From Fretibacterium sp. (GTDB taxonomy: Bacteria; Synergistota; Synergistia; Synergistales; Aminobacteriaceae): a stretch of 41,790 nucleotides of DNA. Below, piece after piece: positions 1-41,790 of the stretch (its first letter is position 1; the number at the start of each line of letters is the position of its first letter). Made by a program: the position numbers and the translations under genes. Where the stretch lies: contig JAAYOR010000164.1 of NCBI GenBank assembly GCA_012520235.1, forward strand, positions 1 to 41,790, written 5' to 3'. Below the pieces are notes generated by a model. It saw only the letters and a list, made by a program, of their open reading frames with translations, was not told the origin of the DNA and did no database searches.

Positions 1-387
1 TCGAATGTCTACGACCTCTCCGTCCTCGCCCACATGAGCGACCTCAGGAGCCCCTCCAGCCTCAGATGGCAGGTGGGCCTGCAGCATGCCCGAACGATGG
101 CGTTCATGGTCCTGGCGCTCTCTCAGCTCTTTTTCGCGTTCTCGCTGCGCAGCCGGACGAAGTGCCTCTGGCGCGTGGGAGCCTTTACCAACCCGTGGCT
201 GGTCCTCTCGCTCCTGATCGGAACCCTGGTACAGGTCTGCATCCTCTATATTCCCTTCCTGAGCTCGGTCTTCCACGTGATGCCTCTCACGACCTCCGAC
301 TGGTCCTTAGTCGTGGGTCTTTCCCTGATCCCGTTCCTGGTGAGCGAGGCGCTTAAGCTGGTAGGCAAGCCACAACAGGAGCTCTGA
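1..387 (+). CDS. C-terminal part of a P-type cation-transporting ATPase (5' end outside the window)
   Basis: The reading frame is open from base 1, so the gene starts upstream of the window. The visible 128 residues hold about three hydrophobic segments. Their order and spacing, including a 'RSRTKCLWRVGAFTNPWLV' stretch and a last helix before a short charged tail, match the C-terminal membrane domain of calcium-type (P2) cation ATPases. In that family this domain carries helices M7-M10 and forms part of the ion path; the ATP-binding and phosphorylation domains would lie upstream. The ion cannot be decided from this piece. It is followed by about 130 bases without a gene, which include a short tandem repeat of a 9-base unit (aaaaagtcc) near 472-497. 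Confidence 0.8.
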   Translation, partial: SNVYDLSVLAHMSDLRSPSSLRWQVGLQHARTMAFMVLALSQLFFAFSLRSRTKCLWRVGAFTNPWLVLSLLIGTLVQVCILYIPFLSSVFHVMPLTTSDWSLVVGLSLIPFLVSEALKLVGKPQQEL

Positions 388-516
388 GGGTCCTGAAAAG
401 CTTAGAAACTTTGAAGGGAGAGAGCTGCCGTTAAGGAGCGATCTGCGGGGTCTGAGATTTTCAAAGAACCCAAAAAGTCCAAAAAGTCCAAAAAGCTTGC
501 GTTCCGTGGCGTCCGG

Positions 517-1299
517 TTGGGGAGCACCTCCTGGATCGTCCCCGGGACTCTGGCTCAGAACCTTCTCCGGGCCGCGCTTGATGTGGACGACATGGAGCTG
601 GTCCTGTTCGATACTCCTGAGGCCTCAAACATCCCTGAGCCTTCTGAGATCCTGGAGCTGAGGGATATCTCTAGGGACTTGGGGGTCACCTGCTCGGTGC
701 ATTTTCCCTGTGAACTCAGGCCGGACGTTCCCGAGAGTGTGGAGCGTTGTCTGAGGGTCATCGAACGGATGGCGCCGCTGGAGCCCTCCGGCTGGGTGTT
801 GCACCTGGTCGGAGAGCAGCGGGGAGACCCGCCGAGCCGGGACATGGGTGCTTGGCTGGACTGGATTGAGGCTGCAGCAGGCCGGGTAGCCCGTGCACTG
901 CCCATCTCTCGCGACCTGTCGGTGGAGACCTTGGACTATGATTTTGAGTGGCTTGACGAGGCCGTTGAGGCTCTGGACCTCTCGGTCTGTCTGGACGTGG
1001 GGCATCTGGTGCGCTACGGCTTCCCCCTCTCCCGGACTCTGGACCGACTGCTGCCGCGCACGCGCATCCTCCACCTGCATGGAGTGAAGCCTGACGGGAC
1101 GGACCACGCGGACCTCTCCCACTTTGAGCCTCGAGCCCTCATGGACCTGTTTGAGCGCCTGGAGAAAGGGCCTGAGCGCATCGTGACGCTGGAGGTCTTT
1201 GAGGAGGACTTTGAGAGATCCCTTGAAGTCCTGAGAGGGTTGGGCCGTCCGCCGGGGGCCGGAGCAGGCTTGGATTTACGATCTGAACGCGACACCTAA
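517..1299 (+). CDS. cbiR: CbiR-like cobamide-remodelling phosphodiesterase (TIM-barrel, AP-endonuclease-2 superfamily)
   Basis: The 260-residue protein has the xylose-isomerase-like TIM-barrel pattern: a TSW start, 'DDMELVLFD', 'SVHFPCELR', 'WVLHLVGE', 'SVETLDYDFEWLDE', 'CLDVGHLVRYG', 'ILHLHGV' and a final 'LEVFEEDFE'. These His/Glu/Asp positions would bind the metals. From memory the order fits CbiR, which cleaves the nucleotide loop of cobamides so that the lower ligand can be exchanged; a generic sugar isomerase/epimerase is the alternative. The start is TTG 517: no ATG or GTG occurs in frame back to the stop near 412, and family members begin at this point. No good ribosome site is visible, so the start is uncertain. 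No other cobalamin gene is nearby. Confidence 0.65.
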   Translation: MGSTSWIVPGTLAQNLLRAALDVDDMELVLFDTPEASNIPEPSEILELRDISRDLGVTCSVHFPCELRPDVPESVERCLRVIERMAPLEPSGWVLHLVGEQRGDPPSRDMGAWLDWIEAAAGRVARALPISRDLSVETLDYDFEWLDEAVEALDLSVCLDVGHLVRYGFPLSRTLDRLLPRTRILHLHGVKPDGTDHADLSHFEPRALMDLFERLEKGPERIVTLEVFEEDFERSLEVLRGLGRPPGAGAGLDLRSERDT

Positions 1300-1303
1300 A
1301 AGA

Positions 1304-1636
1304 CTATCCGCAGATTGCACAGATTACACAGATGAAAAAACTAAAAAAGATTGATTGAAAAAGACTGAAAAGATTAAAAGACTTCTCGTGGCGTCACTAA
1401 AAGAGTCTTTTTCCTTTTCTGCGCTTTTCTCGTGGTTCGCGGTTCCCTTTTTAATCTGCGTCCATCTGCGCCAATCGTCGAAGGCGAAGCCGTGGGGGCT
1501 TCGCCTTCGACATAAGCTGGACCGAAGGTTTAGCGAAGCTACTCGACACGGCATTTACGGCCTGACAGCCGCGAAGAGCCGGTCGCCTACTTATACGGAT
1601 AGTCTTTTTGCCGGTCGCCTGCTGAGTCAACGGCTT
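1304..1636. repeat. Mosaic palindromic intergenic repeat between convergent genes (copy A)
   Basis: This gene-free 330-base stretch separates cbiR from the convergent threonine aldolase. It begins with a cgcagatt...cagatt block (1311-1332) that returns in inverted form as 'aatctgcgtccatctgcg' near 1453-1470. A 'tcgtggttcgcggtt' segment at 1429-1443 is shared with the repeats at 35.3 kb and 37.0 kb. Positions 1478-1491 and 1497-1510 form a perfect 14-bp stem with a 5-base loop. The last part (1511-1636) contains 'gccggtcgcctgct'-type words twice and resembles the repeat near 40.0 kb. It looks like several nested short repeats; I see no coding capacity. Confidence 0.6.
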
Positions 1637-1637
1637 T

Positions 1638-2687
1638 CTAAAGCTCCTCTATGGCCTGGATCAGTTTGTCCGTCTGCTCTTTGGTCGTGGCCCAGCTCGT
1701 ACAGAACCGCACGGCCCAGTTTTTTGCCCCTGCCCCCGGGCCGGTCTTCTGCCAATGCTCAAAAGAGAAGCGCTCCTGAAGGCGCGCGATGTCCTGCTCC
1801 GGCAGGATGGGGAACTGCTGGTTGGTGGGCGAGTCGTAGAGCAGTTCGTACCCTTTTCTGCAGAACGCGTCCCGGATGCGGCACGCCTGGCGGTTGGCAT
1901 GGGCTGCGATGTCGAAGTAGAGGCCGTCCTCGAAGAGGACTTCAAATTGAAGGCCCAGGAGGCGTCCCTTGGCCAGCAGGCCCCCCTGCTGCTTGATCAG
2001 GGTCCGGAACCCTCGGATCAGGTTCGGGTCGGGGAGGACGACGGCCTCTCCGAACAGCGCGCCGCACTTTGTCCCTCCGATGTAAAAGGCGTCGCAGAGC
2101 CAAATGAGCTCCGGCAGCGAGAGGTCTGTCCCCTCTGCCGTGAGCCCGTAGCCCAACCGCGCTCCGTCCAGGTAGATGGGTATGCCGTACTCCTGACAGA
2201 CGACTCTCAGGGCCGACAGCCCCTCCCGTGTGTAGAGCGTCCCGTTCTCCGAGGGGTGCGAGATGTAGAGCATCCCCGGCTGCACCCGATGCTCACGAGT
2301 CGGGTCCGCATAAAACTCCTGAAGCGCCTCCCGAACCTGCCCCGCAGTCAAGGTCCCGTCCTCCGTGGGGAGCGGCAGCACCTTGTGCCCCGTCGCCTCA
2401 ATAGCGCCTGACTCGTGGACGTTGATGTGCCCGGTGTCCGCGCAAATAACGCCCTCCTGGGGTCTCAGGAGCGACTTGATGACGGTGGCGTTCGTCTGAG
2501 TCCCGCCAACCAGGAAATGCACCGCCGCGGAGGGCGCGCTGCAGGCCTTCCGGATCAGGTCTGCGGCGCGAGCGCAGTGAGGGTCGATCCCATAGCCCTG
2601 AGTCTGCTCCAGGTTCGTAGCTGCCAAACGCTCCAGGATCCTGGGGTGACACCCCTCCAGATAGTCACTATCGAATCGTATTATCAT
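1638..2687 (-). CDS. Low-specificity L-threonine aldolase family PLP enzyme
   Basis: This 349-residue fold-type I PLP enzyme cleaves threonine or allo-threonine (and related beta-hydroxy amino acids) to glycine and an aldehyde. Visible hallmarks are 'FDSDYLEGCHP' at the N-terminus (family members start with a D-hydroxyl-type segment), 'GGTQTNATV', 'HINVHESGAIEATGHK', 'YLDGARLGYGL' with the cofactor-binding Asp, and 'YIGGTKCGA', whose Lys (about residue 206) should form the Schiff base. The frame is open upstream, but the ATG at 2687 has a GGGAGG site (2695-2700) at proper spacing, so the 24 residues upstream are rejected. It is convergent with cbiR and appears monocistronic. Length is normal for the family. 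Confidence 0.88.
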   Translation of the reverse strand: MIIRFDSDYLEGCHPRILERLAATNLEQTQGYGIDPHCARAADLIRKACSAPSAAVHFLVGGTQTNATVIKSLLRPQEGVICADTGHINVHESGAIEATGHKVLPLPTEDGTLTAGQVREALQEFYADPTREHRVQPGMLYISHPSENGTLYTREGLSALRVVCQEYGIPIYLDGARLGYGLTAEGTDLSLPELIWLCDAFYIGGTKCGALFGEAVVLPDPNLIRGFRTLIKQQGGLLAKGRLLGLQFEVLFEDGLYFDIAAHANRQACRIRDAFCRKGYELLYDSPTNQQFPILPEQDIARLQERFSFEHWQKTGPGAGAKNWAVRFCTSWATTKEQTDKLIQAIEEL

Positions 2688-3062
2688 CCTCAAACCTCCC
2701 TCAAGGGCTGATTGCCTCCTAAAAAGCGGCAGAGCAGCAGAATCCTGGAGAACAAACACCGAGCAAAAAACGCCGACGGAATCAACGATTCCTTAAGTCC
2801 ATGAGTACGGCCACGACAAAAAGCTCTCCTGGCTTGACATTGCAATTCAAAAAGTGTTCTTCTGGAACTTCTGGAAGGAGAGGCTTATCTGCAGAGCAAT
2901 TATACCATTGAGATTTTGCGAGGGAGGTTGCAGGGCCTGACGTCCCCTCTTATGTCCCAGGCGGAGGAAAAACCGGGGTTTCTCGCGTTGATAAATTTTT
3001 CCCTCTGTTTATACTATTTTATAGGGTGTTCAAAATAGACCATAACGAGGAGGAAATGACCC
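2688..3062. other. Intergenic region between divergent genes
   Basis: About 375 bases separate the threonine aldolase (-) from the flavodoxin-like gene (+). The left edge holds the ribosome site of the aldolase and the right edge the promoter and ribosome site of the reductase. The middle contains an open frame without a usable start (2838-3038, plus strand) whose translation is moderately protein-like, possibly a decayed gene. Nothing else is recognised. Confidence 0.5.
2988..3015 (+). promoter_or_regulatory. Sigma-70-type promoter for the flavodoxin-like gene
   Basis: TTGATA at 2988-2993 and TATACT at 3010-3015 are separated by 16 bases. The predicted start of transcription is near 3022, giving a leader of about 40 bases that contains the GAGGAGG ribosome site at 3047-3053. 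Confidence 0.65.
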
Positions 3063-3611
3063 ATGAGCAAGATTGTTGTGTTTGCGGGAAGCCCTCGCAC
3101 GGACGGAAACAGCAACGCGATGGTTGACTCTTTTGTGAAAGCGGCGGAGGTGAAGGGGCATAAAGTCAAGCGTTTTGACATTCCCAAGATGAACATCGGC
3201 GGCTGTCAGGGCTGTGGTGGCTGCTACTCCAAGGGCAGGCCCTGCATGATTGAGGACGACTTCAACGGCATTGTCCCCGACATCCTGGCGGCGGACGGGT
3301 TCATCTTCTCCATGCCCGTTTACTGGTTTTCTGTCCCCTCTCAGATGAAAGCTCTCATCGACAGGTTTTATTCCTTCCTTGCCGGTGGCAAAGGTACGGA
3401 GGTTGCGAACAAGAAGTACGCGCTCATCGCCACCTGTGGGGCGCCTGATGTCTCCGTAGCTGAGGGCATCCGCTCCGTTCTGGAGGGCTGCGCCTCCCTC
3501 ATGAAATGGAAGCTTGTGGGGGAGACGGTGGTGCCCGGGCTTTCGGGCAAGGAGGACGTTCTCAAGACCGACGGCTGCGAAAAGGCTGCGGCCCTGGCGG
3601 GGCTCTTCTAG
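3063..3611 (+). CDS. Flavodoxin-fold NAD(P)H-dependent FMN reductase / iron-sulfur flavoprotein-like protein
   Basis: The 182-residue protein starts with the flavodoxin-like phosphate loop 'FAGSPRTDGNSNAM' (residues 7-20). It continues with the cysteine-rich segment 'GGCQGCGGCYSKGRPC' (about 46-61) that marks the NADPH-dependent FMN reductase / iron-sulfur flavoprotein group, and 'MPVYWFSVPSQMKALIDRF', which shapes the FMN site. It probably transfers electrons from NAD(P)H through FMN to an unknown acceptor. The four closely spaced cysteines could hold an Fe-S cluster as in archaeal Isf proteins, but many relatives keep the cysteines without a proven cluster. ATG 3063 follows GAGGAGG by nine bases. 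It is transcribed from its own promoter. Its substrate cannot be assigned. Confidence 0.82.
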   Translation: MSKIVVFAGSPRTDGNSNAMVDSFVKAAEVKGHKVKRFDIPKMNIGGCQGCGGCYSKGRPCMIEDDFNGIVPDILAADGFIFSMPVYWFSVPSQMKALIDRFYSFLAGGKGTEVANKKYALIATCGAPDVSVAEGIRSVLEGCASLMKWKLVGETVVPGLSGKEDVLKTDGCEKAAALAGLF

Positions 3612-3632
3612 GAGGTTTTGAACGCGAAATCC

Positions 3633-3641
3633 TGTTACAAT
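3633..3641 (+). promoter_or_regulatory. Possible extended -10 promoter for panB
   Basis: TGTTACAAT at 3633-3641 fits an extended -10 element (TG, one base, TACAAT). No convincing -35 hexamer lies at 16-18 bases. It would give an 85-base leader before panB. Confidence 0.35.
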
Positions 3642-3732
3642 ACTAGAGTTGAGGGCTGCAAAGGAACTTTTGCCCGAGTTTAGGGCACGGCCCTATTTTT
3701 AAATGAACGCAATAGTAAGGGAGAGATGAGCA

Positions 3733-4593
3733 TTGGCGAAGAAAAAGGGGCGTCTTGAGTTTCTGGAGATGAAGGAAAAGGGAGAGAAGGTGACCTGGAT
3801 CACTGCCTATGACTACCCGACGGCCAGCTTTGTGGAGGCTGCGGGCATAGACATGATCCTTGTGGGCGACTCCCTGGGCATGGTCGTGCTGGGCTACGAG
3901 GGTACCATCCCCGTGACGATGGACGACTGCATCAGGCACTGCCAGGCGGTGAGACGCGGTGCGCCGAACACTTTTGTTATGGGCGACATGCCCTTTGGGT
4001 CCTATCAGGTCTCGGACGCTCAAGCTGTGGAGAACGCCATCCGTTTCTTCAAGGAGGCGGGCATGGACGCCATCAAGCTTGAGGGCGGGGTTCGCGTGAA
4101 GAGCCGCATCAAGGCCATCGCCGAGAGCGGCGTGCTGGTGTGCGGGCACATCGGGTTGACGCCCCAGAGCTCGGGCCCCATGGGTGGGTTCAAGGCTCAG
4201 GGCGTGACGCCGGACTCGGCCCGCTACGTCATTGAGGACGCCCTTGCCGTGGAGGAGGCGGGCGCTTACGCTCTGCTGGTGGAGGGCATCCCGCCGGAGC
4301 TGACGGAGTTCATCCACAAGCGCCTCTCCATCCCCGTGTACTCCATTGGTGCGGGTTGGCCCTGTGACGGGCAGCTGATAATCAGTGGGGACATGCTGGG
4401 ACAGTTCCAGGCCTTCACGCCGAAGTTCGTCAAGAAGTACGCCAACGTTGCAGAGGTCGTGACGAACGCCTTCAAGGCCTACGCTGAGGACGTGCGCACC
4501 GGAAAGTTCCCGACCGACGACCACGTCTATCACATCCGCAAGGGCTGCGAAGCGGAGTACGCCGCCATGCTGAAGGAGTACGAGAAGAAGTAA
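3733..4593 (+). CDS. panB: 3-methyl-2-oxobutanoate hydroxymethyltransferase
   Basis: PanB transfers a hydroxymethyl group from 5,10-methylenetetrahydrofolate to 2-oxoisovalerate, forming ketopantoate, the first committed step towards pantothenate and CoA. The 286-residue sequence shows the family's signature in order: 'TAYDYPTASFVEAAGIDMILVGDSLGMVVLGYEGT' (in part), 'MGDMPFGSYQ', 'AIKLEGG', 'GHIGLTPQS', 'LLVEGIP' and 'YSIGAG'. The metal-binding Asp of 'VGDSLG' and the catalytic Glu in 'VEGIP' are present. The start is TTG 3733 behind an AAGGGAGAG ribosome site; the ATG at 3726 is in another frame. No panC, panE or panD is adjacent, unlike the usual operon. It is a decametric TIM-barrel enzyme in characterised relatives. 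Confidence 0.96.
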   Translation: MAKKKGRLEFLEMKEKGEKVTWITAYDYPTASFVEAAGIDMILVGDSLGMVVLGYEGTIPVTMDDCIRHCQAVRRGAPNTFVMGDMPFGSYQVSDAQAVENAIRFFKEAGMDAIKLEGGVRVKSRIKAIAESGVLVCGHIGLTPQSSGPMGGFKAQGVTPDSARYVIEDALAVEEAGAYALLVEGIPPELTEFIHKRLSIPVYSIGAGWPCDGQLIISGDMLGQFQAFTPKFVKKYANVAEVVTNAFKAYAEDVRTGKFPTDDHVYHIRKGCEAEYAAMLKEYEKK

Positions 4594-4654
4594 ACGACGC
4601 ATTTTTGAAAAAACGTTTCCTTGCAGGTCCTACGGGCCTGTGGATGCGCAAATG

Positions 4655-4699
4655 GGCCGGGGAGTGAGTGAAGAAAAACCTCCCCGGCCTGTTATTTTG
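4655..4699 (+). terminator. Terminator between panB and the convergent creatininase gene
   Basis: ggccggggag (4655-4664) pairs with ctccccggcc (4680-4689), a 10-bp GC-rich stem with a 15-base loop, followed by the T-rich tail tgttattttg. A-rich bases in the loop side give little help in the other direction, so it best serves panB. Confidence 0.75.
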
Positions 4700-4780
4700 T
4701 CAGTTGCCTCTGAAGTTCAGTTCCAGGTGCTTTTGCCGGAGATGAAGGCTCTCCCCATCACACGGCCCGGTCCGCGAAAT

Positions 4781-5560
4781 TCAGCTGTGTCTCCGGGAGA
4801 GGTTGACCGTCAGGAACTCCTCAATGAAGTCCACCGTGTAGTCCGTCACGGCCCTGAGGATCTCGGCTCCAAGTTGTTCGTCCACCCGGCTCGGGCTATC
4901 GCCGTATCCCGCGTCCCCGGAGGGGATGGAGTCGGCGGCGTCGCGTATCATCTTCACCGAAAGGCCCTGAAACTCCACGTTGTGGATGTGGGTGTTCCTC
5001 AGACGATCGCTGAGGTGGACCACCTGGCTTTCAAAGAGCGCCCCGGGGTGAACCCAGTCCGGCCGGACGGCCTTCGCCACGGAGGACTCGATCCCCCCTC
5101 CGTGCCCACAGAGCCATTCCTGCTTCATCTGCCCGCAGAGCACCCACCAATCCACCTCTGCGGCCTGACCGCCCTTATGGTAGAGGTAGAGACCCGCCGT
5201 ATCGATAGCGGCGGTGTTGCCGCCGTGTCCGTTCAAAAAGAGAAAACGCCTGACCCCACAACGCAACATCGTGTCCACACAAGCTTTGAGTACCGAACAC
5301 ATCGCTTCATAGCCGATGTCCACCGTTCCCGGAAAACTGGTGAGAGCCGGGGCCACTCCATAGGGTAGGGTCGGTAGGATCACGACCTTGTCGGATATCC
5401 GGCTCTCAATATCGGCCGCCATCCGGTCGGGGATGATGAAATCCGTCCCCAGAGGGCCGATGGGGCCGTGTTCCTCGGTGCTTCCCAGGGGAAGCACCGC
5501 CACCCGCTCTCGCTCCCCCAGCTTCGCTGCCTCGCTCCATGTCAAAGAGGCTAATATCAT
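4781..5560 (-). CDS. Creatininase-family amidohydrolase
   Basis: The 259-residue protein belongs to the creatininase/MftE-like family of metal-dependent amidohydrolases. Seen motifs are 'LPLGSTEEHGPIGPLGTDFIIPDRM' (in part; Glu and His of 'EEHG' and the following Asp are metal ligands), 'LPYGVAPALTSFPGTVDI', 'FLFLNGHGGN' and 'WLCGHGGGIESSVAKAVRPDWV', where the 'GHGG-x-E-S' element carries a further His and Glu. Family members open cyclic amides such as creatinine or act in cofactor maturation, and the substrate here is unknown. ATG 5560 has a GGGAGG site (5568-5573), so the eight residues upstream are rejected. It is convergent with panB and shares the terminator region with it. Confidence 0.85.
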   Translation of the reverse strand: MILASLTWSEAAKLGERERVAVLPLGSTEEHGPIGPLGTDFIIPDRMAADIESRISDKVVILPTLPYGVAPALTSFPGTVDIGYEAMCSVLKACVDTMLRCGVRRFLFLNGHGGNTAAIDTAGLYLYHKGGQAAEVDWWVLCGQMKQEWLCGHGGGIESSVAKAVRPDWVHPGALFESQVVHLSDRLRNTHIHNVEFQGLSVKMIRDAADSIPSGDAGYGDSPSRVDEQLGAEILRAVTDYTVDFIEEFLTVNLSRRHS

Positions 5561-5686
5561 GGTTTTTCCTCCCTTAGATTTCAAAGTACCGCATCATGTG
5601 GATAGCAGCAGGTTCATCCCGCAAGCTTTTCGAAAAATTATATCATCGAAGAGTAAATTGTAAGACTTGGTTAAAAGCGTTGATAT

Positions 5687-5737
5687 AAAAAAGCATCATC
5701 CTCCTCAAGACATTTGAGAGTCGCCAGCTTGAGGAGG
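5687..5737 (-). terminator. Probable terminator after the M28 peptidase gene
   Basis: On the minus strand cctcctcaag pairs with cttgaggagg (5728-5737 with 5700-5709), followed after seven bases by a run of six T. The 18-base loop and the gap before the T run make it weaker than a textbook terminator. Confidence 0.5.
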
Positions 5738-5775
5738 CGACTGACTGGAGAGCGGAGGCGGGAGTAGAGAGAAAA

Positions 5776-7488
5776 CTATCCGACCCGGCCTGAGAGGCGT
5801 GCCAGCTCTTGCGCCATCAGGGCCAGACGCCCCGCCTGACAGCGCGCGTAGTTCCGGACGATGAGGTGTCCCCGCTCGCTCAGGCGCTCTTCATTCAGCA
5901 GACGCTCTGCTTCGGACAGCGCTGGAAGAGGTCCCTCGGACCCGCTCCAGTCCTGGAGCCACGGAGCTCGTGCGGAGTAGTACATCCGGTTCAACAGGCG
6001 CAGCACCGGCAAATTTTCCTTCAGACAGCAATTCTTCCGGCTTCTCCAGAAGGAGAGAGAGTCTTGAAGGGAGGCGCGGGGCCCATTCAGCTCCATAGAT
6101 TTGGAGAAGTCCTCACTGAAGGAGCCCAGACGTCCTAAGAGGGCCTCCCACAGGGCCGGGAGGTCAAAGGCCTCCTCCGGCCCGGCCAGGAGCCGCAAGA
6201 GCCCCAGAAGATATAATTTGGCGTCGCGCCCGAGCACCTCCGGGTCGCAGAACTCCACGAGGTCCGACTCCGTGTGCCACCACCAGGGCATGACTCCCCC
6301 GCCCGTCGTGTCCGGGCTGTCCGGGGGTAGGGAGGAGCTCCAGATGAAGAGGGACGAGACCCCGACGTTCTGAAAGGATTGGTCCCACGAGCGCACCCGT
6401 CCCGGATGAACCTGAAACGGACTGTTTCCCAGGACGTCCGCGAATACGCCTGAGGCCAGAGCCGCCAGGTCGGGCCCCGCGGTTACGGCGAAGTCGGTGG
6501 CACCCCTCAGCCCCGGCATGTCGATGTTTACGTAAGCCAGACAGTTTTCGTTCAGATCCGCGAGGCGGTCGCGAGCGTAAAGGGACGAGCCTCCGTACTT
6601 CCCGAACTCATGACCCATCCACCAGCAGAACCTTATGCCCGCGCGCCGCTCCGGCAGCCGGGCGAGGGCCTCCGCCAGGGAGAGCAGGAGCGCTGCGCCC
6701 GTGGCGTTGTCCGTGGCCCCGTAGTATTTGCTGTCCAGATGGGCCCCGACGAGGACGTAAAAAGGGGTCTCGACCGTCGCAGGGACGAGGGCTTCCAGCA
6801 GGGGGACGGGGGCGACCCGTTCTTCGCTCCTGCAGGACAGGGAGAGGGAAAAAACTTCACTGGCCCCCGCCAACTCCATCAGCGTTGCCCCGTCCCGTCC
6901 GGAGAGCGCAACCACCGGGATCCGAGGCGACCAGCACGATTCCTCGGGCTGAGGGACGGCGCCCCACCACAGAGCCAGGCCGCTCTGATGGATCACGTTC
7001 TCTCCCGGCTGAGGCCAGCAGATGACAAAAGCCGTAGCGCCGCGGGCCTGAGCGCTCAGTACAGCCTCAGTCGAGGCAAAGGGGGCGAGGACGACGTGGC
7101 CTTCCAGATCCCGTTCCTTTGGCTTTTCGGAGGCAAAGAACTCCAAGGGGCTGGAGGGGAAGTCATCTCGCCCCATCACCACGCTGCGCCCTGTGAGCGA
7201 GCCCGGCGCGGAGGGGGAGAAGTTCCAGGCTTTAACGGGAAACTCCCGCTCCTCTTTGAGACCCGCGAGCCGAAGGGTTCCGCTCCCACCCAGGGAGAGC
7301 AGGCCCAGCTGGGAGCTCCGTTCGTTCTGTATCTCGGCGCCGTCAAGCCGGCCCCGTATGAAGCTCAGAGCATTTTCCTCACCCTCGGAATCGGGCCGGC
7401 GCTCAAAAGAGGCGACGACCCTCAGATCCTCAAGGAGAGAGTCCGTGTCCAGGCGGCTCAGGCAGTCCCTCTCACTTTGCGTCAGCAC
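5776..7488 (-). CDS. M28-family-like zinc peptidase with an altered active-site pair
   Basis: This 570-residue protein has no signal peptide, so it is probably cytoplasmic. A PA-like region (about residues 90-220) precedes the peptidase core: 'VGAHLDSKYYGATDNATGAALLL' in part (His about 250, Asp about 260), 'WWMGHEFGKYGGSSLYA' (about 290-306), 'NIDMPG' (Asp about 323) and 'WWWHTESD' with the last His. Active M28 enzymes have adjacent Glu-Glu in the third motif; here it reads His-Glu, so the general base appears replaced while a zinc ligand remains. A helical tail of about 130 residues follows. GTG 7488 sits nine bases after AAAGGAGG (7498-7505); the GTG at 7497 touches that site and is rejected. 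It lies about 94 bases downstream of mfd and is probably co-transcribed. Confidence 0.8.
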   Translation of the reverse strand: MLTQSERDCLSRLDTDSLLEDLRVVASFERRPDSEGEENALSFIRGRLDGAEIQNERSSQLGLLSLGGSGTLRLAGLKEEREFPVKAWNFSPSAPGSLTGRSVVMGRDDFPSSPLEFFASEKPKERDLEGHVVLAPFASTEAVLSAQARGATAFVICWPQPGENVIHQSGLALWWGAVPQPEESCWSPRIPVVALSGRDGATLMELAGASEVFSLSLSCRSEERVAPVPLLEALVPATVETPFYVLVGAHLDSKYYGATDNATGAALLLSLAEALARLPERRAGIRFCWWMGHEFGKYGGSSLYARDRLADLNENCLAYVNIDMPGLRGATDFAVTAGPDLAALASGVFADVLGNSPFQVHPGRVRSWDQSFQNVGVSSLFIWSSSLPPDSPDTTGGGVMPWWWHTESDLVEFCDPEVLGRDAKLYLLGLLRLLAGPEEAFDLPALWEALLGRLGSFSEDFSKSMELNGPRASLQDSLSFWRSRKNCCLKENLPVLRLLNRMYYSARAPWLQDWSGSEGPLPALSEAERLLNEERLSERGHLIVRNYARCQAGRLALMAQELARLSGRVG

Positions 7489-7582
7489 CTCAGACACCCT
7501 CCTTTATCCAGAATTCAGATTCACACCGTTCCATTCCTTCCGAACTCAAGCTTCGTCCATGGCCCCAGGCCCCACTATTGGG

Positions 7583-10500
7583 TCAGGTCCGCTGAGATTG
7601 GGGCGGGTTGGCTTCGTCCTCGTCCGGTTCGCTCATGGCCTCGTAGAGGCCCCGCACTCCGGCCAGCCCGCCGGGCCCCAGGGCCTGGTCGCCCAGCACG
7701 GTCCAGGTGCGCAGAGCTTTCAGCCTGGGGCCCAGCTCCTTCAGATCCCCAGATGCGCGTGTTTCACTGCGGGTGATGGAGACGGAGCGCAGCCCGTAGG
7801 CGGCTCCGCAGTTGCGCAGGGCGCTCTGGGCTATCAGCAGCTTCACCGGGTCGGGGAGCGGCCCGAACCGGTCGGTTATCTCGTTTGCAAGGGCCGCAAA
7901 CTCGTCCATCCCGATGGCCTGGAGCAGACGCCGGTACAGGGTGACACGGACCCCCTCCTGCGGGATGTAGAACTCGGGGATGGAGCCCGCCCGGTCGAAG
8001 GAGACCTCCACCTTGGCGATGCTCCCGCCCCTCAAGCGCGTCAGCTCCTGCTCCAGCATCCGATAGAAGGAGTGGAAGCCGGCCCCACGGCTTACCCCAT
8101 GCTGGCGTGAGCCTCCTATCTCGCCCCCGCCCCGGATGTCGAGGTCGCGCCGTGCGATAGCGTAGCCCGAGCCGAGGTCCGTCAGAGTGGAGATGGCCTC
8201 AAGGCGGTCGGCTGTCTCTCGGCGCAGCTCCTCCTTCTCCGGGTAGAAGAAGTAGGCGAACCCGTTTTCTTCCCTGCGTCCCACGCGCCCGCGGAGCTGG
8301 TACATCTGAGCCAGCCCCAGCTCCTGAGAGTCGTCCACGATAATGGTGTTGGCGCGCCCCACGTCCAGCCCGCTCTCGATGATTGTGGTGCAGATGAGGA
8401 TGTCCACGTTGCCGCTGTAAAAATCCAGCATCGTCTTCTCCAGCTCTCGCTCCGGCATCTGCCCGTGGGCCAGGGCGATGCGTGCGTCGGGGAAGAAGGC
8501 AGCCAGCATCCGCTGCTGGTCCTCCATACGCGCGATTCGGTTGACAACAAAGTAGACCTGTCCCCCGCGAGTCAGCTCGTGGGTCACGGCTTTGCGCGCC
8601 AGCGAGGCCCGCCACGGACCGGCGAAGGTGGTGACCGGCAGGCGGTTGACGGGCGGGGTCTCCAGGAGTGAGAAGTTCCTCAGGCCTCTCAGGGCCATCG
8701 CCAGCGTGCGGGGTATGGGGGTGGCCGAGAGGCTGAGGATGTCGACAGCCTTGTGGGTGTTCTTGAGGTTCTCCTTGTGCATCACTCCGAACCGATGCTC
8801 CTCGTCGACGACCAAAAGCCCCAGGTTCCGGAACTCCACCCCTTTCTGAAGAAGCTTGTGGGTACCTATCAGGATATCAAGGGTCCCATCAGCCGCGCGT
8901 TCCTTCGTGCGCCTGGCCTCGGTCCGGGACACGAAGCGTGACAGGAGCCCCACGGAGACGGGGAAGCCCGAGAGACGCGACTGAAAGGTGGCGTAGTGCT
9001 GCTGGGCCAGGATGGTGGTGGGGACCAGGACGCAGACCTGACGGCCCGCGACGACTGAGCGGAAGGCGGCGCGCAGGGCGACTTCCGTCTTGCCGAACCC
9101 CACGTCGCCCACCAGAAGTCGGTCCATCGGGAAAGGCCCGGACAGGTCCTCCATGATCTCGCGCACCGCCTTGAGCTGGTCCGCCGTCTCCGTGTGAGGG
9201 AAAGCTTCCTCAAAGGCGGCGTAGAGCTCGCCCCCTTCCGGCAGGGGATCGCGGCGCTCCAGCTCTCTGCGGGCAAAAATCTCCACCAGAAGGCGCGCCT
9301 CCTCCTCCGCACGCTTCCGGTCCCGCTCCTGGGACTTGCGCCAGCGCGTGCTCTTCAGGGAGTCCAGCACCGTCTCATCGCTCTCGTGCTCGGCCAGGGG
9401 TGTCAGCTTGTGGGACTGCATGACGGGGATAAGCAGGCGTTTTTGTTCTGCAAATTCGATGGTCAGCGCGTCCAGAGTCTCGCCTCCGGTTGCGATCTCT
9501 TCAATGCCCCGAAAGATCCCCACCCCGTAGTCCTCATGGACCACCAGCTGCCCGCTTGCCAGCCTCTCCCGCCACTCCTGGGGGGCGTGCCACTCCATGG
9601 AGAACGAGGCTGCGGAGACGCCCGAGAGCTCCCGGTCGGAGAGGAAAGCGCGGCGCCTTGCGCGGTCGGCGAACCCGGAGGAGAGGCGTCCGGAGCACAG
9701 CTCGACGAAGGGCAGCGCGGAGAACGGCCCGGACTCCCGATCCAGAAAACGCGGGTTCGTCGAAAAGAGCGTGATGGTGTAGTCCTGTTCGTGCAGGCTG
9801 TGGCATAGGCGGAGGACGTTCAGGAAATCGCCCCGGAAGGGCGGCAGGCTGTCGATGTCCAGCTGGGCCTCCGTCAGCTCCAGGTTCCGGGTCAGCCTCA
9901 GGCGGGGCAGTCGGGCCAGGAGGGCAAAGAGCTCGTCCCAGTGGGGGATGGGATCCACGCGGATCTCCTGGCGCAGCTCCTCCCAGAGCCAGTGGAAGGA
10001 CAGAGCCTGGCCTTCTATCTTCTGCGGGTCGAAGAGCAGAAGGCGAGTCCCCTGGGGAAGCAGGTTCGCAGGGCTTGAGGGCGTCGCGCCGGCCACGCTG
10101 TGCAGCTCAATGGAGTCCAGCTCCGCCGCGCTCTTCTGGGTGGAGGGATGGAAGGAGCATATCCGCTCCACGGCCTCGTCAAAGAACTCGAAGCGGAGTG
10201 GCAGAGCGTAGGCCGGGTCGAAGACGTCCAGGATGAAACCTCGGGCCACGTAATGTCCCGGCGACCACACCAGGTCCGACCTCTGGTAGCCGCTGCGATC
10301 CAGCCAGTCCAGCAGGCGGTCGCGCGCGTAGGACTCCCCCTTTTTGATGGGCAGCTCCCCCTCGCCCAGCAGGCAGGGGGGCATCAGAGCGCCGGGGGTC
10401 GCGACCAGAAGGCCGCCCTCCCGGAGCCACTGCTGCATCGTCTCGCCCCTCTGGAGGGCCAGGGGCCGGCTTCCGATGGTCTGAATTGTCAGGGGTGGCG

Positions 10501-10717
10501 CGTTCAGAAGATGGGCGGACCGGTCGGGGAACAGGGTCCGGTGGTCTGACAGGAGTTCGGTTGCCTGCCGGGCGTCCGGTAGTAAGGCCAGGATAGGGCC
10601 CTCAGGGCATATCCAGGCACGGGCGGCGCCGCCCGCCCGGTCATGGACGGAGCCGCCGCCCTGCCAGAGCGCCCCCAGCTCCTCAAGGTTTCCCACAGTG
10701 ACGCGAACACCGCTCAA
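7583..10717 (-). CDS. mfd: Transcription-repair coupling factor
   Basis: Mfd displaces RNA polymerase stalled at DNA lesions and recruits UvrA. The 1044-residue protein has a UvrB-like N-terminal region, an RNA-polymerase-interacting domain beginning 'GQLVVHEDYGVGIFRGIEE', then RecG-like translocase motifs: Walker A 'GDVGFGKTEVA' (about 536-546), 'DEEHRFGV' (about 637), 'SATPIPRTLAMALRG', and motif VI 'QLRGRVGRR'. The C-terminal TRCF domain ends near 'DRFGPLPDPVKLL'. The frame is open to 10867, but that stretch crosses the terminator at 10877-10909's flank and a promoter. TTG 10717 follows AGGGAGG (within 10721-10730) at seven bases and is the best start; GTG 10786 is an alternative. The N-terminal region is somewhat short for the family. 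Confidence 0.95.
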   Translation of the reverse strand: MSGVRVTVGNLEELGALWQGGGSVHDRAGGAARAWICPEGPILALLPDARQATELLSDHRTLFPDRSAHLLNAPPLTIQTIGSRPLALQRGETMQQWLREGGLLVATPGALMPPCLLGEGELPIKKGESYARDRLLDWLDRSGYQRSDLVWSPGHYVARGFILDVFDPAYALPLRFEFFDEAVERICSFHPSTQKSAAELDSIELHSVAGATPSSPANLLPQGTRLLLFDPQKIEGQALSFHWLWEELRQEIRVDPIPHWDELFALLARLPRLRLTRNLELTEAQLDIDSLPPFRGDFLNVLRLCHSLHEQDYTITLFSTNPRFLDRESGPFSALPFVELCSGRLSSGFADRARRRAFLSDRELSGVSAASFSMEWHAPQEWRERLASGQLVVHEDYGVGIFRGIEEIATGGETLDALTIEFAEQKRLLIPVMQSHKLTPLAEHESDETVLDSLKSTRWRKSQERDRKRAEEEARLLVEIFARRELERRDPLPEGGELYAAFEEAFPHTETADQLKAVREIMEDLSGPFPMDRLLVGDVGFGKTEVALRAAFRSVVAGRQVCVLVPTTILAQQHYATFQSRLSGFPVSVGLLSRFVSRTEARRTKERAADGTLDILIGTHKLLQKGVEFRNLGLLVVDEEHRFGVMHKENLKNTHKAVDILSLSATPIPRTLAMALRGLRNFSLLETPPVNRLPVTTFAGPWRASLARKAVTHELTRGGQVYFVVNRIARMEDQQRMLAAFFPDARIALAHGQMPERELEKTMLDFYSGNVDILICTTIIESGLDVGRANTIIVDDSQELGLAQMYQLRGRVGRREENGFAYFFYPEKEELRRETADRLEAISTLTDLGSGYAIARRDLDIRGGGEIGGSRQHGVSRGAGFHSFYRMLEQELTRLRGGSIAKVEVSFDRAGSIPEFYIPQEGVRVTLYRRLLQAIGMDEFAALANEITDRFGPLPDPVKLLIAQSALRNCGAAYGLRSVSITRSETRASGDLKELGPRLKALRTWTVLGDQALGPGGLAGVRGLYEAMSEPDEDEANPPQSQRT

Positions 10718-10792
10718 GAGCCTCCCTCCCTCTTTGAACAGAAGACCGCTATTTGAAACCAGGCGCTTAAGATTCTGATTGCTCACCAAAAA

Positions 10793-10801
10793 AGTATAGC
10801 A
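10793..10801 (-). promoter_or_regulatory. Extended -10 promoter for mfd
   Basis: The minus strand reads TGCTATACT, an extended -10 element with hexamer TATACT at 10798-10793. Transcription would begin about 10786, giving a leader of about 65 bases to the TTG start at 10717. This position argues against any start further upstream. Confidence 0.55.
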
Positions 10802-10876
10802 TTTTCCCCGTGAAAACCCTGAGCGTCTCACGAAAAACCCAACAAGAACCTGACAAAAACTCAACAAGAACTCAAT

Positions 10877-10909
10877 AAAAAGCCCTCCGCTGGGGGAGGG
10901 CTTTTTTTA
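10877..10909 (-). terminator. Strong terminator after the beta-helix surface-protein gene
   Basis: agccctcc (10881-10888) pairs with ggagggct (10895-10902) around a six-base loop, flanked by A5 on one side and T7 on the other, so it can act in both directions. On the minus strand it lies about 27 bases after the stop of the 1326-residue protein. Confidence 0.85.
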
Positions 10910-10935
10910 CAGCTCAGGTTGAGGTGTTGCTCCGC

Positions 10936-13900
10936 TTACCTCCGCCGAAGGAAGAGAGTGACTGCAGCCAGGAGCATCAAGCCGGAGAGACTGGCGTTGC
11001 AGCCACCACCACCGCCTCCGTCTCCGCTACCGCCTCCGTCTCCGCTACCGCCGCCCGAGCTACCCCCGGATGTGTCGACACTCTGGCGCTTGAGCAGCCA
11101 CAGACTCCCGGAGATGGAGCTGTCCGGCACACCGTCCGGGATGACCAGGATCCCGTTGATCACCTGAGGCTTGGCGTTCTGCAGAGAGCCGGCGACGTTC
11201 TGCGAAGATCTGGTGAAGCTTGCCTCGGACACCGGAAGGTTGCCCATGTGGGCGTTCAGGATCAGGGTCAGGCCTTCACTCGTGCTCATCAGTATAAGGG
11301 CGGAGGAGGAAGCGGCGCGGAGCACGGTGTCCCCATCGCCGATCAGGGTGTAGAATCTGCCTTCGGCGTCCTGGAAGGAGATACGGAGGTTCTTGAAGAG
11401 CTCAGAGGTCGTCACGTTCGTCGTGCCGGTGACGGTGCGGCCCAAGAGCCCGCTGACCTCAAGCCAGGACAAGGTCCAGCGATACTGAAGGGGCATCAGA
11501 GCGCCGGGTGTCTGACCGGGAAGAGAGAACTTGATGGAGGGCTTTATGGCGACCCAGATGTCCTGGAACAGGCCCTTGGGCAGCTCGTTGGTTGGGGCGC
11601 TGGAGAAATCCGGAATCCCGGTTTGAGCCTGGGAGGGGTCAAAGCCCCACCAGGATTCTTTGAACTTCTCCTTGAAGGAGGGCGCGTCAATCCCGGGGTC
11701 TGCCTCTTGGATGTCGAAGCCCATGTCGTAGGGAGCAAGCACCTGGTCGTTGAAGACGCCGAGCTGGGGCCAGACTTTGGGGTGTACGTTGGTATCGGTC
11801 AGGTCTCTGTGGACAGTGAGCTCTGCAGAGTCCGTGAGTCGGCCGTCCTCCGTGGAGACGGAGATGATCGTTGTGCCCCTGGTGAGCGAGACCAGGTGGC
11901 CGTTTTGATCGATACGCGCCACATTGGGTCTGCTGCTCTTCCAGACGACAGGCACGCCCGGCATGGGTTTTTTGTCCTGACCGTAGACGACTGCGACAAG
12001 GCTTGTGGTGTTACCGATCTGTGTCATGGTGTTGGGGATCTCGCTCATCACGATGGAGCCCACGGTCGGTTCATCTTCATCAGGCGGCAGGGCACCGCTG
12101 ACCGACTCAAAGGCCCCGACGTCGTAGTAGCCTCTCGGGTAGGGTTGAGGCCTATCGAGTCCGCGCGCGTCAAAGGGGGGCTTGCCCTCATTTGAGGGGA
12201 TCTGGTTCAGGGCGGGGTTGGGCCTCTGGGTCTGGAGCGCGACGGTCTGCAGGTACTCCTGTACTCCGCCCGCTATAGTCGAACCCACGAGAGGCGGTTT
12301 ACCCGTTTCAACGATATTGTCCGCCAGGGTGTGGGTCCCGAACATGTCCACGGCCTTGACGCCCTCTTCGTCCTTCCCCGTGCCCCCCGTGACGTTGGGG
12401 TCGGTCCTCCAGCGCGCGGGGACGGGGTTGCCGCCCGGGCCGCGGTGCCCGTAGAGCTCCAGACGGTTGTAGCCGCCGGAGAATATCCTGACCCCGGTGT
12501 CGGCGAAGAGGTCGTGGCCGACTTCGGCCTCGTTGCCCGCAAGGGCCGTTGCGGTGATGGTTAGAGGCCCTGCTTCGACGTAGATTCCGCCGCCCAGCCC
12601 CTCCTTATCGATGGGCTCGGCCTTGTTGCCGGTGAAGGTGTTGTGTCTCAGGGAGGACTCCCCCCTAAGGTAGAGGGCGCCGCCCAGACCGTCGCCCTGG
12701 AAGCTGCTGACCGTGTTGCCCACAAAGGTGCAGTTGATGAGGGTTGCCTTGCCGCCACTCGTTTCGGGATCCATGGTCATGGCGCCGCCCTTTCCTGAGT
12801 TGAGGGAGGTGGGGGAGGTGTTCACGGAGTTGTAGGCGAAGGTGGAGGAGCTTATTGCACCGGTTCCCTGTACGAAGATTGCTCCGCCGCCCAAGTGTGC
12901 CTCAAGGACCTGGTTACCGGAGAAGACGGAATCCTCCACAGTCAGGAGAGAGGCTGGGTCATTGCTCTGGTAGTAGATGGCACCACCCTCCTCAAGGGCC
13001 CTGTTGCCCTTGAAAAGGCAGCGCTTGATCTCGCCCTCAATGGCTCCGGAGGACTGGAGGTTCACGGCGCCGCCCCACGTTGCCTCTTTGTTGGTCTCTG
13101 CGGAGTTTTCAAGGAAGGAGCTATCCTCAAGTACCAGCTTGCCGCGGGTAGCGAGAGCGCCGCCGTTCTTTTTTGCGCTGTTTCGATTGAAGGCGCTGTT
13201 CATCACGGTGGCAGCGCCCTCACTGTAGGCAGCTCCGCCGGAGCCTTGCAGGTGAGTGACTTCGTTGCTATCCAGCAGGGAGTTCTTCAGCTCTATGGAC
13301 CCAAAGGAATACAGAGCGCCGCCGAACATCCGGGCACTGTTACGGGTGAAGACGCCTTCGTCCACATCAATGTGGGTCTCAGCGTAGATCGCACCGCCGG
13401 AGCCATTTTCGTCAGTGACAGCCTCGTTGGCCTCAAAGATGGCGTCGCCTGTCAGCTCTGCTTCGCCCTCCGTGTAAATTGCCCCGCCATGCTTATCCGC
13501 CAGGTTTTTCCTGAAGGCGCCTCCGGTGACAGAGGCGTTGCCCCTGCTGTAGATCGCACCGCCGGAGTTACCGGCTTTATTCCCCTCAAAGTCGCCGTCC
13601 GTTACCTGAACGTCGTTTTCCGTGTAGACCGCACCGCCGTCTGTTGCTGCCGTATTCGTATCGAACTCTCCGCCCGATATCTCCACCCTGCCGACTGCGT
13701 GAACCGCTCCGCCGGTTCCATTGGAGACGTTGTCGATGAATTCCATGGCGCCGGAGGAGGTGAAACGGCCGCCTGTGTAGATCGCACCGCCTGCGTCAGT
13801 CGCCCTGTTGGTCTTGAAGGTCAGGGTTGCCGAGCCCTCAGGCTTAAGAGTGAGGTTGACAGCGTAGATCGCGCCGCCGTTTTGACTCGCGGTGTTGCTT

Positions 13901-14916
13901 GAGAACGAGGTGTCGGTTTTAAAGAAGACGTTCGTGCCGTCCTCAAGATGGAGGGCCCCTCCGTTGGTGGCGGTGTTGCCGGATATCGTGCTGCCGCTGA
14001 AGGTCGCTTCGGCAGAGGAGATGAGGGCGAGAGCTCCGCCCTCGACCGCATTGTTATTTGTGAAGGTGACTGTCTTGGGGAAATCCACCTCGGCGCCGTT
14101 CAGGAAGATCGCACCGCCCTTGTTGTCGGCGGTGTTTTCGGTGAAGAGGACGGTTCCCTCAAAGCGGGTCCCATTTCCTGAGATACGGAGTGCACCGCCC
14201 CTGTTGCCCCTGTTTTCGCGGAATTCGCCACCGACGAAGGTGACGGTCCCGCCCTGGATGTTCACCGCTCCCCCGTCGCCGGTGTTGGCGGTGTTTTCAG
14301 TGAAGGTAGCTCCGTTAAAGTTGGCTTTGCCCGAGGACATCACGTTGACTGCGCCACCATCTTTGCCTGCCTGGTTGTTGGAGAAGAAGGTCCCGTTGAA
14401 GGTGGCGGTTCCGCCCTGAATGTTTACCGCTCCTCCGGCTCCTCCGGCACCGGGGGCCTGGTTGTTGGAGAAGGAGGTTCCGTTGAAGGTGGCGGTCCCG
14501 GCCTGGATGTTCACCGCTCCTCCGGCGAGGTTTTGGGAAAAACTGCCGCTCTCAAAGGTGACATCCGAGGCGTTCTGGATGTTTACCGCTCTCCCATTAT
14601 TGGCATTGAGGAAGTCCACGTTATCAAAGGTGACCCTTGCCCCGGATACGGTGAAGATGCTGTTGCTCCCGCTTAGGTGGTTGCCGTTTCCCGTTATGCG
14701 CACCGGTCGGCCAATGGTAAGGACAGAGGGGAGGTGGATGTTGTTCGTCAGGTTGATATCGCCGCTGGTGGGGTCTGCCAGGGCCGCCTGCAGCTCCATA
14801 AAATTACCGACTGACACATCAGCCGCGCCGGGGAGCGCGGGACAGAGGGTCAGCAACAGGAGCAGGAAGAGAAAGAGAAAATTTTGCGTTCGTTTTTTCG
14901 GCTTCGTAAAGCTCAT
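10936..14916 (-). CDS. Large secreted parallel beta-helix protein with Ig-like domain and Synergist-CTERM tail
   Basis: The 1326-residue protein has a signal peptide (basic 'KPKKR', then an F/L-rich core, cleavage near residue 32). About 850 residues of short repeats follow, of the type 'GGAI/GGAV...NxA', each ending in a 'F..N' turn, typical of polymorphic-membrane-protein-like right-handed beta helices. A bacterial Ig-like (BIG2) domain follows ('VWKSSRPNVARIDQNGHLVSL', in part; about 950-1060). Near residue 1283 begins a Gly/Ser/Asp linker ending 'GGGGCNA' (Cys 1306), a hydrophobic segment and a final 'RRR'. No autotransporter barrel is present, so surface anchoring probably depends on this tail. 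It lies 20 bases after the companion gene, with GGAGG before ATG 14916. Adhesin or cell-surface display is likely; the ligand is unknown. Confidence 0.85.
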   Translation of the reverse strand: MSFTKPKKRTQNFLFLFLLLLLTLCPALPGAADVSVGNFMELQAALADPTSGDINLTNNIHLPSVLTIGRPVRITGNGNHLSGSNSIFTVSGARVTFDNVDFLNANNGRAVNIQNASDVTFESGSFSQNLAGGAVNIQAGTATFNGTSFSNNQAPGAGGAGGAVNIQGGTATFNGTFFSNNQAGKDGGAVNVMSSGKANFNGATFTENTANTGDGGAVNIQGGTVTFVGGEFRENRGNRGGALRISGNGTRFEGTVLFTENTADNKGGAIFLNGAEVDFPKTVTFTNNNAVEGGALALISSAEATFSGSTISGNTATNGGALHLEDGTNVFFKTDTSFSSNTASQNGGAIYAVNLTLKPEGSATLTFKTNRATDAGGAIYTGGRFTSSGAMEFIDNVSNGTGGAVHAVGRVEISGGEFDTNTAATDGGAVYTENDVQVTDGDFEGNKAGNSGGAIYSRGNASVTGGAFRKNLADKHGGAIYTEGEAELTGDAIFEANEAVTDENGSGGAIYAETHIDVDEGVFTRNSARMFGGALYSFGSIELKNSLLDSNEVTHLQGSGGAAYSEGAATVMNSAFNRNSAKKNGGALATRGKLVLEDSSFLENSAETNKEATWGGAVNLQSSGAIEGEIKRCLFKGNRALEEGGAIYYQSNDPASLLTVEDSVFSGNQVLEAHLGGGAIFVQGTGAISSSTFAYNSVNTSPTSLNSGKGGAMTMDPETSGGKATLINCTFVGNTVSSFQGDGLGGALYLRGESSLRHNTFTGNKAEPIDKEGLGGGIYVEAGPLTITATALAGNEAEVGHDLFADTGVRIFSGGYNRLELYGHRGPGGNPVPARWRTDPNVTGGTGKDEEGVKAVDMFGTHTLADNIVETGKPPLVGSTIAGGVQEYLQTVALQTQRPNPALNQIPSNEGKPPFDARGLDRPQPYPRGYYDVGAFESVSGALPPDEDEPTVGSIVMSEIPNTMTQIGNTTSLVAVVYGQDKKPMPGVPVVWKSSRPNVARIDQNGHLVSLTRGTTIISVSTEDGRLTDSAELTVHRDLTDTNVHPKVWPQLGVFNDQVLAPYDMGFDIQEADPGIDAPSFKEKFKESWWGFDPSQAQTGIPDFSSAPTNELPKGLFQDIWVAIKPSIKFSLPGQTPGALMPLQYRWTLSWLEVSGLLGRTVTGTTNVTTSELFKNLRISFQDAEGRFYTLIGDGDTVLRAASSSALILMSTSEGLTLILNAHMGNLPVSEASFTRSSQNVAGSLQNAKPQVINGILVIPDGVPDSSISGSLWLLKRQSVDTSGGSSGGGSGDGGGSGDGGGGGGCNASLSGLMLLAAVTLFLRRR
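11015..11050. repeat. Two perfect 18-bp tandem repeats in the glycine linker
   Basis: cctccgtctccgctaccg occurs at 11015-11032 and again at 11033-11050. It encodes the repeated Gly-Ser-Gly-Asp-Gly-Gly linker before the sorting tail and could change in copy number by slippage without breaking the frame. Confidence 0.85.
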
Positions 14917-14936
14917 CTTGTTTCCTCCAGTCTTCT

Positions 14937-16892
14937 TTACCGGGCGTTCGTTTTTTTTCTATTCTTCCTCAGGAGCAGGAGGACCCCCAGAACCCCTGCG
15001 CCCGGGCCCGCGTTGCAGCCGCCACCGCCGCCGTCCGGCTTGGTCGGCTGTACGATGACGACGGGGGGCGTCTGCCCCGAGTCGGGCACGCCCCTGGCCG
15101 GCGCGGTGTAAAAGGTCATCCTCCACTTGTTGTCAGACTGCCCGTCCCTCAGGACGATGTAGTCGTCGTTCGTATTTTCGGTCTTGTCCTTCACTATTCT
15201 GATGGCGGGTTGGGCGCCGTTGCGCGTGCCGTCCATCATCATGGCGATGAAGCTCACCGTGATCCTCTCATACCGTTCGTCCAGGAATACCTTCATTGCT
15301 GAATTGTAGACGCCCAGATCCTGGAGCTCCCGGATCAGGTCCAGGTCGTTCTGGCTGCCGCTGCGCAGGTAGACGCTGAAGTGCCGGGCGAACTCGCTGT
15401 GGATGTTGCCCGTCTCGTGCCATTTCTTCAGGAGCTCGTTCCACCTGGGGGCCAGGAGCAGGTCCGTGCGGGGCAGGTTGAAGGTGATGTGCAGCGGCAA
15501 CAGCCCTTCCCCGCCGAAGGGGAGGCCTCCGGGGATGGGAACGTCGACGGCGAAGGAGTTTGGAGACTCGGCGGAGACCTGGTGGAAGCCGACTGTGCCG
15601 GACGAGAGGATGGGCGCCGTGGGCATCCCGACGGATTGAGCGTGCATGGCCCTGGCGACGTTTTCAAGGAAAGTACGCCCACTTGCCGGGATCAGGCGAA
15701 AAGCCGTCACCCGGTAGTTTTGGAAAAGAGCTTTGGAGAAGACCGTTCCCAGATCGACGCCTTTGATGATGCGGTGCGACAAGGTCAGGTTGCGGAGAAG
15801 ACTCGCTTCATCAGACATCCCCTTCTCTTCCCCCTCATACGTCTCCTTCGCAGGATCCACGGGAGAGAGGTACAGGGGGATCTTACCGCCCTCAAGCATG
15901 TTGAAGGAGTGTCGGTAGACCGTCACCAGGCCCGGTGCGATGTGGCTCATCTCGGCGAGCTGGAAGTTTTTGGGTACGCCGAGCATGGGAGGGAGGTCGA
16001 AAGCCCAGTGAATGGGGATGAGAGGTAGCGGGGCGTCAAGGGTATCGTAGCGCCCTACCTGATAGCGGATGCCCGTGTAATTGACCACCTCGGTGGTCAG
16101 GGGGTAGTTGACGCGAGAGGGGGATGGTGATGGCTCCCAAGAGGACATGGGTACAAACACCCACTGGCTCTCTCCCGTCGTCTTATGGTCCTTTGTGTTC
16201 CATGTGAAACGATCGTATGCCGTGATGTTCCCTGCCTGGTCGCGCAGAGTGGCGCGGAAGAGCAAAGGATAGTACCTTGCTGTGCCGAAGTACACGTTGG
16301 CTATGACGAGGGGGACGTTAAGAGTCTGGGAAGGCTTGCCGCTTGGGTTCTGGTGAAAACTGAAGTTACCCCGCGTGGTGCCGAAGCTGGAGTCGGCGGT
16401 TTTGTTGAGGTGAAGCAGGTAAAGCTTGCCGATGTCCCCCGGATTGGAGGGCAGCGGGACTTTTTCAACCTTATAGACTGAGCTGTCCACGTTAACGTCG
16501 GGTGTGGTGGGAGGGGTTGTCGGAGTCATCGGGGTGCGGGCAAAGTTGACGTACATTCGCCCGTAGGTGCCGGGTAGCACCAGGAACATCGTATGGATTT
16601 CCCGCTCGCTCAGCTCCAGAGGGGTGTTCGAGTTTCCGTTATGGATGGTGACGGGGCTACGTCCGTCCACGATGTCGCCCTGCACGTCCAGGGGGAGGGG
16701 CTCCATGGGGCTCTCCTTGAGGTTTACCGTGGGATCCCCCACAGTCTCAGAGCCTCCTCCGGTGACGATCATCCACTGCGCGTTCGCGCCACTGGGGCCG
16801 TAGACATCGTCAAATTGATAGTCTGCCCGGGCAGCCCCGGAGAGCAGAAAAAGCAGAACCGCTGCTGTGCCCAGAAGTTTTTTCTTTGACAC
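14937..16892 (-). CDS. Secreted protein of unknown function with Synergist-CTERM tail
   Basis: This 651-residue protein begins with a signal peptide ('VSKKKLLGTAAVLLFLLSGA', cleavage near 'ARA-DYQ'). The body lacks a domain I recognise: it is beta-rich, with Pro/Thr-rich patches ('TPMTPTTPPTTPDVN') and several 'PLPLIPIHWAFDLPP'-like hydrophobic segments. The C-terminus is 'DGGGGGCNAG' (Cys 626), a hydrophobic run and a basic end, the same tail as in the downstream neighbour. GTG 16892 has GGGAGG (16900-16905) seven bases upstream, so the 42 residues before it are rejected. The two genes, 20 bases apart and ending in one terminator, form an operon and may produce partners on the cell surface. 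Confidence 0.8.
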   Translation of the reverse strand: MSKKKLLGTAAVLLFLLSGAARADYQFDDVYGPSGANAQWMIVTGGGSETVGDPTVNLKESPMEPLPLDVQGDIVDGRSPVTIHNGNSNTPLELSEREIHTMFLVLPGTYGRMYVNFARTPMTPTTPPTTPDVNVDSSVYKVEKVPLPSNPGDIGKLYLLHLNKTADSSFGTTRGNFSFHQNPSGKPSQTLNVPLVIANVYFGTARYYPLLFRATLRDQAGNITAYDRFTWNTKDHKTTGESQWVFVPMSSWEPSPSPSRVNYPLTTEVVNYTGIRYQVGRYDTLDAPLPLIPIHWAFDLPPMLGVPKNFQLAEMSHIAPGLVTVYRHSFNMLEGGKIPLYLSPVDPAKETYEGEEKGMSDEASLLRNLTLSHRIIKGVDLGTVFSKALFQNYRVTAFRLIPASGRTFLENVARAMHAQSVGMPTAPILSSGTVGFHQVSAESPNSFAVDVPIPGGLPFGGEGLLPLHITFNLPRTDLLLAPRWNELLKKWHETGNIHSEFARHFSVYLRSGSQNDLDLIRELQDLGVYNSAMKVFLDERYERITVSFIAMMMDGTRNGAQPAIRIVKDKTENTNDDYIVLRDGQSDNKWRMTFYTAPARGVPDSGQTPPVVIVQPTKPDGGGGGCNAGPGAGVLGVLLLLRKNRKKTNAR

Positions 16893-17036
16893 GTTAAAAC
16901 CTCCCGTTCTTGTCGCTGCATTGATCCTTGCAGGGTGTCCCCGCGCCACAGAGGTTTTTGCATAACGGCACAAAAGCTCGCGTGAACTGAAGAGGGGCTT
17001 GTCGTCCGGTTCCCTCATGGCGTGGGGCTCTGCATC

Positions 17037-17042
17037 ATTATA
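17037..17042 (-). promoter_or_regulatory. Possible -10 element for the two-gene Synergist-CTERM operon
   Basis: The minus strand has TATAAT at 17042-17037, preceded by a direct repeat (ttttcggtat twice). No good -35 hexamer is seen at 16-18 bases. The leader to GTG 16892 would be about 138 bases. Confidence 0.35.
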
Positions 17043-17128
17043 CCGAAAAATACCGAAAACAGCGCTCTGTCTGAAGCTTTTTGGACTCAGGGTTCTACGC
17101 TTTTTACGCTCCGGGCCCTGGGCCTTTC

Positions 17129-19180
17129 CTAGGGGCGTCTCCGCCTCCGTCTCTCGGACCTCTCGGTTCTCGTGGTTCTTGTGGTGCGGAAGGACCGTTC
17201 CCTCTGCTCCGGCTGGGCCTCGGGCTCCTCCGGCCGGGGCTCCGGCTCCGGCTGAGCGCTCTCAGGCTCCTTTTCAGGTTCGGCTGAACGAGGCTCGGGC
17301 TGAAGCCTTGCGGCCTTCAGGCGGGCCGCGGCCGTCAGCAGCGAGGCGTGCCCCAGGGGGTGGAGCGAGGCGGAGCCGGCAAAGGCGGAGAGGACCCTGC
17401 GGGCCAGGTCAAGGTACTTTCTTTCGCCCAGGGCGACGCCGAGCGACGTCAGCCCCAGGACGGCCAGGGCGTTGGCCGAGGGTACGGAGCTGTCGAAGGC
17501 CGATTTGAGTCGGATAAAGAGGTTGGGGTCGTCCGCCGGGGAGAGGAAGAAGCCCCCGTGTTCCTCGTCGTGGAACTCCTGAACCAGTTTTTCCGCCATC
17601 GTCTCGGCAAAGCGCAGCCAGTCCTTCTGTTGCTTGCGCCCCTGCCCTTCGGCGGCGTCGTGAAGCTCCATGGCAGCCCACAGAAAGGCGGCGTAGTCGC
17701 CCGCCAGGGCAGGGACTCCGGAGAGCCCCTTGCGGTAGCTCCGCCGCCAGTTCCCCTTGGGGTCGGGCAGGGTCCTCTGCAAAAACAACATCGCCTTCTC
17801 GGCTGCGAGCCGCCAATCCGGGTGCTCAAAGACTCGGGATGCCCGGGCCAGGGCGCCTATCATCAGGCCGTTCCAGTCCATCAGGACCTTGTCGTCAAGG
17901 GTGGGTGGGGTGCGGCGGGAGCGGGCCTCCAGCAGGACGCGCCGGGCCTCTGCCAGCTTCTCCTTGACCTCCGGCAGGCGTATCCCGTAGCGCCGGGCCA
18001 GCTCGGTCGGGGTCGCGGCTTCATAGAGAACGTTGCGGCCGGTGGACATGCCGGTCATCCGGTGCCCGAAGTTCCCGCCCGGCATGACAGCGTAGGCAGC
18101 GCAGAACAGGCCGGAGGTTCCGGTAGGCAGAAGGTCGCGCAGCTCCTCCTCCTGCCAGAGGTAATAAGCGCCCTCGCCGTCCTCGCTGTCCGCGTCGAGA
18201 GCGGTGTAAAAGCATGAGTTGGGGGAGAGGAAGTCGCGCAGAGCGCAGTTGGCAGCGTCCTCGGCCAGAGTCCTGTAAAATTCGTCCGGACGCAGCTCGT
18301 GGGCTGCTGCCGCAGCCAGGAGGACCATCGCCTGGTCCGCAAGGACCTTCTCGAAGTGGGGCACGATCCAGCGCTCGTCCACGGCATAGCGGGCAAAGCC
18401 GCCGCCCAGCTGGTCGTGGATGCCGCCGCGCCAGAGGCTCCTCAGAGTGAGGTCCACCATGGAGAACGCCTCGTCCCGCTCGTCGGAGGAGTGCAGGGAA
18501 GAGGTCGACTGCTCCAGCAGAAAGAGCAGCCGGGGCACCGCCGGGAACTTTGGGGCAAACCCAAAGCCCCCCCACTGGCTGTCGAAGGTGTCCCGGAGGT
18601 CCTTGAGCCCGTCCCGGATCGGCATGTTCCCCAGATAGCCGCCCTGAAAGAAGTTCATGTGGGCCTTAAGGGTATCGGCCAGCTCCCGGGCCCCGCGCAG
18701 GACGTCCTCGTTCTGTATATTCCACAGCCACTTGACGCGGGGCAGGATATCGGTCATGCCCGGCAGCCTGCCGATGGTCCGCTTGGGCAGCCAGGTCGCG
18801 GCGAAGAAGGGGAGTCCGTCGGGGGTGAGGAAGAGGCTGAGAGGCCAGCCGCCGCTCCCGTTCTGGATGCGGCAGATATCCATGAAGAGGGCGTCGATGT
18901 CCGGGCGCTCCTCGCGGTCCACCTTGATGGAGATGCAGGTGTCGTTCAGCATCTCGGCGACCTCAGGGTCCTTAAAACATTCGCGCTCCATCACGTGGCA
19001 CCAGTGGCACGAGGAATACCCTATGGAAAGGAAGATGGGTTTGTTCACGCTCCGTGCCCATTCAAAGGCCTCGCTGTTCCAGGGGAGCCAGTCCACGGGA
19101 TTGGAGGCGTGGCGCAGCAGGTAGGGGCTGTTTGAGTCTTTCAGCCGGTTCATGCGGTCTGTGCTCTTGAGGTTTATCAA
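17129..19180 (-). CDS. DUF255 thioredoxin-fold / six-hairpin protein (YyaL, spermatogenesis-associated protein 20 family)
   Basis: The 683-residue protein shows the family start 'NSPYLLRHASNPVDWLPW', the thioredoxin-like 'GYSSCHWCHVMERECF' with a CxxC pair, 'IKVDREERPDID' and 'GWPLSLFLTPDGLPF', then an alpha/alpha-toroid region as in six-hairpin glycosidases. The biochemical role of the family is not firmly known. TTG 19180 follows AAAGGAG by eight bases and lies five bases after the stop of the HAD gene, indicating coupling; ATG 19153 is the alternative. An open frame extends to 19708, but this is the HAD gene read in another frame. The last 60 or so residues are an unusual Pro/Glu-rich tail ending in a run of Arg. 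Confidence 0.85.
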   Translation of the reverse strand: MINLKSTDRMNRLKDSNSPYLLRHASNPVDWLPWNSEAFEWARSVNKPIFLSIGYSSCHWCHVMERECFKDPEVAEMLNDTCISIKVDREERPDIDALFMDICRIQNGSGGWPLSLFLTPDGLPFFAATWLPKRTIGRLPGMTDILPRVKWLWNIQNEDVLRGARELADTLKAHMNFFQGGYLGNMPIRDGLKDLRDTFDSQWGGFGFAPKFPAVPRLLFLLEQSTSSLHSSDERDEAFSMVDLTLRSLWRGGIHDQLGGGFARYAVDERWIVPHFEKVLADQAMVLLAAAAAHELRPDEFYRTLAEDAANCALRDFLSPNSCFYTALDADSEDGEGAYYLWQEEELRDLLPTGTSGLFCAAYAVMPGGNFGHRMTGMSTGRNVLYEAATPTELARRYGIRLPEVKEKLAEARRVLLEARSRRTPPTLDDKVLMDWNGLMIGALARASRVFEHPDWRLAAEKAMLFLQRTLPDPKGNWRRSYRKGLSGVPALAGDYAAFLWAAMELHDAAEGQGRKQQKDWLRFAETMAEKLVQEFHDEEHGGFFLSPADDPNLFIRLKSAFDSSVPSANALAVLGLTSLGVALGERKYLDLARRVLSAFAGSASLHPLGHASLLTAAARLKAARLQPEPRSAEPEKEPESAQPEPEPRPEEPEAQPEQRERSFRTTRTTRTERSERRRRRRP

Positions 19181-19185
19181 GGCAG

Positions 19186-19836
19186 TCACTCCTTTTCCGT
19201 TCCGTCCCGTACCAGGGAGAGAAGCTCTGTAAGGCTGTCGATGGTCCGCCACGCGCCCAGCTCGGAGAACTGCTCCCGGGTGAAGTAGCCCCTGGTGATG
19301 CCGATGGCGCGCACTCCTGCGGCGAGGGCGGTTCGGATGTCGATGTCGGAGTCGCCCACGTAGGCCGTCTCGGAGCAGGGGACCCCGAAGTGCTCCATGA
19401 GAGATTCGATCATCGCAGGATGGGGCTTGTGGGGCACCTTGTCCGCTGGCCCGAGGATCGTTCCGGGGTCGAAGTAGCGGGCTGTGTTGGATTTTTCCAT
19501 GGCGCGATGAGGATCCTGACGGTTCGAGGCCACGCCGAGATGGACGCCCATCTCCCTCAGGCGCGTCAGGACGGGACCGGTCTCTGGGAAGGCGTGGATA
19601 TGCTCGAACTCCAGAGGGGCCACCTTTTGGCGGTAGATGTCCAGCCATTCGGGCCGGCACTCGCCAAAGAGCTCCTCCATGAACTGGGTCAGGGGCATGG
19701 CGATGCATCGCATGACCTGAGAGTGATTTGCATGGGGTTTGCCCACCACGTCGGCCAGCAAATTGACCCCCGCCAGGATGGCGTCGCTCGAATCGACAAG
19801 GGTCATGTCGTGGTCGAAAATCAAAAGGTTGATCAC
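19186..19836 (-). CDS. HAD-superfamily phosphatase, phosphoglycolate phosphatase-like
   Basis: The 216-residue protein carries all four HAD motifs: 'DHDMTLVDS' (nucleophile and acid/base Asp), 'GVASN', the 'HKPHP' lysine, and 'VGDSDIDI' with the metal-binding acidic residues. A helical cap lies between motifs I and II, as in subfamily I phosphoglycolate phosphatases and beta-phosphoglucomutases; the substrate is not predictable. GTG 19836 is preceded by GAGGAG (19844-19849), a strong site, so the 12 residues upstream from ATG 19872 are rejected. It is the first gene of a two-gene minus-strand unit with the DUF255 protein. Confidence 0.85.
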   Translation of the reverse strand: MINLLIFDHDMTLVDSSDAILAGVNLLADVVGKPHANHSQVMRCIAMPLTQFMEELFGECRPEWLDIYRQKVAPLEFEHIHAFPETGPVLTRLREMGVHLGVASNRQDPHRAMEKSNTARYFDPGTILGPADKVPHKPHPAMIESLMEHFGVPCSETAYVGDSDIDIRTALAAGVRAIGITRGYFTREQFSELGAWRTIDSLTELLSLVRDGTEKE

Positions 19837-20241
19837 AGTTTTTCTCCTCGCGTTGTTGCGTTGTTTTGCCACGCCACCCCGGAAGGCGACGATCGTATCA
19901 CAACCTATTATGATAGCCTATTATAGAGCAAAGAGAGAGCTCTCTCATCCGCGTTTCGCGTTTGTCGCGGGAAAATTTTTCTGAGCGGTCATGCTAAAAT
20001 AACAGGATGCTGCTTTCGCCATTTTCGCTGTCCTACCTCCTGGAGGCCGGAGTTTTTATCGGTCACACCGTGCGAGGCTTAAGGCGCAGCCATGTCAAAT
20101 ATTTTGTTATTTGTTAAGGGGAGAGCGCCGGAGGAAGTGTCTGCTCCGTGCTCCCTGACCTCTGTCAGCGACTTCTATTTGCAGAAATTCAGTGTTTCCG
20201 CAACCGTGACCGATTTATTATTCATGAAGGAGGAGTCTGTT

Positions 20242-21789
20242 ATGTGGAGAGCTGCGATTGTGTTTTTGCTGCTGTTCAGCAGCGTCGCCGGCGCGGAGCC
20301 GCTGGTGCGTTCCGTTGATGTCTATCCTAAGGGAGGGCGGATCGTCTTTGAAGCCCCTGTCGAGCCCAAGGGCGGCACTTTTTCGATAGAGCTTCCCGGG
20401 GCCTTTGACCCTGAGAGCGTGCGCGTGCTGAACCCCCTTGGGGCAGAGAACCTGAGGGTGAAGATGGTGAGCCGTGCCCCCTGGGTCCCTGTGGGCCTGG
20501 AGCCTCTTAAGGCCAGGCTGGACACGTTGAATGCGGAGCTGGCCAGCCTGGAAGGACGCGTCGCAGCCCTCCAGCAGACGCGCAAGATGCTGGTGATCCC
20601 CTCTACGCTCAAGGACTTCGGGGCACGGGACCTGATAGCCTATATCGAAGGAGCCCAGACCCTGAGGACGACCGTTGAGAACGAGATGGTCACCCTGGAC
20701 GAAAGGATGAAGAAGGCGACGGAGGAGCGGGATCGCCTGCAGAGCGAGTACGATGGGAAGAGCCCCTACAACGCCGAGCTCGCGCTCCAGGTGAGCGGGA
20801 GGCTTTTCAATCCGGGCCCTGCCCTGATAGAGGCCTTCACTCCCTCCATCGCCTGGAGCCTGCATTATTCCATGGATATGAACAGCAACACGGGCGATAT
20901 TGAGGCGCGCATGTACGCCTTGACGCAGCAAAGGACGGGATTGGATCTGAAGGGCGGCTTTGTCTTCCACACCCGCCGGCCTGCCGAGTCCGTCCAGCCT
21001 CCCTCTGTGAAGCCGCTGGTCGTGGACTTTGAGAAAAAGGTCTCCCGCAACAGCAGTCAATACTCCGCTCGCTCTGCGGCCCCGATGCCGATGGCGCGCT
21101 TGGAGGAGATGGATGGGAGGGCTTTTGAGGACGAATTCGAGGAGTTGCTTAAGAGCCGGGTGAACGCCGAGCCGGAGGTGTCCTCTACCCTTTCGGACGT
21201 GACGGTGAGGGGCGACGGGGTCGTCACGGGCGACGGCTCGCCGGTGGACGTGGTGCTCGGGAGCTTCACCCTGAAGAGCGTCCCGGACCTGGTGCTGATA
21301 CCCGAGCAGAGGAGCGAGAGCTGGATCGTCGCCAGCATGGACAGCGTCCCCGAGTCCCTGCTCCCGGGACGTGCCGACCTGCTAGTGGACGGACAGCCCT
21401 CGGGCCGCACCTCCATCCCGGAGTACGGGCTGGAGCAGATGCGCCTCCCCTTTGGCATGGCCACGCGCCTGAGCGCCGGCAAAACTCAGATGCTGGGGAC
21501 GGCCGGCAGCTCCTTCTTCGGCGGCAGCGGCATCCTGCATCGGGGCTATGAGATCAAGGTGACCAGCGGCCTGGAGAGCGAGCGGGAGGTCTCGGTGCTC
21601 GATCGTTTGCCGGTGCCCGTCAACGAGAAGATCAAACTGGAGAACGTCAAGATAGACCCCGAGCCGACGAAGCGGGACAAGGAGAACCGCCTGACCTGGA
21701 AGATGACCCTGAAGCCGGGCGAAACGCGCAAGATTGTGGTGGAGTACACTCTGACCTATCCGTCCGATGAGACTCTGACATACCGTTAG
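20242..21789 (+). CDS. Exported DUF4139-domain protein
   Basis: The 515-residue protein has a signal peptide ('MWRAAIVFLLLFSSVAGA'), a DUF4140-like N-terminal domain ('VRSVDVYPKGGRIVFEAPVEPKGG', in part), a coiled-coil around residues 85-185, and a C-terminal DUF4139 beta-rich region ending in a conserved-looking 'LKPGETRKIVVEYTLTYP'. Relatives are described as 'mucoidy inhibitor A-like', but no biochemical function is established. The ATG at 20242 follows AAGGAGGAG (20227-20235); ATG 20224 and 20092 are rejected. The next gene starts ten bases after the stop, so this gene opens the envelope run. Confidence 0.78.
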   Translation: MWRAAIVFLLLFSSVAGAEPLVRSVDVYPKGGRIVFEAPVEPKGGTFSIELPGAFDPESVRVLNPLGAENLRVKMVSRAPWVPVGLEPLKARLDTLNAELASLEGRVAALQQTRKMLVIPSTLKDFGARDLIAYIEGAQTLRTTVENEMVTLDERMKKATEERDRLQSEYDGKSPYNAELALQVSGRLFNPGPALIEAFTPSIAWSLHYSMDMNSNTGDIEARMYALTQQRTGLDLKGGFVFHTRRPAESVQPPSVKPLVVDFEKKVSRNSSQYSARSAAPMPMARLEEMDGRAFEDEFEELLKSRVNAEPEVSSTLSDVTVRGDGVVTGDGSPVDVVLGSFTLKSVPDLVLIPEQRSESWIVASMDSVPESLLPGRADLLVDGQPSGRTSIPEYGLEQMRLPFGMATRLSAGKTQMLGTAGSSFFGGSGILHRGYEIKVTSGLESEREVSVLDRLPVPVNEKIKLENVKIDPEPTKRDKENRLTWKMTLKPGETRKIVVEYTLTYPSDETLTYR

Positions 21790-21799
21790 GAGTGTCATC

Positions 21800-22912
21800 A
21801 TGATGGTAAAAGAGGCACGTTCTCCTCTTCGCTGGATTTTCCTACCTCCCTTTGTGGCTATTGGCACCATCGCGGTGGTGGTTTTCCTGAGCTCCTCTCG
21901 GCCTGTGTCGGTGGACCCGGCCTGGTGGGCTCTGACGGGGCTTCTTTTCATCGTCCTTACCATCTTGTACGGGATGTTCCTTAACCAGGGCTTTACGGTT
22001 GGGCTCTTTCCCCTCCAGATGGTGGCCCAGGGGATCCTGCTCTGCCCTCTCTCCCTGGCCTTTGGGGCCGGGATGCTCCAGTGGCTGGGGGTGACGATGG
22101 CGGTCTGCGGGGCGTCTGTCCTGGTGGCTGTCTACTACCGCCACCGTCGGGAGCTCCGGCTTGAGGCGATTGAGGAGCTCTCTGCCTCCAACGAGTGTAC
22201 CCTTCCCCTCCTCTTTGCCGTGACGGACGGGGAGGGAAACATCCTTTCCATCAGCGACGCCCTTCTGGACACGGCAAAGACGACGCGCGAGGCGGCTCTT
22301 CAGGGCAAGATAACCTTCTTCCTGAAGCCGGGGGACGAGACGACGGTCCTGGGAGACAAAAAATGGAGCGTCCGTCAGACGCCGATGGAGGGCGGGGGCT
22401 TCTACTTTCAGTTGGACGAATACCAGGATGAGGGCCCGGCTCCGGCTTTCGCCGAGCCCCCGGAGCCCTTCGTCGACCCGGCGACGCAGCTCCACACCCA
22501 GGCCTATGCGTTCCGCCGGGTGGGTGAGGAGCTCTATCGCGTTCGGCGCTATCAGCGCTTTCTCTCAGCCGCGCTCCTGAGCTTTGAGTTCCCGGACTCC
22601 GCTCCCCCTGAGGATGAGGAGACCTTCTGGATCTCTTACTGCCGGCTCGTCCGGGCCAACCTCCGAGCCTCGGATGTCTCCTCTCTCGTCGGGCCTCATG
22701 ACATTTTCCTGGTCTTTCCCGAGACACCCAGGGAGGCGGCGGAAGTGGCAGTGGGCAAGCTGCTGGAACTCATGCCGCCGCTCCTGGAAAGCTACAGTTC
22801 CCTTGAGGCGCCCAAGGTGACTGACGGGATTTTGTTTGTGGGCGCGAGCTCGGATCTGACTGACGCTGCAGCTCTCTTGAAGGCTCTGGACGAGAGGGTC
22901 GGCAAGCGCTGA
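21800..22912 (+). CDS. Four-helix membrane protein with a degenerate GGDEF domain
   Basis: The 370-residue protein has about four transmembrane segments (residues 12-32, 42-62, 65-85, 90-112), a PAS-like middle ('LLFAVTDGEGNILSISDALL'), then a GGDEF-type fold. 'DPATQLHTQAYAFRRVGEELYRVRRYQRF' (in part) matches the usual 'D.LTGL.N...F...L' opening. The signature loop reads GPHDI (about 298-302) in 'LVGPHDIFLVFPET' where active enzymes have GG[DE]EF. It is therefore unlikely to make cyclic-di-GMP and may serve as a nucleotide sensor or scaffold. It starts at ATG 21800, seven bases after TAGGAG. The next gene, lptF/G-like, starts 20 bases downstream. Confidence 0.72.
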   Translation: MMVKEARSPLRWIFLPPFVAIGTIAVVVFLSSSRPVSVDPAWWALTGLLFIVLTILYGMFLNQGFTVGLFPLQMVAQGILLCPLSLAFGAGMLQWLGVTMAVCGASVLVAVYYRHRRELRLEAIEELSASNECTLPLLFAVTDGEGNILSISDALLDTAKTTREAALQGKITFFLKPGDETTVLGDKKWSVRQTPMEGGGFYFQLDEYQDEGPAPAFAEPPEPFVDPATQLHTQAYAFRRVGEELYRVRRYQRFLSAALLSFEFPDSAPPEDEETFWISYCRLVRANLRASDVSSLVGPHDIFLVFPETPREAAEVAVGKLLELMPPLLESYSSLEAPKVTDGILFVGASSDLTDAAALLKALDERVGKR

Positions 22913-22932
22913 CATCAGAGGGGCGGAGGGGG

Positions 22933-24042
22933 ATGAAGAGCTTGGTGCCGCGCCTGAGGCTCTTGGACAGGCTCATTTTAGGGGCCATGGCAGGGCCGTT
23001 TGTCTTTGGGGTCCTGATCTTCACTCTGATCTTTGTGGCGGGCGACCTGCTGTTTGAGGCCGCCCGGCTGATCATTGAGAGGAACGTCTCCCTGGGGGTC
23101 GTGCTGCGGCTTTTCTTCTATCGCCTGCCTGAGGTCGTCGCTCTGACCTTTCCCATGTCCTCACTCTTAGGTGCTCTGTTGGGCATCTCCAACCTCTCGG
23201 CGAACAGCGAGCTGATAGCCTTGAGGTCGCTCGGCATCTCCTTCATGAGGGTCCTGCGTCCGGTCGTGATTGCCTCCTTGCTGATCTCAGCCTTCACCCT
23301 GCTCTTCAACGAGACGCTCGTCCCCATCACCTCCATTGCTGCCGATCGCCTGATGAAATATGAGATCCTCAAAAACCAGGTCTCTGCGGTCCAGGAGAAG
23401 GTCTTTTTGCGCGACGAGAGAGGGGGCGAGCTCCTGAGGGTGCTCTATGTCGATCAGCTGGACACCGAAAAAGGCCTGATGAGCGGTGTGATGATCCACG
23501 AGTTTGAGAAGGGTCGCCTGGTTCGTACCTCCACGGCCCAGGAGGGCGTGTGGAAGGAGGGGGAGTGGTGGATCGAGGAGGGCCGGGTCTACGACGTGAC
23601 CCGTGAGGGGGATGTGCAGCTGCTCTTCAGGTTTGCGCGGCAGAAGCTGGCTCTGAACCTGTCGCCCGCTCAGCTCCAGCGCAGCACTCGGCGCCCCTCG
23701 GACATGAGCGCTCACGAGCTGTGGTCCTACGTGCGAGGGGCGGATATGGTCGGCACGGACCTCTCGCGCCTGTGGGTGATGTTCCACCTGAAGGTAGCCG
23801 TGCCCTGGGCCTGTGTGATTCTGGCGCTGTTGGGCGCAAGCTTCGGGGCCGCCCGGCAGAGCCGGTCGGGCTCGGGGATGAGCTTTGGGGTCAGCGTCTC
23901 CATCGTCTTTGCCTACTACGTCGTGATGTCGCTCTGTCGTGCCCTGGGCGAGTCCGGCTCCATGCCCCCCATCCTGGCCGCGTGGACGCCGAACCTGCTC
24001 TTCTTTGCCGTGGCCGTGTTCTTCGCACGGAGGGTGGACTGA
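22933..24042 (+). CDS. LptF/LptG-type permease of the LPS export machine
   Basis: The 369-residue protein has the LptF/LptG (YjgP/YjgQ) layout: two N-terminal helices, a conserved 'LPEVVALTFPMSSLLGALLGISNLSANSEL' region (in part), one central beta-jellyroll periplasmic domain (about residues 130-260), and three C-terminal helices with 'PWACVILALLGASFGA'. In E. coli LptF and LptG pair with LptB2 to pull LPS from the inner membrane towards LptC and LptA. Only one such gene is seen here, so it either forms a homodimer or has its partner elsewhere. ATG 22933 follows GGGGCGGAGGGGG. It lies immediately before lpxI and belongs to the lipid A operon. Confidence 0.9.
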   Translation: MKSLVPRLRLLDRLILGAMAGPFVFGVLIFTLIFVAGDLLFEAARLIIERNVSLGVVLRLFFYRLPEVVALTFPMSSLLGALLGISNLSANSELIALRSLGISFMRVLRPVVIASLLISAFTLLFNETLVPITSIAADRLMKYEILKNQVSAVQEKVFLRDERGGELLRVLYVDQLDTEKGLMSGVMIHEFEKGRLVRTSTAQEGVWKEGEWWIEEGRVYDVTREGDVQLLFRFARQKLALNLSPAQLQRSTRRPSDMSAHELWSYVRGADMVGTDLSRLWVMFHLKVAVPWACVILALLGASFGAARQSRSGSGMSFGVSVSIVFAYYVVMSLCRALGESGSMPPILAAWTPNLLFFAVAVFFARRVD

Positions 24043-24044
24043 CC

Positions 24045-24914
24045 GTGGCCGGCTCAGGCGCCGTCAGGAACTCTCCAGGGGCTAGGGTGGCGCTGCTGGC
24101 CGGGAAAGGGAGTTTGCCCGTGGAGCTGGCGCGCCGTCTGGCTGAGGCCGGGACGCTCCCTCTGGTGATGAGCTGGAGGTCGGACCCTGAGACCTTCAAG
24201 CCCTTTGCGCGCCCTCTGGTGCGGCTCCGGCTTCTCCGGATGAGCCGGGTGGTTCGGGAGATGCGCCGTCATGGAGCGACGCAGCTGATTATGGCGGGCC
24301 TGATCCCCAAAAAGCTGCTCTATATCCTGCCTTATCTTTTACCCTTTGTCCTTGACCCTCTCGGAATAAGGGCCCTGACCCGTGGTGCGCGGGACGACCA
24401 TTCGCTCCTGGGCTCCATCGTCTCAGTGCTGGAGGAGGAGGGGATTGCCGTCCTGCCCTATTGGCAGCTGCTGCCGGAGTTCATGGCGACGGAGGGGCCC
24501 ATGAGTTCCCGTGCCCCCACAGAGGGCGAGTTACAGGATGTGAGCTGCGGCGTGGACGTGCTGCGCGTCACTTTGCCCTGCTCGTTCGGTCAGGCTCTGG
24601 TGGTCTCCGGAGGGGCTGTGGTGGCGGTCGAGGCCATGGAGGGGACGGACGCGATGATCGAGCGCGCCGGAACCCTGGTCCGCCGCGGGGTCGTCGTCAA
24701 GATGATGCGGGCCGATCAGGACCCACGCTACGATATCCCAATAATCGGGCCCCGGACCATAGAAAAAATGCGTTCTGCGCGCCTGACCTGCCTGGCGGTC
24801 GAGGCGCATCGAACCTTGATCATGGAGCCGCAGAAGACCTTCTCCCTGGCGGACTCTTATGGAATTGCCGTGTGGGGGATCGAAGGAGCTCCTCTCTCAT
24901 GTCCCTCTTCGTGA
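24045..24914 (+). CDS. lpxI: UDP-2,3-diacylglucosamine diphosphatase, LpxI type (DUF1009)
   Basis: LpxI hydrolyses UDP-2,3-diacylglucosamine to lipid X and UMP, the step performed by LpxH in many proteobacteria. The 289-residue protein shows 'LLAGKGSLPVELAR' (start domain), 'IMAGLIPKK', 'ARDDHSLLGSIVSVLEEEGI', 'SCGVDVLRVTLPCSFGQALVVSGGAVVAVEAMEGTD' (in part) and 'VVVKMMRADQDPRYDIPIIGPRT' (in part), all typical of the DUF1009 fold. The start is GTG 24045, two bases after the stop of the permease; the frame is open further upstream only as a shadow of that gene. The end overlaps lpxB by 16 bases, which suggests translational coupling of two successive steps. Confidence 0.93.
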   Translation: MAGSGAVRNSPGARVALLAGKGSLPVELARRLAEAGTLPLVMSWRSDPETFKPFARPLVRLRLLRMSRVVREMRRHGATQLIMAGLIPKKLLYILPYLLPFVLDPLGIRALTRGARDDHSLLGSIVSVLEEEGIAVLPYWQLLPEFMATEGPMSSRAPTEGELQDVSCGVDVLRVTLPCSFGQALVVSGGAVVAVEAMEGTDAMIERAGTLVRRGVVVKMMRADQDPRYDIPIIGPRTIEKMRSARLTCLAVEAHRTLIMEPQKTFSLADSYGIAVWGIEGAPLSCPSS

Positions 24915-26050
24915 GCTGCGGGGAGGTCAGCGGCGACCTCTATGCCGGCGACCTGATCCGTGAGGTCCAGGCCCAGGACCCCTCTCTGAGAGGGCGAATC
25001 TGGGGGATGCTGGGTCCGGTGGGGATGGGGGCCCTGAGCGGTTCACCTCAACCTCAGCCCCAGGACGAGGACGGCCCTTTGCCCCTCTGGAGCTATGAAG
25101 AGCTCAAGCTGATGGGCATCACGGAGGTGCTGAGCGCTGTCCCTCGTCTCCTTCGGCTCCGGAATGCGATAGCTCGCGCGATCCAGAGCCGGCGCCCCAG
25201 GGCCGTGGTCCTGGTGGATAGCCCGGACTTTCATTTGAACCTTGCCCGCAAGCTGCGACGGGATGGGTTTCGCGGGAAGCTGGTCTGTCTGGTGACCCCG
25301 ACGGTCTGGGCCTGGCGCAGCGGCCGGACGAAGATCCTGCGCGAGGCCTTCGACCTCTGCCTCCCTCTTTTCTCCTTTGAGCACGAGTTTCTGATCAAGC
25401 GAGGGGTGCGCTCCCGATGGGTGGCGCATCCTCTGGTGGAGAGCATGAAGGACTGCCGCGCTCCGGAGGTTTTGACGAGCCGAGAGGACGCAGGGCGCCT
25501 GATAGCCCTGATGCCGGGCAGCCGAAGCTACGACATCCGCTACCATCTGAAGGCTCTGATCGAGACAGCAGAGCTCCTGAGAACCGAGGGGTTCTCCCCT
25601 ATCTTTTCCGTAGCCTCCGGGCTCTCCCCCGACCTGAAGGACCGGCTGCGCCGAGCCCTCGTCGGGTTCGAGACCTGGGAGGGGACGGCCCGGGAGCTGA
25701 TGGCGGCCGCCTCCGCTGCCGTGGTCGTCAGTGGCACGGTCTCGGTGGAGGCGCTTCTTCTGCGCCGTTTTGCCGTGGTAGTCTACAACGGCGAAGGGCT
25801 ATCATGGCTTTTGGCGCGGCTTCTGGTGCGCATCCCTTACATCTCCATCCCGAACTATCTGACGGATACGCCCCTCTATCCGGAGCTGCTCCGCAGCCGG
25901 ATGACCCCCGCGCTCATCCTTGCCGAGTTGCACCGCTATCTGGACGACCCGGCTTTGAAACGCAGCCTGGACGAGAGGATGAAGGACGCTTGCTCCGCCA
26001 TGGGGGCCGGCTCCGCGGCCGCGTTCTGGGCAAAGAGCGTCCTGGAGTGA
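24899..26050 (+). CDS. lpxB: Lipid-A-disaccharide synthase
   Basis: LpxB joins lipid X to UDP-2,3-diacylglucosamine, forming the beta-1,6 disaccharide at the inner face of the inner membrane. The 383-residue GT19 enzyme has 'SCGEVSGDLYAGDLI' at the N-terminus, 'GITEVL', 'LVDSPDFHLNLARKLRR', 'CLVTPTVWAWRSGR', 'LMPGSR' (about 204-209), and 'VVSGTVSVEALLLRRFAVVVY' (in part) in the donor-binding half, then 'IPYISIPNYL'. A slightly unusual Gln/Pro-rich insert (about residues 43-60) lies after the first Rossmann strand. ATG 24899 follows AAGGAG by ten bases. A 172-base gap separates it from the next gene. Confidence 0.95.
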   Translation: MSLFVSCGEVSGDLYAGDLIREVQAQDPSLRGRIWGMLGPVGMGALSGSPQPQPQDEDGPLPLWSYEELKLMGITEVLSAVPRLLRLRNAIARAIQSRRPRAVVLVDSPDFHLNLARKLRRDGFRGKLVCLVTPTVWAWRSGRTKILREAFDLCLPLFSFEHEFLIKRGVRSRWVAHPLVESMKDCRAPEVLTSREDAGRLIALMPGSRSYDIRYHLKALIETAELLRTEGFSPIFSVASGLSPDLKDRLRRALVGFETWEGTARELMAAASAAVVVSGTVSVEALLLRRFAVVVYNGEGLSWLLARLLVRIPYISIPNYLTDTPLYPELLRSRMTPALILAELHRYLDDPALKRSLDERMKDACSAMGAGSAAAFWAKSVLE

Positions 26051-26163
26051 CGACGCTCTTATGCCGCAGAGGACAAGTCCTCCGGACTCCTGAAAAGGGT
26101 CGAGGGGACTTGTTCCCTTGCGGGTGTGGGCGTGGAGAGAACCCACGGTTTTTAACCTGTGGT

Positions 26164-26193
26164 TTGTTTTTAACCTGTGCTTTGTGGTAAAAC
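26164..26193 (+). promoter_or_regulatory. Possible internal promoter before the LpxB-like gene
   Basis: TTGTTT (26164-26169) and TGG-TAAAAC (extended -10, hexamer 26188-26193) are spaced by 18 bases. The same short stretch holds a direct repeat (tttttaacctgtg twice between 26149 and 26180) that could be an operator. The sequence before it contains small hairpins (for example around 26110-26127). Confidence 0.35.
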
Positions 26194-26222
26194 TTCAGCA
26201 TTGACATCAAGGAGATGTAGCG

Positions 26223-27320
26223 ATGAGGGTATCCATCTTGACGAACGGACCGGGGGAGCTGTGGGGCTGGGCGCGCCCCGTGGCGATGGAGCTGCGCCGC
26301 AGGGGGCACTCGGTGTCCCTCTGGCTCCTGCCCTGTCCCTTTGCATCGGGGCACGAACGCGAGGCAGCCTCGCTCCTTGGGGTCGATAAGCTGGAGGGGC
26401 CGATGAGCGCATCCCGGCTCTGGCAGGCTCTCGCTCAGGAGCACACGGACTGTGTGCTCCAGCTTGGCGGGGACCTGATGTTCGGAAACCGGCTGGCCAG
26501 ACGGACGAGGACGCCCTTGTTCTGCTATTCCTACGGGCCCGGGAAGGGCATGTCCCGAGCGCGGGTCTTCACGGCCTGGGCCTCGACGGCCCTGACGATG
26601 CCGGGAGCTCAGCCCATCGGGGACCTCGTCAGGGACGCGCTGGCCATGGACTCCGAGTCCTTCGACTGGCCGGAGGAGGAGGGCGCGCCCCGGCTGCTTC
26701 TCTGTCCCGGGACCAGACCGGCTATCCGCGCTGCGGTTCTACCCTGGTTCCTGGCTGTCGTGGAGCGGCTCAGGATGACTTTTCCCCGGCTGCGGCCCGT
26801 TACGCTCTTCTCGCCCTTCATCCCGGAGGAGGAGAGTTCTGTCTGGCGTGACGCGGGGCTGAATCCGAAGCGCGTGGGCGCAGGTGTCGCCATGCGCTCG
26901 GCGGACTACGCCCTCACTCAGCCGGGCACGAACACGCTGGAGCTGATGCACTGCGGGCTTCCGGGCCTGGTGGCCGCGCCTTTTGCTTTTCTGGACCTCG
27001 TCCCGATCGCCGGTCTGAGGGGTTTTATCGCTTCGCTCCCTCTGGTGGGGCGAAGGGTCCGGATGGCTGCGGCGAACCGACTTCTGGCCCGGCACGACGG
27101 CTTCATCTCCCTGCCCAACCGCATGGCGCGGCGCTCGGTGCTGGACGAACTGTACGGCGACATCTCCCCGGACGACATCGCCGACCGGGTCTCCGAGGCT
27201 CTAGTGGACACGGAGGGCCTGAGGGCGAAGCGGAAGGAGCTGCTCTCCCTCTCCGGCCCCGGGCCCGGTGCAGCCCGGACCCTGTGTGATGCTCTGGAGC
27301 AGGGGTGGGCGAAGTCATGA
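26223..27320 (+). CDS. Second LpxB-like glycosyltransferase (lipid-A-disaccharide-synthase-related)
   Basis: The 365-residue protein has a GT-B fold resembling LpxB: an opening 'SILTNGPGELWGWARPVAMEL', a central 'QLGGDLMFGNRLAR' and 'CYSYGPGKGM', a C-half start 'LLCPGTRPAIR' in the place of PGSR, and 'ALTQPGTNTLELMHCGLPGLV' in the donor-binding region. It differs from the true LpxB next door in lacking the 'WAWR' element, so it probably uses another acceptor or donor. Its role in the lipid A/core pathway is inferred from its place between lpxB and msbA. ATG 26223 follows AAGGAG by seven bases and the stop overlaps the msbA start by four bases (ATGA). Confidence 0.78.
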   Translation: MRVSILTNGPGELWGWARPVAMELRRRGHSVSLWLLPCPFASGHEREAASLLGVDKLEGPMSASRLWQALAQEHTDCVLQLGGDLMFGNRLARRTRTPLFCYSYGPGKGMSRARVFTAWASTALTMPGAQPIGDLVRDALAMDSESFDWPEEEGAPRLLLCPGTRPAIRAAVLPWFLAVVERLRMTFPRLRPVTLFSPFIPEEESSVWRDAGLNPKRVGAGVAMRSADYALTQPGTNTLELMHCGLPGLVAAPFAFLDLVPIAGLRGFIASLPLVGRRVRMAAANRLLARHDGFISLPNRMARRSVLDELYGDISPDDIADRVSEALVDTEGLRAKRKELLSLSGPGPGAARTLCDALEQGWAKS

Positions 27321-29110
27321 GAGATAAGGAAAAGTTGCCCATTCGATCCGGGCTCCTGACCCGCCTCGCAGGTTGCGCGGCCCCCTACCTGGGCCGACTC
27401 GCCGGTGCAATGGGCTTCATGCTCCTGGCCTCGGCCGCCAACGTGCTGCCGCCCTGGCTCTTCAAGAGCGTGGTGGACGACGTCCTGATCTCCCGTAACA
27501 CGACCGTGCTGAATCTCTTGTGCGTCGGGCTGGTGGCCATTTTCGTGGTCAAGGGATTTGCGCTCTACGGACAGCAGGTCTGCATGAACTGGGTGGGGCA
27601 GCGTGTGGTGATGGACATCCGGCTGGTCCTGTACGACCACATGCAGCGCATGTCGCTGCGCACCCTCCACGCTTCGCGAGTCGGCGAGCTGATGAGCCGT
27701 ATCACCAGCGACGTGGCGACCCTTCAGAACCTTGTGACCAACACCTTTGTCGAGCTTGTCTTCAACGCTGTGACGTTTGTCGGGATGTTTGCCTTTATCT
27801 GTTATATCAATTGGAAGCTGACCCTTGCCACCTTTGTCATCCTGCCTCTGACGGCATGGCTTCTGACTTTTGCAGCCAGGCGGCTTCGGGCTGCGGGGCA
27901 CAGCGTCCAGGAGAGGCTGGCAGACCTCACCGCCATCGTCCAGGAGGCTTTTTCCGCCATCCGGGTGGTGCGCGCCTTCGCGACGGAGGAGCAGGAGCTG
28001 GAGCGCTTCCGCCGCGGCAACGTCTCCAACTTTGAGGCGCTGCTCCGTGCCGTGCGCATCCAGGCCTCGCTGGCAGGGGTCATTGAGGTCTTTCTGATCT
28101 GCGCCCTGGCGGTCGTGTTCTGGTTCGGGGGCCGGGAGGTGGTGACGGGCGCTCTGAGCCCGGGCGAGCTTGTGGCTTTCCTGGGTTACCTCGGCTTCAT
28201 GGTGCATCCCATACGGGTTTTTATGAGTCGCATGAGCGCGCTTCAGACGGGGCTTGCGGCGTCCGAGCGCATCTTTTCCGTCCTCGATACCCCTTCGGAG
28301 GCGGCGAGCTCCGGGACGGGGACGAAAGACCCCGGGCGCATTGAGGGCAGCGTCGTGTTCGAGGGAGTGAGATTTGCCTACAAGCAGGACCAGGAGGTGC
28401 TGCGTGGCATCGACCTGGTCGTTCGGCCCGGCGAGAGGGTCGCCATCGTCGGCCCCACGGGAGCGGGCAAGTCCACGCTGGTGGACCTGATCCCGCGCTT
28501 TTATGACCCCACGGAGGGCCGGGTGCTGGTGGACGGGTGGGACGTGAGGGAGCTGAACCTCACGGCCCTGCGCCGACAGATAGGCATCGTGCCGCAGGAC
28601 TGCGTCCTGATGAAGGGGAGCATAGCCTTCAATATCGCCTACGGGCTCTCGGAGGACCCGTTGGGCTCGGACTCGCTCATGGAGGAGGTGCGCCGTGCGG
28701 CCCGTGTGGCTGGGATCCACGACTTCATCGAGAGCCTCCCGGACGGCTACGCCTCGGAGGTGGGGGAGCGAGGTGTCACCCTCTCTGGAGGGCAGAGGCA
28801 GAGGGTCGCGATCGCGCGCGCCGTGGTCCGGGATCCGCGCATCCTTATTCTGGACGAGGCCACCTCGTCGCTGGACCTGGAGGTGGAACGACAGGTGCAG
28901 GAGGCGATGAGCCGCGCCACGGTGGGCCGGACGTCGTTTGTCATCGCACACCGGCTCTCGACCGTGAGGTCCGCCGATCGGATCCTGGTCCTGGAGGCGG
29001 GGCGCCTTGTCCAGCAGGGCAGCCACAAGGAACTGCTGGAGGAGACGGGGCTTTACTCCCGTCTCTATGAACTCCAGTTCGACGCGTCCTCCGTGCCCCT
29101 CCGCTCATGA
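27317..29110 (+). CDS. msbA: Lipid A export ABC transporter (MsbA type)
   Basis: This 597-residue half-transporter has six membrane helices (about residues 15-310) followed by a nucleotide-binding domain: Walker A 'GPTGAGKST' (about 379-387), Q-loop 'IGIVPQD', signature 'VTLSGGQRQR' (about 489), Walker B 'ILILDEATSSLD' (about 510) and the switch His in 'FVIAHRLSTV'. As a homodimer it would flip lipid A-core across the inner membrane. A generic lipid or drug exporter is possible by sequence alone, but its place between lipid A genes and lpxK supports MsbA. ATG 27317 overlaps the previous stop by four bases; the end overlaps the LpxK start by four bases as well (ATGA). This is the same msbA-lpxK order as in E. 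coli. Confidence 0.9.
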   Translation: MRDKEKLPIRSGLLTRLAGCAAPYLGRLAGAMGFMLLASAANVLPPWLFKSVVDDVLISRNTTVLNLLCVGLVAIFVVKGFALYGQQVCMNWVGQRVVMDIRLVLYDHMQRMSLRTLHASRVGELMSRITSDVATLQNLVTNTFVELVFNAVTFVGMFAFICYINWKLTLATFVILPLTAWLLTFAARRLRAAGHSVQERLADLTAIVQEAFSAIRVVRAFATEEQELERFRRGNVSNFEALLRAVRIQASLAGVIEVFLICALAVVFWFGGREVVTGALSPGELVAFLGYLGFMVHPIRVFMSRMSALQTGLAASERIFSVLDTPSEAASSGTGTKDPGRIEGSVVFEGVRFAYKQDQEVLRGIDLVVRPGERVAIVGPTGAGKSTLVDLIPRFYDPTEGRVLVDGWDVRELNLTALRRQIGIVPQDCVLMKGSIAFNIAYGLSEDPLGSDSLMEEVRRAARVAGIHDFIESLPDGYASEVGERGVTLSGGQRQRVAIARAVVRDPRILILDEATSSLDLEVERQVQEAMSRATVGRTSFVIAHRLSTVRSADRILVLEAGRLVQQGSHKELLEETGLYSRLYELQFDASSVPLRS

Positions 29111-31410
29111 ACTTCTGGAGGCGCTCGGTCGCTCGTGTTGAGAAAAGCTACATGGACCACGTACGAGGGGTGCGACGGACGCTTTTGTGGGCGTTTTTTG
29201 CGCCCCTGGGCTGGGCGAACCGCGGGGTCGTCGCGATCCTCGACTTTTGCTATCGGCACGGTTTAAGACGCGTTCAGGAGCCGCCCCTGCCTGTGGTGAG
29301 CGTGGGCAACCTGAGCTACGGGGGGACCAATAAAACCCCGTTTGTGGAGATGCTCTGCCGGGAGATGCGCGCCCGAGGCGTGAAGGTCGGGATCGTCAGC
29401 CGCGGCTACGGGGGCTCGCGGAAGGGGCGGACCGGGGACGAGGGGGTCCTGATCCTGAGGCGTGGGGAGGGCGACCGGGCCGAGGCCGGTGACGAGCCCC
29501 TGCTGCTCTCCTCGCGCCTGCCGGATGTGCCTGTGGCGGTTGCGCGGGACCGGGCCCTGGGGGTCCGGGCCCTGAGGGCTGAGGGGGCTGAGCTGGTGGT
29601 GGCGGACGACGCTTTCCAGCACCGCCGCATGTTGCGAGACGTTGACGTGGTGCTCGTGGACGCGTCGTGCCCCTTTGGGAACGGGGGGCTGCTCCCTTAC
29701 GGGACCCTTCGGGAGCCGGTCTCGGCCCTGGCCCGCTCGCACCTCACGGTGCTGACGAAGGTGGAACAGGCGGCCCCTGAGTCGCTCGACACGTTGCGCC
29801 GGACCGTCGAGCTTTTTGTGCCGGAGGACCGGGTCTTCTGCGCCCGTCTGGCAGTGCAGGGCTGGTCCTTATGGGATGGAGAGAGTCTTTTTCCTGCGGC
29901 TCCTGCGGGGGAGGGGTTGGATGTGCAAGGCGTCCGGGTGTTCGCCTTCTCGGCGATAGGCAACCCGGAGAGCTTTGCCCGATCCCTGAGGGCCGAGGGG
30001 GTGGAGGTTGCGGGCGAACGCCGCTTCAAGGACCACCATCGGTACGACGAAGCGGAGCTGGCGGCGCTCTCTCTCCGGGCTATCGAGGTTGGGGCGGAGT
30101 TTCTGAGCTGCACCGAGAAGGACCTGTACAACCTGCCGCCCTCCTGGCGTCCGCCTCTCCCGCTGCTCGTGCCCCGCGTGGAGACGGTTCTGGAGGACGA
30201 GGAGCGCTTCTTCAGGGCCCTGACGGCGCTGCTCCGTCCGCGCCTCGTCGTGGCCTCGAACGGACACGGCGAGGACGCCATCGGGGCCCTGCTGGCTGAA
30301 AAGCTGCGGCGTTCGTTCCCCGAGGCGGACGTGACCGCTTTCCCTCTGGTGGGGCGGGGTGATGCCTACCGGACGGAGGGTTTCTCCGTCAGCTCCACGC
30401 CCTCCGTGACCCCGTCCGGAGGCGTGTTGAAGTACCATCTACGCGACCTTTGGGCGGACCTCAGAGCTGGGCTTCTGCGGCACATCCACTCTCAGCTCGG
30501 GGCCTGGCGCAGGCTGGCCGGGACCGTGCGGACTCCCGTCTGTGTCGGGGACGTCTACCTGTTGCTTCACACGCTCTGGGGCTGTGGGACGGCGCCACTC
30601 TTTGTGGCGACTGCCAAGACCGTGTATCTCAGCGGACACTGGCGGCTTGAACGGAGCCTCATTCGGCGCGGAGCCCGCTGCGTCTGGACTCGGGACCCGG
30701 AGAGCGCGGACCAGCTTCGGCGTTCGGGGGCGACCGTCCGCTTCGAGGGGAGCCCCATCATGGACCTTCTGGGCGATGCTCCGACCACTCAACCTCCGGA
30801 GCCTCCGGCCTCCGGCGAGACCGTCCGGGTGCTGCTGCTGCCGGGCAGTCGGCTCAGGGCGTATTCCGATGCGGGGCTTCTGCTGGGGGCGGCGGAGCTT
30901 CTGGCCTCCCGGAGGCCTTGCAGCTTCCTCATGGTGCTGGCGCCGACCTTGGAGTTGGGACAGCTCGCTGCCTCCTGTCCGGGCTGGGTTCTGGAGGGTG
31001 AGGATGAGACGGTGTCGGCGGCTCTCACGAAGGGGGACGTGCGGGTGGAGCTCTCCCTGGCCCCGGTCTCGGAGGCCGCCGTCGGCTCCAAGCTTCTGCT
31101 GGGGCTGGGGGGCACGGCAAACCAGCTGTGTGCGGGGTTGGGTATCCCGGTCGTCTCGATTGACGAGAAAGGTAAGAGGGTCCAGAAAAAGCTGCTGGAG
31201 GACGCGGAGCTCCTGGTGGAGCCCACGCCGGAGGCGTTGGCGGACTGCGCCGCGTCCGTGCTGGACGACCCGGAGAACTTCAGCAGGATGAGCGCGGCCG
31301 GGTTGCGCCGCATGGGGGGCCGGGGTGCTTTGGACGGGGTGGTGGCCTATGCTGAGTCCGAGCTCGGTTGGGGAGAGCGCTGTTCGGTGTTTCGCAGGCT
31401 GAGTTCCTGA
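29107..31410 (+). CDS. lpxK: Fusion: tetraacyldisaccharide 4'-kinase (LpxK) plus LpxB-related glycosyltransferase domain
   Basis: The 767-residue protein is one uninterrupted frame with two halves. Residues 1-375 are LpxK: N-terminal helix, 'VVSVGNLSYGGTNKTPFVEML' (in part; P-loop 72-78), 'IVSRGYGG', 'VADDAFQHRR' (167-174), 'DHHRYD' (309-314) and 'CTEKDLYNLP' (335-344). LpxK phosphorylates the 4' position of the disaccharide. Residues 378-767 match the lipid-A-disaccharide-synthase-related family known mainly from cyanobacteria: 'VASNGHGEDAIGALLAEKL', 'FPLVGRGDAYR', 'PSGGVLKYHLRDLWADLRAGLL' (in part), 'LLLPGSR' (576-582) and 'GLGGTANQLCAGLGIPVVS'. The P-loop has Asn where LpxK normally has Gly. 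The start overlaps the msbA stop (ATGA). The second domain's reaction is unknown; a sugar transfer onto lipid A is the natural guess. Confidence 0.88.
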   Translation: MNFWRRSVARVEKSYMDHVRGVRRTLLWAFFAPLGWANRGVVAILDFCYRHGLRRVQEPPLPVVSVGNLSYGGTNKTPFVEMLCREMRARGVKVGIVSRGYGGSRKGRTGDEGVLILRRGEGDRAEAGDEPLLLSSRLPDVPVAVARDRALGVRALRAEGAELVVADDAFQHRRMLRDVDVVLVDASCPFGNGGLLPYGTLREPVSALARSHLTVLTKVEQAAPESLDTLRRTVELFVPEDRVFCARLAVQGWSLWDGESLFPAAPAGEGLDVQGVRVFAFSAIGNPESFARSLRAEGVEVAGERRFKDHHRYDEAELAALSLRAIEVGAEFLSCTEKDLYNLPPSWRPPLPLLVPRVETVLEDEERFFRALTALLRPRLVVASNGHGEDAIGALLAEKLRRSFPEADVTAFPLVGRGDAYRTEGFSVSSTPSVTPSGGVLKYHLRDLWADLRAGLLRHIHSQLGAWRRLAGTVRTPVCVGDVYLLLHTLWGCGTAPLFVATAKTVYLSGHWRLERSLIRRGARCVWTRDPESADQLRRSGATVRFEGSPIMDLLGDAPTTQPPEPPASGETVRVLLLPGSRLRAYSDAGLLLGAAELLASRRPCSFLMVLAPTLELGQLAASCPGWVLEGEDETVSAALTKGDVRVELSLAPVSEAAVGSKLLLGLGGTANQLCAGLGIPVVSIDEKGKRVQKKLLEDAELLVEPTPEALADCAASVLDDPENFSRMSAAGLRRMGGRGALDGVVAYAESELGWGERCSVFRRLSS

Positions 31411-31423
31411 GACCTCAAACCGC

Positions 31424-31450
31424 ATGGGGCGCTGCCCCATACCCCGCCAG
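31424..31450. repeat. REP-like palindrome between convergent lpxK fusion and dinB
   Basis: atggggc (31424-31430) and gccccat (31434-31440) form a 7-bp stem with a 3-base loop, followed by acccc. A near copy (tggggc-tcc-gcccca followed by aacccc) lies at 37229-37249 inside the ychF rearrangement. It may act as terminator for either gene; there is no T run. Confidence 0.5.
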
Positions 31451-31467
31451 AGGTTTTGACCTCGGCC

Positions 31468-32580
31468 TCAGAATTCCCCAAAATCGAACTCCAGCTGTCG
31501 GGCGTCGGGATGGTTCGGGTCCTCGGGGTTGGAGAGGGAGAGGCCGATGAGCCGCACCCTTTTGCTGCTGAGGTCAAGCACTTCCAGCAGGTCGAGCGCC
31601 ACCTGCCACAGGAGGGTAAAGCTGCGCACGGGCCGGGTGAGGGTCCGGCTGCGGGTGATGCGTTCAAAGTCCTCGTACTTTGCCTTCAGGGTGACGGTGC
31701 GCCCGGCGAACCCGAGGCGCTCCGCGTGCTCCCAGGTCTCATCCGCCGCCTCGCGCAGCCAGCGGGCCAGCACGCTGCGGTCCTTCGTGTCAGCCTCAAA
31801 TGTATTTTCCGCGCCCACGGACTTCCGCGCCCGGTCCGGCTCAACCTCCCGGTCGTCCACAGCGCGCGCTTGCCAGTAGTACATGTGTCCCACCTTGCCG
31901 AACCGCCGCACCAACTCCTCCTCGGAGCGCTTCTTGAGGTCGGCCCCGGTCCGGATGTTCAGACGGTGCATCGCCTCTGCCGTCACCTTTCCGATCCCCC
32001 AGAACTGCTCGATCTTCAGCCCCTCGACGAACGCCTCCGCCTCCTCGGGCAGGATCACGAAGAGCCCGTCGGGCTTTTTGTAGTCCGAGGCTATCTTGGC
32101 CAGAAACTTGTTGAGTGAGACCCCGGCGGAGGCGGTGAGACCCGTCTCGGCCCGGATACGCCGCTTCAGCTCCCGGGCGATGCTTGTGGCGTAGGGGAGC
32201 CTGGGCTTGTTTTCCGTCACGTCCAGGTATGCCTCGTCCAGCGACAGTGGCTCCACCTTGTCCGTGTACTCCAGGAAGAGGGCGCGTATCTGTCGGGAGA
32301 CGGCCTTATACACATCAAACCGTGCCGGGATGAAGATCAGCTCCGGACAGCGGAGGAGAGCGGTCTTTGAGGGGAGGGCGGAGTGCACCCCGAACCGCCG
32401 TGCCTCATAGCTGGCGGCTGCCACGACGCCACGCTCGCCCGCATGGCCCACGGCTACGGGCCGCCCGCGGAAGGCGGGGTTGTCCCGCTGCTCAATGGAG
32501 GCATAAAAGGCGTCCATATCAATGTGAATGATTTTTCGTGAGTTTCGCAAACCCGACCTCTCCCCAGGAACGACGCTCAA
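31468..32580 (-). CDS. dinB: DNA polymerase IV (Y-family)
   Basis: Pol IV is an error-prone translesion polymerase that extends past damaged bases. The 370-residue protein has 'IIHIDMDAFYASIEQRDNP' (catalytic Asp and steric-gate region), 'AAASYEARRFGVHSALPS', 'PLSLDEAYLDVT' with the two catalytic acidic residues, 'GVSLNKFLAKIASDYKKPDG', the helix-hairpin-helix 'FWGIGKVTAEAM', a little-finger domain and a C-terminal 'QLEFDFGEF', which resembles the beta-clamp binding motif QL[SD]LF. Three starts are possible: ATG 32598 with a weak site, TTG 32580 after GGGAGG (chosen), and TTG 32550 after GGGGAGAGG. A strong promoter lies just upstream. No LexA-type operator was recognised. Confidence 0.95.
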   Translation of the reverse strand: MSVVPGERSGLRNSRKIIHIDMDAFYASIEQRDNPAFRGRPVAVGHAGERGVVAAASYEARRFGVHSALPSKTALLRCPELIFIPARFDVYKAVSRQIRALFLEYTDKVEPLSLDEAYLDVTENKPRLPYATSIARELKRRIRAETGLTASAGVSLNKFLAKIASDYKKPDGLFVILPEEAEAFVEGLKIEQFWGIGKVTAEAMHRLNIRTGADLKKRSEEELVRRFGKVGHMYYWQARAVDDREVEPDRARKSVGAENTFEADTKDRSVLARWLREAADETWEHAERLGFAGRTVTLKAKYEDFERITRSRTLTRPVRSFTLLWQVALDLLEVLDLSSKRVRLIGLSLSNPEDPNHPDARQLEFDFGEF

Positions 32581-32640
32581 AAGTTTCCCCCCTCCCATTT
32601 CTCTTGTGCCCCTGTCCGTTTCTTTGTGAGCTCAGTTAAA

Positions 32641-32669
32641 ATCATAGTGTGCGTCTTGATGCGTGTCAA
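32641..32669 (-). promoter_or_regulatory. Consensus sigma-70 promoter for dinB
   Basis: On the minus strand TTGACA (32669-32664) and TATGAT (32646-32641) are separated by 17 bases. The expected transcript start is near 32634, about 36-54 bases before the possible dinB starts. Confidence 0.85.
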
Positions 32670-32684
32670 CAAAGCAGGGCTTGA

Positions 32685-32843
32685 GTAAAGATCTACGGCA
32701 CGGTCCACATCGCGCTGGGGAGTAACGACATCTTTGGCGGCACGGTGGCGGCCGAAATCCATGTCGACGGCATCATCACCCGTCCGGAGCTTCTGCTGGA
32801 TGGCTGGATGTTGGTTAAGGACGGTAAAATCCTGGTGGATTGA
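32685..32843 (+). pseudogene. C-terminal remnant of an M29-like aminopeptidase gene
   Basis: The frame runs from just after a stop (32682-32684) to TGA 32841 and reads 'KIYGTVHIALGSNDIFGG', then 'AEIHVDGIITRPELLLDGW' and 'LVKDGKILVD'. This is the conserved C-terminal end of leucyl aminopeptidase T-type (M29) enzymes, which have 'GTVHIALG.N..FGG...(P/A)IH.DG'. No start codon and no upstream coding part exist; the dinB promoter lies directly upstream on the other strand. The original terminator (32869-32897) is still present 25 bases after the stop. A deletion or rearrangement thus removed about 300 codons. Confidence 0.72.
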
Positions 32844-32868
32844 GGACACACACAGGCAAGAGAGGAGA

Positions 32869-32897
32869 GGGGCGCGGAATTTCCGCGCCCCTTTTTT
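32869..32897 (+). terminator. Strong terminator following the aminopeptidase remnant
   Basis: ggggcgcgga (32869-32878) pairs with tccgcgcccc (32882-32891) with a three-base loop, followed by six T. It is a textbook Rho-independent terminator, now orphaned. Confidence 0.9.
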
Positions 32898-33013
32898 GGT
32901 AGTTTGATGTGTACCCGTAGCTCCAGTGGCTCCGGTTCATAGGAATAGAGATATAAAAGAGTATAGTAAAGTTGCCCTTTAGTGACCTTAACGAGCGGAC
33001 TTTTACGCACGCT

Positions 33014-33040
33014 AAAAAAGCGGCCACAGGCCGCTTTTTT
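33014..33040 (-). terminator. Terminator for tRNA-Leu
   Basis: aaaaaagcggcc (33014-33025) and ggccgctttttt (33029-33040) form a perfect 12-bp stem with a three-base loop, so it can work in both directions. It lies 22 bases beyond the 3' CCA of the tRNA. The segment between 32898 and 33013 holds nothing recognisable. Confidence 0.85.
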
Positions 33041-33062
33041 AGTTGATTCTCAATTTTACTGA

Positions 33063-33148
33063 TGGTGCCGGGAGGGAGACTCGAACTCCCATGAGGTCGC
33101 CCTCGGTGGATTTTGAGTCCACTGCGTCTACCATTCCGCCACCCCGGC
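33063..33148 (-). tRNA. tRNA-Leu (anticodon CAA)
   Basis: Read on the minus strand, the 86 bases begin GCCGGGG and end TCCCGGC-A-CCA, so the acceptor stem closes with one G-U pair and the CCA is encoded. The anticodon stem gtgga/tccac encloses loop ctCAAaa, giving anticodon CAA for UUG. A long variable arm (cgagggcgacctcatg region) marks a type II tRNA, as expected for leucine. The T-arm contains GTTCGAGTC. It has its own promoter and terminator. Confidence 0.95.
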
Positions 33149-33160
33149 ATCAACCCAAAC

Positions 33161-33189
33161 ATTCTAGCCATCTATATTTGTCTTGTCAA
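33161..33189 (-). promoter_or_regulatory. Promoter for tRNA-Leu
   Basis: On the minus strand TTGACA (33189-33184), a 17-base spacer and TAGAAT (33166-33161) lie just upstream of the tRNA 5' end at 33148. Confidence 0.85.
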
Positions 33190-33218
33190 GCGTGCGAGCG
33201 CCAACCTGTCGTTGCTCC

Positions 33219-33246
33219 TTGCATTTTTGGAAAAAAACCTTATAAT
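33219..33246 (+). promoter_or_regulatory. Promoter for nhaC, divergent from the tRNA promoter
   Basis: TTGCAT (33219-33224) and TATAAT (33241-33246) are separated by 16 bases. The transcript would start near 33253 and carry a leader of more than 100 bases that could fold (for example ggccaagggcc at 33272-33285 and ttcc/ggaa pairs further on). I do not recognise a known riboswitch class. Confidence 0.75.
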
Positions 33247-33379
33247 ACCCTCGCTTCGTAATAAGCCGGCAAAGGCCAAGGGCCAACCATTCCTCTCGCG
33301 CTATGGGAACCTGTCCGGGAATAGGCGAAGTGGTTTTTGCGCTGCAAGAACCTATTTTTGAGTGTGGGGGGAATGTAGG

Positions 33380-34912
33380 GTGACGCAGTGTCGTCGTCCG
33401 GGGCTGGGAATGGCCCTGATTGTGCTTTTGGTTTGCGCTTTTATCGTCAGCTTTGGGGTGGTGAGCGTCCAGCTGGAGTCCGGCTTCAAAATAGGACTGG
33501 GGCTCCCTGCTCAGGTGCCCCTCTTTTTTGCCACGGTGTTCGCAGCTCTGGTCGGTTTCTTTGCGCTCAAAGTTCCCTGGCCCGACCTGGAGCGTGGCAT
33601 CTGCAGTGCCATTCAGGTATCCATTCAGGCCATCCTCATCCTGATTCTTGTGGGCTGCCTGGTCGGATCTTGGATCCACAGCGGCGTGGTGGCCACGATG
33701 ATCTACTACGGGCTGGAGGTCATGAGCCCTCGGTTCTTCTACGCGGCCACCCTTTTGATCTGCTGTGTGGTCTCTCTGGCCACGGGCTGCTGCTGGACCA
33801 CCAGCAGCACGGTGGGAGTGGCCCTCATCGGGATCAGCGCCGGTCTGGAGCTCCCTCTGCCTGTGACGGCCGGCTTCATCATCTCGGGTGCGTATTTCGG
33901 GGACAAGATGTCGCCGCTGTCCGACACCACTAACCTGGCGCCTGCCGTAGCGGGAAGCGAGCTCTTTGACCACGTCCGCGCCATGATAGGGAGCACCCTC
34001 CCGACTCTGGGTCTCGTGGCCGTCATCTCTCTGATGATGGGAAGCTCTTCCGACATGGATGTCAGCCGCATCACCCTGATCCAGGAGATGATGAGCGCGG
34101 AGTTCCCCATCTCCTTCTGGGGCTTCATCCCGCCTGCCATCATCCTGTTGATGGCGTTCCTTAAGGCTCCTGCTATCCCGAGCATCGTGGCGGGACTCTT
34201 TGGCGGGATTGCCCTGTCGCTGTTTCAGGGGGGCCCTGCTCAGGATGCCCTGACGGTGCTCTTCTCAGGCTATGTGCCTGAGCGCCTGGGGGACTTTGCC
34301 AAAGCCACCCCTCAGGTCCTGTCCTCGTTCGGGGCCGGGGCGGGTGTCTCGCTGGAGGCTTTTACCGAGGTGGGGGCTCTGTTGGAAGAGCTCTTCACCC
34401 GAGGGGGCATGGTCTCCATGTTGGAGACCATCTCTCTGATCGTGATGGCCCTCTCCCTGGGAGGGGTCATGGAGGTTTGTGCCTTCCTGGATGTGCTGCT
34501 GGAAGCCCTTCTGGAGCGCGTCAAGACGGTGTTCGGACTCGTCGCCTCGGTGCTGGCCTCCTGCTTCATCGCGAACGTGTTCCTGAGCGATCAGTACCTG
34601 GCCATCATCGTGCCGGGCCGCATGTTCCGGCGCGCCTTTGATGATCAGACCTGGAACGGACGCAAGCTGGCGCCGACCATGCTCTCACGGTCTCTGGAGG
34701 ACAGCGGCACCATGACCTCCGTGCTGGTCCCCTGGAACACCTGCGGTGTGTATATCAGCACGGTGCTGGGTGTCCCCACCCTTGCCTACTTGCCCTACTG
34801 CTTCCTGAATTACCTGAACCCGCTGGTGGCCCTGGTGATGACCTGGTTCGGCCTGGGCATCCTCTGGCGTCCGGACGAGGAGCCGGAGCTGTTTCCGGCT
34901 GCGGCCGACTGA
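33380..34912 (+). CDS. nhaC: NhaC-family Na+/H+ antiporter
   Basis: The 510-residue membrane protein has about 11-12 hydrophobic helices. The family signature is seen in 'SGAYFGDKMSPLSDTTNLAPA' (in part), with 'ATGCCWTTSSTVGVALIGI' before it and, in the second half, 'FLSDQYLAIIVPGRMF' and 'SRSLEDSGTMTSVLVPWNTCGVY' (in part). NhaC proteins exchange Na+ for H+ (some members exchange malate/lactate or amino acids), so substrate is not fixed by sequence. GTG 33380 is chosen because a G-rich site (gtgggggg) lies about eight bases upstream; GTG 33362 and ATG 33410 are alternatives. It is monocistronic, with its own promoter and a strong terminator. Confidence 0.9.
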   Translation: MTQCRRPGLGMALIVLLVCAFIVSFGVVSVQLESGFKIGLGLPAQVPLFFATVFAALVGFFALKVPWPDLERGICSAIQVSIQAILILILVGCLVGSWIHSGVVATMIYYGLEVMSPRFFYAATLLICCVVSLATGCCWTTSSTVGVALIGISAGLELPLPVTAGFIISGAYFGDKMSPLSDTTNLAPAVAGSELFDHVRAMIGSTLPTLGLVAVISLMMGSSSDMDVSRITLIQEMMSAEFPISFWGFIPPAIILLMAFLKAPAIPSIVAGLFGGIALSLFQGGPAQDALTVLFSGYVPERLGDFAKATPQVLSSFGAGAGVSLEAFTEVGALLEELFTRGGMVSMLETISLIVMALSLGGVMEVCAFLDVLLEALLERVKTVFGLVASVLASCFIANVFLSDQYLAIIVPGRMFRRAFDDQTWNGRKLAPTMLSRSLEDSGTMTSVLVPWNTCGVYISTVLGVPTLAYLPYCFLNYLNPLVALVMTWFGLGILWRPDEEPELFPAAAD

Positions 34913-35007
34913 GCGGTGTGGGGCTCGGGGCCAGAGCCAGAGCGTTAAAAGCGGCCGTTGGCGGGCGATAGGCGGGCGATAAAAGAGCGCCTGAACTGGC
35001 GACAGCA

Positions 35008-35064
35008 TAAAGCGACAAAAAAGCCTCCGGCTCTTCAAGGACCGGAGGCTTTTTTGTCGCTTTA
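35008..35064 (+). terminator. Exceptionally long perfect hairpin terminator after nhaC
   Basis: Positions 35008-35030 and 35042-35064 are perfect reverse complements over 23 bases, with an 11-base loop. The stem contains aaaaaagcctccgg / ccggaggctttttt at its core, so a normal terminator has been extended by gcgac/gtcgc outer arms; T5 follows. It is usable in both directions. It also contains the stop codon of a short minus-strand open frame (35062-35163). Confidence 0.85.
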
Positions 35065-35163
35065 TTTTTGCTCAAATACTCTATTGGCATAATCAAGCAG
35101 TCGGTTCGTTTTCTCGTTGCCCTTACCTTTTTCTACGGCGCGATCTAGTCGTCCCTGGAAAAG
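35062..35163 (-). pseudogene. Possible C-terminal gene remnant, family unknown
   Basis: The minus strand has a 33-codon open frame without a start, reading 'GRLDRAVEKGKGNEKT' and 'NRLLDYANRVFEQK' before the TAA. It is charged, helical and protein-like, unlike the surrounding AT-rich DNA, and it stops exactly in the long hairpin that would be its terminator. It may be the end of a lost gene. I do not recognise the family. The adjacent stretch to about 35300 holds nothing recognisable. Confidence 0.3.
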
Positions 35164-35303
35164 TCAAAAATGCAGGTATTGCAGTATGCTTGCGGGAGAA
35201 ATAGGGTAAAACTATTGCAGGAAATCGCAAAAGAGTGGAGGAAAGCCTGCAAAATGAAGCCCAAAAAATCGGTTCTTCACCAACCCTACGGGCTTTGCCT
35301 TCG

Positions 35304-35450
35304 ACTGATGCCTTAGTGGTATGGCATGTTGGAAACAGATTTAACCGCGAAAATCGCGAAAGCTTATATGGCCTGTTTTTCTTTTTTCGTATCTTTCGCG
35401 TGGTTCACGGTTCATGAAATGAGTCCTTTTTTAGTCTGCGCAAAGTTTAA
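35304..35450. repeat. Palindromic intergenic repeat, copy B, upstream of the MATE gene
   Basis: The copy starts with actgatgccttag and ends near ccttttttagtctgcgcaaag. Its arms aaccgcgaaaatcgcgaa (35343-35360) and ttcgcgtggttcacggtt (35395-35412) are near-perfect inverted repeats. It matches copy C at 37000-37157 in the same orientation over nearly its whole length. The right end supplies the DNA just upstream of the MATE -10 element. Confidence 0.8.
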
Positions 35451-35452
35451 GC

Positions 35453-35458
35453 TATAAT
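35453..35458 (+). promoter_or_regulatory. -10 element for the MATE gene at the edge of the repeat
   Basis: TATAAT lies at 35453-35458; the best upstream hexamer at 17 bases is the weak TTTAGT (35430-35435) inside repeat copy B. Transcription near 35465 would make the ATG at 35471 almost leaderless, supporting the start at 35525. Confidence 0.5.
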
Positions 35459-35524
35459 GAGGCGGAGCTTATGAGTCCGCCGAAGCTGCGCGGAAATTCC
35501 TCTGTAAGCTCCGGAAAGGGAACG

Positions 35525-36973
35525 ATGTCTGCTATGCACGAGAACGCAACTCCCAGGGAGCCCAGGCTTCAGACTGCCTCCGGAGGCTTTTTGAAAAAAA
35601 TTCTCTCCGGACGCGCGGACCTCAAAAACGACGCCCCGCTGAAGGCCCTTGTCATCCTCGCCGTCCCTTCGATAGGACTTTTTTTCCTCAACACCCTCCT
35701 GGGTCTCGCGGACGCCATCTTCGTCTCATGGCTGGGAGAGCTCCCCATGGCAGCCATGTCCTTCACGGGCCCTGTCAACCTGTGTATTTTTGCGACCCTC
35801 GAATGTGTGGGCGGAGGCGCAGCCTCCCTCATCGGCCGCCACTTGGGGCGCAGCGACCTCAGGGGCGCCCGGCACATCGCCCGGAGCGCTCTGGCTCTAC
35901 TCTACCTCATCTGCCTCCTCTCCACCCCCATGATCCACCCCTCCGTCTCCAACTCGGTATTCCGGCTCATCGGGACGGGTGGCAACGCGGAGCTGCTCCG
36001 CCTCTGCTGGCTCTACAATCTCTGGATACCCATCATGCTGCCCTTCATAGGCTACACTTACATCGCCAACACCGTCATGCGGGCACAGGGCGACACTCTG
36101 ACGCCCTTCAAGGCCATTGCCCTCGCGAACCTGATCAACTTAATCCTTGACCCCATCTTCATCTTCACCTTCGACTGGGGGATATCCGGAGCGGCCATTG
36201 CCACCTTGGTCTCCCGCCTCGCCGCGAGCTATTATCTCCTGAAGCGCATGCCTCGGATCAGCGCCATCCCCCTTCATCCCCTGCTGAGTCCCCGCACGGA
36301 GCTGACCGCCTGGTGGGGGAACATCCTGCGTATCGGGTTTCCTGTGGCTCTTTCCACCGCCAGCGTGGCCCTTGGCATGGGGAGCGTCAACAGCATCCTG
36401 ATGGGCTACGGGCATCGGGCGGTCTCCGCCTGGATGTTGGGGATGAGGGTTGAGGACGTAGCTTTCAACTTCCTCATGGGGCTCAACATAGCGCTCATCC
36501 CCTTCGTCTCCTTCAATTACGGCAGAGGGGACCTGAAGCGTATGCTCGCGGGGATGAGGGCCGCCATTTACCTGGGGTTGGGCCTGATGTGCTCCATCGG
36601 CGTCCTCCTTTACATTCGGCCGGACCTCGTGTTGGCGCTCTTCCGCCCCACTCGGGAAATTGAGGTGATGGCCATCCAGGCCATCAGGGCCTCCATCCCC
36701 TCCTATCCCTTCACCGTCTTCCTCGTGCTCGCCGGGGGCTTTTTTGTGGGTGTCGGCCAGTCCATCTACGGCACGATCTCGCAGATCCTGCGCTCCATCG
36801 TCTTCCGCATCTCAGCCGCATGGCTCTTCTTCCAATGGCTTCCGCAGGAGCACATCTGGTGGTTCCAATCACTTGCGGCCGTCCTCGGCGCCCTGGCCGC
36901 GGCCGTGTTCTTTGCCATTGTCCTGAAGGGCCTGAGGCGGACCATGGGGCCGGGCCCGGAGCCCCAAAGCTGA
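35525..36973 (+). CDS. MATE-family efflux transporter
   Basis: This 482-residue protein has about 12 hydrophobic helices in two homologous halves. Typical MATE features are the opening 'ALVILAVPSIGLFFLNTLLGLADAIFVSWLG' (in part), 'GGGAASLIGRHLGRSD', 'NTVMRAQGDTLTPFKAIALANLINLILDPIFIF' (in part) and, in the second half, 'NFLMGLNIALIPFVSFNYGRGD'. Members export cationic drugs, dyes or metabolites with Na+ or H+ coupling; the substrate is unknown. ATG 35525 follows GGAAAGGGAA; the upstream ATG 35471 lies at the predicted transcript start and is less likely. The gene stands alone between direct repeats (copies B and C), so it may be a unit that can be deleted or moved by recombination. Confidence 0.9.
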   Translation: MSAMHENATPREPRLQTASGGFLKKILSGRADLKNDAPLKALVILAVPSIGLFFLNTLLGLADAIFVSWLGELPMAAMSFTGPVNLCIFATLECVGGGAASLIGRHLGRSDLRGARHIARSALALLYLICLLSTPMIHPSVSNSVFRLIGTGGNAELLRLCWLYNLWIPIMLPFIGYTYIANTVMRAQGDTLTPFKAIALANLINLILDPIFIFTFDWGISGAAIATLVSRLAASYYLLKRMPRISAIPLHPLLSPRTELTAWWGNILRIGFPVALSTASVALGMGSVNSILMGYGHRAVSAWMLGMRVEDVAFNFLMGLNIALIPFVSFNYGRGDLKRMLAGMRAAIYLGLGLMCSIGVLLYIRPDLVLALFRPTREIEVMAIQAIRASIPSYPFTVFLVLAGGFFVGVGQSIYGTISQILRSIVFRISAAWLFFQWLPQEHIWWFQSLAAVLGALAAAVFFAIVLKGLRRTMGPGPEPQS

Positions 36974-36999
36974 GGTTGTTGTTAAACGCCTTAAACTTC

Positions 37000-37157
37000 A
37001 CTGATGCCTTAGCGTTATAGCATGTTAAAAAGAGAATTAACCGCGAAAAACGCGAAGGTTTGCATGGCCTGTTTTTCTTTTTTCGTATCTCTTTTCGTGT
37101 CTTTCGCGTGGTTCGCGGTTCATGAAATAAGTCCTTTTTTAGTCTGGACGAAGCTTG
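37000..37157. repeat. Palindromic intergenic repeat, copy C, downstream of the MATE gene
   Basis: It shares actgatgccttag, gcatgtt, ggcctgtttttcttttttcg, and ccttttttagtctg with copy B in the same order and orientation. Its arms aaccgcgaaaaacgcgaa (37039-37056) and ttcgcgtggttcgcggtt (37103-37120) match in 16 of 18 positions as inverted repeats. It has an additional ctcttttcgtgt segment compared with copy B. Confidence 0.8.
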
Positions 37158-37162
37158 AATTT

Positions 37163-37380
37163 CTATCTCTATCTGGAGGGGTCTATCTTGTTAAAATGCG
37201 GGATCGTCGGCCTGCCCTCAGATTTAAATGGGGCTCCGCCCCAAACCCCGGAAGCCCCGGTATTTCATACCGGGGAACACAGCGGCAGGCCGTCAGGCAC
37301 CGCGGGCTTTTCTATCTTTTCTATCTCTATCTGGAGGGGTTTATCTTGTTAAAATGCGGGATCGTCGGCCTGCCGCTGTG
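37163..37380 (+). repeat. Duplicated start region of the ychF-like gene with an inverted fragment
   Basis: A segment of about 53 bases with the ribosome site, TTG start and first ten codons of the gene occurs at about 37163-37215 and again, functionally, at 37321-37373 (period 158). The DNA between holds two palindromes (37229-37243; 37255-37275) and cacagcggcaggccg (37278-37292), the exact reverse complement of 37366-37380. The first copy opens a 54-residue frame (TTG 37188) that begins with the same residues MLKCGIVGLP and ends at TAA 37352, overlapping the true start. Confidence 0.85.
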
Positions 37381-38443
37381 CGGCAAGTCCACCGTTTTTA
37401 ATGTCATCACGCGAGCGGGAGCGGAAGTCAAGCCCTATGCAGGGGGTAAGACGGAGCCCAACCGGGCGCTGGTCGGGGTGCCGGATGCCCGCTTCGACCG
37501 GCTGAACGAGATCTTCGAGCCTCGGAAGACGACGCCCGCGTCCGTGGAATTTGTGGACCTTGCGGGGCTCTCCCGCGATGCCAGCAAGGGTGCGGGCCTG
37601 GGGAACTCGTTTTTATCGTTCGTGGCGGAATCGGAGGCACTGCTGCATGTGGTGCGCGTCTTTGAGAACTCCAACGTGCCGCACCCGGAGAACTCCATCG
37701 ACCCCCTGCGCGACTGGCACATCGTGGAGATGGAGCTCATCTACCGCGATTTGGGCGTCATCGAAAACCGCCTCTCCCGCCTCTCGGAAAAGGCAGCCAA
37801 AAAGAAGATGACTCCTGCCGAGAACGCGGAAAGCGAACTGCTGCACGCGCTCCAGGATCACCTGATGGACGAGAGGCCGCTGCGCGAATATCCCCTCACC
37901 CCGGAGCAGAAAAAAACCCTCTCGGGTTTTGCGTTCCTGACCCTCAAGCCTGAGCTGGTGGTTCTGAACCTCGACGAGACCCAGACGGGAGAGCTCCCAG
38001 GCGCTCAGGCGCTGGAGGCTGCCATGAAGGAGAAGGGGCTTTCAACCCTGCGCCTCTTCGGCTCGCTGGAAATGGACCTGGCCCAGCTGGAGGGAGAAGA
38101 GCAGGAGGAGTTCATGAAGGAACTTGGCATTAAGGAGCCCGGCCGCGACCGCCTGATCCACCAGGCGTATCGCCTGCTGGGGCTGCTCTCCTTCTTCACC
38201 ACAGGGCCGGACGAGGTGCGGGCCTGGACGCTCCACGAGGGTGACACGGCAGTGGATGCCGCCGGGGCCATCCACTCAGACCTTGCACGCGGGTTTATCC
38301 GGGCGCAGGTGGTCGGCTATGATGACTTCATCGCCTGCGGGGCCTCCATGGCCGCGTGCCGCGAGAAAGGCCTGCTACGCCTGGAGGGCAAAGAGTATCC
38401 GGTGAAGGATGGGGACATGATAGAGATTCGCTTCAACGTCTGA
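37346..38443 (+). CDS. ychF: YchF/Obg-type nucleotide-binding protein (DUF933 family)
   Basis: The 365-residue protein has G1 'GLPLCGKST' (residues 8-16; YchF usually has NVGKS), G3 'VDLAGL', an ATP-type G4 region 'LVVLNLDET' in place of the NKxD of GTPases, a helical coiled-coil insert, and a C-terminal TGS domain ending 'LEGKEYPVKDGDMIEIRFNV'. YchF proteins hydrolyse ATP, bind ribosomes and are linked to stress responses. TTG 37346 is chosen because CTGGAGGGG lies six bases upstream; the longer open frame from 37022 runs through repeat copy C and the duplication. The replaced G1 residues mean it could be a divergent paralogue and not the housekeeping YchF. Confidence 0.82.
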   Translation: MLKCGIVGLPLCGKSTVFNVITRAGAEVKPYAGGKTEPNRALVGVPDARFDRLNEIFEPRKTTPASVEFVDLAGLSRDASKGAGLGNSFLSFVAESEALLHVVRVFENSNVPHPENSIDPLRDWHIVEMELIYRDLGVIENRLSRLSEKAAKKKMTPAENAESELLHALQDHLMDERPLREYPLTPEQKKTLSGFAFLTLKPELVVLNLDETQTGELPGAQALEAAMKEKGLSTLRLFGSLEMDLAQLEGEEQEEFMKELGIKEPGRDRLIHQAYRLLGLLSFFTTGPDEVRAWTLHEGDTAVDAAGAIHSDLARGFIRAQVVGYDDFIACGASMAACREKGLLRLEGKEYPVKDGDMIEIRFNV

Positions 38444-38842
38444 GGCCTTCGGTCAAAAAGCACTCAGTTCAGTTCAAGCAGGACGAGGCTCCGTCCCAGT
38501 GGCAAGTGCCACACGGGGATGATGTTCCCACCCCCTCCGGCTCCTGCCACTGCCCCCCGACGCTTTTTCAGGGAACCACTGATTGGATCGTTTTGTTATC
38601 GTCCAACCACTACTGCGCCCCTTGGAACCTGAAATTTTATCAGACCATGCGAAGCGCACGGGCTTAGCGCAGCTCCATGTTAAAATTTTAAGGAGACGCT
38701 GAAGGGATAAGGAGGCATTGAGGGGCCTCTCAAAAGATGTTTGTTTATGGGCCATTAGCAACGACTTTTTATAATGAGCGTTTTCTAACTTAAGGAATAC
38801 GTTGAACGCGGAAAACACGAAAAAGGGCAAGGGGGGAGGCTC
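38444..38842. other. Gene-free stretch before the adenine methyltransferase
   Basis: About 400 bases with no supported gene. It has a small hairpin (gtggcaagtgccac near 38500), an IS-end-like word (gggaaccactgattgg at 38571), the left member of an 11-bp inverted repeat (gcctctcaaaa, 38725-38735), and TATAAT at 38770-38775 that may be the methyltransferase -10 element, though no -35 is visible at normal distance. Confidence 0.45.
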
Positions 38843-39685
38843 GTGGCAAAAAACAGGCTGGTGGCACCGGTTGTGAAATGGGTTGGCGGCAAGCGTCAGC
38901 TTTTGAGCGAGATCACGCCTTTGCTCCCTAAAAAGTACACTTTTTACTGCGAGCCCTTTCTGGGTGGCGGTGCCCTCCTGTTCTCCCTCCAGCCGAAAAG
39001 AGCGCTTGTGAACGATCTGAACTCGGACCTGATGGCGGTCTATGAGGTCATCCGTGACGACGTCGAGTCTCTGATAAACCTGCTTGAGCAGCACAAGAAC
39101 ACGAAGGAGCATTTTTATAAAGCCCGGGACATGGACCGAGATAAAACCGCTTACGCTGCCATGTCCAAAGCCGAGAGAGCTGCAAGGACGATCTTCCTGA
39201 ATAAAACCTGCTATAATGGGCTTTTCCGGGTGAACGCCTCGGGCGAGTTCAATACACCGTTCGGACACTACAAAAAGCCCAACATCGTAAACGCCCCGGT
39301 CCTGCGGGCGGTCAGCAGTTATTTCAAAAACAGCAAGATCGAGCTTCGGAGTGAGGACTTTGCTCAGACGCTCAAAGATGTTCCCAGGAGGGGGGTCGTG
39401 TATCTCGATCCGCCCTACGACCCTGTCTCGGATACGGCCAGCTTCACCGGATACCACAAGGGCGGCTTTGACCGGAACGAGCAGAAGAGATTGAAAGAGA
39501 GCTGCGACGAACTGAGCGGTCGGGGTGTGAAATTTTTGTTGTCCAATTCAGCGACCGCTTTCATCAGAGAGCTGTACGCCGGATACGACATCACCATCGT
39601 CAAGGCCAGGCGCGCCGTCAACTCGGACGCAAGCAGACGCGGCGCAGTTGAGGAGGTGCTCATCAGGAACTATGGGGTTGAATGA
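38843..39685 (+). CDS. dam: Dam-type DNA adenine methyltransferase
   Basis: This 280-residue enzyme is an alpha-group N6-adenine methyltransferase: 'VKWVGGKRQLL' (residues 11-21) and 'CEPFLGGGALLFSL' (36-49) form the AdoMet site, 'NDLNSDLMAVYEVIRDD' follows as in Dam and DpnM, 'NKTCYNGLFRVNASGEFNTPFG' (in part) is the target-recognition region, and 'YLDPPYDP' (DPPY 189-192) is the catalytic motif, followed by 'FTGYHKGGF'. By family it should methylate the adenine in GATC or a related site. GTG 38843 follows GGGGGGAGG. Its stop overlaps the start of a broken endonuclease gene, so it was once half of a restriction-modification pair and now acts as an orphan. Lower GC than its neighbours suggests transfer. 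Confidence 0.9.
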   Translation: MAKNRLVAPVVKWVGGKRQLLSEITPLLPKKYTFYCEPFLGGGALLFSLQPKRALVNDLNSDLMAVYEVIRDDVESLINLLEQHKNTKEHFYKARDMDRDKTAYAAMSKAERAARTIFLNKTCYNGLFRVNASGEFNTPFGHYKKPNIVNAPVLRAVSSYFKNSKIELRSEDFAQTLKDVPRRGVVYLDPPYDPVSDTASFTGYHKGGFDRNEQKRLKESCDELSGRGVKFLLSNSATAFIRELYAGYDITIVKARRAVNSDASRRGAVEEVLIRNYGVE

Positions 39686-39914
39686 CACTGCATGGCAATC
39701 TCTCTTTGATAAGCACAAGATCCTGGATTCAATACACCGTGAAGGTAAATTTATCATCTCTGCCGATAAGATAAGATAATTTAGAGAGCCACGGTTAATG
39801 ACAAAGTTTGATCACAAAATCAATCTTCCGGAAATATTTGCGCAAAACAATTTGGCGATACTTCCTATTTCTCGTGGTGATTATGTTATCTCATCTTTCT
39901 CAGCGTACCATTAA
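39672..39914 (+). pseudogene. Broken type II restriction endonuclease gene
   Basis: ATG 39672 overlaps the methyltransferase stop by 14 bases and reads 'MGLNDTAWQSLFDKHKIL', then 'EGKFIISADKIR' to TAA 39777-39779. The same frame then continues, without any shift, as 'FREPRLMTKFDHKINLPEIF' and 'AQNNLAILPISRGDYVISSF' up to a second TAA at 39912. The 'RLMTKFD...LP.IF...NL.ILPI.RG.Y' pattern is one I recall from type II endonucleases that accompany adenine methyltransferases. Thus a nonsense codon sits at position 36 and the gene is truncated after about 80 codons, where AT-rich DNA and a repeat take over. Translation restart at ATG 39798 would yield only about 38 residues. Confidence 0.68.
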
Positions 39915-40176
39915 GGCAGATGCCAATATGGAAGGTCGACATATTTTCCCCGCTATTTTCAGCTATACCGCTAAGACAAAGCAGGACCGAAGGGCGAAGC
40001 CCATAGGTTTAGCTACGCTACTTGACTCGGCGCGCTGCGCTTGCCGGTCGCCTGCTTATGCGAAGTTTAAGTTATCTATCGCGCTTATCGAGAACACTGA
40101 AATATATTTTCTTTTCCCAAGGCCGTTAGGCCCCCTCTTTCTCATAAGAAGCGCCTTTGCAGTCTTCTGGGGACCT
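39915..40176. repeat. Intergenic repeat (copy D) in decayed DNA after the endonuclease remnant
   Basis: The segment 39980-40072 (ggaccgaagg...ttgccggtcgcctgcttatgcgaag) resembles the right part of copy A at 1535-1640, which carries ggaccgaagg, tagcgaagctactcgac and gccggtcgcct(a/g)ct words. Its end (gcgaagtttaag) resembles the end of copy B (gcaaagtttaag). The start of the stretch may still contain shifted remains of the endonuclease gene. No gene is supported. Confidence 0.5.
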
Positions 40177-40328
40177 TTTTGAGAGGCTTGCAGTGTCGTA
40201 ACAATTCTGAGATAATGAGTCTAAATATGATGCCATCGGAAATCATTGATGAACCTAAGACAATTTACGCCCCAAAAAGAAACAATTTGAACTCCATCGC
40301 AATGCCCGGGGCAGGGGAGGCTGGAATT

Positions 40329-41543
40329 TTGGCAGGCGGTCACAAAAGTGGCAAAAAATACAAAAAATGCCTGAAGGGCGCCACTCTCTGGACGGGGGCC
40401 GGGATGCCGGGTGAAGCGGACAAAAATGCCGGCTTTATCAAGGATGGCGTTGTGGCCATTGAGGACGGCAAAATAGTCGCGGCCGGGGCGGGCGTCCCTG
40501 TACCTCAGGGAGCGGAAGTGACGGACCTCAAGGGGCTCTTCGTCACCCCGGGGCTCATAGACGCTCACGTGCACATGGGTGCTTACAACGAGGGTTTTCC
40601 CGAATCGATGCAGGATGCCAACGAGAAGACCTATCCCGTCCTACCCCAGTTGCGTCTGCTGGACTCGCTCTATCCGGACGACGTCGCCTTCCCCGACGCT
40701 CTCTCGGGCGGAGTCACCTGCGTGCAGTCCCTGCCAGGCAGCGCCAATGTCATCGGAGGGCAGGGCATTGTGGTCAAGACCCGGCCCGACGTGGTGGAGC
40801 GTATGGCTGTCATGCCCTGCTCTGCCATGAAGGCCGCACTGGGGGAGAACCCGGTTCGCATCTATGGTTCTCGAAACGCTGTCCCTTTCACTCGCATGGG
40901 GAACGCCTGGCTGATGCGTGACGCCTTTGTGAGGGCTCAAAACTACCGCGCCCGACGGGAGGCCGCAGCAGGGAAGGGAGAACCTTTCGATCGTGACCTG
41001 GGTGTGGAGGCGCTGCTGTCTGTCCTGGACCGGAAGATGCCCTTCCGAATCCATTGCCACCGCTCCGATGACATCCAGACGGCGGTACGTATCTCCGAGG
41101 AGTTTGGTCTAGACTATACCATCGAACACTGCACGGAGGGACACCTCATCGCATCCTGGCTGGCGGAGAAAAAGGTCTTTGCTGCCGTAGGACCGACCCT
41201 TTCAGGTAGGAGCAAGCTTGAGCTCCGTAACAAGTCCTGGGACACCCCGAGGATTTTGTACGAGGCGGGCGTCCACTTCTGTATCATCACGGATCACCCC
41301 GTTATTCCCATTGAACACCTGATCGTCTGTGCCTCCTTGGCCGTTAAGGCGGGGCTTCCTCAGGATGAGGCCTTGAAGGCCGTCACCATCCGGGCGGCTG
41401 AGCATCTGGGGCTGTCGGACCGGCTGGGCTTCCTAGAGCCCGGCAAGGACGCGGACCTGGTGGTCTGGAGCGGCGATCCGCTGGACGCGCGTAGCCGCGT
41501 GGTCCTCACCCTTGTGGACGGTCAGACGGCCTACGAGAGATAA
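40329..41543 (+). CDS. Amidohydrolase (imidazolonepropionase/dihydroorotase superfamily)
   Basis: The 404-residue protein is a metal-dependent amidohydrolase: beta-sandwich start 'DGVVAIEDGKIVAAGAG', 'LFVTPGLIDAHVHMGAYNEG' with the HxH pair (about residues 80-82), 'SGGVTCVQSLPGSANVIGGQG', 'PFRIHCHRSDDI' (about 239-250), 'DYTIEHCTEGH', 'CIITDHPVIP' with the catalytic Asp (about 320), and 'LEPGKDADLVVWSGDPLD' at the end. It resembles imidazolonepropionase-like and cyclic-dipeptide or isoaspartyl-type hydrolases of amino acid fermenters; the substrate is unknown. The frame is open to 40179, but TTG 40329 has GGGGAGG (40314-40320) eight bases upstream; ATG 40302 is an alternative. The upstream part is repeat-derived. 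Confidence 0.85.
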   Translation: MAGGHKSGKKYKKCLKGATLWTGAGMPGEADKNAGFIKDGVVAIEDGKIVAAGAGVPVPQGAEVTDLKGLFVTPGLIDAHVHMGAYNEGFPESMQDANEKTYPVLPQLRLLDSLYPDDVAFPDALSGGVTCVQSLPGSANVIGGQGIVVKTRPDVVERMAVMPCSAMKAALGENPVRIYGSRNAVPFTRMGNAWLMRDAFVRAQNYRARREAAAGKGEPFDRDLGVEALLSVLDRKMPFRIHCHRSDDIQTAVRISEEFGLDYTIEHCTEGHLIASWLAEKKVFAAVGPTLSGRSKLELRNKSWDTPRILYEAGVHFCIITDHPVIPIEHLIVCASLAVKAGLPQDEALKAVTIRAAEHLGLSDRLGFLEPGKDADLVVWSGDPLDARSRVVLTLVDGQTAYER

Positions 41544-41632
41544 TCTGGGAACACCCGGGGCATGAGACCCGCGTAAGGGGCCCCGGTAATATAAAATCCC
41601 CCTATCGTGAGGGGAAAAAGGAGAGGATCGTT

Positions 41633-41790
41633 TTGAAGAAGAATGCTCTTTGGGTCATTGTTCTTGTGATTGTTGGGATTGGCGCCTATATGGCGTTCAA
41701 GCCCAAGCCGGAGGTCCAGGAGGTGCCGAAGCCTGCCGCTAAGGAGCAGGAGGCGCCGAAGCCTGCCGTTAAGGAAGAGGAGGCACCGAA
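41633..41790 (+). CDS. Start of a membrane-anchored protein with Pro/Lys/Glu-rich tandem repeats (3' end outside the window)
   Basis: TTG 41633 follows AAAAAGGAGAGG (41615-41626) at six bases. The first residues 'MKKNALWVIVLVIVGIGAYMAF' form a basic start and one membrane segment, consistent with a signal anchor. Then come 30-base tandem repeats that encode 'EVPKPAAKEQ', 'EAPKPAVKEE' and 'EAPK', cut by the window edge. The repeats look like a rigid periplasmic spacer, as in TonB-type or cell-wall-spanning proteins. The functional domain is not visible, so no role is given. Confidence 0.6.
   Translation, partial: MKKNALWVIVLVIVGIGAYMAFKPKPEVQEVPKPAAKEQEAPKPAVKEEEAP

Follow-up and report, generated by a model that had tools for sequence, protein, structure and literature searches.

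The window analysed here is a stretch of 41,790 nucleotides from a Fretibacterium genome, and it contains two adjacent minus-strand genes for secreted proteins, P1 and P2, both of which end in a Gly-rich Cys tail. This is how the first-pass annotation had described the locus, and the description stood: the open reading frames lie where it had placed them, and a profile built without P1 and P2 separates both tails from the background. The features are as follows.

10936..14916, minus strand: P1, 1326 aa, secreted; C-terminal Cys tail after a Gly-rich linker
10939..11013, minus strand: tail of P1, Synergist-CTERM; Gly-Gly-Cys-Asn-Ala, hydrophobic stretch, Arg-Arg-Arg; found with TIGR04564 and the leave-out profile
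12103..12249, minus strand: choice-of-anchor Q stretch of P1; 20.1 bits, below the cut-off of 25
14937..16892, minus strand: P2, 651 aa, secreted; beta-rich model; C-terminal Cys tail
14958..15029, minus strand: Cys tail of P2; positive with the leave-out profile, no TIGR04564 match
16824..16892, minus strand: signal-peptide-like N-terminus of P2, judged by eye
17129..19708, minus strand: upstream thioredoxin-domain gene; Arg/Glu-rich C-terminus

P2 starts with GTG at 16892, with GGGAGG upstream, and P1 with ATG at 14916, with GGAGG upstream. The gap between the genes is 20 nt. The tandem pair is not the sole case, as contig C18 of the same genome encodes three successive tailed proteins. P1 contains Chlamydia-type POMP (GGA-I/V) repeats together with choice-of-anchor Q and Big_2-like stretches, and ends in GGGGGGCNASLSGLMLLAAVTLFLRRR. 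P2 ends in GGGGGCNAGPGAGVLGVLLLLRKNRKKTNAR and matched no family in Pfam or NCBIfam. Foldseek related its predicted structure (mean pLDDT 70) only weakly to known ones, namely those of multi-domain beta-sandwich proteins including surface adhesins and pilins (TM-scores of 0.09-0.18, by query length); P2 is beta-rich according to this model, from which we draw nothing further. The upstream thioredoxin-domain gene is presumably YyaL/DUF255-like, and by eye, other genomes likewise encode charged C-termini upstream of their P2 homologues.

The pair and its tails are conserved in homologues. A Gly-rich Cys tail is present in all 11 P2 homologues fetched (L172-L182), and a GGA-repeat protein is encoded 3' of the P2 homologue in 15 of 16 downstream stretches. 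Fourteen of these GGA-repeat proteins have the Cys tail (10 by pattern, 4 by eye); the one in L190 has none, and the stretch of L192 is too short to judge.

The leave-out profile was built on 12 other tails of the same genome, with P1 and P2 excluded. It recognized P1 with an E value of 4.4e-7 and P2 with 2.0e-6, compared to 0.0071 for the best other frame among 363 background C-termini. The curated model TIGR04564 (Synergist_CTERM; cut-off, 22.5 bits), a match to which had been set as the test, gave a divided result: P1 reached 25.9 bits when the genome was searched in six frames and 18.2 bits in hmmscan of the whole protein, and P2 was matched in neither search. TIGR04564 alone is therefore insufficient to confirm the pair. 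Nevertheless, the assignment to the Synergist-CTERM kind was borne out, since both proteins combine Gly-Cys, a hydrophobic stretch, a basic end, and a signal-peptide-like N-terminus in a Synergistota host, which are the features of Synergist-CTERM. Hence, the P2 tail can be said to work like Synergist-CTERM, without being filed there by the curated model. The phylum of the host was read from its named relatives, which agreed at 80/80 kept loci. Gly-Cys is invariant in 31/31 aligned tails, a count that is partly circular because all rows had been selected as tails.

MrtS, tails, and type II secretion

A membrane peptidase encoded outside the window had been predicted, and the gene was indeed found on another contig of the genome:

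G000:C62:1496-2047: mrtS, encoding a CPBP (Rce1-like) glutamic protease

MrtS is the sole PF02517 (CPBP) protein in the genome and scores 232.3 bits against NF040589 (cut-off, 130), and the motifs EExxxR, FxxxH, and HxxxN are present in 41/41 aligned MrtS rows. It is the predicted Synerg-CTERM peptidase of NCBIfam and as such already known; Synergist-CTERM (TIGR04564) and MrtS (NF040589) were reportedly described together by Haft in 2024 (J Bacteriol). Tail design and phylum are the same here, and the differences are that P2 is unmatched by TIGR04564 and that the NCBIfam names we saw omit the linkage to type II secretion (T2SS) and to an Lgt homologue reported below. The suggestion that the peptidase may be of the rhomboid type was not supported: a search for rhomboid proteases gave 0 matches in the genome (about 1% of the assembly is missing) and positives in 6/185 Synergistota genomes, and the same search was positive in 14/14 control genomes. 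MrtS is probably the processing enzyme for the P1 and P2 tails.

Our survey comprised 185 Synergistota genomes, of which 76 with a completeness of at least 97% formed a strict subset. MrtS exceeded its cut-off in 125/185 genomes and TIGR04564 was found in 136/185; 122 genomes had both, 3 only MrtS, 14 only the tail, and 46 neither (Fisher p = 3e-27, with the genomes counted as independent despite their kinship). In the strict subset, the respective numbers were 53, 2, 2, and 19. For the secretin, we counted as positive 115 genomes with GspD over the cut-off and 13 below it with E values of at most 1e-60, several of which are cut by contig ends. On this basis, MrtS and GspD were both present in 54 and both absent in 19 of the 76 genomes, with 1 having only MrtS and 2 only GspD; by cut-off alone, the 185 genomes divided into 104 with both, 21 with only MrtS, 11 with only GspD, and 49 with neither. 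Hence, in the 76 most complete genomes, MrtS and the tails nearly coincide in presence and absence with each other and with the type II secretin. One of the two genomes with MrtS and without tail, G098, does have tails, which TIGR04564 overlooked. G029 has MrtS and GspD, yet no tail with either model, and G143 has tail, GspD, and Lgt without MrtS over the cut-off.

Gene positions point in the same direction. In 9/108 compared genomes, mrtS and gspD are at most 8 kb apart, with 0.8 expected under a rough uniform placement in a 2.3-Mb genome that ignores relatedness and contig breaks. mrtS adjoins gspG in G126, G128, and G129, and in G135 and G136 the run from the pseudopilin/GspK-like genes to gspD starts with mrtS. 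The Fretibacterium genome itself has a T2SS cluster on contig C160 (L201), where gspD (GspD, 363.1 bits; cut-off, 351.35) has gspE, F, G, and K-like neighbours (identified by tblastn).

Directly 3' of mrtS, 89/125 genomes have a gene for a secreted protein of about 366 aa, termed A1, with no match to a Pfam or NCBIfam family or to a PDB sequence. A1 is present in 159/185 genomes, and since many of them lack MrtS, we left it out of the pathway. An assignment as S55/SpoIVB peptidase, based on a remembered motif, was dropped, as no search supported it. The A1 model (pLDDT 88.9) had no Foldseek match in the PDB at E values of at most 0.001, for which we make no claim of a new fold; the best VIA Z score was 4.0, to Pgp2 (6xj6; rmsd 4.1 over 103 residues).

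A divergent Lgt homologue

The genome also encodes a homologue of the prolipoprotein-modifying enzyme Lgt with an altered active site, here called Lgt-CC. All 36 aligned Lgt-CC sequences have the motif Arg-x-Gly-Cys-x3-Gly-Cys-Cys, with Cys in the canonical Asn and Glu columns, and retain the Arg of GRxG. The catalytic His, which we take to be His103 of the E. coli enzyme, is never found in its column (0/36), whereas the four aligned non-CC rows have His in 4, Asn in 4, and Glu in 3. A profile of 23 Lgt-CC sequences matched E. coli Lgt (5azb) over its length (E value of 1.3e-27). With the canonical model TIGR00544 (cut-off, 118.9 bits), the Lgt-CC of the Fretibacterium genome scored 73.1 bits, and of eight Lgt-CC scanned, seven were below and one above (G021, 124.7); the canonical Lgt of G002 (223.9) and the non-CC copy of G120 (127.6) were above. 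The idea that Lgt-CC is a second paralogue beside a normal Lgt was rejected: each matching genome has one Lgt-family gene, and only G040 and G120 have two. The CC type was found in 0/5 plasmid Lgt sequences fetched out of 362 matching records. GCC-type Lgt homologues may occur elsewhere.

Lgt was counted as present in all 141 genomes with a match at E 0.001, of which G123 and G165 score below the cut-off. In the strict subset, it is present in 55/55 MrtS genomes and absent from 15/21 without MrtS. The same 76 genomes comprise 47 with both Lgt and LspA, 14 with only Lgt, 0 with only LspA, and 15 with neither, and 10 of the 55 genomes with MrtS and Lgt have no LspA match. LspA of Synergistales scores low, and some LspA counted as absent was possibly overlooked. 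A lipobox scan of 91 ORFs from stretches of the Fretibacterium genome, a small sample, gave two candidates, both doubtful by eye. lgt and mrtS are separated by 75 (G007), 149 (G009), 90 (G010), 331 (G140), and 231 nt (G149) in five genomes of two genera, and are more than 15 kb apart or on separate contigs in 110/119 compared genomes; the distance from lgt to gspD is at most 8 kb in 8/112. In one genus, g3 (G030-G032, 99% complete), Lgt-CC is retained in the absence of MrtS, a strong GspD match, tails, and LspA, which means that it serves or once served a further purpose. In genomes with LspA, it may simply act on ordinary lipoproteins.

What is new is the near-joint pattern of MrtS, tails, and secretin, together with a divergent Lgt homologue in all 55 MrtS genomes. 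None of the titles listed in our literature searches concerned a link between Lgt and the tails, part of which may be contained in Haft 2024.

A proposed sorting pathway

In sum, we consider it fairly probable that P1 and P2 are sorted to the cell surface via the Synerg-CTERM/MrtS pathway, with Lgt-CC and T2SS contributing steps. After Sec export, the C-terminal hydrophobic stretch would tether the protein to the inner membrane, leaving its Cys on the periplasmic side. Lgt-CC, which we propose as the candidate enzyme, would then put a lipid on the tail Cys, and the intramembrane protease MrtS would remove the hydrophobic tail, before T2SS transports the protein, now lipidated, across the outer membrane to its outer face. 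From comparative evidence, namely the tail, the mrtS gene with its catalytic motifs, the T2SS cluster, Lgt-CC, the co-occurrence across the phylum, and the linkage in some lineages, we infer cleavage, lipidation, the order of steps, and surface location. The earlier conjecture that the Cys is lipid modified appears plausible.

GlyGly-CTERM has the same tripartite Gly-rich tail but, to our knowledge, no Cys requirement, and its protease, rhombosortase, is a rhomboid, absent from this genome. Its export by T2SS is mentioned by Guo et al. 2025 (PMC11980579). The same paper presents MYXO-CTERM as T2SS dependent and as cut by MrtX in E. coli, with the acyl-transferase acting before myxosortase described as unidentified and Lgt as the leading candidate (Guo et al. 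2025, PMC11980579). Cleavage by MrtX in E. coli speaks against our proposal in that a dedicated acyl-transferase is not always required. Invariant Cys, hydrophobic stretch, basic end, CPBP protease, and T2SS are shared with Synergistota, which differ in having their own tail motif, a separate NCBIfam protease family, and a named candidate acyl-transferase.

It is rather unlikely, and yet the most serious alternative, that MrtS cleaves without lipidation, so that another group holds the new C-terminus or the protein is released, and that Lgt-CC is an ordinary Lgt whose pattern reflects joint loss of envelope systems. MrtX functions in E. coli, where tail lipidation was not shown (PMC11980579), Lgt and LspA co-occur as well in the counts given above, and g3 retains Lgt-CC without MrtS. 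Against this, the 10 genomes without an LspA match keep Lgt together with MrtS, several lineages have lgt adjoining mrtS or inside the T2SS cluster, and Gly-Cys is invariant, with the circularity noted. That the tails are uncut, plain membrane anchors and MrtS has other substrates is improbable: among the titles listed in our literature searches there was no report of cleavage for Synergistota, but tails and MrtS co-occur nearly one-to-one, and MrtS is akin to MrtX, whose cleavage is demonstrated. Rhomboid processing as for GlyGly-CTERM, suggested by eye from the Gly-rich motif followed by a hydrophobic stretch and basic residues, has next to no probability given the rhomboid counts.

Sorting by MrtS, Lgt-CC, and T2SS may be part of a wider scheme, which we offer tentatively as somewhat less probable than not: the C-terminal lipoprotein pathway of Synergistales would mirror the N-terminal one, with an Lgt-fold enzyme that has Cys in its active site and no catalytic His lipidating a Cys close to the C-terminus, MrtS replacing LspA, and T2SS replacing Lol. 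If so, lineages without LspA would keep the C-terminal route as their sole lipoprotein pathway. Synergistota provide an independent natural experiment, in which an Lgt homologue with an altered active site travels with MrtS, tails, and T2SS. The pattern of Lgt-CC singles out one gene and one modification, and the question of anchoring thereby becomes testable.

Two neighboring proteins with a shared Cys tail

The Synergistota genome carrying the window (G000; 2.33 Mb, 98.9% complete) encodes two adjacent secreted proteins on contig C104:

14937-16892, minus strand: P2, 651 aa, first gene of the pair
10936-14916, minus strand: P1, 1326 aa, second gene of the pair

The genes are 20 nt apart, and a Shine-Dalgarno-like site precedes each. 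Each protein starts with a signal-peptide-like segment, and its C-terminus consists of a Gly-rich-Cys-Asn-Ala motif, a hydrophobic stretch and basic residues; P1 contains 12 POMP-repeat stretches, and P2 matched no family. The Synergist-CTERM model TIGR04564 (cut-off, 22.5 bits) scored the P1 tail at 25.9 bits in one search and 18.2 bits in another, and no match to it was reported for the P2 tail. A profile built from 12 other G000 tails, leaving both out, found the P1 and P2 tails at E values of 4.4e-7 and 2.0e-6 (best unrelated frame, 0.0071; background, 363), bearing out the first-pass annotation, which had described two neighboring proteins with a shared Gly-rich Cys tail. A wider profile, with the P1 and P2 tails included in its construction, gave 16 tails in G000. 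A tandem run of three tailed proteins lies on contig C18 (locus L013, 2-5561).

Of 185 Synergistota genomes, 68 encode a P2 homolog, and all 11 homologs fetched besides the window's own (L172-L182) keep the Cys tail. In 14 of 16 stretches downstream of P2 homologs, a protein with GGA repeats and a Cys tail is encoded; in L190 the repeats are present and the tail is absent, and the L192 stretch is too short. Since tails and neighbor are conserved across homologs, P2-P1 appears to be an operon encoding two tailed proteins rather than a chance pair.

The predicted processing enzyme and its gene neighborhood

A rhomboid-type processing enzyme, named earlier beside other membrane peptidases, is not supported: a genome search found no rhomboid in G000, and rhomboids occur in 6/185 genomes of the phylum (control genomes, 14/14 positive). 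The only PF02517 protein of G000, on contig C62, is MrtS by NCBIfam (NF040589; 232 bits, cut-off 130), a CPBP glutamic protease predicted there to be the Synerg-CTERM peptidase; CPBP motifs are present in all 41 aligned MrtS rows. MrtS exceeds the cut-off in 125 and TIGR04564 tails occur in 136 of the 185 genomes (both, 122; MrtS alone, 3; tail alone, 14; neither, 46). Synerg-CTERM and MrtS are already known in NCBIfam, and this association is agreement with the existing prediction, not a new finding.

Directly 3' of mrtS in 89/125 neighborhoods (median gap, 53 nt) lies A1, a conserved secreted protein of ~366 aa (G000 contig C62, L010 2111-3211) without a match by sequence in Pfam, NCBIfam or PDB. 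The mrtS-A1 arrangement occurs within two distinct gene contexts. A1 is found in 159/185 genomes, some lacking MrtS, and has three or four paralogs in G121 and in G170-G172 (genus g52, without MrtS). A small membrane protein (~104 aa; L010 1181-1495 and 12 further loci) precedes mrtS in 13/41 loci, all of family f1. In the window, mfd (named by eye; 7583-10867) is directly downstream of P1; in other Synergistota, an mfd-pth-L25-prs-glmU run leads into the fur-mrtS-A1-glmS region.

Type II secretion and a divergent Lgt

The type II secretin GspD (TIGR02517) is distributed much as MrtS is: among the 76 genomes of at least 97% completeness, 54 have both, one MrtS alone (G080), two GspD alone (G002, G143) and 19 neither. 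The last gave only weak secretin matches, presumably to the type IV pilus secretin. In nine genomes, mrtS lies within 8 kb of gspD (G007, G009, G010, G126, G128, G129, G135, G136, G140); it adjoins gspG in G126, G128 and G129, and in G135 and G136 it comes first in a run that extends to gspD, with a pseudopilin, a GspK-like protein and a PDZ protein among the products. The type II secretion system (T2SS) cluster of G000 is on contig C160.

A PF01790 search for a second Lgt led us to reject an extra copy alongside an ordinary one; the single Lgt-family gene itself tracks MrtS (76-genome set: both, 55; MrtS alone, 0; Lgt alone, 6 [G002, G004, G030-G032, G143]; neither, 15). It lies 75-331 nt from mrtS in G007, G009 and G010 (one genus, f2) and in G140 and G149 (one genus, f8), and ~1.8 kb from it in G077 (f1). 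Eight genomes carry the Lgt gene within 8 kb of gspD. Of 143 matches, 40 were aligned, and 36 of these carry R-x-G-C-x3-G-C-C and lack His at the catalytic column (CC type). The other four have His and Asn at those positions: G002, G004 and G005, from outer families f11 and f12, and G120b, an extra copy. A profile of 23 CC-type sequences matched Escherichia coli Lgt (5azb) along its length (E = 1.3e-27), the Asn and Glu of its GRLGNFINGE aligning with Cys residues of the CC type. In f11 (G002-G004), where CPBP proteins score 94-100 bits, below the MrtS cut-off, LspA is present, and both aligned Lgt proteins (G002, G004) are canonical.

The lipoprotein signal peptidase LspA (PF01252) was matched in 45/55 genomes with MrtS and Lgt. 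The ten without a match (G025, G026, G029, G100, G101, G119, G126, G128, G129, G169) span six genera and three families. Some LspA genes may have been missed, since the Synergistales proteins are themselves divergent, although NxAD-type Asp motifs are visible by eye in LspA rows. Among the part of the LspA rows used for distances, lspA is 412 nt from gspD in G140 (C62 6020-6400) and 2597 nt in G149 (C69 3659-4036), and is therefore also within the T2SS cluster in that genus.

A proposed pathway and possible losses of its parts

The simplest joint reading is that the tail Cys would be lipidated by Lgt-CC, the tail cut by MrtS and the tailed protein exported by the T2SS. Counter to this pathway, Lgt-CC alone is retained in three g3 genomes, and MrtX cleavage, according to Guo et al. 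2025 (PMC11980579), works in E. coli without such an enzyme. The same paper proposes the T2SS and an unidentified Lgt-like enzyme for MYXO-CTERM. Among the papers listed by literature searches, the T2SS linkage and the CC-type Lgt in Synergistota did not appear; part of this may be in print (Haft 2024).

The genomes are related, and p-values therefore overstate the number of independent events. MrtS, strong GspD matches and tails are jointly absent throughout f3, f9 and f10 and in genera g3 and g6 (f1), g28 and g29 (f6), and g33, g38 and g52 (f8). As this joint absence is spread over several genera and families, it suggests, judged by genus labels, several separate losses of MrtS, GspD and the tails.
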